NCBI GenBank assembly: GCA_036378175.1
Contig: DASUWY010000011.1
Coordinates: 1 to 39,416, forward strand
Reading direction: 5' to 3'
From: Thermoleophilaceae bacterium
Lineage (GTDB): Bacteria > Actinomycetota > Thermoleophilia > Solirubrobacterales > Thermoleophilaceae
DNA length: 39,416 nucleotides
Shown one piece after another: positions 1-39,416 of the stretch. Under the pieces are notes generated by a model, which worked only from the letters and a program-made list of their open reading frames with translations, searched no databases and was not told the DNA's origin. Numbering within the stretch: position 1 is the stretch's first letter; each line of letters opens with the position of its first letter. Both the position numbers and the translations under genes were made by a program.

Positions 1-20
1 GGGTCGGCACCCGAGGACGA

Positions 21-452
21 GTGACGCTCAACTTCACCCGCCTCTCCGGAGAGGCGCGAGAGCCCACGCGAGCGCACCACGGCGACGCCGGGTACGACCT
101 CTACGCCGTCGAGCCGGCTGTGATCGCGCCGGGCGAGCGCGCAAGCGTGGGCACGGGCATCGCGTTGGCGATCCCGGGCGGCTGGGCCGGGCTCGTGCTG
201 CCGCGCTCCGGCCTGGCGGCGCGTCACGGCATCACCCTCGCAAACGCGCCCGGTCTGATCGACTCCGGGTATCGGGGCGAGGTGCGCGTGCTCCTTCTCA
301 ACACGGATGCGAGCGAGGCGTTCCAGGTCTCGGCCGGAGACCGCATCGCCCAGCTCCTGCTCGTGAGGCACGAGGAGCCTGAGCTCGTGGAGGTGGAGTC
401 GCTCGAGGAGAGCGTGCGCGGAGCCGGCGGCTTCGGGTCGAGTGGGAGGTAG
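21..452 (+). CDS. dut: dUTP diphosphatase (dUTPase)
   Basis: Hydrolyses dUTP to dUMP and pyrophosphate, keeping uracil out of DNA and supplying dTMP synthesis. At 143 aa it has the usual size of the homotrimeric family, and all five motifs are visible in order: AGYDLYA (23-29), PRSGLA (61-66), the NAPGLID..YRGE block (75-87) with the catalytic Asp81, GDRIAQ, and the Gly-rich C-terminal arm GAGGFGSSGR. The GTG start lies only 20 bases inside the window, so its promoter and any upstream partner cannot be seen. A strong hairpin follows the stop codon. Confidence 0.96.
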   Translation: MTLNFTRLSGEAREPTRAHHGDAGYDLYAVEPAVIAPGERASVGTGIALAIPGGWAGLVLPRSGLAARHGITLANAPGLIDSGYRGEVRVLLLNTDASEAFQVSAGDRIAQLLLVRHEEPELVEVESLEESVRGAGGFGSSGR

Positions 453-454
453 CT

Positions 455-488
455 CCCGCCGCCGCGCGCAGGCGCGCGCAGCGGCGGG
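455..488. terminator. Hairpin between convergent genes, terminator-like
   Basis: CCCGCCGCCGCGCGC (455-469) pairs with GCGCGCAGCGGCGGG (474-488), a 15-position stem with one C/A mismatch and loop AGGC. It lies between the dut stop and the stop of the leftward gene ending at 509. No T-run follows on either strand, so intrinsic termination is possible but not certain. Confidence 0.55.
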
Positions 489-508
489 GCGGTCCCTGCC
501 GGTTTAGC

Positions 509-991
509 TCAGGCGGAGCGGCGGAGCCACCACTGCGGCTCCTCGGACCGCTTGGCGGATGCGGGGGGAGCGGGCTCGGCTGTGGGCGGCTCTTCGGCGG
601 GCGGCTCGGGATTCGGCGCGACCGCGTCCAGCTCCATGGTGTCGGGCTCAGGCTCGGGCGCCACGGGCTGGGGCTCGGGCTCAGGCGACACGGCCACCGG
701 CTCGGGTGTGACGGCCACTGGCTCGGGCTCGACGAAGACCGGCTCGGGCTCGACGGCCACTGGCTCCGGCTCGGGCTCGACGGCCACTGGCTCGGGCTCG
801 ACGGCCACTGGCTCCGGCTCCGGCTCGACGGCCACTGGCTCCGGCTCGACGCGGGCCTGCTCGCGCGGCGGCATGGGAGCGTGCTGCACATACACCTCGG
901 CGGGCCGCCGCCGGCGCCGCAGCACGACGATCATCGCGATTGCGCCGAGCGACAGAAGCGGCACCATCGCGGAAAAACGGAAACGGGACAT
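509..991 (-). CDS. Single-pass membrane protein with Pro/Glu/Val repeat tail
   Basis: 160 aa, function unknown. The N-terminus ([20 protein letters not shown]) is one membrane segment followed by a basic RRRRR stop-transfer run; the rest is a low-complexity chain of [15 protein letters not shown]-type repeats ending in [11 protein letters not shown]. The ATG at 991 was chosen because a GAGGAG ribosome-binding site lies just upstream; the frame stays open far beyond it, but that extension is only antisense to the GST-like gene at 1088. Extended Pro/Glu repeats are typical of stiff linkers spanning the envelope (as in TonB), but no TonB C-terminal domain is present, so no function is assigned. 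Confidence 0.7.
691..852 (-). repeat. Imperfect tandem repeat encoding PEPVAVE units
   Basis: Units of about 18-27 bases (core CTCGACGGCCACTGGCTC on the + strand) recur without interruption and translate on the minus strand to repeated EPEPVAV. The near identity of adjacent units makes expansion and contraction by slippage likely. Confidence 0.7.
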
Positions 992-1074
992 AGGTCGACT
1001 CCTCAGACTCGAGTTCGACGCATCCCGCAAGGCGCGTATCGGCCGCTTGCGGCGTGGACTTGATGAGGCTCGCC

Positions 1075-1080
1075 TAGGGT
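1075..1080 (+). promoter_or_regulatory. -10 element (TAGGGT) for a leaderless transcript
   Basis: TAGGGT is followed by seven bases and then GTG at 1088. No Shine-Dalgarno sequence lies between, which fits transcription starting at or next to the start codon. Confidence 0.45.
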
Positions 1081-1087
1081 TGGACCC

Positions 1088-1807
1088 GTGCAGGCCAGGC
1101 TGTACGCCATTCCGGCATCCAACGCTTCGCTCACCGCCCAGCTCGCGCTCGACCGCAAGCAGATCCCCTACAGGCGGATCGATCAACTGCCGGTACTGCA
1201 CTGGCTGACGATGAGGCTGCGCGGCTTCGAGGGCAGCACCGTGCCGGGCCTCGTGATCGATGGCCGGAAAGTGCACGGAAGCGGGACGATCCTCCGGGCG
1301 CTCGACGAGCTCGCGCCCGACCCGCGTCTCTACCCGGAGGACCCGCAACAACGGGCGACGGTGGATAAGGAGGTGGCGTGGGGCGAGCACGTGTACCAGC
1401 GCACGTTGCGTTACCTCTTGCCGTACTCGCTGCTCCGCCGCCCGCGCGCGGTGTCGAGCGTGCTGGAGGGTGCTCAGATGTCGTTGCCCACCGGGCTCGT
1501 GGTGGCCGTTTCGAAGCCCGCTATCTACGTGAACTCGCTGAGACAGAAGTCCAACTCGCGCACCGTCCACGAGAAGCTTGGCGAACTGAGCGAAATGTTC
1601 GACCACGTGGACGATCTGATCGCGCGCGGCGTGCTCAATGCCGACGAGCCGGGCGCGGCCGACATGATGATCGCGCCCACCACGCGCGCCTTCCTGTGGT
1701 GGCAGGACCTGCGCCCGGTACTCGAGAAGAGGCCCGCAGCCGCCCACGCCCGCAGGCTCGCGCCGAACTTCGACGCAGACATCCCACCGGTGCTGCCGCG
1801 CGCCTAG
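1088..1807 (+). CDS. Glutathione S-transferase-fold protein
   Basis: 239 aa. The first 75 residues match a thioredoxin/GST N-terminal fold: a beta strand (ARLYAIPAS), a helix of the SLTAQLALD type, then the cis-Pro strand [18 protein letters not shown] with the Ser/Thr-Ile region used in glutathione contact. The remainder is helical like a GST C-domain. The usual N-terminal catalytic Tyr/Ser/Cys is not obvious; ASNAS could supply a Ser. Many actinobacteria lack glutathione, so the true thiol or substrate is unclear. Starts at GTG with a -10-like hexamer close upstream. Its TAG stop lies in the CTAG shared with gatD on the other strand. Confidence 0.75.
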
Positions 1808-2526
1808 ACGCCCGCGGCGCGCCGCGCGCTCATGTGCGCGGCCTCTTCGAGCGAGTCGTCGGCCAGTGGCTGGAGCTCGATCCCGAGCGCCAGCTCGATC
1901 AGGCGGTCGGCGAGCCAGATGTTCTTCGGCAGGAGCGGCCCATGCAGGTAGGTGCCGATCGTGTTGCCGCGCCGCACGCCCTCGAAGCCGTCACGACCGT
2001 TGTTGCCAAACCCGTTGAGCACGCGGCCGAGCGGCTGCTCGTGCTCGCCGAGGTAGGTGCGGCCACCGTGGTTCTCGAAGCCGGCGATGATCCGGGCCCC
2101 GCCGCCGAGGTCGCTCTCTATCGCACAGTTGCCGATCAGCCGCGGTCCCGGCTCCCGCACCGTGCGCAGGTCAACCAGCTCGACTCCCGGGAGCTCCACG
2201 TCGCCGAGCTGATAGCTCGATCCGAGCAGCTGGTAGCCGCCGCACACCGCGAGGATCACGGCGCCACGGGCCTGGGCCGTGTGCAGCGCCTCGCGCTTTG
2301 TGGCGACCATGTCCTCCGCCACGGCCACCTGGTCGCGATCCTGGCCGCCGCCCATGTAGAAGAGGTCCGCCGCCTCCGGGTCGAGCGGCGCCGCGAGACC
2401 GGACGCGAGATGCTCGAAGCCGAGCCCGCGCCATTCGCAGCGCGCCCGCAGTACGGCGATGTTGCCGCGGTCGGCATAGATGTTCATCAGGTCCGGATAG
2501 AGCGAGCAGACGCGCAGCGTGGGCAT
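1804..2526 (-). CDS. gatD: Lipid II isoglutaminyl synthase, glutaminase subunit GatD
   Basis: 240 aa CobB/CobQ-like class I glutamine amidotransferase that releases ammonia from glutamine for MurT, which amidates the alpha-carboxylate of D-Glu in the lipid II stem peptide. The nucleophile elbow is [10 protein letters not shown] with Cys95; [12 protein letters not shown] carries His195; Arg129 in GPRLIGN corresponds to the substrate Arg described for this family. The third triad residue comes from MurT in characterised complexes. It is last in a leftward operon and starts in a TGATG overlap with the methyltransferase. Unusually, that methyltransferase separates it from murT. It ends in a CTAG shared with the convergent GST-like gene. 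Confidence 0.93.
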
Positions 2527-3257
2527 CAGGTGGCCTCCAGCATGACGATGGTGCTGCCGAGGTAGCGATCGTCCTCCGGCACCGTGCGCCGCGGCAGCAC
2601 GCGGAAGAGCCCGGCGGCCTCCTCCTCGAGCTCCTCGGGCTCCACCCGGTCGAGTACCACCGTGTTCATGCTCTCGGTGAGGTCGCCGCCGGGGGACACG
2701 GCCTGCCTCAGCCGGTCGATGGCCGTGCTCTCGTCCTCAACGCGCAGGAGCACCGGCATGCTCGAGTACACCCAGCCGCCCTCCTCGCGCACGTCCGGAA
2801 GCGGCGGCTGGAGATCCTCCTCGGGAATGTCTTCAAACGGGTCGGCCAGCGCCGCGGCAAAGACACCGCCGGGTGCGAGATGCGCGTGCACTCGGCGGAG
2901 CATCGCCTGGCGGCCGGACCTGCCGCCCATCAGCTGCGCCACCTGCATCGGCGCGATCACGAGCGCGAAGTGCTGACCCAGGTCGAACGTGCGCGCGTCC
3001 GCCACGCTGGTGCGGACGCGCAGGTCGCGCTCGCGCGCCCGGGCGGCGAGCGCCGCGATGAGGGCGGGGTCGGAGTCGAGCGCGGTCACGTCATGGCCGC
3101 GGGCGGCGAGGTCGAGGCTCACGCGGCCGGTGCCCGCGCCGATGTCGAGCAGCACGCCGCCGCGCTCGTCCGCCAGCGCGCGCCACAGCTCGAGGTCGGC
3201 GCCGTAGGAGGCGCATTCCACGTCGTGCCAGATCACCGCGTCGTCGTCCACCGCCAT
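2526..3257 (-). CDS. Class I SAM-dependent methyltransferase between murT and gatD
   Basis: 243 aa. The Rossmann SAM-binding motif I is LLDIGAGTGRVSLDLAARG (about residues 36-54), followed by the acidic strand end TALDSDP and a motif IV-like VIAPMQVAQLM; the layout is that of small-molecule or lipid methyltransferases. The ATG at 3257 overlaps the murT stop as TGATG, and its own TGA overlaps the gatD ATG the same way, so the three are translationally coupled. The open frame extends upstream to 3734, but that part is antisense-like sequence inside murT and is rejected. The substrate is unknown; the position suggests a cell-wall precursor or lipid (inference). Confidence 0.88.
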   Translation of the reverse strand: MAVDDDAVIWHDVECASYGADLELWRALADERGGVLLDIGAGTGRVSLDLAARGHDVTALDSDPALIAALAARARERDLRVRTSVADARTFDLGQHFALVIAPMQVAQLMGGRSGRQAMLRRVHAHLAPGGVFAAALADPFEDIPEEDLQPPLPDVREEGGWVYSSMPVLLRVEDESTAIDRLRQAVSPGGDLTESMNTVVLDRVEPEELEEEAAGLFRVLPRRTVPEDDRYLGSTIVMLEAT

Positions 3258-4612
3258 CAGTCGGACCACCTCCGAGCCAGCCCGCGGTCGGCCAGCAGGT
3301 CGCGCAGCTCGAGCAGGGCCGTGTAGGTGGGGAGGGCGTAGAGCGGCTGCCCGTTGCCCGCGGCCACCGCGGAGTCGAGCGAGCGGCCGAGGTCCCGCTC
3401 CACCGTAATCTCGCCGTCCACGCCCGCGTACTTCAGCCGCAGCGCCATCTCCTCCGCACGTGTGCCCGAGCAGGTGATGTGCCTCACCCGCCCGGCCAGC
3501 ACCTCGAAGTCGGCGTCCCAGATCCAGGAGATGTCGCGCCCGTCGGCGATCCCGTCGTTCAGCGCGATCCAGAGGTCCAGCGCGCCGCCCTCGAGGGTCA
3601 GGGTGCGGAGCACCTCGTTCGCGCCGGCGGGGTTCTTCACGAGCAGGATCGCCAGCTCGCGGCCGTTCACGCGCAGTCGCTCCACGCGCCCGAACGCGGC
3701 GGCGAATGCGCCGAGCGCGTCCCGAACCTGCCACGGGGAAGCCCCCAGCTCGAGCGCGGCGGCAGTGGCCGCGAGCGCGTTGTAGACGTTGTAGAGGCCG
3801 GGGAGGGGAAGGCTCAGCTCGATCGCGCCCGCTGGGGTGGCGATTCGCACATCCGAGCCCGCCATGCCGCGGAGCGTGACCGTCTCGGCGGCCACCTGGG
3901 GGTGCGGGCGCTCACGGCCGCAGTTGGGGCAGCGGTAGCGGCCCAGATGGCCGAGATACACGGCCTCGTAGACGTACTCGTGCCCGCAGTTGCGGCAACG
4001 CTTGGAGTCCGATGCGTGTTCGAGCGCCTCCAGCGAGTGCGAGCGGTCCTCCACGCCGAAGTACACCACGCGCCGGCGCTCGCGCCCGAGGTCCGCCACG
4101 AGCGGATCGTCGGCGTTCAGCACGAATGTCGAACGGCCGTCGCGCTCGGCCACCAGCTCCGCCCAGCGGTCGGCGAGCAGCTCGAGCTCACCGTAGCGGT
4201 CGAGCTGGTCGCGGAACAGGTTGGACAGCAGGATCAGCGATGGGTCGAGGTCGCGCGCCACCGGCGCGAGCCACGCCTCATCCACCTCGAACAGGCCGAT
4301 CTGCCCTGGTGTGCGGCCGGCGTCGAGCAGCGCGGTGGCCACTCCCCAGTTCATGTTCGAGCCCGCGCGGTTGTGCACCACCTCGGCGCCCGCGGCCTCG
4401 AGCACCGCCGCCAGCATCGAGGACGTGGTGGTCTTGCCGTTGGTGGCGGACACCACCACTGAGCCGCGTTCGAGCCGCTTGCCGAGCATCGCGATCGTGC
4501 CCGAGTCGAGCCGCAGGAGCACACGGCCGGGGAGCGTGGTTCCGCCGCGGCGGCCCACGCGGCGGCTGAGCATGCGGAGCACGCGGGCCATGGCGAGCTT
4601 GAGCCGCATCAT
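3257..4612 (-). CDS. murT: Lipid II isoglutaminyl synthase, ligase subunit MurT
   Basis: 451 aa Mur-ligase-like enzyme: ATP-dependent amidation of lipid II D-Glu using ammonia from GatD. Visible: Walker-type ATNGKTTT (56-63), Mur-ligase central domain with NADDP (166-170), an inserted Cys4 zinc ribbon (Cys206, 209, 228, 231) typical of MurT, and the C-terminal DUF1727 domain with LNDGIADGRDISWIWD, which holds the Asp proposed to complete the GatD triad. Two adjacent ATG codons (4612, 4609) overlap the lipid-kinase stop; either may be used. Coupled downstream to the methyltransferase. Confidence 0.94.
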   Translation of the reverse strand: MMRLKLAMARVLRMLSRRVGRRGGTTLPGRVLLRLDSGTIAMLGKRLERGSVVVSATNGKTTTSSMLAAVLEAAGAEVVHNRAGSNMNWGVATALLDAGRTPGQIGLFEVDEAWLAPVARDLDPSLILLSNLFRDQLDRYGELELLADRWAELVAERDGRSTFVLNADDPLVADLGRERRRVVYFGVEDRSHSLEALEHASDSKRCRNCGHEYVYEAVYLGHLGRYRCPNCGRERPHPQVAAETVTLRGMAGSDVRIATPAGAIELSLPLPGLYNVYNALAATAAALELGASPWQVRDALGAFAAAFGRVERLRVNGRELAILLVKNPAGANEVLRTLTLEGGALDLWIALNDGIADGRDISWIWDADFEVLAGRVRHITCSGTRAEEMALRLKYAGVDGEITVERDLGRSLDSAVAAGNGQPLYALPTYTALLELRDLLADRGLARRWSD

Positions 4613-5484
4613 CGGGGTGCGATCACCCGCAGCGCCCGCTTCGCCACGCCGATCTTCACGGGCAGGTCGGCGATCGGATCGCCGTCGGCGTAGACGGTGA
4701 ACGGCCGGTCGGCGCTCACCTCGATCTCGGCACCGGACAGCCATTGGATGTGCGCGTCGTCCACGTGCCTGCCCTTGAACACCTTCGGCACGGTGGCCAG
4801 CCAGTGCAGCTTGGAATGGGAGCGGGTGAGCATCACATCGAGGCGCCCGTCGTCGAGCTCGGCGTGCGGCACGAGGAACATCCCGCCGCCGTAGGCCTTC
4901 GAGTTCGCGACGGCGACCGCGTAACCGGTGAGATCGTGACGCTGGCCGTCCACCACCACCTCGAAGCTAGCGTCGTGCCAGCGCCAGAGCGCGAGCAGGG
5001 CCGCGTACAGGTACACGAGGTTGCCCTTCACCACGCGCGTTTCGTTCGCGATCCGGTTCGCGTCGGAGTCGAAGCCCACGCTGGCGATGCCCACGAACGG
5101 GCGGCCGTTCACGTTGGCCACGTCCACCAGCCGCTCCGCGCCGTCAACCGCGAGCTGCGCGGCGGCCTTCGGCTCCACGGGGATGCCGAGCACGCGCGCG
5201 AAGTCGTTCCCGCGACCGCCCGGCACGATCGCCAGGGCGCTGTCGGTGTTCATCAGGGCACCCGCCAGGCAGCCCACGAGCCCGTCGCCGCCAATGGCCA
5301 CCACGGTCTCGTCCGCCGCGGCGGCTTCGAGCGCGGCGTCGTGGGCATGCTTCAGGCTGCGCGTGTCGAGCACGCGGTAGCTGGCGTCCAACCGCTCGAG
5401 CTCCTCCCGCACGAGCGGAAGCGCGCGCGCAGCACGACCGCCGGCAGCGGCGGGATTTACGAAGAGCGCCAGGGACCGCGTCAC
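4609..5484 (-). CDS. Diacylglycerol kinase-like lipid kinase (YegS/DgkB family)
   Basis: 291 aa, ATP-dependent phosphorylation of a lipid or sphingoid-type hydroxyl at the membrane face. Motifs: LFVNPAAAGG at the N-terminus, the nucleotide-binding VVAIGGDGLVG (GGDG at 65-68; the family norm is GGDGT, here Leu follows), PGGRGNDFARVLG, and C-terminal DGRLDVMLTRS. The GTG at 5484 overlaps the preceding stop by four bases (GTGA). Its 3' end overlaps murT. Recycling diacylglycerol or making a phospholipid precursor would fit an envelope operon, but the exact substrate cannot be read from sequence. Confidence 0.88.
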   Translation of the reverse strand: MTRSLALFVNPAAAGGRAARALPLVREELERLDASYRVLDTRSLKHAHDAALEAAAADETVVAIGGDGLVGCLAGALMNTDSALAIVPGGRGNDFARVLGIPVEPKAAAQLAVDGAERLVDVANVNGRPFVGIASVGFDSDANRIANETRVVKGNLVYLYAALLALWRWHDASFEVVVDGQRHDLTGYAVAVANSKAYGGGMFLVPHAELDDGRLDVMLTRSHSKLHWLATVPKVFKGRHVDDAHIQWLSGAEIEVSADRPFTVYADGDPIADLPVKIGVAKRALRVIAPR

Positions 5485-6293
5485 TCGGCGGCGGCCAGCC
5501 GGGCCGCACGCTCGGCCGCGAAGCGCCCGCGCTCCTCACCGCGTAGCTCGTGCCCCTCGGTGAACTTCACGATGTCCGCCCGCTCGAGCAGCTCGTCGCC
5601 CACCAGGCGTTCGGCATGCGGCTCCTCGACGTCGTTCGGGTCGAGCGTGAGCAGCACGTCCTGCCCGACGCAGTGCCACGCCTCCTGGGTGATCTTCTCC
5701 GAAGCCACGAGCAGCTGCCCGGGCCTGTGCAGCCAGTGCAGCTCGAAAATGCCCAGCTTGTAGGCGTAGAGCCGTTCCCCGTCGCCGAACAGGAAGTTCA
5801 GTCCCGAGAACGGGGAGCGCTCGATCACGGCGGTCACCGCCTTGCGCAGCGACCCGACGATGTTGCCGCGGTCCAGATGCGACATCAGGTAGTTGAAGAA
5901 GTGCTCGCTGTCCGTCGTGCCGTGTGGCGGCTGCACGTTCATGTCCATCAGCCGCGGGAAGTACAGGATCGTGCCGTTGTGGCCGAACGAGTAGGGCCCG
6001 AGGCAGAACGGATGGGTGTTCTGCATCACGAGCCCGCCCATGGTCGCGCGGCGCACGTGCACGTTGAAGATCCTGCCGCGCAGCTCGGTGGCGGCCCCGA
6101 AGGCGTCGTCCTCGAAGGCCGCCTGCGGGAAGCGCTTGCAGATCGGCTCCTCGCCCTCTCCGCGCCTGTAGACCGCAAGTCCCCAGCCGGAATCGTGGTC
6201 CTCGGACTGGCGGATCATCGGGTTCTCGGCGTCGAGCAGCTCATGCCGCAGCGATACCGCCTCTGACGCTACGCAGCCAAGTACGCGGCACAT
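5481..6293 (-). CDS. Class II glutamine amidotransferase (YafJ-like)
   Basis: 270 aa, a stand-alone N-terminal-nucleophile glutaminase domain. Cys2 directly after the initiator Met (MCRVLGC) is the catalytic nucleophile; FNVHVRRATMGG, NTHPF, FGHNGTI and TDSEHFF are the glutamine-binding and oxyanion elements in their normal order. The ATG at 6293 is fixed by the need to expose Cys2; longer upstream frames are rejected. First gene of the coupled envelope operon, so the operon encodes two unrelated glutaminases (this and GatD). No synthase domain is attached; the ammonia acceptor is unknown. Confidence 0.88.
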   Translation of the reverse strand: MCRVLGCVASEAVSLRHELLDAENPMIRQSEDHDSGWGLAVYRRGEGEEPICKRFPQAAFEDDAFGAATELRGRIFNVHVRRATMGGLVMQNTHPFCLGPYSFGHNGTILYFPRLMDMNVQPPHGTTDSEHFFNYLMSHLDRGNIVGSLRKAVTAVIERSPFSGLNFLFGDGERLYAYKLGIFELHWLHRPGQLLVASEKITQEAWHCVGQDVLLTLDPNDVEEPHAERLVGDELLERADIVKFTEGHELRGEERGRFAAERAARLAAAE

Positions 6294-6350
6294 GGGGGCG
6301 AGAACCCGTCGCTCACGACTTAGGAGTCTAAAGCGACCGAGGAGTTGAGC

Positions 6351-6875
6351 ATGGAAACCCCCGATCGGATCTGGTGGGCACGACCCAAGAAGCTGTGCGC
6401 GATGGAGCGCCCCGGAGGGGGCGGGCGCAGCCACAGGCCCGAGCGCCGCGAGGCGGACATCGCCTATCTGCTGGAGCACGACGTGCGTCTCGTGATCTCC
6501 ACGATGACCACGCGCCACAACCTGGGCGACTACGACGCCGTCGGGCTCGAGTGGCTCCACGTGCCTGTGGCGTCATGCGACGAGGGCGCCGACGCGCTCG
6601 AGGAGCTTCTGACCGTGCTTCGGCGCGAGACGCGCAGGCGCGGTGCCGTTGCGGTGCACGGGAACAGGCACACGGACTTCGTCGCGGCGCTGTGCGCGGC
6701 CCACCTGCACGAGGTGAAGGGCGTGGATCCAGAGACCGGCCTGGCCGGCGCGGTGGAGGCGGGCCTGACCGTCACACCCGAGGCGGCCACGCTCCTCGGC
6801 GTTCGCTACGACGCGGTCCAGCCGCGCTCGCGCATGGCCTCCTCCACCGCCTTGGGACGGTCGGTGACCACGTAG
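6351..6875 (+). CDS. Dual-specificity-phosphatase-like protein, probably catalytically dead
   Basis: 174 aa. The layout resembles a small cysteine phosphatase: an N-terminal helix, VRLVISTMTTRHNLGDY, then LEWLHVPVASCDEGADALEELLTVL, and a P-loop position reading VAVHGNRHTDFVAALCAAHL. The family signature is HCxxGxxRT/S; here the Cys is absent and the loop is shortened, so phosphatase chemistry is not expected. ATG 6351 has GAGGAG six bases upstream. The last ~22 codons overlap the convergent gene ending at 6806 by 70 bases, suggesting loss of an earlier stop. Diverges from the envelope operon. Confidence 0.6.
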   Translation: METPDRIWWARPKKLCAMERPGGGGRSHRPERREADIAYLLEHDVRLVISTMTTRHNLGDYDAVGLEWLHVPVASCDEGADALEELLTVLRRETRRRGAVAVHGNRHTDFVAALCAAHLHEVKGVDPETGLAGAVEAGLTVTPEAATLLGVRYDAVQPRSRMASSTALGRSVTT

Positions 6876-7090
6876 GCGTCCACGATCGCGCCGTCGGTGT
6901 TGATCGTGATCGACAAGCCGGAGTCCGTGCGCCGCACCTTGGAGATCGGGGCGATCGGCCGCCCCGAACCCATCCGCGGCTTGATCCGCCCGGTGGCAAC
7001 GCGATGAACGCCGTCGATCTTGGCGAGGCCGTCCAGCAGGCGGCGGTAGCCCTTCGTGGATGAGTGCTTGTGGTGGGTTTTGCGGGGCAA
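6806..7090 (-). CDS. Small conserved protein, DUF2103-like
   Basis: 94 aa. His-rich N-terminus (PRKTHHKHSSTKGYRRLLDG), then a compact alpha/beta domain with KIDGVHRVATGRIKP and a C-terminal strand/helix. This resembles the DUF2103 family of putative metal-binding proteins, recalled from memory and not searched. The start is uncertain: TTG at 7090 gives this frame, there is no recognisable ribosome-binding site, and the start abuts the heptad repeats at 7093. It lies downstream of the HAD phosphatase gene on the same strand, separated by the inverted-repeat element. Confidence 0.55.
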   Translation of the reverse strand: MPRKTHHKHSSTKGYRRLLDGLAKIDGVHRVATGRIKPRMGSGRPIAPISKVRRTDSGLSITINTDGAIVDAYVVTDRPKAVEEAMRERGWTAS

Positions 7091-7092
7091 GT

Positions 7093-7237
7093 GGAGTAAG
7101 GAGTCGGAGTAGGGAGTATGGAGACTGGGCCTCCGTGACGCGTGCGGGTCGCGCGGCCGTTTACGGCAGCAATAAGGGTTGGTCTCCCACGTGGGTGCCG
7201 CTCTTTATTGCTGCCGTTTCTCCTCACCCCTTACTCC
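7093..7237. repeat. Composite intergenic element: inverted heptad arrays around a nested palindrome
   Basis: Left arm: GGAGTAA, GGAGTC, GGAGTAG, GGAGTAT, GGAGACT in tandem (7093-7126). Right arm, on the opposite strand: GGAGTAA (7237-7231), GGGGTGA (7230-7224), GGAG (7223-7220). The arms bracket a perfect 13-bp inverted repeat and a central CCCACGTGGG palindrome. The right arm includes the HAD gene stop codon (TAA of GGAGTAA); the left arm abuts the start of the next gene. No coding capacity of its own. Confidence 0.65.
7163..7217. repeat. Perfect 13-bp inverted repeat with central palindrome
   Basis: ACGGCAGCAATAA (7163-7175) is exactly complementary to TTATTGCTGCCGT (7205-7217), with a 29-base spacer that contains the perfect palindrome CCCACGTGGG (7186-7195). 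A two-tier hairpin can form on either strand. It could stop or stabilise the HAD transcript; there is no poly-T tail, so a simple intrinsic terminator is not shown. Confidence 0.75.
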
Positions 7238-8034
7238 GTATTCAGCACGAGCTCTGCCAGATTCGCCGCCAGGGCGATCGGTTTCGGTTTTTTCGCTGCC
7301 GCCGCCTCCTCGGCGCTGGTGTCACCCGTGAGGACGAGTGCCGCGTCGAGGTGCGCTCGGCTGGCGCCGAGAACATCGCTGTCGAGACGGTCTCCGATCA
7401 CGAGCGTGCGCCCATCGCCCAGGCGATCGAGGGCGGTGAGGAAGAGCTGGGGCTCCGGCTTGCCCACGATGGCGGCCGTCTGCCCGGAGGCGGCTTCCAC
7501 CGCGGCGAGCAGCGCGCCCGTGCCCGGCCAGTAACCCTCGGGCATCGGGTAGGTGGGATCGCGGCCGGTGGCCAGAAGGTCGCCGTTGCGCCGCGCGGCG
7601 AGGCCGGCGTTCTTGAGGTCGTCGTAGGTGAGCTCGAGTGCGGCGGCCACGACCACCACCTCTGCCCGCGAGGCGAGGTCGGTTCCGTTCATTACCCGCA
7701 GCCCCGCGTCCTGCACGTGACGGAACATCGACTCCGAGCCGATCACGAACGCTGTCCTGCCCTGGCGCGTCTCGGCGAGGAGGTGCTGCATGGCGCCGCC
7801 GACGGTGACCACGTCCGCGAGCGACGCGCGGACGCCCATGCCCCACAGCTTCGCCACCTGATCCTCGGCGGAATACCACGAGTTGTTCGTGACGAAGGCG
7901 AGGCGCATCCCGGCCTCTCGGATTGCGTTGATCGCGTCGACGGAACCGGGGATCGGCTCCGGCCCGATCCACACGCACCCGTCGAGGTCGAGGATCACCT
8001 GGTCGTATTCGCGCAGCAGGGGAGTGAGCGCCAT
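7231..8034 (-). CDS. NagD-type HAD-superfamily phosphatase (subclass IIA)
   Basis: 267 aa cytoplasmic sugar/nucleotide-phosphate phosphatase of the HAD-IIA group. Motif I DLDGCVW has nucleophile Asp16 and acid/base Asp18; motif II is the Thr in FVTNNS; the Lys motif is GKPEP; motif III is GDRLDSDVLGA with Mg-binding Asp. The LTGDTS stretch after motif III is typical of NagD/AraL relatives. The C2-type cap lies between TNNS and GKPEP. Starts at ATG 8034, divergent from the cyclophilin gene; its TAA lies in the heptad element. The substrate cannot be inferred. Confidence 0.92.
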   Translation of the reverse strand: MALTPLLREYDQVILDLDGCVWIGPEPIPGSVDAINAIREAGMRLAFVTNNSWYSAEDQVAKLWGMGVRASLADVVTVGGAMQHLLAETRQGRTAFVIGSESMFRHVQDAGLRVMNGTDLASRAEVVVVAAALELTYDDLKNAGLAARRNGDLLATGRDPTYPMPEGYWPGTGALLAAVEAASGQTAAIVGKPEPQLFLTALDRLGDGRTLVIGDRLDSDVLGASRAHLDAALVLTGDTSAEEAAAAKKPKPIALAANLAELVLNTE

Positions 8035-8064
8035 GAGGCGGGCAATCGTCTCAGAATGGGTCGC

Positions 8065-8070
8065 TAGCCT
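8065..8070 (+). promoter_or_regulatory. -10 element (TAGCCT), eight bases before GTG
   Basis: TAGCCT then TACGCGCC then the GTG start at 8079, with no Shine-Dalgarno sequence. The same hexamer with the same 8-base spacing precedes the genes starting at 13340 and 19917 on the minus strand. Confidence 0.55.
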
Positions 8071-8078
8071 TACGCGCC

Positions 8079-8789
8079 GTGCGACACCTAGCTCTGATGC
8101 TCACGCTCGTGCTGGTGCCGCTCGCGGCAGCAGGCTGCGGCAGCTCGAAGTCGGGAACCAGCTCGAGCGCCGCCGCGTCAGCACCATCCACCGCCAGCGC
8201 ACCCGCCAGCACCCAGGCCACAGCCAGCAACGGCTGTACAACCGAGAAGGCGCCTCCGGCCCGCAAAGCCGGCGGCGAGTCGAAGCCCAAGGGCAAGCTC
8301 GACCCGAAGAAGACCTACACGGTCACCGTGCAGACCAACTGCGGCACCTTCGCCTTCAAGCTGGACGTGAAGGACTCACCTGACACGACCGCGGCGTTCG
8401 CGGGACTGGTCAAGCGTGGCTTCTTCAACGGGCTCATCTTCCACCGGATCGTGCCCGGCTTCGTGATCCAGGGGGGCGACCCCGCCGGCACCGGCGAGGG
8501 CGGCCCGGGCTTCAGCACCGTGGACCCGCCGCCCAAGAGCGCCGACTACAAGCTCGGCACAGTGGCGATGGCGAAGACACAGACCGAGCCGGCGGGCGCC
8601 GCGGGGAGCCAGTTCTTCGTCGTGACCGGACAGGACGCGCAGCTGCCCCCGGAGTACGCGCTGCTCGGCCACGTGACGAGCGGGATCGACGTGGTGCAGC
8701 GCATCGGGAAGCTCGGCAACCCCACCGATCCGAACGGCACGCCAACGCAGACGGTGGTGATGAAGAAGGTGACGGTGAGCAGCGGATGA
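8079..8789 (+). CDS. Secreted lipoprotein cyclophilin (peptidyl-prolyl isomerase)
   Basis: 236 aa. A lipoprotein signal peptide with lipobox LAAAGC (Cys20) is followed by a Ser/Ala/Thr-rich linker (about 21-50) and a cyclophilin domain from about residue 75: VQTNCGTFAFKLD, FHRIVPGFVIQGGDP (catalytic Arg and Phe), a Gln/Phe-containing GSQFFVVTG, and YALLGHVTSGIDVV. It should catalyse prolyl isomerisation of exported proteins at the outer face of the membrane. The upstream -10 suggests a leaderless mRNA. Its stop overlaps the CnoX-like ATG by four bases (ATGA), coupling an extracytoplasmic foldase with a cytoplasmic chaperedoxin. Confidence 0.92.
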   Translation: MRHLALMLTLVLVPLAAAGCGSSKSGTSSSAAASAPSTASAPASTQATASNGCTTEKAPPARKAGGESKPKGKLDPKKTYTVTVQTNCGTFAFKLDVKDSPDTTAAFAGLVKRGFFNGLIFHRIVPGFVIQGGDPAGTGEGGPGFSTVDPPPKSADYKLGTVAMAKTQTEPAGAAGSQFFVVTGQDAQLPPEYALLGHVTSGIDVVQRIGKLGNPTDPNGTPTQTVVMKKVTVSSG

Positions 8790-9535
8790 GCGCCGTGTTC
8801 GACGTCACCGAGCAGGACTTCATGCAGCGGGTTGTAGAGCGCTCGCGCGAGCTGCCCGTGGTCGTGGACTTCTGGGCCGAGTGGTGCGGGCCGTGCCGTC
8901 AGCTCGGGCCCGCGCTCGAGAAGGCGGCGAACGCGCGCGCCGGGAAGGTCGAGCTAGCCAAGCTCGATGTGGACAGCAACCAGGCTCTCTCGCAGAGCTT
9001 CGGCATCCGCGGCATCCCCGCCGTGAAGGCGTTCCGGGACGGCCGCGTGGTGGCGGAGTTCACGGGCGCGATCCCGCCGCCCGAGGTTGAGCGCTTCTTC
9101 GACGGGCTCGTGCCGTCCGAGGCTGACGAGCTCGCTGCCAGCAGTGACGAGGAGTCCCTGCGGCGCGCGCTCGAGCTCAAGCCCAACCACGCGGGCGCGC
9201 GGGTGGCGCTCGCCCGCATCCTGATGCAGCGCGGCGAGCTTGACGAGGCACTCGCGCTGGTGGAGCCGCTTCACGCCGACTTCTCGGCGATCGGCCTGAC
9301 CGCGCGGATCCAGCTTGCGCAGATGGGAAACGCGCCCGAGGGTGCGTTCGACGCGTGGGACGAGGGCGACTACGAGACGGCCCTCGAGAAGCTTCAGGAG
9401 GCGCTTCAGGGTGCCGCCGAGAAGGAGGAGCGCGACCTGCTCCGCCAGGTGATGGTCGCGATCTTCACTGAGCTCGGCCCGCAGAGCGAGCTTGCGAGCC
9501 AGCACCGCCGCCGCCTGGCCGCAGCGCTGAACTAG
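8786..9535 (+). CDS. CnoX/YbbN-like thioredoxin with TPR-type C-terminus
   Basis: 249 aa. The thioredoxin domain (1-105) has an intact WCGPC (33-37), unlike E. coli CnoX, where the redox motif is altered; cis-Pro is in RGIPAV. From about 115 to the end are helical repeats (SLRRALELKPNHAGARVALARILMQRGELDEALALVEPL and following) typical of YbbN-family co-chaperones that hold clients and pass them to GroEL/DnaK. Coupled to the cyclophilin gene upstream. The TAG stop is inside the CTAG shared with the convergent small gene. Confidence 0.9.
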   Translation: MSAVFDVTEQDFMQRVVERSRELPVVVDFWAEWCGPCRQLGPALEKAANARAGKVELAKLDVDSNQALSQSFGIRGIPAVKAFRDGRVVAEFTGAIPPPEVERFFDGLVPSEADELAASSDEESLRRALELKPNHAGARVALARILMQRGELDEALALVEPLHADFSAIGLTARIQLAQMGNAPEGAFDAWDEGDYETALEKLQEALQGAAEKEERDLLRQVMVAIFTELGPQSELASQHRRRLAAALN

Positions 9536-9801
9536 CCGGCGGACCGCGGGCGCCGCTCGTCCAGCACCTCGAGCGACTCCACGCGCAGCCGTCCGACTTC
9601 CAGCTCCTCGATCCGCAGGTGGTTGATCACGGCGCGACGGATCGCGAGCCGCCCGACCGCGAGCGCACCGATCGCCGCGGCACCCACGGCCATCGATCCG
9701 ACGGCGGCGGCGCCCGTCGGCCTCCATCCGGCGATGCTGGCAATCCGGGCCTCCACTCCGAACGCACGGAACAGCTCCGGCTTCGTACGGGCCCGCGGCA
9801 C
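9532..9801 (-). CDS. Small protein with short hydrophobic beta-repeat pattern
   Basis: 89 aa. After an N-terminal helix (KPELFRAFGVEARIASIAG) the chain has a five-residue-like rhythm: AAAVGSMAVGAAAIGALAVG, then RLAIRRAVINHLRIEELEVG, then RLRVESLEV. This resembles small proteins that coil into pentapeptide-like or parallel beta structures. GTG 9801 is supported by GGAGG five bases upstream; only one base separates it from the stop of the two-TM gene, so the two are an operon. Similar small repeat proteins occur in Gram-positives without a known role; none is claimed here. Confidence 0.72.
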   Translation of the reverse strand: MPRARTKPELFRAFGVEARIASIAGWRPTGAAAVGSMAVGAAAIGALAVGRLAIRRAVINHLRIEELEVGRLRVESLEVLDERRPRSAG

Positions 9802-9802
9802 G

Positions 9803-10423
9803 TCAGCCTCCGCCGCTTAAGCGCCCCGTGCGCTCGGCCTGCGCCCGCTTTTGCCGTCGTCGTCCGAAGAAGGCGAGTGCGCCGAGCACGATGGCGACGA
9901 TCAGAATTCCCCAGAAGATCGCGACGGTGCTGCTCACTCCCCCGAACGGCAGCGCGATCAGCTTCGCGAGGCCCCAGCCGATCGCGAGCGCGACGATGAT
10001 GATCGCGAGCAGGATCAGGTAGCCGCGCACCTTCAGCAGAACCGAGGAGCCCGGCGGGGGCGCCACCAGGCTCATGAGGCGCAGCATGAGGAGCTGGCGC
10101 GCGCTGGGCGGCTCCTGGCCAAGCTTGGTCACCGCCTCGCGCAGCTCGTCGGGACGACGTTCGGCGAGCGCGAGCGAGGCTTTCATCATCTGCCGCAGGG
10201 CCGGCCGCTCCTGCGGATGGCAGCCTGCCAGCGCCTCATTGAAGTACTGGCGCGCGGCCTTCGCGTCATAGCGCTCCGCTGCCCGCGCCCCGAGGATCGC
10301 CCGCGCCGCGGCGCGATGCTTGGACTCGCTCAGGAGCTGCTCGTCGGTGCGGCTCTCGAGCTGCTGGATCGCAGCCAGACTGCCCACCCGCTGCTGCATT
10401 TTGATCTGCCTCTGCTTGGCCAC
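9803..10423 (-). CDS. Two-TM membrane protein with helical cytoplasmic domain
   Basis: 206 aa, unrecognised. Residues 1-110 are helical and charged, with an alanine-rich stretch (AARAILGARAAERYDAKAARQYFNEAL) that could be a TPR-like pair. Two membrane segments follow (VRGYLILLAIIIVALAIGWG and VAIFWGILIVAIVLGALAFF), with a basic C-terminus RRRQKRAQ. GTG 10423 is preferred over the longer frame to 10519 because CAGACT lies eight bases upstream, the spacing seen at other leaderless genes here, and the protein begins cleanly there. Forms an operon with the 89-aa gene downstream. Confidence 0.7.
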   Translation of the reverse strand: MAKQRQIKMQQRVGSLAAIQQLESRTDEQLLSESKHRAAARAILGARAAERYDAKAARQYFNEALAGCHPQERPALRQMMKASLALAERRPDELREAVTKLGQEPPSARQLLMLRLMSLVAPPPGSSVLLKVRGYLILLAIIIVALAIGWGLAKLIALPFGGVSSTVAIFWGILIVAIVLGALAFFGRRRQKRAQAERTGRLSGGG

Positions 10424-10665
10424 GGCCCGAGAGTCTGGCAGACGGAGGAACTGGCGCGCTCGCGTGTTTTGCTCCGCCGGTCGCGGGTATCCCCAACTCA
10501 GACGGTTGGTCGACCCCAACTAGGCAGGGCGGCTGTCCACGGCTTCCGGCATCGACACACGCGGAGGAGCCGAATCCACAAGCTTTCGAAACCGAGCACG
10601 CTTCTAGCTCGGCCGCGCCGGCATGACGCCGTCTCGCCGTCGAGCCCGGGCAGAAGCAGCTCCAG

Positions 10666-10706
10666 AGCCGCCGCGCATCGCCCCGCGCGGCGGCTCACTT
10701 TTTCTT
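10666..10706 (+). terminator. Rho-independent terminator with no upstream gene
   Basis: AGCCGCCGCGC (10666-10676) pairs perfectly with GCGCGGCGGCT (10685-10695), 8-base loop, followed by CACTTTTTCTT. This is the most canonical intrinsic terminator for the + strand in the first half of the window, yet the nearest + strand gene upstream ends at 9535, beyond two leftward genes. Confidence 0.75.
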
Positions 10707-10711
10707 GCGAG

Positions 10712-10717
10712 TAATTT
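10712..10717 (+). promoter_or_regulatory. -10 element (TAATTT) for the DMT transporter gene
   Basis: TAATTT lies six bases before the GTG at 10724 and just downstream of the terminator, so the transporter probably has its own leaderless promoter, insulated from upstream transcription. Confidence 0.5.
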
Positions 10718-10723
10718 GGATGC

Positions 10724-11626
10724 GTGGACTCGCTCGAGCAGCTGAACGGCCGCCCGGCGCTGGCCGCCGTGGCCGGCGCGGTGACGATCGCCTTCTCGGC
10801 GATCCTCGTGCGCCTGTCGCACGCGTCCCCGTCGACGGCCGCTGTGTTCCGCTGCGCTTACGCGGTGCCGGCGCTGGCGGTGCTCGCGGCGCTCGAATGG
10901 CGGCGGTACGGGCCGCGTAGCAGGCGCGACCTCACGCTCTCGCTGGTGGCGGGGGCGTTCTTCGCCGCGGACCTCATCCTGTGGCACAACGCAATCGAGG
11001 ACGTGGGCGCCGGTCTCGCCACGGTCCTCGGCAACCTGCAGGTGGTGCTCGTGGGGGCCCTCGCGTGGCTGTTTCTGGGCGAGAGGGTGGAGGCGCGCCT
11101 GCTCGCGGCGATTCCGGTGGTGCTCGCGGGGGTGGTGTTGATCTCGGGCGCGATCGGGCACGGCGCATATGGGCGTGATCCCGCCAGAGGCGCCGTGTTC
11201 GGCATCCTCACCGGCCTCGCCTACGCCTTCTTCATCCTCATCCTCCGGCACGCCAACAACGACCTGCGCCGCCCGGCCGGGCCGCTGTTCGAGGCCACCC
11301 TTGCCTCAGCCGTATTCGCCGCGCTCGCCGGCATTGTGATCGGCGACGTGAGCTTCGTCCCCACCTGGCCAGAACACGGCTGGCTGGTGCTTCTCGCCCT
11401 GAGCTCGCAGGTGATGGGCTGGCTGCTGATCTCGATATCGCTCCCGCGGCTGCCGGCTGCGCTCACGTCCGTGCTCCTGACGATCCAGCCCGTGGGGTCC
11501 GTGCTGCTCGGGATAGCGATCTTCGGTGAGTCGCCCTCCGCCGCTCAGGTCGCCGGCGTGGGGGTGGTGCTCGCGGGCGTCACGGTGGCGAGCGTGAGGC
11601 CGCGCAAGTCCGCGGCCGTGGCTTAG
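10724..11626 (+). CDS. DMT-superfamily transporter (EamA family)
   Basis: 300 aa, about ten membrane segments arranged as two EamA repeats: the first from AVAGAVTIAFSAILVRLSH to the GVVLISGA segment, the second from FGILTGLAYAFFILILRH to the end. Conserved features include LHNAIEDVGAGLATVLGNLQ-like first-repeat residues and the end-of-repeat LTSVLLTIQPVGSVLLGIAIFGE. Drug/metabolite exporters of this type move amino acids, nucleotides or small metabolites; the substrate is not readable. GTG start with a -10 close upstream and a terminator before that. Confidence 0.9.
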   Translation: MDSLEQLNGRPALAAVAGAVTIAFSAILVRLSHASPSTAAVFRCAYAVPALAVLAALEWRRYGPRSRRDLTLSLVAGAFFAADLILWHNAIEDVGAGLATVLGNLQVVLVGALAWLFLGERVEARLLAAIPVVLAGVVLISGAIGHGAYGRDPARGAVFGILTGLAYAFFILILRHANNDLRRPAGPLFEATLASAVFAALAGIVIGDVSFVPTWPEHGWLVLLALSSQVMGWLLISISLPRLPAALTSVLLTIQPVGSVLLGIAIFGESPSAAQVAGVGVVLAGVTVASVRPRKSAAVA

Positions 11627-11659
11627 ACGACCGAGGCGCAAAAGGGGTAGGCCATGCGT

Positions 11660-11689
11660 CCACGAAGCTCTGGACAAGGGCTTTCGTGG
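11660..11689. promoter_or_regulatory. Inverted repeat upstream of the Gly-rich protein gene
   Basis: CCACGAA (11660-11666) and TTCGTGG (11683-11689) form a 7-bp inverted repeat with a 16-base spacer, between the transporter stop and a GACAAT -10 candidate (11694-11699) that lies nine bases before ATG 11709. It could be an operator or a weak terminator for the transporter. Confidence 0.35.
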
Positions 11690-11708
11690 TCTCGACAATG
11701 CTGGGCCG

Positions 11709-12431
11709 ATGCGTGCGATGAGGGGATGGATCGAGGGGCTGGGCGGTTCGCTGGTGGTCACCTGTGGCGTGGTGGTCGCAGCGCTCGCCGCCCTCGCCTT
11801 CGTCGCCTTTCACGCCGGCAGCTCGTCGCGGGTCGTCACCGGCAAGGTCGGAAGCGTTCCGATCGGCGGGCGGCAGGCGAGGGAGACGGGCGAGGTGAAG
11901 TTCGCTGGGGGCTCAGCGGCAGGCGGAGCGGCCAGCTTCGTTCACCGGTCAGTCCGCACGCACCGAGGTGGATCGCATGGGGGTCGCCGTCGCGCCGGTA
12001 CTCACGGTTTCGGCCGGCGCGGCGGCGGCAAGCTTCCTGGCGCATCGCCCAAGTCCGGCACGCCGAACTCCACGGGTGGAGGCGGCGGCTCGACCGGGAC
12101 GGGCCACGGCGGCTCGAGCGGCTCCGGCTCGGGCTCGGGCGGTGGTTCCACCAGCGGCGGCGGTGGCTCCGGGACCGGCGGCCTCGGGCAGACCGTGTCC
12201 GATACGGGCCAGACCGTGGGCAACACCATCGACAACACCACGCAGACCCTCGGCAACACGATCGACAACACGACGCAGACCGTGGGCAACACCGTGGGCG
12301 GACCGGTCGGCGACACCGTGAGCGGCACGGGCCAGGCCGTGGGCAACACCGTGACGAACACCGGGCAGACGGTCGGCAACACCGTCGACCAGGTGACGAG
12401 CGGCGTCGGCGGCCTGCTCGGCGGCGGCTAG
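11709..12431 (+). CDS. Membrane-anchored Gly-rich protein with 11-residue repeats
   Basis: 240 aa, unknown function. One N-terminal membrane segment (LVVTCGVVVAALAALAFVAF), then a basic Gly/His/Arg-rich region (about 60-115), a Gly/Ser stretch (about 120-155), and a C-terminal third made of near-identical QTVGNTIDNTT units (11 residues, 33 bases at DNA level) ending in VGGLLGGG. Eleven-residue Thr/Asn/Val repeats of this kind can form extended amphipathic helices or surface fibres. The most likely location is the outer face of the membrane or the wall. No enzyme motif is present. Confidence 0.68.
   Translation: MRAMRGWIEGLGGSLVVTCGVVVAALAALAFVAFHAGSSSRVVTGKVGSVPIGGRQARETGEVKFAGGSAAGGAASFVHRSVRTHRGGSHGGRRRAGTHGFGRRGGGKLPGASPKSGTPNSTGGGGGSTGTGHGGSSGSGSGSGGGSTSGGGGSGTGGLGQTVSDTGQTVGNTIDNTTQTLGNTIDNTTQTVGNTVGGPVGDTVSGTGQAVGNTVTNTGQTVGNTVDQVTSGVGGLLGGG
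12210..12293 (+). repeat. 33-bp tandem repeat (11 codons) in the Gly-rich protein gene
   Basis: Two full 33-base units (12210-12242, 12243-12275) beginning CAGACC and containing GGCAACACSATCGACAACAC, followed by a partial unit CAGACCGTGGGCAACACC (12276-12293). More diverged copies continue to about 12390. Confidence 0.7.
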
Positions 12432-12442
12432 GCGCAGCTCCC

Positions 12443-12448
12443 TATCGT
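12443..12448 (+). promoter_or_regulatory. -10 element (TATCGT), eight bases before GTG
   Basis: TATCGT, then TCCGCGGC, then the GTG start at 12457, with no Shine-Dalgarno sequence between. Same arrangement as at 8079, 19917 and 23625. Confidence 0.5.
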
Positions 12449-12456
12449 TCCGCGGC

Positions 12457-12735
12457 GTGGACCTGCAGTCGCGCCGCGCGCGCCGCGTTCTCGAGCGGGT
12501 GAGGGACGTGCCGCCCGGCTTCGTGCGCACCTACGGCGACCTCGAGCCGGGCGCGCCCCGCTTCGCCGGCACCGTGCTCGCCGCGTGCGATGAGCCGGAC
12601 CTGCCGTGGCACCGCATCGTGCGCGCGGACGGCTCACTCGCGAAGGGCGAGCGCCAGCGCCGGCTGCTGGAGGCGGAGGGCGTGCCGTTTCGCGGCGAGC
12701 GCGTTGACGTGCGGGCCGTGCGGCTTCCGCTCTAG
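12457..12735 (+). CDS. Alkyltransferase-like (ATL) DNA-damage recognition protein
   Basis: 92 aa, the size of a free O6-alkylguanine-DNA alkyltransferase C-terminal domain. The winged-helix fold is recognisable (VRDVPPGFVRTYGDLE, the Arg-finger region, then VLAACDEPDLPWHRIVRADGSLAKG). The active-site PCHR of true alkyltransferases is PWHR here (Trp51 replacing Cys), the hallmark of ATL proteins that bind O6-alkylguanine, flip the base and hand the lesion to nucleotide excision repair without dealkylating it. Leaderless-type start. Ends in a CTAG shared with the convergent metallo-beta-lactamase gene. Confidence 0.88.
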   Translation: MDLQSRRARRVLERVRDVPPGFVRTYGDLEPGAPRFAGTVLAACDEPDLPWHRIVRADGSLAKGERQRRLLEAEGVPFRGERVDVRAVRLPL

Positions 12736-13340
12736 CTCACGAACGCGCGCAGGGTCTCGCGAGCGCCGCCCACGACGGGATTGCCGTGCGCCATCAGCAG
12801 GCAGTCGAACTCGAGCTCGTCGCACAGGCGGCTGTACGCGGCGCGGAGCCCTTGCCTCACGCCCTCCGGATCGTCACCGAGGAGGAAGTCAGGGACGAAG
12901 CTGAGATCGGCGTCGGGCGCGTGCCACCGCACCACGCCGTCCGCCACGGCGAGCGCCCCGCCGCCCGCCGCAATGTGAAGCGCAGCCTCCTCGGGGCAGA
13001 TGGCGTCCACCTCATGCGCGGTGATGCCGGGCGCCACCTCCTCGCCGAACTCGAATCCCCGCACGTCCCGGCCATCCTCGAACTCGTGAAGCCCCGACCT
13101 GTGGCAGAGCACCTCTGTGCCGAAGCGATCGGCGAAGCGCGCGCAGTGGCGGTAGTGGTGGCGGTTGGTGAGCAGCGCCCGCTCCGGGGGCGTGTGCTCG
13201 GCGAACCAGTCGAGGCCCTCGTCCGGCTCCATCGGGTCGATCACGGCGGCCGCGGACGGCACGTAATACGAGTGAACCTGCTGGCGGATGGTCTCGCGGA
13301 ATGCGGTCCAGTGGAAGATGCCCGGCGCGATCTCCTGCAT
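12732..13340 (-). CDS. Metallo-beta-lactamase-fold hydrolase
   Basis: 202 aa. Begins like a typical MBL-fold protein (MQEIAPGIFHWTAFR ... HSYYVPSAAAVIDPMEPDEG), then LLTNRHHYRHCARFADRF at the metal-ligand position, GGALAVADGVVRWH, FVPDFLLGDD, and a final LLMAHGNPVVGGA with the late His. The HxHxDH motif is degenerate (RHHYRHC), so metal binding may be altered. ATG 13340 has TAGCCT exactly eight bases upstream; the frame continues to 15050 but only as antisense to the transglycosylase gene. Diverges from that gene across a 45-bp region with an inverted repeat. Confidence 0.82.
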   Translation of the reverse strand: MQEIAPGIFHWTAFRETIRQQVHSYYVPSAAAVIDPMEPDEGLDWFAEHTPPERALLTNRHHYRHCARFADRFGTEVLCHRSGLHEFEDGRDVRGFEFGEEVAPGITAHEVDAICPEEAALHIAAGGGALAVADGVVRWHAPDADLSFVPDFLLGDDPEGVRQGLRAAYSRLCDELEFDCLLMAHGNPVVGGARETLRAFVS

Positions 13341-13348
13341 CGGCGCGA

Positions 13349-13369
13349 AGGCTAACGGGCCGCCCGTTA
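13349..13369. promoter_or_regulatory. Divergent promoter region with a 7-bp inverted repeat
   Basis: The minus-strand -10 TAGCCT occupies 13354-13349. Overlapping it, TAACGGG (13353-13359) and CCCGTTA (13363-13369) form a perfect inverted repeat with 3-base spacer. A repressor bound here could block the MBL gene and possibly the transglycosylase gene starting at 13386. Confidence 0.5.
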
Positions 13370-13385
13370 ATCCGGATGTGCAAGC

Positions 13386-14855
13386 GTGTGGGACATGGCG
13401 GGGAGCCAGATCGCGATCAGGGGCGGACGCGTGAAAGCGCTGCTCGGCGTGCTGGCGCTCGTGGGCCTGGCGATCGGGCTCGCCGTGGCCCTCAGCGGCG
13501 GCAAGGGCAAGCTCGTGCCCGGCGCGGGCAACCGCTCCGGCACGTATGACCCGCTCGCGTACACGCCGGCGCGCGCAGCGGAGTTCGAGCGGAACGCGGC
13601 GGCGGGAGAGAGCCACGTGGTCTATGCGAAGAGCCCGGGTGGCGTGATCGCCACCGCACGGCGCACGGCCCGCTATCGAGGCGTGATCGAGCGGCTGGCA
13701 GCGCCCGCCGGGATCGATCCGAACGTGCTCGAGGGCATCGTCTTCCTCGAAAGCGCGGGGCGCCCGGACGTGATCGCGGGCAGCGATCCGGCCAACGCCT
13801 CGGGCCTCACGCAGATCCTGGCGGAGACCGGGAGCAACCTCCTCGGTATGCACGTGAACCTGGCTGCGAGCCGCCGCCTCACAAAGAAGATCGCGCGTGC
13901 GAAGACGGCGAAGCGGGTGCGCAGGCTGGAGGCGGCCCGGCGGAGGGTGGACGCGCGCTTCGACCCCGCGAAGGCCATCGCCGCGACCATCCGCTACCTG
14001 CAGATCGCGAAACGGGCGCTCGGCCGCGACGACCTCGCGGTGACGTCGTACCACATGGGCATCGGGAACCTGCAGACCGTGCTGCGGGATTACTCGCCTG
14101 GGTCGAAGCCGAGAGATCTGAGCTACGTGCAGGTGTACTTCGACTCGTCGCCGCTCCGGCACCGTGCGGCGTACAACCTGCTGTCGCGCTTCGGCGACGA
14201 TTCGTCGAACTACTACTGGAAGGTGCTCGCGGCGGAGCAGATCATGCGGATGTACCGCACGAACCTGCCCCGGCTCGAGCGGATCTCCGCTCTCCAGAAC
14301 GCGCGCGCGTCCGCCGAGGAGGTGCTGCACCCGGAGGGCAGCACGACGCAGTATGCGAATCCCGCGGAGATAGCGCGTGACGCCGCCACCGGACGGCTTG
14401 TGCCCCTCCCGAACGACCCCAAGCGCTACGCCTTCCGCGTGGATCCGCTGCTCGGCCAGTTCGCCGGCCGGCTTCACCGCAGGCGCGCGCTCTACATGCA
14501 CCTCCGCCCGGAGGCGCTCGGACTGCTCATCTACATGGCCCTGGGCACGCGCGCCATCGGCGCGCCGTCCACGCCGCTGCTCGTGACGAGCGCGGTGCGG
14601 GACGAGCGCTACCAGCATCTCGTGGCGGCGGCGAATATCGAGGCCACACACGGCTACTCGCTCCACACCACCGGATTCACGTTCGACATCCGGCGCGCCT
14701 ACTCGAGCCATCGCGAGGCGCTCGCCTTCCAGTTCATGCTCGACCGGCTGCAGGCGATGAACCTGATCGCCTGGGTTCGCGAGCCCGAGGCCATCCACGT
14801 GACGGTGTCGAGCGCGGCGCGGGTGCTCCACCCGCTCGTGCCGGGGCGCGGCTAG
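13386..14855 (+). CDS. Membrane-anchored lytic transglycosylase fused to M15-like domain
   Basis: 489 aa. N-terminal membrane segment (ALLGVLALVGLAIGLAVAL), then an SLT-type domain: the catalytic Glu is in EGIVFLESAG, followed by DPANASGLTQILAETGSNLLG and SYHMGIGNLQTVL. A basic helical hairpin (KKIARAKTAKRVRRLEAARRRVD) is inserted in the domain. The C-terminal ~130 residues (LLVTSAVRDERYQHL ... GYSLHTTGFTFDI ... AIHVTV) look like an M15/DUF5715-type D,D-carboxypeptidase fold with its His/Asp positions. It should cut peptidoglycan glycan and perhaps peptide at the outer face. GTG 13386 or ATG 13395 may start it. The stop is in a shared CTAG. Confidence 0.82.
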   Translation: MWDMAGSQIAIRGGRVKALLGVLALVGLAIGLAVALSGGKGKLVPGAGNRSGTYDPLAYTPARAAEFERNAAAGESHVVYAKSPGGVIATARRTARYRGVIERLAAPAGIDPNVLEGIVFLESAGRPDVIAGSDPANASGLTQILAETGSNLLGMHVNLAASRRLTKKIARAKTAKRVRRLEAARRRVDARFDPAKAIAATIRYLQIAKRALGRDDLAVTSYHMGIGNLQTVLRDYSPGSKPRDLSYVQVYFDSSPLRHRAAYNLLSRFGDDSSNYYWKVLAAEQIMRMYRTNLPRLERISALQNARASAEEVLHPEGSTTQYANPAEIARDAATGRLVPLPNDPKRYAFRVDPLLGQFAGRLHRRRALYMHLRPEALGLLIYMALGTRAIGAPSTPLLVTSAVRDERYQHLVAAANIEATHGYSLHTTGFTFDIRRAYSSHREALAFQFMLDRLQAMNLIAWVREPEAIHVTVSSAARVLHPLVPGRG

Positions 14856-15325
14856 CGTCCTGCCCGCCGCTCGCGCGCGATCCGCTCGATCCGCTTGAGC
14901 TCGCCCGCGAGCGCCATCTTCGCGCTGAGCAGCGGGCCGGCCATCCTGCCGCCGGGGATCGCAAGCGCCTCGAGGTGCGCGAAGCGGGTGCCTTCGCCCT
15001 CCGGAACCGCGGCCATGCCGGCAATCGCCATGGGGGAGACCATCCAGCACCAGCCGGGCCGCAGCACCACCTCGAGCGGCTGCGGGCGCCTGATCATCGG
15101 CGGCGTGATCTGCACGCTCACCCGCTCGCCCTCGCGCGACACCACCCGTGCGCGCCCGATGAACAGCTCGATCCGGGGGACGGCGTTCTCGAAGTCGGTG
15201 GCGGCGGCCCAGACGTCCTCGAAGGGCGCGTCGAGCAATGCCTCGGCCACAGCCGCGCCCGGAATCGCGGACGCGAGCACATGCAGGCGGCGGATGGGAT
15301 CCAGCTCGACGCTCGGCCAGCTCAT
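14852..15325 (-). CDS. SRPBCC-fold (START/polyketide-cyclase-like) protein
   Basis: 157 aa. A hydrophobic-cavity fold is suggested by the opening VAEALLDAPFEDVWAAATDFENAVPRI, the mid-strand VSVQITPPMIRRPQPLEVVLRPG and the long C-terminal helix SAKMALAGELKRIERIARERR. Such proteins bind lipids or aromatic metabolites; the ligand is not inferable. ATG 15325 was chosen over 15334: AGGAAGGG lies nine bases upstream of it and the ATG overlaps the sigma-factor stop as ATGA, coupling the two genes. Ends in a CTAG shared with the convergent transglycosylase gene. Confidence 0.78.
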   Translation of the reverse strand: MSWPSVELDPIRRLHVLASAIPGAAVAEALLDAPFEDVWAAATDFENAVPRIELFIGRARVVSREGERVSVQITPPMIRRPQPLEVVLRPGWCWMVSPMAIAGMAAVPEGEGTRFAHLEALAIPGGRMAGPLLSAKMALAGELKRIERIARERRAGR

Positions 15326-15834
15326 CCGGACCATCCCTTCCTGAAGCGCGCCCGCGCGCGGTGAAGGCGCGACTTCACGGTGCCCTCCGGCACGTGAAGC
15401 AGCGCCGCCACCTCCTGCTCGCCGAGCCCCTCGAGGTCGCGCAGCACGAGCACCGCGCGCTGCTCGGGATCAAGGCGCTCGAGCTGGTCGCGGATCTCGA
15501 GCCCCAGCTCGGGAGTGGCCGCGGTGGCATCCTCCGGCGGGCGATCGAGCGGCGTCTCCGCGCGTGAGCGGCGCGCCACGCGCACCGCCTCGCGGGTGGC
15601 GATGGTCCGCACCCACCCATGCAGCGCGCGCGGCTCCTCGAGCCGCCGCAGATTGCGCAGCACGGCGATGAGGGCCTCCTGGGCGGCATCCTCGCCGTGC
15701 TGGAGAGCGATCGCTCCGCAGATCCTGCCCACAAATGGCATCAGTTCATCCACCAGGGCGGCCATGGCCATGGCGTCGCCCCGCTGCGCCGCTCCTACGG
15801 TCGCCGCGAGCTCCTGGTCGGTCATCGGGTTCAT
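15322..15834 (-). CDS. ECF-type RNA polymerase sigma factor
   Basis: 170 aa from this start. Region 2 (about 15-85) includes MPFVGRICGAIALQHGEDAAQEALIAVLRNLRRLE and the promoter-melting end WVRTIATREAVRVARR; region 4 (about 115-165) has LERLDPEQRAVLVLRDLEGLGEQEVAALLHVPEGTVKSRLHRARARFR with the -35-binding helix-turn-helix. No anti-sigma gene is adjacent; the coupled neighbour is an SRPBCC protein. The frame opens from 15879, with other ATGs at 15834 and 15825. The later ones are preferred because two inverted repeats occupy 15849-15888 and TATGTC lies nine bases before 15825. Confidence 0.9.
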   Translation of the reverse strand: MNPMTDQELAATVGAAQRGDAMAMAALVDELMPFVGRICGAIALQHGEDAAQEALIAVLRNLRRLEEPRALHGWVRTIATREAVRVARRSRAETPLDRPPEDATAATPELGLEIRDQLERLDPEQRAVLVLRDLEGLGEQEVAALLHVPEGTVKSRLHRARARFRKGWSG

Positions 15835-15848
15835 GACATAGGAGGCTT

Positions 15849-15888
15849 GGAACCTTCCAGAGGTTCCCGGCCTCTTCATTTCATGAAG
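15849..15888. promoter_or_regulatory. Two inverted repeats between the sigma factor and the CMD-fusion gene
   Basis: GGAACCT (15849-15855) with AGGTTCC (15861-15867), 5-base spacer, and CTTCAT (15874-15879) with ATGAAG (15883-15888), 3-base spacer. GGAAC is the usual -35 core for ECF sigma factors and is present on both strands here, so bidirectional control or autoregulation by the adjacent sigma factor is plausible. No matching ECF -10 was found with certainty. Confidence 0.45.
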
Positions 15889-15914
15889 GCTCCAGACTCG
15901 AAAGGACGGAAACG

Positions 15915-16925
15915 ATGAGCGACAGGCTGACCGACTTCCTACGCGCGAACCTGATCGTGGTGGGTGTGGCGAACATGGCCGTCGGCCTGTGGGCGCTCAT
16001 CTCGCCGCACGGCTGGTACCGCACGTTCCCCGGCCTCGGCCACCACTGGGTCTCGGCGCTCGGGCCGTACGACGAGCACCTCGCGCGGGACGCCGGCTCG
16101 GGCTTGCTGGCGGTGGGTGTCCTGCTGGTGTGGGCCGCGCTCACGCCGCGCGCCGGGCTGCTCAGGCCGGCGCTCGTGGCGTCGCTCGTGTTCAGCGTTC
16201 CGCACCTCGCCTATCACGTGGCCTCGGCTGACGACCTTCCCACCGCGGACAACATCGTGAACCTCGTGCTCCTCACGGCCGCCGTGGTCATACCGGCGGC
16301 GCTGCTCTGGACGTCGCGGCCGCACGCGGAGGTGAGTCCGCGCAGCGCCATCGACGCCGACGGCATGCGCCTCGCGCCGGCCCCCGCGGCCGATGGCGGC
16401 CCGGTGCTTCGCTTCACCTACCGGTATCTGCGGCGGCATTACGGCACGGTGCTCGGTTCCTTCGTGCCCCTGAGCCACCACCCGGGCGTGCTGCGAGGCA
16501 CGGTGGCGATGGAGCTCGCGCTCGAGCACGCGGGCGAGGTGGACCCGCGGCTGAAGGACCTGGCGGCCACGCGCGCCGCGTCGCTCGTGGGATGCGAGTT
16601 CTGCATCGACTTCGGCTCAGCCCTGCTCGAGCACGCGGGCGCCCCTCCGGAGCAGGTGGCCGAGCTGCCGCGCTGGCGCGAGAGCGGGGCGTTCTCCGAG
16701 CTCGACCGGCTGGTGCTCGAGTACACGGAGGCGCTCACGCGCACGCCCGTGGAGGTGCCTGACGAGCTGTACGCCCGTCTTGCCGAGCGCTTCACCGAGG
16801 CGCAGCTCGTGGAGCTCACCGCCGCGATCACCTTCGAGAACCACAGGGCGCGTATGAACAACGCCTTCCGCGTGGGCTCGCAGGGCTTCGCCTCGCGGCC
16901 CGCGGCGGCTGCGGCCACGGTCTGA
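15915..16925 (+). CDS. Fusion of four-TM membrane domain and carboxymuconolactone decarboxylase domain
   Basis: 336 aa. Residues 1-135 are four membrane segments with a DUF4345/DoxX-like pattern (FLRANLIVVGVANMAVGLWAL; HLARDAGSGLLAVGVLLVW; RPALVASLVFSVPHLAYHV; IVNLVLLTAAVVIPAALLW). After a linker, residues 165-330 are an AhpD/CMD-type helical domain with the redox pair in LVGCEFCID (CxxC) and a conserved end ELTAAITFENHRARMNNAF. The CMD part could reduce peroxides or act on quinone-like substrates at the inner membrane face. AAGGA eight bases before ATG 15915. Transcribed divergently from the ECF sigma factor, suggesting it is a target. Confidence 0.82.
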   Translation: MSDRLTDFLRANLIVVGVANMAVGLWALISPHGWYRTFPGLGHHWVSALGPYDEHLARDAGSGLLAVGVLLVWAALTPRAGLLRPALVASLVFSVPHLAYHVASADDLPTADNIVNLVLLTAAVVIPAALLWTSRPHAEVSPRSAIDADGMRLAPAPAADGGPVLRFTYRYLRRHYGTVLGSFVPLSHHPGVLRGTVAMELALEHAGEVDPRLKDLAATRAASLVGCEFCIDFGSALLEHAGAPPEQVAELPRWRESGAFSELDRLVLEYTEALTRTPVEVPDELYARLAERFTEAQLVELTAAITFENHRARMNNAFRVGSQGFASRPAAAAATV

Positions 16926-17036
16926 TCAAGTCCTGCCGCCCTGCGGCCGATCAAGACGGATATCGCGGACGCGCCGACCAATCTCGGCTACCGTGGTCTG
17001 CGGACTCTCCTGTGCCGTGAGGATTTGATCGAAGCC

Positions 17037-19004
17037 ATGACTGAGTGCGGGGCGTTCGCGCGCGCCCGGGTTGCCTTGCGGCCAAGCCTTAGATCCGCGT
17101 TCGCCGGTGTCGGCGGCCTTTTCGCGGCGCTTCTCCTGTTTGCGCTGCCCTCTCCCGCCGCGGCGGCCGCCTTCCGGCCCTGCCCCGGCAGGCCCGACGT
17201 GCAGTGCGGCCGCGTGGTGGTGCCGTTCGACCAGAGCGGCGTGGTGCGGGGCGCGCTCTCCCTGCACGTGGAGCGCATGCACACACAGGGATCTGCCAAG
17301 GGGGCGCTCATCGCGCTCGCGGGCGGCCCGGGCCAGGCAGCCACGCCGTTTCTCTCCGACTTCCGCGTCACCCTCGATTCCGCGCTGCACGGACGCGATC
17401 TCGTGGTATTCGACCAGCGCGGCACGGGCAGGTCGAACGAGCTGTTCTGCAGGGGGCTCGGCTCGCACAAGCTGCCCGATCTCGGGGTGGGACGCTGCGC
17501 GGGCCGACTCGGATCGATTCGCGGCTTCTTCTCCACGTCCGAGTCCGTGTCCGACCTCGAGGCGGTGCGGCGAGCGATCGGGGTGGACAAGATCGACCTC
17601 TACGGCGTGTCCTACGGCACCAAGGTCGCGATGGACTACGCGATCCGCTACCCGCAGCACGTGGACCGGCTCGTGCTCGACTCGGTGGTGATGCCGGGCG
17701 AGCTCGATCCCTATGAGCTGAGCAGCTTCGCGGCGGTGCCGCGCATCCTTTCTCAGCTGTGCGCGAAGAACGCCTGCCGTGGGATCACGGACGACCCGTC
17801 GGGCGACCTGGGGAAGCTCGTGAGGTCGCTGTCCACGCACCAGCCGCGCGGCTTCGTGGTGAACGGGCGCGGCCAGCGCCGGCTCGCGACGCTCCGCCGC
17901 ACCCCGATCCTCAACGTGCTGTTCGAGGGCGACTTCGACCCCGTGCTGCGGGCCGACTTCCCGGCGGCAGTGCAGGCGGCCATTCACGGCGACGCCGCGC
18001 CGATGCTTCGCATGATGGCGTCGGTGAAGGGATCTGAGGACCTCACGGGTGGCGACAGCGAGGCGCTGTTCACGGCCACCACCTGCGAGGACACGTCGCT
18101 GCCCTGGGACCCGGCGGCGTCGCCGGCGCAGCGAGTCGTGCAGGCGCGCGGCAGCTTCGACCGGATTGCGCCCTCCACCTACGCGCCTTTCGATGCGGCC
18201 ACAGTCTTCAAGTTCAGCCTCGCGCCGTTCTGCGCCACCTGGCCGGAGGCGGGACCGAACCCGCCCGTGGAGGAGAACCCGCTGCCAAACGTGCCCACGC
18301 TGCTCCTGAGCGGCAACGACGACCTGCGCACCCCGCAAGAGGACGCCGCCAAGCTCGCGTCCGAGCTGCCCAACGGGACGCTGGTGCGGGTGCCGGACAC
18401 CGGCCACTCAGTGCTCGGCAGCGACCTCTTCGGCTGCTCCACCCGCGCGCTTCGCAACTTCTTCCGCGGGCAGCCTCAGCGGCCGTGCTCCGACAAGGGC
18501 GAGCTGCTGCCGCCGAGCCCGGTGCCGCCGCGCTCGCTGTCGAGCCTCCCGCGCGTCCGCGGGCTGTCACCGCGCACAGGCCGCACGCTGCTGGCCGTGC
18601 GGCTTACGCTGGCGGACCTCTTCGAACACGCGGTGGACGGGCTCCTCTTCTCCGGCAACGGCTTCTCGATCCCGCCCGTCGGCGGTTTGCGCGCCGGCTA
18701 CTTCAAGGCCACGGCCACGGCGCTGAGGATGCATGGCTACTCATGGATTCCCGGCGTGACGCTCAGCGGCAAGGTGCCTCTGCGCGGCACCGCCACCATC
18801 AAGGTCGGCGGCCACGCGGCCGCGCGCGGCACGCTGCGGATCAGCGAGCACGGGGGCGTGCGCGGGACGCTCGGCGGCCACAGGGTGTCCGGCCACTTCG
18901 CGAGCGCGGCCAAGGCGGCCGAGGCGGCGGGGATCTCGCCCGCATGGCAGGAGAGCCTGCGCAGGTTCAGCCCGTTCGGCAACGACCTGCTGCCCACCGG
19001 TTAA
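17037..19004 (+). CDS. Secreted alpha/beta hydrolase, tripeptidyl-aminopeptidase (TAP) type
   Basis: 655 aa. A signal peptide ends near PSPAAAAA, then a catalytic domain: oxyanion region ALAGGPGQAAT, FDQRGTGRS, nucleophile elbow YGVSYGTKVA (Ser), acid in LLLSGNDDLRTP, and His in VPDTGHSVLG, followed by the Cys-containing TAP-like C-terminal segment. It resembles actinobacterial prolyl/tripeptidyl aminopeptidases. Residues ~510-655 are an extra, Gly/Arg-rich beta domain (VTLSGKVPLRGTATIKVGGHAA ...) not part of the core fold. ATG 17037 is chosen for its signal peptide; a TTG at 17025 is the alternative, with GAGGA at 17019-17023 fitting neither perfectly. Confidence 0.87.
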   Translation: MTECGAFARARVALRPSLRSAFAGVGGLFAALLLFALPSPAAAAAFRPCPGRPDVQCGRVVVPFDQSGVVRGALSLHVERMHTQGSAKGALIALAGGPGQAATPFLSDFRVTLDSALHGRDLVVFDQRGTGRSNELFCRGLGSHKLPDLGVGRCAGRLGSIRGFFSTSESVSDLEAVRRAIGVDKIDLYGVSYGTKVAMDYAIRYPQHVDRLVLDSVVMPGELDPYELSSFAAVPRILSQLCAKNACRGITDDPSGDLGKLVRSLSTHQPRGFVVNGRGQRRLATLRRTPILNVLFEGDFDPVLRADFPAAVQAAIHGDAAPMLRMMASVKGSEDLTGGDSEALFTATTCEDTSLPWDPAASPAQRVVQARGSFDRIAPSTYAPFDAATVFKFSLAPFCATWPEAGPNPPVEENPLPNVPTLLLSGNDDLRTPQEDAAKLASELPNGTLVRVPDTGHSVLGSDLFGCSTRALRNFFRGQPQRPCSDKGELLPPSPVPPRSLSSLPRVRGLSPRTGRTLLAVRLTLADLFEHAVDGLLFSGNGFSIPPVGGLRAGYFKATATALRMHGYSWIPGVTLSGKVPLRGTATIKVGGHAAARGTLRISEHGGVRGTLGGHRVSGHFASAAKAAEAAGISPAWQESLRRFSPFGNDLLPTG

Positions 19005-19015
19005 GGGCCGCGCTC

Positions 19016-19291
19016 TCAGGCGCCGATGGAGAACATCGCTTCGAGGTCGTGCTGAGAGAAGACCTCGAAGGCGACCATCGTGTACGTCTTCACGATCCCC
19101 GGCAGGCGCGCGAGCCTGCTCGTGATCACGTCAGCGAGCTGCTCCTGCTGGTCCACGCGGATCACGGCGACGAAGTCCCACTCGCCCGTGACCGACCACG
19201 CCTCGCTCACCCCTTCCACCTCCGCGAGCCGGCTGCCGAGCACCTTGAGCGCATCGCGTTCCGCGCTGATGAGAACCACGCCGTGGGTCAT
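19016..19291 (-). CDS. Stand-alone AsnC/Lrp RAM-domain protein
   Basis: 91 aa, the effector-binding (RAM) half of Lrp/AsnC regulators without a DNA-binding domain: GVVLISAERDALKVLGSRLAEVEGVSEAWSVTGEWDFVAVIRVD and SRLARLPGIVKTYTMVAFEVFS. Such domains form alpha/beta-sandwich dimers that bind amino acids and may modulate full-length Lrp proteins or enzymes. ATG 19291 is preferred over the longer frame because TAGCAT sits exactly eight bases upstream; the TAG of that hexamer is also the stop codon of pdxH. Confidence 0.85.
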   Translation of the reverse strand: MTHGVVLISAERDALKVLGSRLAEVEGVSEAWSVTGEWDFVAVIRVDQQEQLADVITSRLARLPGIVKTYTMVAFEVFSQHDLEAMFSIGA

Positions 19292-19299
19292 GGCGGCGA

Positions 19300-19305
19300 A
19301 TGCTA
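19300..19305 (-). promoter_or_regulatory. -10 element (TAGCAT) built on the pdxH stop codon
   Basis: On the minus strand TAGCAT (19305-19300) is followed by TCGCCGCC and ATG 19291. Its first three bases are the TAG stop of pdxH. Confidence 0.5.
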
Positions 19306-19917
19306 CGGAGCCAGGCGGCCGATCGCCCACCCACTCCCGCTCGGGGTGTAGACGAGTCTGTCGTGAAGCCGGTCGTTCCGGTGCTGCCAGAACTCATAGC
19401 GCTCCGGGCGGACTCGAATGCCGCCCCAGTGCTCGGGCAGCGGCAGCTCGCCATCCTCGTTGAGTGCCTCAAGCTCGGCCACGAGGCGCTCGAGCTCGGC
19501 GCGGCTCTCGACGGGCTGGCTCTGAGGGGACGCGAGCGCGCTCAACTGGCTGCCGCGCGGGCGGCTGCGGATGTAGGCGGCCGATTCCTCCGCGCCGAGC
19601 CGCTCCGCCGAGCCCTCGATACGCACCTGGCGGCCGAGCATGCCCCAGTGGAACAGCAGCGCGGCGCGTGGGTTCGCGAGCAGCTCCTCGCCCTTGCGGC
19701 TCTCGTAGTTCGTGTAGAAGACGAAGCCGCGCTCGTCGTAGTGCTTCATCAGCACCATGCGCACGGACGGCTCGGCGTCGGGCGTGGCTGTGGCCACTGC
19801 CATGGCCTCCGGAGCGTCCACGCCGGCATCGCCCGCCTCGCGGAACCAGGCGGCGAACTGGCGCACCGGGTCGGCGTCGACCTCCTCCTCGCGCAGCGGC
19901 TTGATGATCTCGTCCAC
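19303..19917 (-). CDS. pdxH: Pyridoxine/pyridoxamine 5'-phosphate oxidase
   Basis: 204 aa FMN enzyme oxidising PNP or PMP to pyridoxal 5'-phosphate. Family features in order: DPVRQFAAWFREA, PEAMAVATATPDAEPSVRMVLMKHYDERGFVFYTNYESRKGEEL (FMN and phosphate contacts), ALLFHWGMLGRQVRIEG, SRPRGSQLSALASPQS, and the C-terminal dimerisation motif WGGIRVRPERYEFWQHRNDRLHDR. The C-terminus ends WAIGRLAP, as is normal. GTG 19917 has TAGCCT eight bases upstream, overlapping the stop of the GMC oxidoreductase gene; the long upstream frame is an overlap with that gene and is rejected. Confidence 0.93.
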   Translation of the reverse strand: MDEIIKPLREEEVDADPVRQFAAWFREAGDAGVDAPEAMAVATATPDAEPSVRMVLMKHYDERGFVFYTNYESRKGEELLANPRAALLFHWGMLGRQVRIEGSAERLGAEESAAYIRSRPRGSQLSALASPQSQPVESRAELERLVAELEALNEDGELPLPEHWGGIRVRPERYEFWQHRNDRLHDRLVYTPSGSGWAIGRLAP

Positions 19918-19925
19918 GACGCGGG

Positions 19926-19931
19926 AGGCTA
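19926..19931 (-). promoter_or_regulatory. -10 element (TAGCCT) built on the oxidoreductase stop codon
   Basis: On the minus strand TAGCCT (19931-19926) is followed by CCCGCGTC and GTG 19917. Its first three bases are the TAG stop of the GMC oxidoreductase gene. Confidence 0.5.
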
Positions 19932-21461
19932 GACCGCGGCCGCCGGGGCGGCCCGCCCTTCGAGTGAGTCCTCCGCCACGAAGGCGGCCACTCGCTCGCC
20001 GATCATGATCGACGGCGCGTTGGTGTTCCCCGAGGTGACGGACGGCATGATCGACGCGTCTGCCACGCGGAGGCCGTCGACGCCGTGCACGCGCAGGCGC
20101 TCGTCCACCACGGCGTGCTCGTCGGCCCCCATCTTGCAGGTGCCCACCTGGTGGTGATAGGTGATCGCGGTGCGCCGCACGTAGTCGCGGAGCTCGGAGG
20201 CCGAGCTCACGCCCGGACCCGGGTAGAGCTCGCGGGTGCGCCACTCCTCGCGCAGCGCCGGCGCCCTCCCGATCTCGCGGGAGAGCTCCACAGCCCGCTC
20301 GAGCGTGCGAAGGTCCGCCTCACAGCTGAGGATGCGGGGATCGATCACGAGCGGATCGCCGAGGGTGGGGCCGCTCAGGCGGATGCTGCCGCGGCTCACC
20401 GGGCGGATCATCCCGGCCTGGAAGGTGAAGCCGTTGTCGGGGCCCTCCATCCACTCCTCGTACATGGGGAAGGCGAAGTGGATGGGTTGCATGTCCGGCA
20501 CGGGAAGGCCCGGCCGGCTGCGCCACCACAGGTGGGTCTGAGCGGGCGTGGCGCCGGGCGCCGGAGCGTCGATCGGGCGCTCCGCGCTGAAGATCACGGG
20601 CGAGAGCAGGTGGTCGTGCAGGTTCTCGCCGACGCCCGGGAGGTTCACCCTCGTCTGGATCCCCACCGCGCTCAGATGCTCCGCCGGCCCGATGCTGGAC
20701 AGCATCAGAAGCTGGGGCGACTGGATGGTCCCAGCCGACACGATCACCTCGAGCTCCGCCTCGGCCCGCTGAAGTCCGCCGCCCCCGAACCACTCCACGC
20801 CGCGGCAGTGATCCCCGTCGAGCACCAAACGCTGGGCCTGAGCTCCGGTGACGAGCGTGAAGCCGTCGCGCCCGATGATCGGCTCGAGGTAGGCGACGCC
20901 GGTGCTCTGGCGCCTCCCGTCGCTGATCGTGAGGTGCATCTGGGAGATCCCGTCGAGCTCGCCCGCGTTGTAGTTCTCGTTGAAGGGGATCCCCGCCTGC
21001 CCGGCGGCCGCGATGATCGACTGGTGGATGGGCGCGAGCTCGTAGCTCGACAGCACCCTGAGCGGGCCCGGATGCTCCATTCGCTCGTACACGGGCCGTA
21101 CGTCGTCCCAGCGCCAGCCGGGGTTGCCGAGGTAGGCCCAGTGGTCGAAGTCGGCGGCGGCGCCGCGCACGTAGATGGCCGCATTGAGACAGCTCGAGCC
21201 ACCCACCACCTTGCCGCGCGGCCAGTGCAGACGCCGGCCTGCGGCGTGCTCCTGCGCGGCGGTGAAGAAGGCCCAGTCCTCGGGCGAGTGCCAGAGCTCG
21301 TGGGCGCGGCCAACGTCGTGAATCGCAGGGTTGTCCGCAGGCCCACCCGCCTCGAGCAGCAGCACCCGCGCTCCGGCGTCGAACAACCTTCGCGCGGCGG
21401 CGGCACCGGCGGAGCCGGCTCCCACCACGATCACGTCAGCGCTGTGCCCGGGCCTCGGCAT
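19929..21461 (-). CDS. GMC-family FAD oxidoreductase (choline dehydrogenase-like)
   Basis: 510 aa. FAD Rossmann motif [17 protein letters not shown] near the N-terminus with LLLEAGG, the GMC signature 1 region [19 protein letters not shown], signature 2 [18 protein letters not shown], and the active site [12 protein letters not shown] (catalytic His) with [28 protein letters not shown]. It oxidises an alcohol to the aldehyde or acid; substrate unknown. ATG 21461 precedes the FAD motif directly; an in-frame ATG at 21494 is possible. Diverges from the FlK-like thioesterase gene; the overlapping promoter region holds TATG/CATA symmetry. Confidence 0.92.
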
Positions 21462-21506
21462 GCTTCGACCGGGGAAAACATATGGCATTTCCATAGGATG
21501 CCCGGG

Positions 21507-21890
21507 ATGCCGCTCGAGCCGGGTTTGACGCGCGACGACGAGTTCACGGTGGAGGGACGCCTGATCACGGACGTCGGCGGGACTCTTCGGGCGCCCGTGC
21601 TCTCAACCCCCGGGATGATCTCGATGATGGAGCGCAACTGCTCGATCCTCGCCCGCGAGCAGCTGCCGGAGGACAAGGGCACCGTGGGCTTCGAGGTCTG
21701 TGTGAAGCACGTGGGAGGGGCGCCGGAGGGGGCCACCTGCACGGTGCACGCGAAGCTCACCGAGGTGATCGAGAACAGGAAGCTCCGCTTCGACGTGGAG
21801 GTGAGGGAAGGCGATCGGACGCTGGGCGTGGGAACGCACGAGCGGCGCGTCATAGACCTTGCCGCTCACGCCGCTCAGATCGAGCGCTGA
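21507..21890 (+). CDS. FlK-like hotdog-fold thioesterase
   Basis: 127 aa. Single hotdog domain with TPGMISMMERNCSILAREQL, FEVCVKHVGGAPEGATCTVHAKLTEV and FDVEVREGDRTLGVGTHERRVID, the pattern of the fluoroacetyl-CoA thioesterase (FlK) family, where a Thr/Glu/His set is used; Glu in MMERN and His in GTHERR are present. It should cleave a short acyl-CoA; the fluoroacetyl specificity itself is not implied. ATG 21507 is preferred: TAGGAT lies seven bases upstream; ATG 21498 is the alternative. The 3' end overlaps the convergent ABC permease gene by 16 bases. Confidence 0.82.
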   Translation: MPLEPGLTRDDEFTVEGRLITDVGGTLRAPVLSTPGMISMMERNCSILAREQLPEDKGTVGFEVCVKHVGGAPEGATCTVHAKLTEVIENRKLRFDVEVREGDRTLGVGTHERRVIDLAAHAAQIER

Positions 21891-22651
21891 TACGACCTGA
21901 ACGCCCGCGTTGCGAACAGCAGCGCGGCGGCAAGCAGCGCCAGTAGGAAGCCCGTTCGAGAGGCCACGAAGCCCCAGTCGGTGTGCTTCATCGCCGCCGA
22001 GCGGCCGGCCTCGACCGCCCAGTTGAGCGGGTTGTAGTTCGCGATCCCGCGGATCCAGCCCGGCACGAGGCTGAGCTGCATGAACGCGCCCGATAGGAAC
22101 GTGAGCGGCAACAGCAGGAACTGCATGAGCGCGATGAGCGTCTCCTCCTTGCGCACGTACAGAGCCACCCCGTACGACCAGGCCGTGGTGGCCGCCGCGA
22201 GCAGCATCGACAGAAAGATCATCAGCAGCACGCCGCCCACGCCGTTGCGGTAGTGCGCGCCAACGATGAGGGCGAGCACCACGATGATCGCGGACTGCAC
22301 AAGCACCGCAATCGAGCCCTGAACGATGCGGCCGGCAACGAGCGCCACCCGGTGCACGGGCGAGATGAGGAAGCGGTCGATGATGCCGCGATTGAGGTCG
22401 TCGATCACCGGCATGCCGCCCCAGCCGGCGCCGAAGAACGCGGTCATCACGAGCACGCCCGGCGTGAGGAACTCGATGTAGGAGCCGCCCTGGAAGCCCG
22501 GGATCTGCACAACCCGCTTGAACAGCGCGCCGTAGAGCAGCAGCCAGATCACCGGCTGCACGAGCGTGACCGCGATCCACGCGGGCTGGCGCCAGAGAGC
22601 CCGCAGGTGGCGCATCGTCATGTGCCAGGCGTTGCCCACCGTGACCATCAT
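21875..22651 (-). CDS. ABC-2 type exporter permease
   Basis: 258 aa, six membrane segments: LRALWRQPAWIAVTLVQPVIWLLLYGALF, ..., YIEFLTPGVLVMTAFFGAGWGGMPVIDDLNRGIIDRFLISPVHRVALVAGRI (the conserved permease loop), and C-terminal PLTFLSGAFMQLSLVPGWIRGIANYNPLNWAVEAGR. Resembles DrrB-type permeases of antibiotic or lipid export. The start overlaps the ATPase stop as ATGA, so the two are translated together. Confidence 0.93.
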   Translation of the reverse strand: MMVTVGNAWHMTMRHLRALWRQPAWIAVTLVQPVIWLLLYGALFKRVVQIPGFQGGSYIEFLTPGVLVMTAFFGAGWGGMPVIDDLNRGIIDRFLISPVHRVALVAGRIVQGSIAVLVQSAIIVVLALIVGAHYRNGVGGVLLMIFLSMLLAAATTAWSYGVALYVRKEETLIALMQFLLLPLTFLSGAFMQLSLVPGWIRGIANYNPLNWAVEAGRSAAMKHTDWGFVASRTGFLLALLAAALLFATRAFRSYQRSI

Positions 22652-23625
22652 CGCTTGACCTCCTCGGCCTCCGCGTCCGCCTTGTCGAAGGAGCGTCCGG
22701 TGTGGCGCAGGTAGACGTCGTCGAGCGAGGGCCGCGCGACGCTCACGGACGCCACCTCGAGCCCGCGCGCCTCGAGCGCCTGCAGCACCACCGGCACGGC
22801 GCGGGCGCCGTCGTCGGCGCGGGCGTGCACCTCGCGCCCGTCAACCGCCACCTCGCGGATGCCGTTCACCGTGCCGAGAGCGGCGCGCACCTTCCCATCT
22901 CCGTCGGGCTGCCCGAGCTCCACGCGAATCGCGTCACCGCGAAGGTCGGCCTTCAGGCCCTCCGGCGTGCCCTCGGCCACCACGTGCCCGCGGTCCACGA
23001 TCGCGAGCTGGGACGCGAGGTTGTCGGCTTCCTCGAGATAGTGCGTGGTGAGCAGGATGGTCAGGCCCTGCTCGCGCGAGAGCGTGGCGATCTCCGTCCA
23101 CATGTCGGCGCGCACCTCGGGATCGAGCCCGGTGGTGGGCTCGTCGAGGAAGAGCACCGTGGGGCGGTGCACGAGTGCCATCGCCACCACGAGGCGGCGC
23201 TCCATGCCGCCCGAGTAGGCGCGAACCAACCGATCAGCGGCGTCGGCCAGCCCGAAGCGCTCGAGCAGCTCGGACGCGCGCGCCTCGAGGCTCCGGCCTC
23301 TCAGCCCGTAGACCTGGCCCTGGAGGCGCAGGTTCTCGCGCCCGGTGGCCTCCGGGTCGACGGTGGAGCGCTGCTGCACCGTCCCGATCGCGTGCCGCAC
23401 CTGGTGGGCCTGCGACACGACGTCATAGCCCGCCACGGATGCGCCGCCGGAGTCGGCCCGCGAAAGCGTGGTGAGGATCTTCACGGCGGTGGACTTGCCG
23501 GCGCCGTTCGGGCCGAGCAGGCCGAACACGGTGCCCTCGGCCACGTGGAAGCTGAGCTTGTCGAGCGCCTTCACGCCGCCGGGATATGTCTTCACGAGGT
23601 CGCGAGCCTCGATCGCGTGAGCCAT
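22648..23625 (-). CDS. ABC exporter ATPase (DrrA-like)
   Basis: 325 aa. Nucleotide-binding domain with Walker A GPNGAGKST, Q-loop in GTVQQRS, signature YSGGMERRL, Walker B TVLFLDEPTTGLD and H-loop LLTTHYLEEAD; then a DUF4162-type C-terminal domain (VRVELGQPDGDGKV ... LEARGLEVASVSVARPSLDDVYLRHTG), typical of DrrA-like exporters. ATG 23625 is chosen over 23655 because TATCTT lies exactly eight bases upstream. Works with the permease downstream. Confidence 0.95.
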   Translation of the reverse strand: MAHAIEARDLVKTYPGGVKALDKLSFHVAEGTVFGLLGPNGAGKSTAVKILTTLSRADSGGASVAGYDVVSQAHQVRHAIGTVQQRSTVDPEATGRENLRLQGQVYGLRGRSLEARASELLERFGLADAADRLVRAYSGGMERRLVVAMALVHRPTVLFLDEPTTGLDPEVRADMWTEIATLSREQGLTILLTTHYLEEADNLASQLAIVDRGHVVAEGTPEGLKADLRGDAIRVELGQPDGDGKVRAALGTVNGIREVAVDGREVHARADDGARAVPVVLQALEARGLEVASVSVARPSLDDVYLRHTGRSFDKADAEAEEVKR

Positions 23626-23633
23626 GGCAGCGG

Positions 23634-23639
23634 AAGATA
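23634..23639 (-). promoter_or_regulatory. -10 element (TATCTT), eight bases before ATG
   Basis: On the minus strand TATCTT (23639-23634), then CCGCTGCC, then ATG 23625. It lies just after the MFS stop codon (23647-23645), giving the ABC genes their own leaderless promoter. Confidence 0.55.
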
Positions 23640-23644
23640 GTGCG

Positions 23645-25291
23645 CTACCCGGCACCCGCCGCGGCGGCCGGCGGCGGGTTGAGTTGCGGCTGAAGCTGAT
23701 CGAGCCGGACGTCCTCGCCCGCGCCGCAGATCGCGCCGCCCGGGCAGCGCTCGGCCCGCAGCGGCTCCTCCTTGCGGCGTTCGAGGCCCACGAGCGAGAC
23801 CACGCCGCCGAGGATTGCCAGTACGCCCGCGATTCCGATGCCGAGGTGGAACGCCTTCACCGCGGCGTCCTCGAGCGCGGCGTGCATGCGCGCCCGGTCC
23901 GCGGGCGCCGCGGCGCTCGCGTTCGTGACGAGCGTGCGCTTCTTCATCAGCGCCACGGCCTGCCGTGTCTGCGGATGGAGGTTGCCCGGGAGACGAGCGT
24001 CGAGCGTGCTCGCGAACTGAGCAGCGCATACCGCGCCCACAACGGCCACGGCGAGCAGTCCGGCCACGCGCGCCACCGCGTTGTTCACTCCGGAGGCGAT
24101 GCCGGAGTGGTGGGGAGGAGCGCCCGCGAGCACCGTCGCCGTGAGCGGCGCCACCGTCGCGGCCAGGCCGAACCCGAAGACGATCACGCCCGGCAGCACG
24201 TCGCGGACGTAGTCCCCGCTTGCGTCGATCCGGATCATGAGCAGGAGCCCGGCGCCGGCCACCACCGGCCCGAATCCCATGAAGGGCCGCGGGCCGATGC
24301 GGTCCGCGAGCGCTCCGAAGCGACGCGACAGGAAGAAGGTGATCACGGTGAGCGGCAGGAGCGAGAGCCCGGCCTCGAGCGCGCTGTAGCCGGCCGCCTC
24401 CTGGAGGAACAGCGCGAGCAGGAAGGTGGCGGCGCTCAGCCCCGCGTAGAGGGCGAGCGTGGTGACGTTGCCCACCGCGAAGTTGCGCCTGCGAAAGAGC
24501 GCGAGCGGGAGCATCGGGTCGCGCGTGTGGGCTTCCCACCACACGAAGAGCGCAAGGAGCGCGAGACCTGCCACCAGCGGGACGAACACGATCGGGGACG
24601 ACCAGCCGTGGCTCGGCTGCTCGATCAGCGCGAACACCGGCCCGGCGAGCCCGAGCGCGGCGAGCAGCGCGCCCACGCCGTCCACGCGTACGCCCTTCAT
24701 CCGCTCGCCGGCGGGCGCATAGCGCAAGAGCCACAGCGTGACGAGGACGGGGATGACGTTGATCGCGAACACCCAGCGCCACGACGCCACCCCGATCAGG
24801 ATGCCGCCGCCGAGCGGCCCGATCACGGTGGCGATGGCGGTCCACGCCGTCCACGAACCGATGGCCGCTCCGCGCTCGTCCTCCTCGAAGGTGTCCATGA
24901 TCAGCGCGAGCGTGTTGGGCACGAGCATCGCGCCGGCCACGCCCTGAAGCGCCCGCGCGAACACCAGGAAGCCGGCGGTCGGCGCCACCGCGCACAGCAG
25001 CGAGCACGCACCGAACGCGCCCACTCCGAGCGCGAACACGCGGCGGCGGCCGAAGAGGTCGCCGAACGAGCCGCCCACGAGGATTAGCGCCGACAGCGGG
25101 AGCAGGTACCCGGCAACCACCCACTGCTGCGCGGCGAGCCCGGCGTTCAGCCCGGACCGGATCGCCGGTAGCGCGACGTTCACGACGGTGCCGTCGAGGA
25201 AGACCGTGCCGGACCCGACGATGCAGGCCACGAGCGTGAGGCGCTTACTGGGGGCTGGGCCGGAGCGAAGGACCCCGGCGACGGAGGCCAT
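23645..25291 (-). CDS. DHA2-family MFS drug exporter (14 TM)
   Basis: 548 aa. TM1 contains the DHA2 motif VACIVGSGTVFLDGTVVNVALPAI; motif A is GSFGDLFGRRRVFALG; motif C-like GPLGGGILIGVASWRWVFAINVIPV follows in TM5; the total length and extra central segments fit 14 membrane helices. The C-terminal tail after LVGLERRKEEPLRAERCPGG is hydrophilic and contains two Cys. Exports hydrophobic compounds by proton antiport. The upstream region holds a perfect 12-bp palindrome at the likely transcription start, suggesting control by a dimeric repressor not encoded nearby. Confidence 0.93.
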   Translation of the reverse strand: MASVAGVLRSGPAPSKRLTLVACIVGSGTVFLDGTVVNVALPAIRSGLNAGLAAQQWVVAGYLLPLSALILVGGSFGDLFGRRRVFALGVGAFGACSLLCAVAPTAGFLVFARALQGVAGAMLVPNTLALIMDTFEEDERGAAIGSWTAWTAIATVIGPLGGGILIGVASWRWVFAINVIPVLVTLWLLRYAPAGERMKGVRVDGVGALLAALGLAGPVFALIEQPSHGWSSPIVFVPLVAGLALLALFVWWEAHTRDPMLPLALFRRRNFAVGNVTTLALYAGLSAATFLLALFLQEAAGYSALEAGLSLLPLTVITFFLSRRFGALADRIGPRPFMGFGPVVAGAGLLLMIRIDASGDYVRDVLPGVIVFGFGLAATVAPLTATVLAGAPPHHSGIASGVNNAVARVAGLLAVAVVGAVCAAQFASTLDARLPGNLHPQTRQAVALMKKRTLVTNASAAAPADRARMHAALEDAAVKAFHLGIGIAGVLAILGGVVSLVGLERRKEEPLRAERCPGGAICGAGEDVRLDQLQPQLNPPPAAAAGAG

Positions 25292-25293
25292 GG

Positions 25294-25317
25294 GTCAAGC
25301 TTGACAGGCGGTAGCTA
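25294..25317 (-). promoter_or_regulatory. Palindromic operator GTCAAGCTTGAC and -10 candidate of the MFS gene
   Basis: GTCAAGCTTGAC (25294-25305) is a perfect 12-bp palindrome three bases before the MFS ATG (25291). A TAGCTA -10 candidate lies at 25317-25312 on the minus strand, placing the transcription start at or inside the palindrome. The layout fits a TetR- or MarR-type operator. Confidence 0.55.
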
Positions 25318-25335
25318 CGAGCTTGGAGCGGCGCG

Positions 25336-26271
25336 CTAGCTGCCGCCGTCCGTCTTCGCCCAGTCCTCGCGCGGGTTGCGAATGGGCGTTACGGTGCGCT
25401 CGATCTGGTCGCGCAGGTGCTCGAAGCGGGGCGGCAGGACGAGCTTCTCGCCGAGATGCTCGGGATCCTCGTCCGTGGCGAAGCCCGGGCCGAGTGTGGC
25501 GATCTCGAACAGCACGCCGCTCGGCTCGCGGAAGTACACGGAAAGGAACCAGAAGCGGTCGATGATCGGCGTGGGGTGCGCTTCACTTTCGGCCACCCGC
25601 TGCTGCCACGCCTCGTGCTCGTCCATCTCGTCCGCCCATGCCACGTGATGCACGGTTCCGGCGCCCTGCAGGCCGCGCTCGGTGGAGTGGTCGTATACGT
25701 AGAAGGAGCCGCGCCTGTTGCCGCGGATCTCCCAGCTCGCATCCCCGGTGGGGGAGAAGCCCAAGGTCTCCTCGAGCAGCTTGCGGCTGCGCTCCGGGTC
25801 GGCGCTGTAGGCGCGCACGCCGTCGAAGCCCTGGATCGCCATCTCAGCCGGGATCTCCGGGTGCTCCGCAATCAACGGCTCGTCGCTCGTGTCCACCACG
25901 CGCAGCTCGAGGCCTAGCCCCTCTGGATCCTCGAACACGAGGGAGTCGCCGGACAGGCTCGCGTCCACGCCGTTCGAGGTGAGCCGCTCCTCCCAGAACG
26001 TGAGCGCCTCGTTCGAGCCCACGCGAAACACCACGCGGTGCACCATGCCCGCGCCGGCGCGACCGCGCGGAGCGCCGGGATATTCGAAGAAGGTGATGTC
26101 GGAGCCGGGCGAGCCCTTCTCGTCGGCGTAGAACAGGTGGTAGACGGTGGGGTCGTCCTGGTTCACCGTCTTCTTCACCATGCGCAGCCCCAGCACGCGC
26201 GCGTAGAAGTCGACGTTGCCTGGCGCGTCTCCGGTGATCGCGGTGACGTGGTGGATGCCTTCGAGCTTCAT
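25336..26271 (-). CDS. VOC-family ring-cleavage dioxygenase (MhqO/LinE-like)
   Basis: 311 aa, two tandem vicinal-oxygen-chelate modules. Module 1: MKLEGIHHVTAITGDAPGNVDFYARVLGLRMVKKTVNQDD, with the metal His in IHHVTA; module 2: GTVHHVAWADEMDEHEAW with the second His, and the final Glu in SGVLFEIAT. This is the arrangement of Fe(II) (hydroquinone) dioxygenases such as MhqO. AGGGAG lies seven bases before ATG 26271; the long upstream frame overlaps the PAP2 gene and is rejected. In other bacteria these enzymes deal with quinone stress, which fits the exporter gene just downstream. Confidence 0.9.
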   Translation of the reverse strand: MKLEGIHHVTAITGDAPGNVDFYARVLGLRMVKKTVNQDDPTVYHLFYADEKGSPGSDITFFEYPGAPRGRAGAGMVHRVVFRVGSNEALTFWEERLTSNGVDASLSGDSLVFEDPEGLGLELRVVDTSDEPLIAEHPEIPAEMAIQGFDGVRAYSADPERSRKLLEETLGFSPTGDASWEIRGNRRGSFYVYDHSTERGLQGAGTVHHVAWADEMDEHEAWQQRVAESEAHPTPIIDRFWFLSVYFREPSGVLFEIATLGPGFATDEDPEHLGEKLVLPPRFEHLRDQIERTVTPIRNPREDWAKTDGGS

Positions 26272-26326
26272 CGATGTGCTCCCTGTGTCGTTGACGCCGC
26301 GCTGTGACGGACGATAGCGCCGCCGG

Positions 26327-27181
26327 TCAGTCGCGCAGGATCGCCGCGAGCACGCCCGCCACCAACACGCTGGCCAGCGCGATCGCGCCCGCTCCCAGGG
26401 CGAAGACGGTGTGGAGGCGCACGAAGTCGAACGCGCGCACGGGCTCGACGGCCGCGACGGCGATGGCGACGATGACGAGTAGTGCGATGAGCGAGCCGAT
26501 GGCCGCGCGCGGCTGGACGTGTGCGAGCAGCCTGCCGGCCGCCCGCCTGCCGCTGCGCGCGGGCCAGCGGGCATCGGCGAAGCGCAAGGCGGCCACCGCG
26601 AGCGCCGTCCACGCGCCGGCCACGAGGTAGCCGCCGAGCACGTCGCTCGGGTAGTGCCAGCCGAGCGCGAGGAACGAGTAGGACACCGCGATGGCGAACA
26701 CCGCGCCCAACGCGGCCGCGTACGGCCGGACGCGCGGCGATGCGACCAGGATCGCGCACAGGGCGAGCGCCATCGAGGCGGTGGCGTGGCCACTCGGGAA
26801 CGAGGCGTCCGGCACCTGGCGCAGCCCGAGCACCGCGTCGTAGCGCGGCGCGGCGAGCAGCGGCTTGAGCACGTAGTCGGTGGTGACCGCCGCGCCGAGC
26901 AGGATCACCGCCACCGCAACTGCCGCGCGCACGCGCCCGCGCGCGAGCGCGAGGCCGATGAGCACGATGCCGATCAGGCCGTACGGCGCCGGGTCGGCCA
27001 CGTGGGCGACGTCGGTGATCAGCCGGTAGATCGACTGACGGTCGAGCGACATGAAGTCGTGCAGCGTGACCGCGTCGGCGTGATGCAACGCGTGCACGTT
27101 GAACGCGAGCACGCGCGCAAGCGCGACGCCGGCCGCGGCGATCAGAGCTCCGATCAGCGGTGTGCGCACCGAGCGTGGCAT
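26327..27181 (-). CDS. PAP2-family membrane phosphatase
   Basis: 284 aa, about six or more membrane segments. The three-part phosphatase signature is complete: KPLLAAPRYD, PSGHATAS and SYSFLALGWHYPSDVLGG with the catalytic His pair. The length and topology fit undecaprenyl-diphosphate or phosphatidate-type phosphatases at the outer membrane face; a longer, Ala-rich C-terminal membrane region follows. ATG 27181 is preceded by TACCTT six bases upstream; GTG 27184 is also in frame, and GGAG overlaps this spacing, so leadered translation is not excluded. Confidence 0.92.
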   Translation of the reverse strand: MPRSVRTPLIGALIAAAGVALARVLAFNVHALHHADAVTLHDFMSLDRQSIYRLITDVAHVADPAPYGLIGIVLIGLALARGRVRAAVAVAVILLGAAVTTDYVLKPLLAAPRYDAVLGLRQVPDASFPSGHATASMALALCAILVASPRVRPYAAALGAVFAIAVSYSFLALGWHYPSDVLGGYLVAGAWTALAVAALRFADARWPARSGRRAAGRLLAHVQPRAAIGSLIALLVIVAIAVAAVEPVRAFDFVRLHTVFALGAGAIALASVLVAGVLAAILRD

Positions 27182-27187
27182 CACTCC

Positions 27188-27193
27188 AAGGTA
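27188..27193 (-). promoter_or_regulatory. -10 element (TACCTT) for the PAP2 gene
   Basis: On the minus strand TACCTT (27193-27188), then GGAGTG, then ATG 27181. Confidence 0.4.
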
Positions 27194-27326
27194 GCCGGAT
27201 ATCCGCTCAGGGCCTGGCGGTTAACCCCACCGGCAGAAACAAGCTGGCCCCATGGGATCGAAAGGCATGGCGGGCGAACCTTTCTGCACCCAATCGATTC
27301 GCTCCCCAGCACCCCCAGGAGATCCC

Positions 27327-28721
27327 ATGAACAACTCGGTACTCGCAACGGCCCAGATCCCCACCGACGTCGCGTCGCTGCGCTCCAGCATCGCCGGCGA
27401 CGTGTACGTGCCCGGCGACGTGGGTTACGACGAGGCGCGCCGCGCGTGGAACCTCGCGGTGGATCAGCGGCCGTCCGTGATCGTCATGCCCGAATCCGCC
27501 GTTGATGTGGTGAAGGCCGTGCGCTTCGCCCGCGCCGAGGGCCTCCGCGTGGCCCCGCAGGGCACCGGTCACGGCTCCACCGCCGTGGAGAGCCTCGAGG
27601 GCGCGATGCTCCTCAAGACCAGCCGGATGCGCCGCGTGGAGATCTATCCGGCGAGCCGCACCGCTCGCGCCGAGGCCGGCGCCGAGTGGCAGGACGTGAC
27701 AGTGCCGGCTGCGGAGCACGGCCTCGCCGCGCTCGCGGGCTCGGCGGCCGACGTCGGCGTTGTGGGCTACACCCTCGGCGGCGGCATGGGTTGGCTCGCG
27801 CGCCGCTACGGCCTCGCCTCAAACAGCGTGACCGCCGTGGAGATCGTCACGCCGGACGGCCGGCTGGTCCGCGCCGACGCCTACAACGAACCGGACCTCC
27901 TGTGGGCGGTCCGCGGCGGCGGCGGGCAGGTGGGCGTGGTCACGGCGATCGAGTTCTCGCTCTACCCGGTGCGCGAGGTGTACGCGGGCACGCTCTTCTT
28001 CCCGCTCGAGCGCGCCTCCGAGGTGCTCCGCGCCTGGCGTGAGTGGACGGACACGGTGCCCGACGAGGTCACCTCGCTCGGCCGGATCCTCCAGTTCCCG
28101 CCGATGCCCGAGCTGCCCGACTTCCTGCGTGGCAAGCAGTTCGTGGTGGTGGAGGCGGCCTACCTCGGCGACGAGTTCGAGGGTGCCGAGCTGATCCGCC
28201 CGCTGCGCGAGCTCGGTCCTGAGATGGACACCTTCGCGATGATCCCGGCGCATGCGCTGCAGGAGATACACATGGACCCGCCGGAGCCGGTGCCCGGGCA
28301 GGGCGACGGTGCGCTCCTCACGGACTTCACGCCGGGCGCGATCGATGCCCTCGTGGCCACCGCGGGCGCGGGTTCGGGCTCGCCGCTCCTGAGCGTGGAG
28401 GTTCGCCACTGCGGCGGCGCGATGGCGGCCGCCGGCGGTGAGGGCGCGCAGACGAACATCGACGCGAAGTTCATGGTGTTCGGCGTGGGGATCACCCCCA
28501 CCGAGGAGATCGCCGAGATCGCGCGCTCGCATGCGCGGGTGATGCTCGAGACGCTCGCGCCCTGGCGCGCCGACTTCGACTACTACAACCTCCGCGAGGA
28601 GGCGGCCGGTGCCGACGAGGTGCTTCCCGCCGACTCCTATCGGCGCCTGCGCGAGATCAAGGCGCGCTACGACGCCGACGAGATGATCGTGACGGCGCAC
28701 CCCGTCCGTCCGGCCAGGTAG
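27327..28721 (+). CDS. FAD-linked oxidase (BBE/PCMH family)
   Basis: 464 aa. PCMH FAD-binding domain: RPSVIVMPESAVDVVKAVRFARAEGLRVAPQGTGHGS, where His in GTGHG is the expected covalent 8-alpha flavin ligand; then DVGVVGYTLGGGMGWLARRYGLASNSVTAVEIVTPDG and WAVRGGGGQVGVVTAIEF. The C-terminal BBE segment is FDYYNLREEAAGADEVL ... YRRLREIKARYDADEM. No second Cys flavin link is obvious. ATG 27327 has AGGAG five bases upstream; the frame to 27252 is rejected. Likely oxidises a sugar, alcohol or secondary metabolite. Followed by a strong terminator. Confidence 0.92.
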   Translation: MNNSVLATAQIPTDVASLRSSIAGDVYVPGDVGYDEARRAWNLAVDQRPSVIVMPESAVDVVKAVRFARAEGLRVAPQGTGHGSTAVESLEGAMLLKTSRMRRVEIYPASRTARAEAGAEWQDVTVPAAEHGLAALAGSAADVGVVGYTLGGGMGWLARRYGLASNSVTAVEIVTPDGRLVRADAYNEPDLLWAVRGGGGQVGVVTAIEFSLYPVREVYAGTLFFPLERASEVLRAWREWTDTVPDEVTSLGRILQFPPMPELPDFLRGKQFVVVEAAYLGDEFEGAELIRPLRELGPEMDTFAMIPAHALQEIHMDPPEPVPGQGDGALLTDFTPGAIDALVATAGAGSGSPLLSVEVRHCGGAMAAAGGEGAQTNIDAKFMVFGVGITPTEEIAEIARSHARVMLETLAPWRADFDYYNLREEAAGADEVLPADSYRRLREIKARYDADEMIVTAHPVRPAR

Positions 28722-28739
28722 GGACCCCTGGGTGAAACA

Positions 28740-28786
28740 GCCGCCCTCGCTCGCCGGTTCGGCGGGCGGGGGCGGCTTCTTTTCTT
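28740..28786 (+). terminator. Rho-independent terminator of the FAD oxidase gene
   Basis: GCCGCCCTCGCTCGCC (28740-28755) pairs along its whole length with GGCGGGCGGGGGCGGC (28761-28776), two positions being G-T wobbles; loop GGTTC; followed by TTCTTTTCTT. Confidence 0.9.
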
Positions 28787-28845
28787 GCCTGTCGGGGTAG
28801 ACACGGAGCGCCCAATCCGGGCTTCATCTACACCGGGAGGTAGGA

Positions 28846-29535
28846 ATGCGTCATCGATGGCGGTTGGTGCTGATGGCGACCGTCGCGGCCCTGGCTGCGG
28901 CGTCGCTCTTTGCGTCCCCCTCGTTTGCGAGCTCCGGCCGGACGGCGCACGCCGCACGCGGCTCGAACCTGAAGGTCTCGATCGCGGTTGAGAGGTTCGC
29001 GAGGACCAGCAGGGGGAACACCGTCGCGCGCGGCATCGCCGTCGCGCGGCTGAACGATTACACCGGCAAGTCCACGACGATCAAGGCGCCCGTGTTGATG
29101 CGCGTCTCGCGTAGCGGGAGCTGCCGGATCCTCACGCTCACGCTCGACAAGCTCCATCTGACCCTTCTCGGGCTGAACGTGGACCTGACAAAGGTCAACC
29201 TCACGGTCACCGGGCAGGCGCATGGGGGAGTGCTCGGCTCGCTGTTCTGCAAGCTCGCGCGCGCGAAGGTGTCTTCCGCTCGTGCGTCTGCAATCCATGC
29301 GCTGAACGCGCGGCTGCGGCATCACGCGCTGCATCCGCTCGGGTTCAGCGTGCCGCTCTCGCCGAAGGTGACGACGAGTCAGGCGGTCCCGTGCCCGGTG
29401 CTGAACCTGGTGCTTGGCCCGCTGAACCTGAACCTGCTGGGTCTGGTTGTCGACCTCAACCGGGTGACGTTGACGATCACGGCCACGCCGGGAGGTGGAG
29501 CGCTGGGCGATCTGTTCTGCAGTCTGTCCCATTGA
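28846..29535 (+). CDS. Secreted protein with two Cys-paired leucine-rich repeats
   Basis: 229 aa, no known function. Signal peptide MRHRWRLVLMATVAALAAA... ending near SFASS. The mature part has two copies of one unit: copy 1 runs from SCRILTLTLDKLHLTLLGLNV to LGSLFCKL, copy 2 from PCPVLNLVLGPLNLNLLGLVV to LGDLFCSL. Each begins with Cys, alternates hydrophobic/polar residues, has LLGLxVDLxxVxLTxTxxxGGxLGxLFC, and ends with Cys, suggesting a disulfide-closed beta unit. A linker with RARASAIHALNARLRHHALH separates them. GGGAGG precedes ATG 28846. The heptad array starts three bases after its stop codon. Confidence 0.75.
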   Translation: MRHRWRLVLMATVAALAAASLFASPSFASSGRTAHAARGSNLKVSIAVERFARTSRGNTVARGIAVARLNDYTGKSTTIKAPVLMRVSRSGSCRILTLTLDKLHLTLLGLNVDLTKVNLTVTGQAHGGVLGSLFCKLARAKVSSARASAIHALNARLRHHALHPLGFSVPLSPKVTTSQAVPCPVLNLVLGPLNLNLLGLVVDLNRVTLTITATPGGGALGDLFCSLSH

Positions 29536-29537
29536 GA

Positions 29538-29567
29538 GGTCGCAGGTCGCAGGTCGCGGGTGGCAGG
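29538..29567 (+). repeat. Heptamer tandem repeat GGTCGCA
   Basis: GGTCGCA (29538-29544), GGTCGCA (29545-29551), GGTCGCG (29552-29558), GGTGGCA (29559-29565), then GG. It lies in the 86-bp gap between the secreted-protein stop and the GlxA-type start. Confidence 0.8.
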
Positions 29568-29621
29568 AAATGTCCTGTTGATGTCATTGCGGCCAGCGGC
29601 GCGAGGGGCCATGATCCGCTC

Positions 29622-30587
29622 ATGGACCCCTCGCGCCGTGTCGTTCTCGTCGCCTTCGACGGCATTCAGTCGCTCGACCTGATCGGGCCGAACGAAGTGT
29701 TCTCCGTGGCGGCGCGCCTCGTGCCGGGCTCGTACTCCGTCGAGATCGTCGCGCCGCGGCGCAGCTTCGAGAGCTGGAGCGGCGTGCGCATGGAGGCGCA
29801 CCAGACGCTGGCCGGCTGCCGCGGCGCGATGGACACGCTGATCGTGGCCGGCGGCGAGGGCGTGCGCGAGGCGCAGGAGGACGAGCGCCTCATCGCCTGG
29901 TTGAAGCGAGCGGCTCAGCGGTCGCGCCGCGTGGCCTCGGTGTGCAGCGGGGCGTTCCTGCTGGCGCGCGCCAGATTGCTCACTGGCCACGAGGCCACCA
30001 CCCACTGGTCCGAGTGCGACGCGCTCGAGCGCCTCTACCCCGACGTGACGGTGCGCCCCGATCCGATCTTCGTCCGCTCGGACAACGTCTACACGTCCGC
30101 GGGTGTGACGGCCGGCATCGACCTCGCGCTCGCGCTCGTGGAGGAGGACCTCGGCCCGAAGGTCGCGCGCGACGTGGCGCGCTGGCTCGTCCTGTTCCTC
30201 CGCCGGCCGGGTGGGCAGTCGCAGTTCAGCGCGGCGCTGGCGGGACAGCGTGCCGAGCGCGAGCCGCTGCGCGAGTTGCAGGCGTGGATGGTCGACCACC
30301 TTGAGGCGGACCTGTCCGTGCCGGCTCTGGCCGAGCGCGCTTACATGAGCCCGCGCAACTTCGCACGCGCCTTCAAGCGCGAGGTGGGGATGACGCCCGC
30401 CGCGTACGTGGAGACCCTGCGCGTGGAGCGCGCGCGGACGCTGCTCGAGACCGCGGGCGAGGGCGTGGAGCAGGTGGCGCGCCGCTGCGGCTTCGGCACC
30501 GTGGAGACGATGCGGCGGGTGTTCCGCCGCAGGCTCGGGGTGAGCCCGGGCGACTACCGCGAACGGTTCCAGAGGAGGGCCGCCTGA
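29622..30587 (+). CDS. GlxA-type transcriptional regulator (DJ-1/PfpI + AraC)
   Basis: 321 aa. N-terminal DJ-1/PfpI-like domain (1-185): VVLVAFDGIQSLDLIGPNEVF, TLIVAGGEGV, and the nucleophile-elbow region VASVCSGAFLLARARLLTGHEATTHW. C-terminal AraC/XylS DNA-binding domain (about 215-315) with two helix-turn-helices: LSVPALAERAYMSPRNFARAFKREVGMTPAAYVETLRVERAR and VEQVARRCGFGTVETMRRVFRRRLGVSPGDYR. The PfpI half usually senses a small ligand. ATG 29622 has no clear ribosome-binding site; the long upstream frame is rejected. Overlaps the next gene as TGATG. Confidence 0.93.
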   Translation: MDPSRRVVLVAFDGIQSLDLIGPNEVFSVAARLVPGSYSVEIVAPRRSFESWSGVRMEAHQTLAGCRGAMDTLIVAGGEGVREAQEDERLIAWLKRAAQRSRRVASVCSGAFLLARARLLTGHEATTHWSECDALERLYPDVTVRPDPIFVRSDNVYTSAGVTAGIDLALALVEEDLGPKVARDVARWLVLFLRRPGGQSQFSAALAGQRAEREPLRELQAWMVDHLEADLSVPALAERAYMSPRNFARAFKREVGMTPAAYVETLRVERARTLLETAGEGVEQVARRCGFGTVETMRRVFRRRLGVSPGDYRERFQRRAA

Positions 30588-31240
30588 TGAAGATCGCGAT
30601 CCCGCTGTACGACAGGTTCACCGCCCTCGACGCCGTGGGTCCGTACGAGGTGCTATCCCGCCTGCCGGGTGCCAGCGTGCATTTCGTCGCTCTCGAGCCC
30701 GGGATGAAGCGCACGGAGACCGGCATGCTCGGCCTGTCCGCGGACCTCGCGCTGCACGAGCTGCCCGACCCGGAGATCGTGGTGGTGCCGGGCGGCTACG
30801 GCACGCGTGCGCTCATCGACGACGAACGCATGGTGGGCTGGCTGCGGCGCGCTCACCAGACGTCCGAGTGGACCACGTCCGTGTGCACGGGCGCGCTGCT
30901 GCTCGCGGCGGCAGGAATTCTCGACGGTCTCGAGGCCACCACGCACTGGCTCGAGTACGACCTGCTCGAGCGCCTCGGCGCGCGCCCGGTGTCCAGGCGC
31001 GTGGTGCGCCAGGGCAAGGTGATCACCGCGGCGGGCGTGTCCGCCGGGATCGACATGGCGCTCGTGCTCGCCGCCGAGATCGCGGGACCCGACGTGGCGA
31101 AGGCGATTCAGCTCGGCATCGAGTACGACCCGCAGCCGCCGTTCGACGCCGGCTCGCCGGACAAGGCGGGAGCGCGGATCGTCGAGCTGGTGACGAACTC
31201 AGAGCGCCGCGAGCAGGCGGCTATGAACGCTGCCTCGTAG
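30587..31240 (+). CDS. DJ-1/PfpI-family protein (isonitrile hydratase-like)
   Basis: 217 aa, one PfpI domain: IAIPLYDRFTALDAVGPYEVLSRLPG, EIVVVPGGYGTRA, and catalytic-type TSVCTGALLLAAAGILDGLEATTHWLEYDLLERLGA with the Cys in VCTGA, then ITAAGVSAGIDMAL. It is close in layout to isonitrile hydratase. The catalytic-position Cys is intact. Coupled (TGATG) to the GlxA-type regulator, which carries a homologous sensor domain, so regulator and enzyme may share a ligand (inference). Seven bases separate its stop from the convergent zinc-ribbon gene. Confidence 0.9.
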   Translation: MKIAIPLYDRFTALDAVGPYEVLSRLPGASVHFVALEPGMKRTETGMLGLSADLALHELPDPEIVVVPGGYGTRALIDDERMVGWLRRAHQTSEWTTSVCTGALLLAAAGILDGLEATTHWLEYDLLERLGARPVSRRVVRQGKVITAAGVSAGIDMALVLAAEIAGPDVAKAIQLGIEYDPQPPFDAGSPDKAGARIVELVTNSERREQAAMNAAS

Positions 31241-31247
31241 CCGCTGG

Positions 31248-31442
31248 CTAGCCGCTCTTCGGCCGTGGGTGCCGCCGATCCGGCGGACGCAGCGCGGCGT
31301 GGCGGTCATCGAGCTCGCGAATCCAGTCAGCCACGTGTACCGCTGCCCGGATCTCAGCGCCGCAGAATGGGCAGCGATCCGGTGGCTCGGGATGGCCTTG
31401 CTGAACGATCGCCTTGCACTTCGGACAACAGAACGCGGGCAC
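31248..31442 (-). CDS. Small zinc-ribbon protein
   Basis: 64 aa. Two CxxC knuckles, CCPKCKAIV near residue 6 and RCPFCGAEI near residue 24, form a Cys4 zinc ribbon; the tail is charged (ADWIRELDDRHAALRPPDRRHPRPKSG). The start is GTG 31442 with GAGGGGG five bases upstream. It could be a regulator or an adaptor; nothing more can be inferred. Confidence 0.75.
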   Translation of the reverse strand: MPAFCCPKCKAIVQQGHPEPPDRCPFCGAEIRAAVHVADWIRELDDRHAALRPPDRRHPRPKSG

Positions 31443-31527
31443 GGGCGCCCCCTCTCAAAAGAAATCTCTCCAACGCCCACGGTCTCGGCCGCTTACCCAC
31501 GGTGCGATCCCCACGAGTCCCTTCTGT

Positions 31528-31560
31528 CCGGCGGCACCACCCATCGAGCCGTGCCGCCGG
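31528..31560. terminator. Hairpin downstream of the NlpC/P60 gene
   Basis: CCGGCGGCAC (31528-31537) pairs perfectly with GTGCCGCCGG (31551-31560), 13-base loop, 38 bases beyond the hydrolase stop (31598). No T-run follows on the minus strand, so it may stabilise the 3' end or aid Rho-dependent termination. Confidence 0.5.
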
Positions 31561-31597
31561 CCCTGACGTTCACTTTACGCCTAGGCGCAAGCGACCG

Positions 31598-33004
31598 CTA
31601 GTAGCCCACCGGATGGCGGACCACGAAACCCGCGCCCGAACGCGGCGTGCTCTTCCAGCGGCTCCCGCCGCCACCGCCGGTGTCGAAGCGGCGGCCATCG
31701 ATCGTCATCCAGGCGTGGCCCGAGTTGGCGTAGATGGTCACGTGCGCGCCGGGACCCGGAGCGCCGTAGCTCTCGAGCGCCGTGGAGTCCTCCGGTGCGC
31801 TGAGGAGCCCACCGGCGTGCAGCACGTAGCTCACCGAGCCGGAGCAGTCGTAACCGCTCGACACGAAGCTGCCATGCCCGCCGCCGTACACGTACGGCGT
31901 GTTGGCGATCTGGTTGGCCGCCGCGATCATGCGCGCGATCACGCCGCTCGACCCGGAGCTCGAGCCCGATGAGCCCGAGCCGCTGCCCGAGGACGAGCTG
32001 TGGCGCTCGTGGAGCGGGGTGGAGGGGGCGCCGATGCCCAGCGCCTGCGCGGTGGCGGGACCCACCACGCCGTCGGCCGTGAGGCCGTGCGCGGCCTGGA
32101 AGTGCTTCACGGCGGCGGCCGTCTGCGGCCCGAACACGCCGTCGGCGGGGATGCCGAGCGCCCTCTGCACGTCCGACACGGAGCTGCTGCCGGAATCGCT
32201 GCTGCCGCTGGACGACCGCGCGCGCGAATGATGGGCGTGCGCCTCACGCAGCGGAGCGGCCGGCGCCGACAGGCCGAGCGCCTGAGCGGTTGCGGGCCCG
32301 ACGATGCCGTCGACGGTGAGGCCGTGCGCGGCCTGGAAGTGCTTCACGGCGGCGGCCGTCTGCGGGCCGAACACCCCATCCGCCGAGATGCCGAGCTTCG
32401 ACTGCACGGCGCTCACCGTGGCGGCGGAACCCGCGCTCGAGGCGCTCGCCGTGGTCGCTGTGGCGGCGGTGGCGAGGCCAAGTGAGCCGAGCGTCTGCGG
32501 CCCGACGATGCCATCGACGATCAGCCCGTGAGCGCGCTGGTAGCTGCGCACAGCGTGCTCGGTCTCCGGACCCCAGATGCCGTCGGCGGCGATTCCGAGC
32601 GCGCGCTGCACACTCGCCAGACTCGCGCCGTGCACGTGCGACACCGCGGGCTGCGAGCTGCTGTCGGCCGTGGCCACGCCCGTGGCGGCCGGGAACACCG
32701 CGGCGGCGGCGATCGCCATCGTGCCGGCCCGGCGGACCGGCTTGCGGTTCGCGCGCGCCTGCTCGAGGGCGCGGCGGCGATGCTGCGAGCGCAGCAGGGA
32801 CTTCTCCCACAGCTCGAGCGAGGTGAGGTCGCGCGGCTGGAAGCGCGGCACGAGGCCCAGCGCCTGGGCCTCGGGGATGCGAACGGTCCGCTCTACCTTG
32901 GCGAGCGAGCGTGCGCGGGCGCCCGGCCGGCGGCGCTTGCGCGAGCGCTTCAGCGAGTCCCGCCAAAGCTCGGGATTCGAGAGGTCACGGAGATCGGTGG
33001 GCAT
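31598..33004 (-). CDS. Cell-wall hydrolase: three peptidoglycan-binding domains + NlpC/P60
   Basis: 468 aa. Residues 1-85 are cytoplasmic-looking and basic, with a duplicated motif DLSNPELWRDSLKRSRKRRR (7-26) and DLTSLELWEKSLLRSQHRRR (59-78). A signal/anchor follows (GTMAIAAAAVFPAATGVATA). Three PG_binding_1 domains carry LGIAADGIWGPETEHAV, LGISADGVFGPQTAAAV and LGIPADGVFGPQTAAAV, each with DGIVGP/DGVVGP, separated by Ser/Gly linkers. The C-terminal NlpC/P60 peptidase has Cys in YDCSGSVSYVL and His in GHAWMTIDGRRF. ATG 33004 has AAGGA six bases upstream. It cuts stem peptides; expression is under the c-di-AMP riboswitch. Confidence 0.93.
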   Translation of the reverse strand: MPTDLRDLSNPELWRDSLKRSRKRRRPGARARSLAKVERTVRIPEAQALGLVPRFQPRDLTSLELWEKSLLRSQHRRRALEQARANRKPVRRAGTMAIAAAAVFPAATGVATADSSSQPAVSHVHGASLASVQRALGIAADGIWGPETEHAVRSYQRAHGLIVDGIVGPQTLGSLGLATAATATTASASSAGSAATVSAVQSKLGISADGVFGPQTAAAVKHFQAAHGLTVDGIVGPATAQALGLSAPAAPLREAHAHHSRARSSSGSSDSGSSSVSDVQRALGIPADGVFGPQTAAAVKHFQAAHGLTADGVVGPATAQALGIGAPSTPLHERHSSSSGSGSGSSGSSSGSSGVIARMIAAANQIANTPYVYGGGHGSFVSSGYDCSGSVSYVLHAGGLLSAPEDSTALESYGAPGPGAHVTIYANSGHAWMTIDGRRFDTGGGGGSRWKSTPRSGAGFVVRHPVGY

Positions 33005-33022
33005 GCTCAATCCTTGTGTTCC

Positions 33023-33162
33023 GGCGCCTACGAGGTGAGCTGACGGGCTCGCGCTAGAACACTCGCGCTATGCCGCACCTGCGGCGATTCGCCCCTGCGG
33101 CCATCCAGACCGCTATTGGTTCCCCCGTTCCCCACGAAGCGGGTTCGTGGAGACTCGGCGCA
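33023..33162 (-). ncRNA. Cyclic-di-AMP riboswitch (ydaO-yuaA class)
   Basis: On the minus strand the leader has the class-defining blocks in order: GCGCCGAGTC at the 5' end (33161), GGGGGAACC, GGGGCGAATC and, at the 3' end, CGTCAGCTCACCTCGTAGG followed by CGC, which closes P1 with the 5' GCGCC. The class regulates cell-wall hydrolases and osmolyte transporters in Gram-positive bacteria, mostly turning expression off when c-di-AMP binds. The P1 3' strand is about ten bases before the AAGGA ribosome-binding site of the NlpC/P60 gene; no separate terminator was seen, so the expression platform may act on translation. Confidence 0.9.
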
Positions 33163-33211
33163 TTTGTCGGGCGCCATTCAAGCACAATTTGCAGGAACTT
33201 TTGCTAAAGGA

Positions 33212-33243
33212 GGGATAACGCCGGTAACCCCGACGGGATAACG
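33212..33243. promoter_or_regulatory. Direct repeat GGGATAACG upstream of the riboswitch
   Basis: GGGATAACG occurs at 33212-33220 and 33235-33243, 23 bases apart start to start (about two helical turns), with GGTAACC between. It lies upstream of the riboswitch, where an activator for the hydrolase gene would bind. Confidence 0.45.
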
Positions 33244-33258
33244 CGTGTCCCCTTGGGG

Positions 33259-33864
33259 TCAGGCCGGATCTTCGCTGCGGGCGAAGATCGAGCTCTCGAG
33301 CACGTAGAAGACGGCGATGACCGCGTAGAGGATCACGCTGGCGATCGGGCTGGCAAACGCGATCAAGGTGGCCGTGAGGTAGAGCGGCACGCCAGGCCGG
33401 AAGGTGCGGGTGATGCCCGCAACGGTGCGCCGGTCGGCATCCTGCCGCAGCAGCCGGGCGCCGGCGATCGCATAGCGCCACAGCAGCCCGAAGGCCACGC
33501 CCATCAGCGTGCAGGTGATGCCGTAGGCGAGCGCGGCGTCCCGCGCGTCGGCGCCGCCGTCGCGGATGTGCTCCGCCACGAGCTGCGTGGGAAAGGGGAT
33601 GAAGGCCACCACCATCAGGAAGAAGAGGTTGATGAAGAGGAAGCGGCGGTCCACGTGCGCGATCTGGTCGATCACCGTGTGGTGGTTCACCCAGATGATC
33701 CCGATGGTGGTGAAGCTGGTGGCGTAGCCCACGTAGCTCGGCCAGATGTGCACGAGCTGGTGGCCGAGCGGCGGCAGGCCGGCGGTACGCACGTCCAGGA
33801 TCAGGAGGGTGGCGGCGATGGCGAGTACACCGTCGCTGAAGGCCGCGAGTCTCGAGGTGCCCAC
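33259..33864 (-). CDS. TMEM175-family (DUF1211) potassium channel-like protein
   Basis: 201 aa, about six membrane segments. The family signature is at the N-terminus: RLAAFSDGVLAIAATLLILDVRT (F-S-D motif of the first helix). Further helices include YVGYATSFTTIGIIWVNHHTVID and FLFINLFFLMVVAFIPFPTQLV. Bacterial TMEM175 proteins assemble as tetramers conducting K+. TACGGT lies six bases before the GTG start at 33864, just after the NMO stop. It is upstream, on the same strand, of the c-di-AMP-controlled hydrolase; K+ transport and c-di-AMP are often linked, but here the riboswitch is after this gene. Confidence 0.88.
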   Translation of the reverse strand: MGTSRLAAFSDGVLAIAATLLILDVRTAGLPPLGHQLVHIWPSYVGYATSFTTIGIIWVNHHTVIDQIAHVDRRFLFINLFFLMVVAFIPFPTQLVAEHIRDGGADARDAALAYGITCTLMGVAFGLLWRYAIAGARLLRQDADRRTVAGITRTFRPGVPLYLTATLIAFASPIASVILYAVIAVFYVLESSIFARSEDPA

Positions 33865-33870
33865 GCGAGA

Positions 33871-33876
33871 ACCGTA
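33871..33876 (-). promoter_or_regulatory. -10 element (TACGGT), six bases before GTG
   Basis: On the minus strand TACGGT (33876-33871), TCTCGC, GTG 33864; it falls in the 19-bp gap after the nitronate monooxygenase stop. Confidence 0.45.
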
Positions 33877-33883
33877 ACCCGCT

Positions 33884-34912
33884 CTAACGCCGCGCTGCGG
33901 CTCGCTCGAGCGCGGCGTGGGCGCCCTCGCTCAGCTCGCGCACGATGTCCGCAGCCGGCTTGTTCACCGCGAGGTTGTGCGTCTGGCCCGCCCAGAGGTT
34001 GAAACCGTCGGGATCCTCGCGCCTGCGGGCGTCGGCGCGGATGGGGGAGGTGGCGTAGTGAACGTGGGGGTAGGCGCAGATGGAGTGCGCGTCGTGTTCG
34101 CGCATGAAGGCGTTGACGATTCCTCGCGCCAGGCGCCCGCTGAACGAACGGGTGAGCCGGGTGGGCGCCTCCTCCGCGAGGAGTCTCCGCTGCGCTGGGT
34201 TCGTGGCTGCCTCGGGCGTGAGCATGAACGCGCTGCCGAGCTGTGCGGCGTGCGCGCCCGCGGCGAGTACGGCGGCCAGCGCCGGAGCGTCCGTGATGCC
34301 ACCGCTCGCCACGAGCGGCAGCTCGAGCTCTGAGCTGCCCACGAGTCGCAGGAGAGCCAGCGTGCTCAGGCCCTCGCCGCCATCCGGCGGGTCGTCGAAG
34401 GTACCGCGGTGCCCGCCCGCCTCCGCGCCCTGGAGCACGAGCGCGTGAGCACCGGCGTCACGCGCAGCGCGCGCCTCCGCCACCGACGTCACGGTCACCC
34501 ACACCTCACTGCCCGCTTCCCGAAGCGATGCCACGAGCCCGGCAGGCGGGCAGCCGAAGGTGAACGACACAACCGGCACGGGCGACTCATGCAGCAGCGC
34601 CAGCTTCTCCTCCCAGGCGTCGTCGTCGTAGCGCGGCTCGCCCGCATCCGGTCCCAGCCGCGTGACGAACTCACGCACCGCCTCCTCGTCAACGTCGGGC
34701 GCGCCCGGCACGAACAGGTTCACTCCGAACGGCGCGTCCGTCGCGGTGCGCACGGCAGCGATGTCCTCGCGCAGCCGATCGGGACTGAGATAGCCGGCCG
34801 CCACGAAGCCGAGCCCGCCCGCGCCGCTCACGGCGGCGGCCAGAGCCGGGGTGGACGGCCCGCCCGCCATCGGGGCCTGGACGATCGGGTGCTCTAGCCG
34901 CTCGAGAATCAC
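33884..34912 (-). CDS. Nitronate monooxygenase-type FMN enzyme
   Basis: 342 aa TIM-barrel flavoprotein: HPIVQAPMAGGPSTPALAAAVSGAGGLGFVAAGYLS at the start, FGVNLFVPG, VSFTFGCPPAGLVASLR, GAHALVLQGAEAGGHRGTF with the catalytic-type His, PLVASGGITDAPALAAVLAAGAHAAQLGSAFMLTPEA and a C-terminal FNLWAGQTHNLA. It oxidatively denitrifies nitronates in the family, though many paralogues are annotated by similarity only. Start GTG 34912 (the only start near the barrel's first strand). Diverges from the sensor kinase across a region with the palindrome GGTTAACC (34932-34939). Confidence 0.9.
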   Translation of the reverse strand: MILERLEHPIVQAPMAGGPSTPALAAAVSGAGGLGFVAAGYLSPDRLREDIAAVRTATDAPFGVNLFVPGAPDVDEEAVREFVTRLGPDAGEPRYDDDAWEEKLALLHESPVPVVSFTFGCPPAGLVASLREAGSEVWVTVTSVAEARAARDAGAHALVLQGAEAGGHRGTFDDPPDGGEGLSTLALLRLVGSSELELPLVASGGITDAPALAAVLAAGAHAAQLGSAFMLTPEAATNPAQRRLLAEEAPTRLTRSFSGRLARGIVNAFMREHDAHSICAYPHVHYATSPIRADARRREDPDGFNLWAGQTHNLAVNKPAADIVRELSEGAHAALERAAARR

Positions 34913-35001
34913 GTTCGGAAAGGGGTCCTGAGGTTAACCCCCGGGCCAACACGCCGGGCCTCCGGATGGGCGACGACGTGCCGGGGTGCGATGTTCTGCA
35001 C

Positions 35002-36636
35002 ATGTGGTCAAGACTTTTCGGCAAGCAGGCGTGGGAGGAGGCGACGTTCCTGGTTCTGGCGGCGCCGCTCGGCACGCTCTGGTTCACGATCCTCGTCACC
35101 GCCTGGTCGCTCGGGGTCGGACTCCTGATCACGCCGCTCGTGATCCCCATTGCGTTCGGGATGCCCTTCCTGATCACGGCGTCGGCGGGGCTCGAGGCGG
35201 CGCTCGCGCGCAGGCTGCTCGGCGTGAGCGTGTATCCGCCCCACGCACCGCTTGCGCGCGCCGGCTTCTGGCGCCGGGCGTTCGGCTGGCTCTCGGACCC
35301 GGCGATGTGGCGGGCGCAGGCGTATCTCCTGCTGCGCTTCGTTCTCGGCTTGCCCTTCGCGATCGGCATGGTCACGCTGCTTGGCGCCTCCCTCGGCGGG
35401 CTGGCGGCGCCGTTCTACTACTGGTCTCTCAAGGACGGCATCAAGATCGACTCCTGGCGGGTGGATACGCTCCCTGAGGCGCTCCTGCTGACGGTCGCCG
35501 GGGCCGCCGGACTCGTCGTCACGATGCTCCTCTTCCGTCTCCTCGCCCACCCGCAGCGCTCCCTGGCAGAGAGCCTGTTCGAGCGATCGCCCGATCCGGC
35601 GGGGGCCGGGCCCAAGCCGACGATTCCAGAGCGCCGGCAGTTCCTCGTCACGCGCGCGGCCGCGCTGGGCTTCGCCTTCGCGGTGCTGGTGGTGATCTGG
35701 GGGCTGACGGGGCACGGCTACTTCTGGCCGGTCTGGCCGCTGCTCGCGTTCCTGCTCGTGCTCGGCCTCCAGGGCTGGCGCCTGTTCGTGGACGAGAACC
35801 CGGAGCGCTGGAGGCGTCCGGGGCTGAACCACTCGATCGCGGTGCAGGCCGGCAGCTCGGCGGTGGTGTTCCTCTTCCTGGTCGGCGTGTGGGCTGCGTC
35901 GGGCGCCGGCACGTTCTGGCCGGTGTGGCCGCTGCTCGGCCTGACGATCACGGTGCTGGCCCGCGCCGGCTCGCTCTACTTCTCGCCGCCCGGCCAGGAG
36001 GAGCTGACCCAGCGCATCGAGACGCTCACAACCACGCGGGCCGGCGCCGTGGACCAGCAGGAGGCCGAGCTGCGGCGGATCGAGCGCGACCTGCACGACG
36101 GCGCGCAGGCGCGGCTGGTGGCGCTCGGCATGACGATCGGCATGGCCGAGCAGAAGCTGAGGGACGACCCCGAGGGCGCGCGCGAGCTGCTCGAGGAGGC
36201 ACGTGCCGGCACCGGCCAGGCGCTGAAGGAGCTGCGCGATCTCGCGCGCGGGATCCATCCGCCGGTGCTCGCGGACCGTGGGCTCGAGGCCGCGGTGACC
36301 GCACTTGCCGACGCCAGTCCGCTGCGCGTGGTGGTCCATGCGGACGTGCCGGAGCGGCCCGCCGCCCCCGTGGAGAGCGCCGCCTACTTCGTGGTCGCGG
36401 AAGCGCTGGCCAACGCCGGCAAGCACTCGGAGGCGAAGCGGGTGGACATCCGCATGATTCGCGACGGCCAGATGCTCACCGTCGAGGTGGCGGACGACGG
36501 CAGGGGCGGCGCCGATCTGTCCGGTGGCGGGCTCGGCGGCTTGCGACGGCGTCTGGAGGCACTCGACGGAACGCTGCGCGTGGCCAGCCCGCCGGGCGGC
36601 CCGACCGTGGTACGCGCGGAGATGCCATGCGGGTAG
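35002..36636 (+). CDS. NarL-type sensor histidine kinase
   Basis: 544 aa. N-terminal multi-helix Sensor domain (about 1-190; ATFLVLAAPLGTLWFTILVTAWSLGVGLLITPLVIPIAFG ... WRAQAYLLLRFVLGLPFAIGMVTLLG), then two copies of a 2TM module, each with the motif FWPVWPLL (HGYFWPVWPLLAFLLVLGLQ; GTFWPVWPLLGLTITVLA). The kinase core has phospho-acceptor ERDLHDGAQARLVALGM, N-box VAEALANAGKHSEA and G-box VADDGRGGADLSGGGLGGL, i.e. HisKA_3/HATPase. ATG 35002 follows a GATGTT hexamer by six bases; ATG 34966 is possible. The stop overlaps the regulator gene by ten bases. Confidence 0.92.
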   Translation: MWSRLFGKQAWEEATFLVLAAPLGTLWFTILVTAWSLGVGLLITPLVIPIAFGMPFLITASAGLEAALARRLLGVSVYPPHAPLARAGFWRRAFGWLSDPAMWRAQAYLLLRFVLGLPFAIGMVTLLGASLGGLAAPFYYWSLKDGIKIDSWRVDTLPEALLLTVAGAAGLVVTMLLFRLLAHPQRSLAESLFERSPDPAGAGPKPTIPERRQFLVTRAAALGFAFAVLVVIWGLTGHGYFWPVWPLLAFLLVLGLQGWRLFVDENPERWRRPGLNHSIAVQAGSSAVVFLFLVGVWAASGAGTFWPVWPLLGLTITVLARAGSLYFSPPGQEELTQRIETLTTTRAGAVDQQEAELRRIERDLHDGAQARLVALGMTIGMAEQKLRDDPEGARELLEEARAGTGQALKELRDLARGIHPPVLADRGLEAAVTALADASPLRVVVHADVPERPAAPVESAAYFVVAEALANAGKHSEAKRVDIRMIRDGQMLTVEVADDGRGGADLSGGGLGGLRRRLEALDGTLRVASPPGGPTVVRAEMPCG

Positions 36637-37286
36637 TGATCGCCGAGGACCTGGCGCTGCTGCGCGACGGACTCGAGCGCCTCCTGCGGGACAACGGCTT
36701 CGAGGTGGTGGCGTCCGTTCGCGACGGTGACGCGCTGCTGCGCGAGATCGATGCGCACAAGCCGGACATCGCGGTGGTGGACATCCGCCTGCCGCCCGAC
36801 TTTCGCGATGAGGGGCTGCGCGCCGCCATCGAGGCACGCAAGCGCTCGCCGGATACGGCGATCCTCGTGGTGTCGCAGTACGTGGAGCAGGCCTACGCCA
36901 GGGAGCTCCTCGCCGACGGCCGCGGCGGGGTGGGCTACCTCCTCAAGGACCGCATCCTGCACGTCGTGGAATTCGTTGAAGCCGTGCGTCGCGTGGCCGA
37001 CGGAGGAACCGCACTCGACCCGGAGGTGGTGGCGCATCTGTTCTCGAGCCAGACCGCGGGAGGGCCGCTCGAGCGGCTCACACCGCGCGAGCAGGAGGTG
37101 CTTGCGCTCATGGCGGAGGGCCGTTCCAACCAGGGGATCGCGGAGGCGCTCGTGCTCACCGTCGGCGCGGTGGAGAAGCACATCGCGAGCATCTTCTCGA
37201 AGCTGGACCTGCCGCAATCGGGCAGCGATCACCGGCGCGTGCTCGCAGTGCTCGCGTACCTCCAGGGCACGCCCTCAGGCGCCTAG
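36627..37286 (+). CDS. NarL/LuxR-family response regulator
   Basis: 219 aa. Receiver domain with acidic pocket AEDLALLRDGL, phosphorylation site Asp52 in IAVVDIRLPP, the Ser/Thr in LVVSQYV and Lys in YLLKDRI; then a LuxR helix-turn-helix: LTPREQEVLALMAEGRSNQGIAEALVLTVGAVEKHIASIFSKL. Partner of the kinase just upstream, with overlapping genes. Receiver motif and HTH are intact. Its 3' end overlaps the convergent YceH-family gene by 12 bases. Confidence 0.95.
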   Translation: MRVVIAEDLALLRDGLERLLRDNGFEVVASVRDGDALLREIDAHKPDIAVVDIRLPPDFRDEGLRAAIEARKRSPDTAILVVSQYVEQAYARELLADGRGGVGYLLKDRILHVVEFVEAVRRVADGGTALDPEVVAHLFSSQTAGGPLERLTPREQEVLALMAEGRSNQGIAEALVLTVGAVEKHIASIFSKLDLPQSGSDHRRVLAVLAYLQGTPSGA

Positions 37287-37907
37287 CTGCTCGCGGAGGT
37301 CGGCGAGCTCTCTTCGTAGCTCTGCCACTTCGCGCTCCAGTCGCTCCAGCCGATCATCGAACTCGGTGACTGGTGACTGGTGACTGGTGGCTGGCACCGC
37401 AGGTTCGGGCGCTGTCTCAGTGTCGTCGTCGAGCTTCAGCCTGTAGCGCTGCTCCTTCTGTCCGGGACGTCGCTCCAGGCGCTCGATGAAGTCGCGCTCC
37501 GCGAGGCGTGTGAGCACGGCGTCCAGTGCCTCGTGGCCGGAGAACCGCTGAAGGCGTTCCGTGCGCTGGCGCAGCTCGCCCGGCGTCTGGGGGCCGCGCA
37601 GCATCAGCACGGCGAGCACGGCGAGCTCCTCGCGGTCGAGCTGGAGCGTGTCGTCGAGCAGGTGGCGGTATTTGGTGGCGCGCGTGGTGTGGCCGCTCGC
37701 GAGGCGCACGTAGCGGCGCCGCGCGAGCCGCTCGAGCGCTCCCCGGATGGTGTGCTCGTCGTACTCCACGACGGGATCGCGATTGGTGGACTGGTTGCAC
37801 GCGAGCCGCAGCGAGTTCAGCGTCAGCGGGTAGGCGTCCGGCGTGGTGCGCTGCTTCTCGATGAGGCAGCCGAGCACGCGGATCTCCACGGGGTTCAGGT
37901 CGAGCAC
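37275..37907 (-). CDS. YceH/DUF480-family protein
   Basis: 210 aa. The family signature is intact at the N-terminus: LNPVEIRVLGCLIEKQRTTPDAYPLTLNSLRLACNQSTNRDPVV, two winged-helix domains follow (about 1-80 and 90-160), and a final coiled coil (EFDDRLERLEREVAELRRELADLREQL). Between them is a linker (PAVPATSHQSPVT) that is encoded by a 30-base heptamer repeat. GTG 37907 (or 37910) is preferred to the longer frame: TACGCT lies seven bases upstream and the family starts here. A regulatory or nucleic-acid role is likely from the winged helices. Confidence 0.88.
   Translation of the reverse strand: MLDLNPVEIRVLGCLIEKQRTTPDAYPLTLNSLRLACNQSTNRDPVVEYDEHTIRGALERLARRRYVRLASGHTTRATKYRHLLDDTLQLDREELAVLAVLMLRGPQTPGELRQRTERLQRFSGHEALDAVLTRLAERDFIERLERRPGQKEQRYRLKLDDDTETAPEPAVPATSHQSPVTEFDDRLERLEREVAELRRELADLREQLGA
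37365..37394 (-). repeat. Heptamer tandem repeat GGTGACT inside the YceH-type gene
   Basis: On the + strand GGTGACT (37365-37371, 37372-37378, 37379-37385), GGTGGCT (37386-37392), GG. Thirty bases in total keep the gene's frame and encode PATSHQSPVT in the linker. The ending GGTGGCTGG parallels the GGTGGCAGG end of the array at 29538. Confidence 0.8.
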
Positions 37908-37980
37908 CACCGGAAGCGTACGAAGTAGAGCCTGACGCTGACGAGGGAAGCGACGCACCGCGTCGAATGGCCCCGGTGGC

Positions 37981-38496
37981 GTGCCGGGGTCCATTCGCAC
38001 CGACACCTACAGGGATCTGAAGGGACGCGCGAGCCACCCGTGGCACAGGCGTGCCCTGCTCGTGCTGATCCTGGTGATCCCGATCCTCGCGCTCCTCGGC
38101 GTGTTCGGGCAGGGCACTGACAGGACCGAGGCGAACGCGCCCGGGGCGAGCCTCACCATGTCCGGCCCCTCGCGGCTGCGTGGTGGATTGCTCTTCCAGT
38201 GGAAGCTGCAGGTGCTGGCCCACCAGGACCTGGCGAAGCCGAAGCTCACGCTCGACGAGGGCTTCCTCAACGGGCTCACGGTGAACACGATCGAGCCGCA
38301 GGCGGCGCAGGAGCTGAACCGGAACGGGCGCTTGGTCCTCGAGTACGACACCCTGAACGCGGGCCAGCTGCTCACGGTCTGGATCCAGTACCAGGTGAAC
38401 CCGACGACCGTGGGCAGCCGGACGGTGCGCCTGGAGCTCGATGACGGCGACACGCCGGTCACATCCCTCACGAGACACGTGACGGTGTTCCCCTGA
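37981..38496 (+). CDS. Membrane-anchored extracytoplasmic protein
   Basis: 171 aa, not recognised. A short basic N-terminus (SIRTDTYRDLKGRASHPWHRR), one membrane segment (ALLVLILVIPILALLGVFG), then an outside domain of beta-strand character (ASLTMSGPSRLRGGLLFQWKLQVLAHQD ... GRLVLEYDTLNAGQLLTVWIQYQVNPTTVGSRTVRLELDDGDT). Such Ig-like beta domains are often structural or part of membrane assemblies. GTG 37981 is the frame start; no good ribosome-binding site. It overlaps the DUF421 gene as TGATG. Confidence 0.75.
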   Translation: MPGSIRTDTYRDLKGRASHPWHRRALLVLILVIPILALLGVFGQGTDRTEANAPGASLTMSGPSRLRGGLLFQWKLQVLAHQDLAKPKLTLDEGFLNGLTVNTIEPQAAQELNRNGRLVLEYDTLNAGQLLTVWIQYQVNPTTVGSRTVRLELDDGDTPVTSLTRHVTVFP

Positions 38497-38939
38497 TGGA
38501 CCTCGTAATCCGCGCGACCGTCGTCTTCTTCTTCATCTACCTCGTCACGCGCGTGGTCGGCAAACGCGAGCTGTCCACGATGGAGCCGTTCGACCTGATC
38601 CTGCTCGTGGTGACTGGCGATCTCGTGCAGCAGGCGATCACCCAGAGCGACTACTCGGTCACCGGCGCATTCATCGTGATCTCCACGATTGCTCTGCTGA
38701 CGGTGTTCGTGTCGTGGGTGAACTGGCGCTTCCGGCAGATGCGCAGCGTGCTCGAGGGGCAGCCGGTGGTGCTCGTGGAGAACGGCAAGATGATCGACCG
38801 CAACATGAAGCGCGAACGGATAACCGTGGAGGACATCGAGTCCGAGGGGCGCCTGCAGCAGGTCACCGACATCGCCGACATCCGCTGGGCCGTGCTCGAG
38901 ACGAACGGCCGCATCGCGATCATCCCGGCGTCCAAGTAG
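38496..38939 (+). CDS. DUF421 (YetF/YcaP-like) membrane protein
   Basis: 147 aa. Three N-terminal membrane segments, with the family motif VVGKRELSTMEPFDLILLVVTGDLVQQAI in the first two; then a small cytoplasmic alpha/beta domain (VLEGQPVVLVENGKMIDRNMKRERITVEDIESEGR ... GRIAIIPASK). DUF421 proteins are shorter and longer across Gram-positives and some are linked to spore or envelope functions; no molecular activity is known for this one. Coupled by TGATG to the membrane-anchored protein upstream, so the two likely act together. Confidence 0.87.
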   Translation: MDLVIRATVVFFFIYLVTRVVGKRELSTMEPFDLILLVVTGDLVQQAITQSDYSVTGAFIVISTIALLTVFVSWVNWRFRQMRSVLEGQPVVLVENGKMIDRNMKRERITVEDIESEGRLQQVTDIADIRWAVLETNGRIAIIPASK

Positions 38940-38993
38940 GCGTCAGGTCATTAGGATCGGCGCCCCCTTGCGCGTCGATCGAGAGGAGAGCCT

Positions 38994-39416
38994 TTGACCA
39001 GCGTGCGCGAAGCCGCGTTCGAGCTGTTCCGAAAGCACGGGATGACCACGATCTTCGGCAACCCGGGTTCCACCGAGCTGCCGATGCTCGCGGACTTCCC
39101 GGCCGACTTCCGCTACGTGCTGGGCCTGCAGGAGGCGGTGGCGGTGGGGATGGCGGACGGGTTCGCGCAGGCGTCCGGACGCGTGACGCACGTGAACCTG
39201 CACACGGCTCCCGGCCTGGGCAACGCGATGGGCGCGATCTTCAACGCGCAGGCGAACAAGTCGCCGCTGCTCGTGACGGCGGGCCAGCAGGTGCGCGCGC
39301 AGGTCACGCTCCAGGCGAACCTCACGAACAAGGACGCCACCCGCGTGCCGCACCCGTACGTGAAGTGGAGCCACGAGCCGCTGCGCGCGCAGGACGTGGT
39401 GCCGGCGCTCGCCCGC
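38994..39416 (+). CDS. Benzoylformate decarboxylase-like ThDP enzyme (partial)
   Basis: First 141 codons; runs off the right edge. N-terminal ThDP pyrimidine domain with the BFD-type signature IFGNPGSTELPML (Ser at the substrate site), the cofactor-activating Glu in GLQEAVAVGMADGFAQASG, and VNLHTAPGLGNAMGAIFNA, where His corresponds to the BFD catalytic His70. TTG 38994 is the start, with AGGAGAG just upstream. It decarboxylates benzoylformate or a related 2-oxo acid. The ThDP-binding C-terminal third lies outside the window, so function is inferred from the first domain only. Confidence 0.88.
   Translation, partial: MTSVREAAFELFRKHGMTTIFGNPGSTELPMLADFPADFRYVLGLQEAVAVGMADGFAQASGRVTHVNLHTAPGLGNAMGAIFNAQANKSPLLVTAGQQVRAQVTLQANLTNKDATRVPHPYVKWSHEPLRAQDVVPALAR

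What the first reader, a model, noticed from the sequence alone, without database searches (positions are those of the whole stretch)
1804..6293. Envelope operon with a methyltransferase between murT and gatD
murT and gatD are normally adjacent because their products form one complex. Here a SAM methyltransferase is inserted with one-base TGATG overlaps on both sides, and a lipid kinase and a second, class II glutaminase are coupled upstream. The tight coupling suggests equal amounts and a shared pathway, perhaps a further modification of a lipid-linked cell-wall precursor. Neither the methyl acceptor nor the role of the second glutaminase is known.
Basis: partly seen in the sequence, partly recalled or inferred. 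Interest (0 to 1): 0.55.

Follow-up and report, generated by a model that had tools for sequence, protein, structure and literature searches.

The report
Methyltransferase inserted between murT and gatD
A cell-wall operon in one group of soil bacteria carries an extra methyl-transferring enzyme wedged between two partner genes; the arrangement is real and conserved across the group, but some relatives keep the enzyme after losing both partners, so it probably does a separate and still unknown job.

Summary
Observation confirmed. On the minus strand, a class II glutaminase, lipid kinase, MurT, class I SAM methyltransferase (MT) and GatD run from 6293 to 1804 with overlapping stop/start codons. 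The insertion is no quirk: in the window's order, MT lies directly after MurT in 119 of 127 genomes that have both, and also in 20 of 20 MurT-bearing genomes of a second order of the class; elsewhere in the phylum MurT and GatD are usually adjacent. MT is under purifying selection, and its model resembles amine N-methyltransferases (TylM1, CypM, CalS10) over the whole chain.

MT and MurT/GatD come apart both ways: three genomes keep MT beside the lipid kinase without MurT or GatD, and 12 of 139 MurT-bearing genomes lack MT. One genus moved MurT away; another has a gamma-glutamyl-cyclotransferase-like gene between MurT and MT. So MT is neither an obligate MurT/GatD subunit nor dependent on amidated lipid II. 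The glutaminase and kinase are not constant partners either. Best guess: an amine N-methyltransferase acting on an envelope precursor independently of glutamate amidation; the acceptor is unknown. New variant of a known operon, of moderate interest, testable by muropeptide mass spectrometry in cultured Solirubrobacter.

The parts
5481..6293 (-). Class II glutaminase-like protein (GATase_4, N-terminal nucleophile, EgtC/YafJ-like), 270 aa; present only in part of the lineage
   Evidence: Pfam GATase_4 65.4 bits (cut-off 23); EgtC model 73 bits, far under its cut-off 218.65; Cys2, HVRRAT, NTHPF, HNGT conserved in 8 of 8 aligned members, DSE likewise
4609..5484 (-). YegS/DgkB-type lipid kinase (DAGK_cat + YegS_C), 291 aa
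   Evidence: Pfam DAGK_cat and YegS_C, NCBIfam TIGR00147 over its cut-off
3257..4612 (-). MurT, ligase subunit of lipid II isoglutaminyl synthase, 451 aa, with four-Cys insertion
   Evidence: MurT_C 112.7 bits (cut-off 25); aligned to S. aureus MurT 6gs2_B, E 1.2e-73; only MurT_C match in its genome
2526..3257 (-). Class I SAM-dependent methyltransferase (MT), 243 aa, motif WHDVEC..Y..D near the N terminus; likely amine N-methyltransferase
   Evidence: Methyltransf_25 59.3 bits (cut-off 27); model pLDDT 94.7; nearest folds include CypM, TylM1, CalS10; dN/dS 0.19 against L002
1804..2526 (-). GatD, glutaminase subunit of lipid II isoglutaminyl synthase, 240 aa (Cys95 and His195 as catalytic residues by alignment)
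   Evidence: GATase_3 116.5 bits; aligned to solved GatD chains; C95 and H195 invariant in 12 of 12
3255..3259 (-). murT/MT junction, TGATG (stop and start share one base)
2524..2528 (-). MT/gatD junction, TGATG (stop and start share one base)
6806..7090 (-). DUF2103 protein, upstream neighbour in part of the order
7231..8034 (-). HAD-family hydrolase, upstream neighbour in much of the order

Best explanation
The operon makes the ordinary lipid II D-glutamate amidation enzyme MurT/GatD, plus a methyltransferase that is translated from the same message by stop/start coupling but works on its own. The MT most likely methylates an amine on an envelope precursor or on a small molecule that feeds the envelope (for example the side-chain amine of diaminopimelate in a peptidoglycan precursor, or an aminosugar), before, after or without amidation. 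Shown: the operon, its conservation, purifying selection on MT, the fold class, and that MT survives without MurT/GatD and the reverse. Inferred: N-methylation chemistry, an envelope acceptor, and co-regulation as the reason for the gene order.
For: Position kept: 119 of 127 genomes with both genes in the order, plus 3 with one gene between; f4, another order, 20 of 20. The DagK-MurT-MT-GatD block stays whole in 5 loci (L012, L015, L079, L080, L082) in which none of the usual dUTPase-HflX-DapL-DapF neighbours were found in the flanks held. dN/dS 0.18-0.28 in four MT pairs. Model pLDDT 94.7; among the best matches over the whole chain are CypM Z 24.6, TylM1 24.4, CalS10 24.2, KedS8 23.3, glycine sarcosine N-methyltransferase 23.2. 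The daptide methyltransferase model, whose studied member N,N-dimethylates an amine (PMC10036551, passages), is hit by 45 of 46 MTs at E 1e-10. MT without MurT and GatD in 3 genomes.
Against: Nothing tested shows the acceptor. C-methyltransferases (PsmD, SgMT, SeMT) score Z about 22 and a bacillithiol methyltransferase 20.8 on the same model, so the fold does not fix the chemistry. Gene order could be inertia: the wider neighbourhood is also conserved. MT evolves faster than MurT and GatD (dN/dS 0.19 against 0.08 and 0.09) and is missing from a number of MurT-bearing genomes, so it is not essential.
Confidence: 0.42

Rival explanations
1. The MT is a general small-molecule methyltransferase with no role in the cell wall; it was inserted once into a stable operon and has stayed there by inertia.
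For: The neighbourhood as a whole (DapF-DapL-HflX-dUTPase facing GatD-MurT) is old and present also in loci without MT, such as L075 of family f9. MT is kept in 3 genomes without MurT/GatD and not found in 12 of 139 MurT-bearing genomes of the order. A second MT copy in G159 stands apart from murT (L093).
Against: The position is held across two orders, and the four-gene block stays together in 5 loci where the wider neighbourhood was not found.
Confidence: 0.35
2. One reading: MT is a working partner of MurT/GatD, needed in equal amount, acting on amidated lipid II.
For: One-base overlaps on both sides, conserved coupling.
Against: MT persists with MurT and GatD both gone; MurT moved elsewhere while DagK-MT-GatD stayed in the 3 genomes read of one genus; MurT-GatD without MT.
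Confidence: 0.1
3. MT belongs with the lipid kinase and modifies a lipid or aminolipid head group.
For: In all three genomes found without MurT/GatD, MT directly follows the kinase gene.
Against: In the f4 loci read, MT has no kinase beside it (L068-L070); genomes without MT keep the kinase beside MurT (L095, L096, L097, L102). The nearest assigned folds act on sugars, peptides and small amines, though that list does not exclude lipids.
Confidence: 0.1

Closest known systems
murT-gatD operon of Staphylococcus aureus and Streptococcus pneumoniae
   Same: MurT and GatD with the conserved catalytic and Cys-rich parts
   Different: There the two genes are adjacent (S. aureus: 4 bp apart, PMC3267633); here a methyltransferase gene separates them
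Daptide methyltransferase MpaM (NF041820)
   Same: Nearly full-length similarity, 94.3 bits, residues 23-231; an amine N-methyltransferase (PMC10036551, passages)
   Different: Under the model's cut-off of 175 bits; no daptide partner genes among the five operon genes
TylM1 / CalS10 / KedS8 aminosugar N-methyltransferases and CypM peptide N-methyltransferase
   Same: Same fold over 221-226 aligned residues, Z 23-25
   Different: 18-21% identity in those rows; different setting; substrate not known here
EgtC, class II amidohydrolase of ergothioneine synthesis
   Same: Related class II fold family by sequence profile, conserved class II residues
   Different: 73 bits against a cut-off of 218.65; the same genome has a better EgtC candidate at C4:38350-39141, 163.9 bits

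Membership tests
MurT (lipid II isoglutaminyl synthase ligase subunit) | MurT_C domain over the curated score | tested here: met
   112.7 bits, cut-off 25
MurT (lipid II isoglutaminyl synthase ligase subunit) | Four-cysteine zinc-ribbon-like insertion | tested here: met
   Cys pairs CRNC and CPNC lie at the S. aureus insertion in the alignment; the four-Cys insertion is described in PMC6085368 (passages)
GatD (class I glutaminase subunit) | Nucleophile Cys and His of the triad | tested here: met
   C95 and H195 invariant in 12 of 12 and aligned with solved GatD chains; roles of the S. aureus residues Cys94 and His189 from PMC6085368 (passages)
murT-gatD operon | murT and gatD adjacent | tested here: not met
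   MT lies between; gap between MurT_C and GatD matches 791 bases
MurT/GatD complex | Amidates D-Glu of lipid II | not testable with these tools
   needs biochemistry
Daptide methyltransferase NF041820 | Score over the curated cut-off of 175 bits | tested here: not met
   94.3 bits
Amine N-methyltransferases with TylM1/CypM-type lid | Fold over the whole chain including the antiparallel sheet lid | tested here: met
   Z 24.4 to TylM1 (225 residues, 2.4 A), 24.6 to CypM (221, 2.7 A)
Amine N-methyltransferases with TylM1/CypM-type lid | Transfers methyl to an amine nitrogen | not testable with these tools
   C-methyltransferases score Z about 22 on the same model, so fold alone does not decide
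EgtC (TIGR03442) | Score over the curated cut-off of 218.65 bits | tested here: not met
   73.0 bits; the best of three matches in the genome lies elsewhere
YegS/Rv2252/BmrU lipid kinase (TIGR00147) | Score over the curated cut-off of 118.65 bits | tested here: met
   137.1 bits

The most novel reading that the evidence does not exclude
The MT N-methylates an amine of the peptidoglycan precursor (such as the diaminopimelate side-chain amine or an aminosugar): a wall modification conserved in two orders of one actinobacterial class that would cap the amine used for cross-linking, made alongside but independently of D-glutamate amidation.
Probability: 0.2. Interest if true: 0.75.

Novelty: new variant of a known kind. 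Interest (0 to 1): 0.42.

Why it matters
Lipid II amidation by MurT/GatD is essential in some Gram-positive bacteria (PMC6085368, title and passages), and its genes are usually a clean pair. A conserved extra methyltransferase in the middle points to a possible undescribed modification of the wall or its precursors in a large and little-studied soil lineage. Cultured carriers exist in the records found here (Solirubrobacter soli DSM 22325, locus L015; S. phytolaccae KCTC 29190, locus L012), so it can be tested directly. The natural losses in both directions say where to look: the acceptor should not need amidation.

Tried and rejected
Obligate complex of MT with MurT/GatD: rejected as the main reading because each occurs without the other. 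Random insertion in one genome: rejected. The glutaminase being the EgtC of ergothioneine synthesis: thought unlikely, since the genome has EgtD (C24) but a better-scoring EgtC-like gene elsewhere (C4); no class II glutaminase was noticed when reading the ORF list beside EgtD (by eye; an EgtB-like ORF there was recognised by eye, not scanned). A daptide cluster: rejected, score under cut-off and no partner genes among those scanned. Context of the nearest MT relatives outside the class (nine loci fetched; ORFs of six listed): no murT, gatD or kinase match in any of the nine, so no hint of the acceptor. Promoter and terminator scan of 1500-8200: nothing found on either strand. Tree of 56 MTs: f4 MTs form one clade (SH-aLRT 99), and f4 plus order MTs are split from 9 outgroup MTs with support 88, but the root is chosen and 25 of 53 inner branches are weak, so common ancestry of the f4 and order insertions is likely but not shown. 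Literature: searches for MurT+GatD+methyltransferase (10 papers listed, none on this subject by title and abstract start), Solirubrobacter+peptidoglycan+amidation (none), MurT+GatD+peptidoglycan+operon+Actinobacteria, methylated muropeptide (none), Thermoleophilia+peptidoglycan+methyltransferase (none on this by title), N-methylation+diaminopimelic acid+muropeptides (on drug accumulation). No description of this arrangement was seen; the library lacks most subscription papers.

Full report
What is there. The five genes lie on the minus strand, in the order class II glutaminase (6293-5481), lipid kinase (5484-4609), MurT (4612-3257), methyltransferase MT (3257-2526) and GatD (2526-1804). Pfam places them as GATase_4, DAGK_cat + YegS_C, Mur_ligase_M + MurT_C, Methyltransf_25 and GATase_3, all over their cut-offs. 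MurT aligns over its length with the S. aureus subunit, including the Cys-rich insertion and the C-terminal ADGRD..W..DADFE stretch. GatD keeps its Cys and His in 12 of 12 aligned relatives and aligns with solved GatD chains. The genome has one MurT_C match. MurT and GatD are therefore ordinary.

How conserved is the insertion. In 119 genomes drawn from the class, MurT_C occurs in 80; an MT match follows it directly (54 to 194 bases between matches) in 2 of 3 f1, 6 of 6 f2, 12 of 12 f3 (the window's order) and 20 of 20 f4 genomes, and in 0 of 39 genomes of five other families (from; the weaker MT rows were checked by eye). In 151 genomes of the window's order, 139 have MurT_C and 129 have MT at E 1e-25; 127 have both. 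Of those 127, 119 have MT directly after MurT, 3 have it 656-916 bases on, and 5 have it on another contig. Of the five, G148 and G195 have contigs ending inside or beside the operon, and G138, G140 and G166 belong to one genus in which the kinase, MT and GatD stay together and MurT is elsewhere. In the three with a larger gap, the ORF between MurT and MT was scanned in two (L090, L091) and matches the gamma-glutamyl cyclotransferase family GGACT just over its cut-off; a similarity search puts the same gene in the third (L092). Across the phylum sample, 69 of 78 MurT loci outside f1-f4 have GatD within 250 bases, 1 at 276, 8 far or not found, while the 12 f1-f4 loci have 784-931. So the insertion is a property of two orders. 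The named records nearest the window are Thermoleophilaceae, Solirubrobacterales and Solirubrobacter; that f4 is a different order is told by the search (same class only), its name is not.

Translational coupling. In 29 loci with the three genes on one strand, 26 have a possible MT start within 25 bases of the MurT stop (24 overlapping), and 29 of 29 a possible GatD start within 25 bases of the MT stop (24 overlapping). The nearest start codon was chosen, which biases towards short distances.

The two-way separation. Among 97 genomes of the order at least 90% complete and at most 5% contaminated, 95 have MurT and 89 MT (tallies); reading the lists, 87 have both, 8 MurT only, 2 MT only (G047, G071) and 0 neither. 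In G047, G071 and G427 (the genome of L010) no GatD is found at E 1e-5, and the only MurT matches are weak (best 7.7e-10) and are read as other Mur ligases. In G047 and G071 the MT lies in the usual place, between the kinase and the facing dUTPase-HflX-DapL-DapF genes, with MurT and GatD both missing from either side of it. The MTs of L010, L063 and L064 are in the MT alignment and keep the N-terminal and SAM-binding motifs. Conversely, loci of G103, G119, G139, G158, G194 and G242 have MurT and GatD adjacent and no MT. Hence MT function does not need MurT/GatD, and MurT/GatD does not need MT.

Selection. Between the window and L002, dN/dS is 0.19 for MT, 0.08 for MurT, 0.09 for GatD, 0.30 for the kinase and 0.10 for the glutaminase; three other MT pairs give 0.18, 0.28 and 0.23. 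MT is maintained, but less strictly than MurT and GatD.

What the MT is. A model built on 46 relatives has pLDDT 94.7. Foldseek's best match is an unassigned archaeal methyltransferase (1wzn); CcbJ, CypM and TylM1 follow within the first seven rows. The second aligner's best rows are 3d2l (unassigned) Z 24.7, CypM 24.6, TylM1 24.4, YunM 24.2, CalS10 24.2, KedS8 23.3 and glycine sarcosine N-methyltransferase 23.2, all over about 220 residues. Most assigned matches move a methyl to an amine of a sugar, peptide end or small amine (from entry titles and recall), but C-methyltransferases (SgMT 22.4, SeMT 22.2, PsmD 22.0) and a bacillithiol methyltransferase (20.8) are close behind, so the chemistry is inferred. 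Of the 46 MTs, 45 match the daptide methyltransferase model at E 1e-10; the window's MT scores 94.3 against a cut-off of 175. The studied daptide enzyme dimethylates a primary amine (PMC10036551, passages).

The upstream genes. The class II glutaminase is seen beside the operon in the window, L002, L003, L004, L065, L066, L088, L090, L091 (f1 or its close kin) and L094 (f10), and not in the other loci examined (55 in all, some of them cut short by contig ends). It keeps Cys2, HVRRAT, NTHPF, HNGT and DSE in 8 of 8; that these are the class II glutamine-binding residues is recalled. It is not the best EgtC candidate of its genome (72.2 bits against 163.9 for C4:38350-39141). With the GGACT-like gene of one genus, two gamma-glutamyl-type enzymes have joined this operon, which may be a hint at gamma-glutamyl chemistry; that is speculation. 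The lipid kinase is the usual neighbour of MurT in the order, and of MT where MurT is gone.

Verdict. For comparison, PMC3267633 (passages and section 27) describes murT-gatD as a widespread syntenic block, and PMC6085368 (passages) reports the operon as universal in Actinobacteria; neither set of passages mentions an inserted gene, and 'methyl' does not occur as a word start in the main text of PMC6085368. The statement 'universal in Actinobacteria' is not borne out here: 89 of 198 genomes of the phylum sample have MurT_C. I favour an independent amine N-methyltransferase with an envelope acceptor (0.42), against a non-envelope function held in place by inertia (0.35).

Noticed in passing
window 33010-33170, minus strand: c-di-AMP riboswitch (RF00379, 64.8 bits) directly upstream of a 470-aa ORF (31598-33010) with repeated peptidoglycan-binding-like units and an NlpC/P60-like end (read by eye, not scanned); an expected pairing.
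   Followed up: partly
L090:6517-7098, L091:5748-6311, L092: A gamma-glutamyl cyclotransferase-like gene (GGACT, just over its Pfam cut-off in the two scanned) sits between MurT and MT in three genomes of one genus.
   Followed up: partly
G138, G140, G166 (L083-L086): MurT has left the operon; kinase-MT-GatD stay together.
   Followed up: yes
L099 (G196), L098 (G172): Second, divergent MurT copies without MT; in L099 MurT and GatD are adjacent (46-48% identity to the window's).
   Followed up: no
L093 (G159): A second MT copy away from murT/gatD, near an acyl-ACP thioesterase-like gene.
   Followed up: partly
L014: A contig labelled Bifidobacterium breve MAG carries the same operon as the Solirubrobacterales records; probably a mislabelled or mixed bin.
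   Followed up: no
window 651-851 and 12210-12385: Tandem repeats (21-48 bp and 33 bp units) in or beside coding stretches.
   Followed up: no
window 37365-37394: Short 7-bp tandem repeat GGTGACT, 4.3 copies.
   Followed up: no
G317, G296, G386, G307, G366 (family f21): MurT and GatD lie apart from each other in several genomes of one family outside the class, against the rule of adjacency.
   Followed up: no
phylum sample: Only 89 of 198 genomes of the phylum have a MurT_C match, although a paper calls the operon universal in Actinobacteria (PMC6085368, passage).
   Followed up: no
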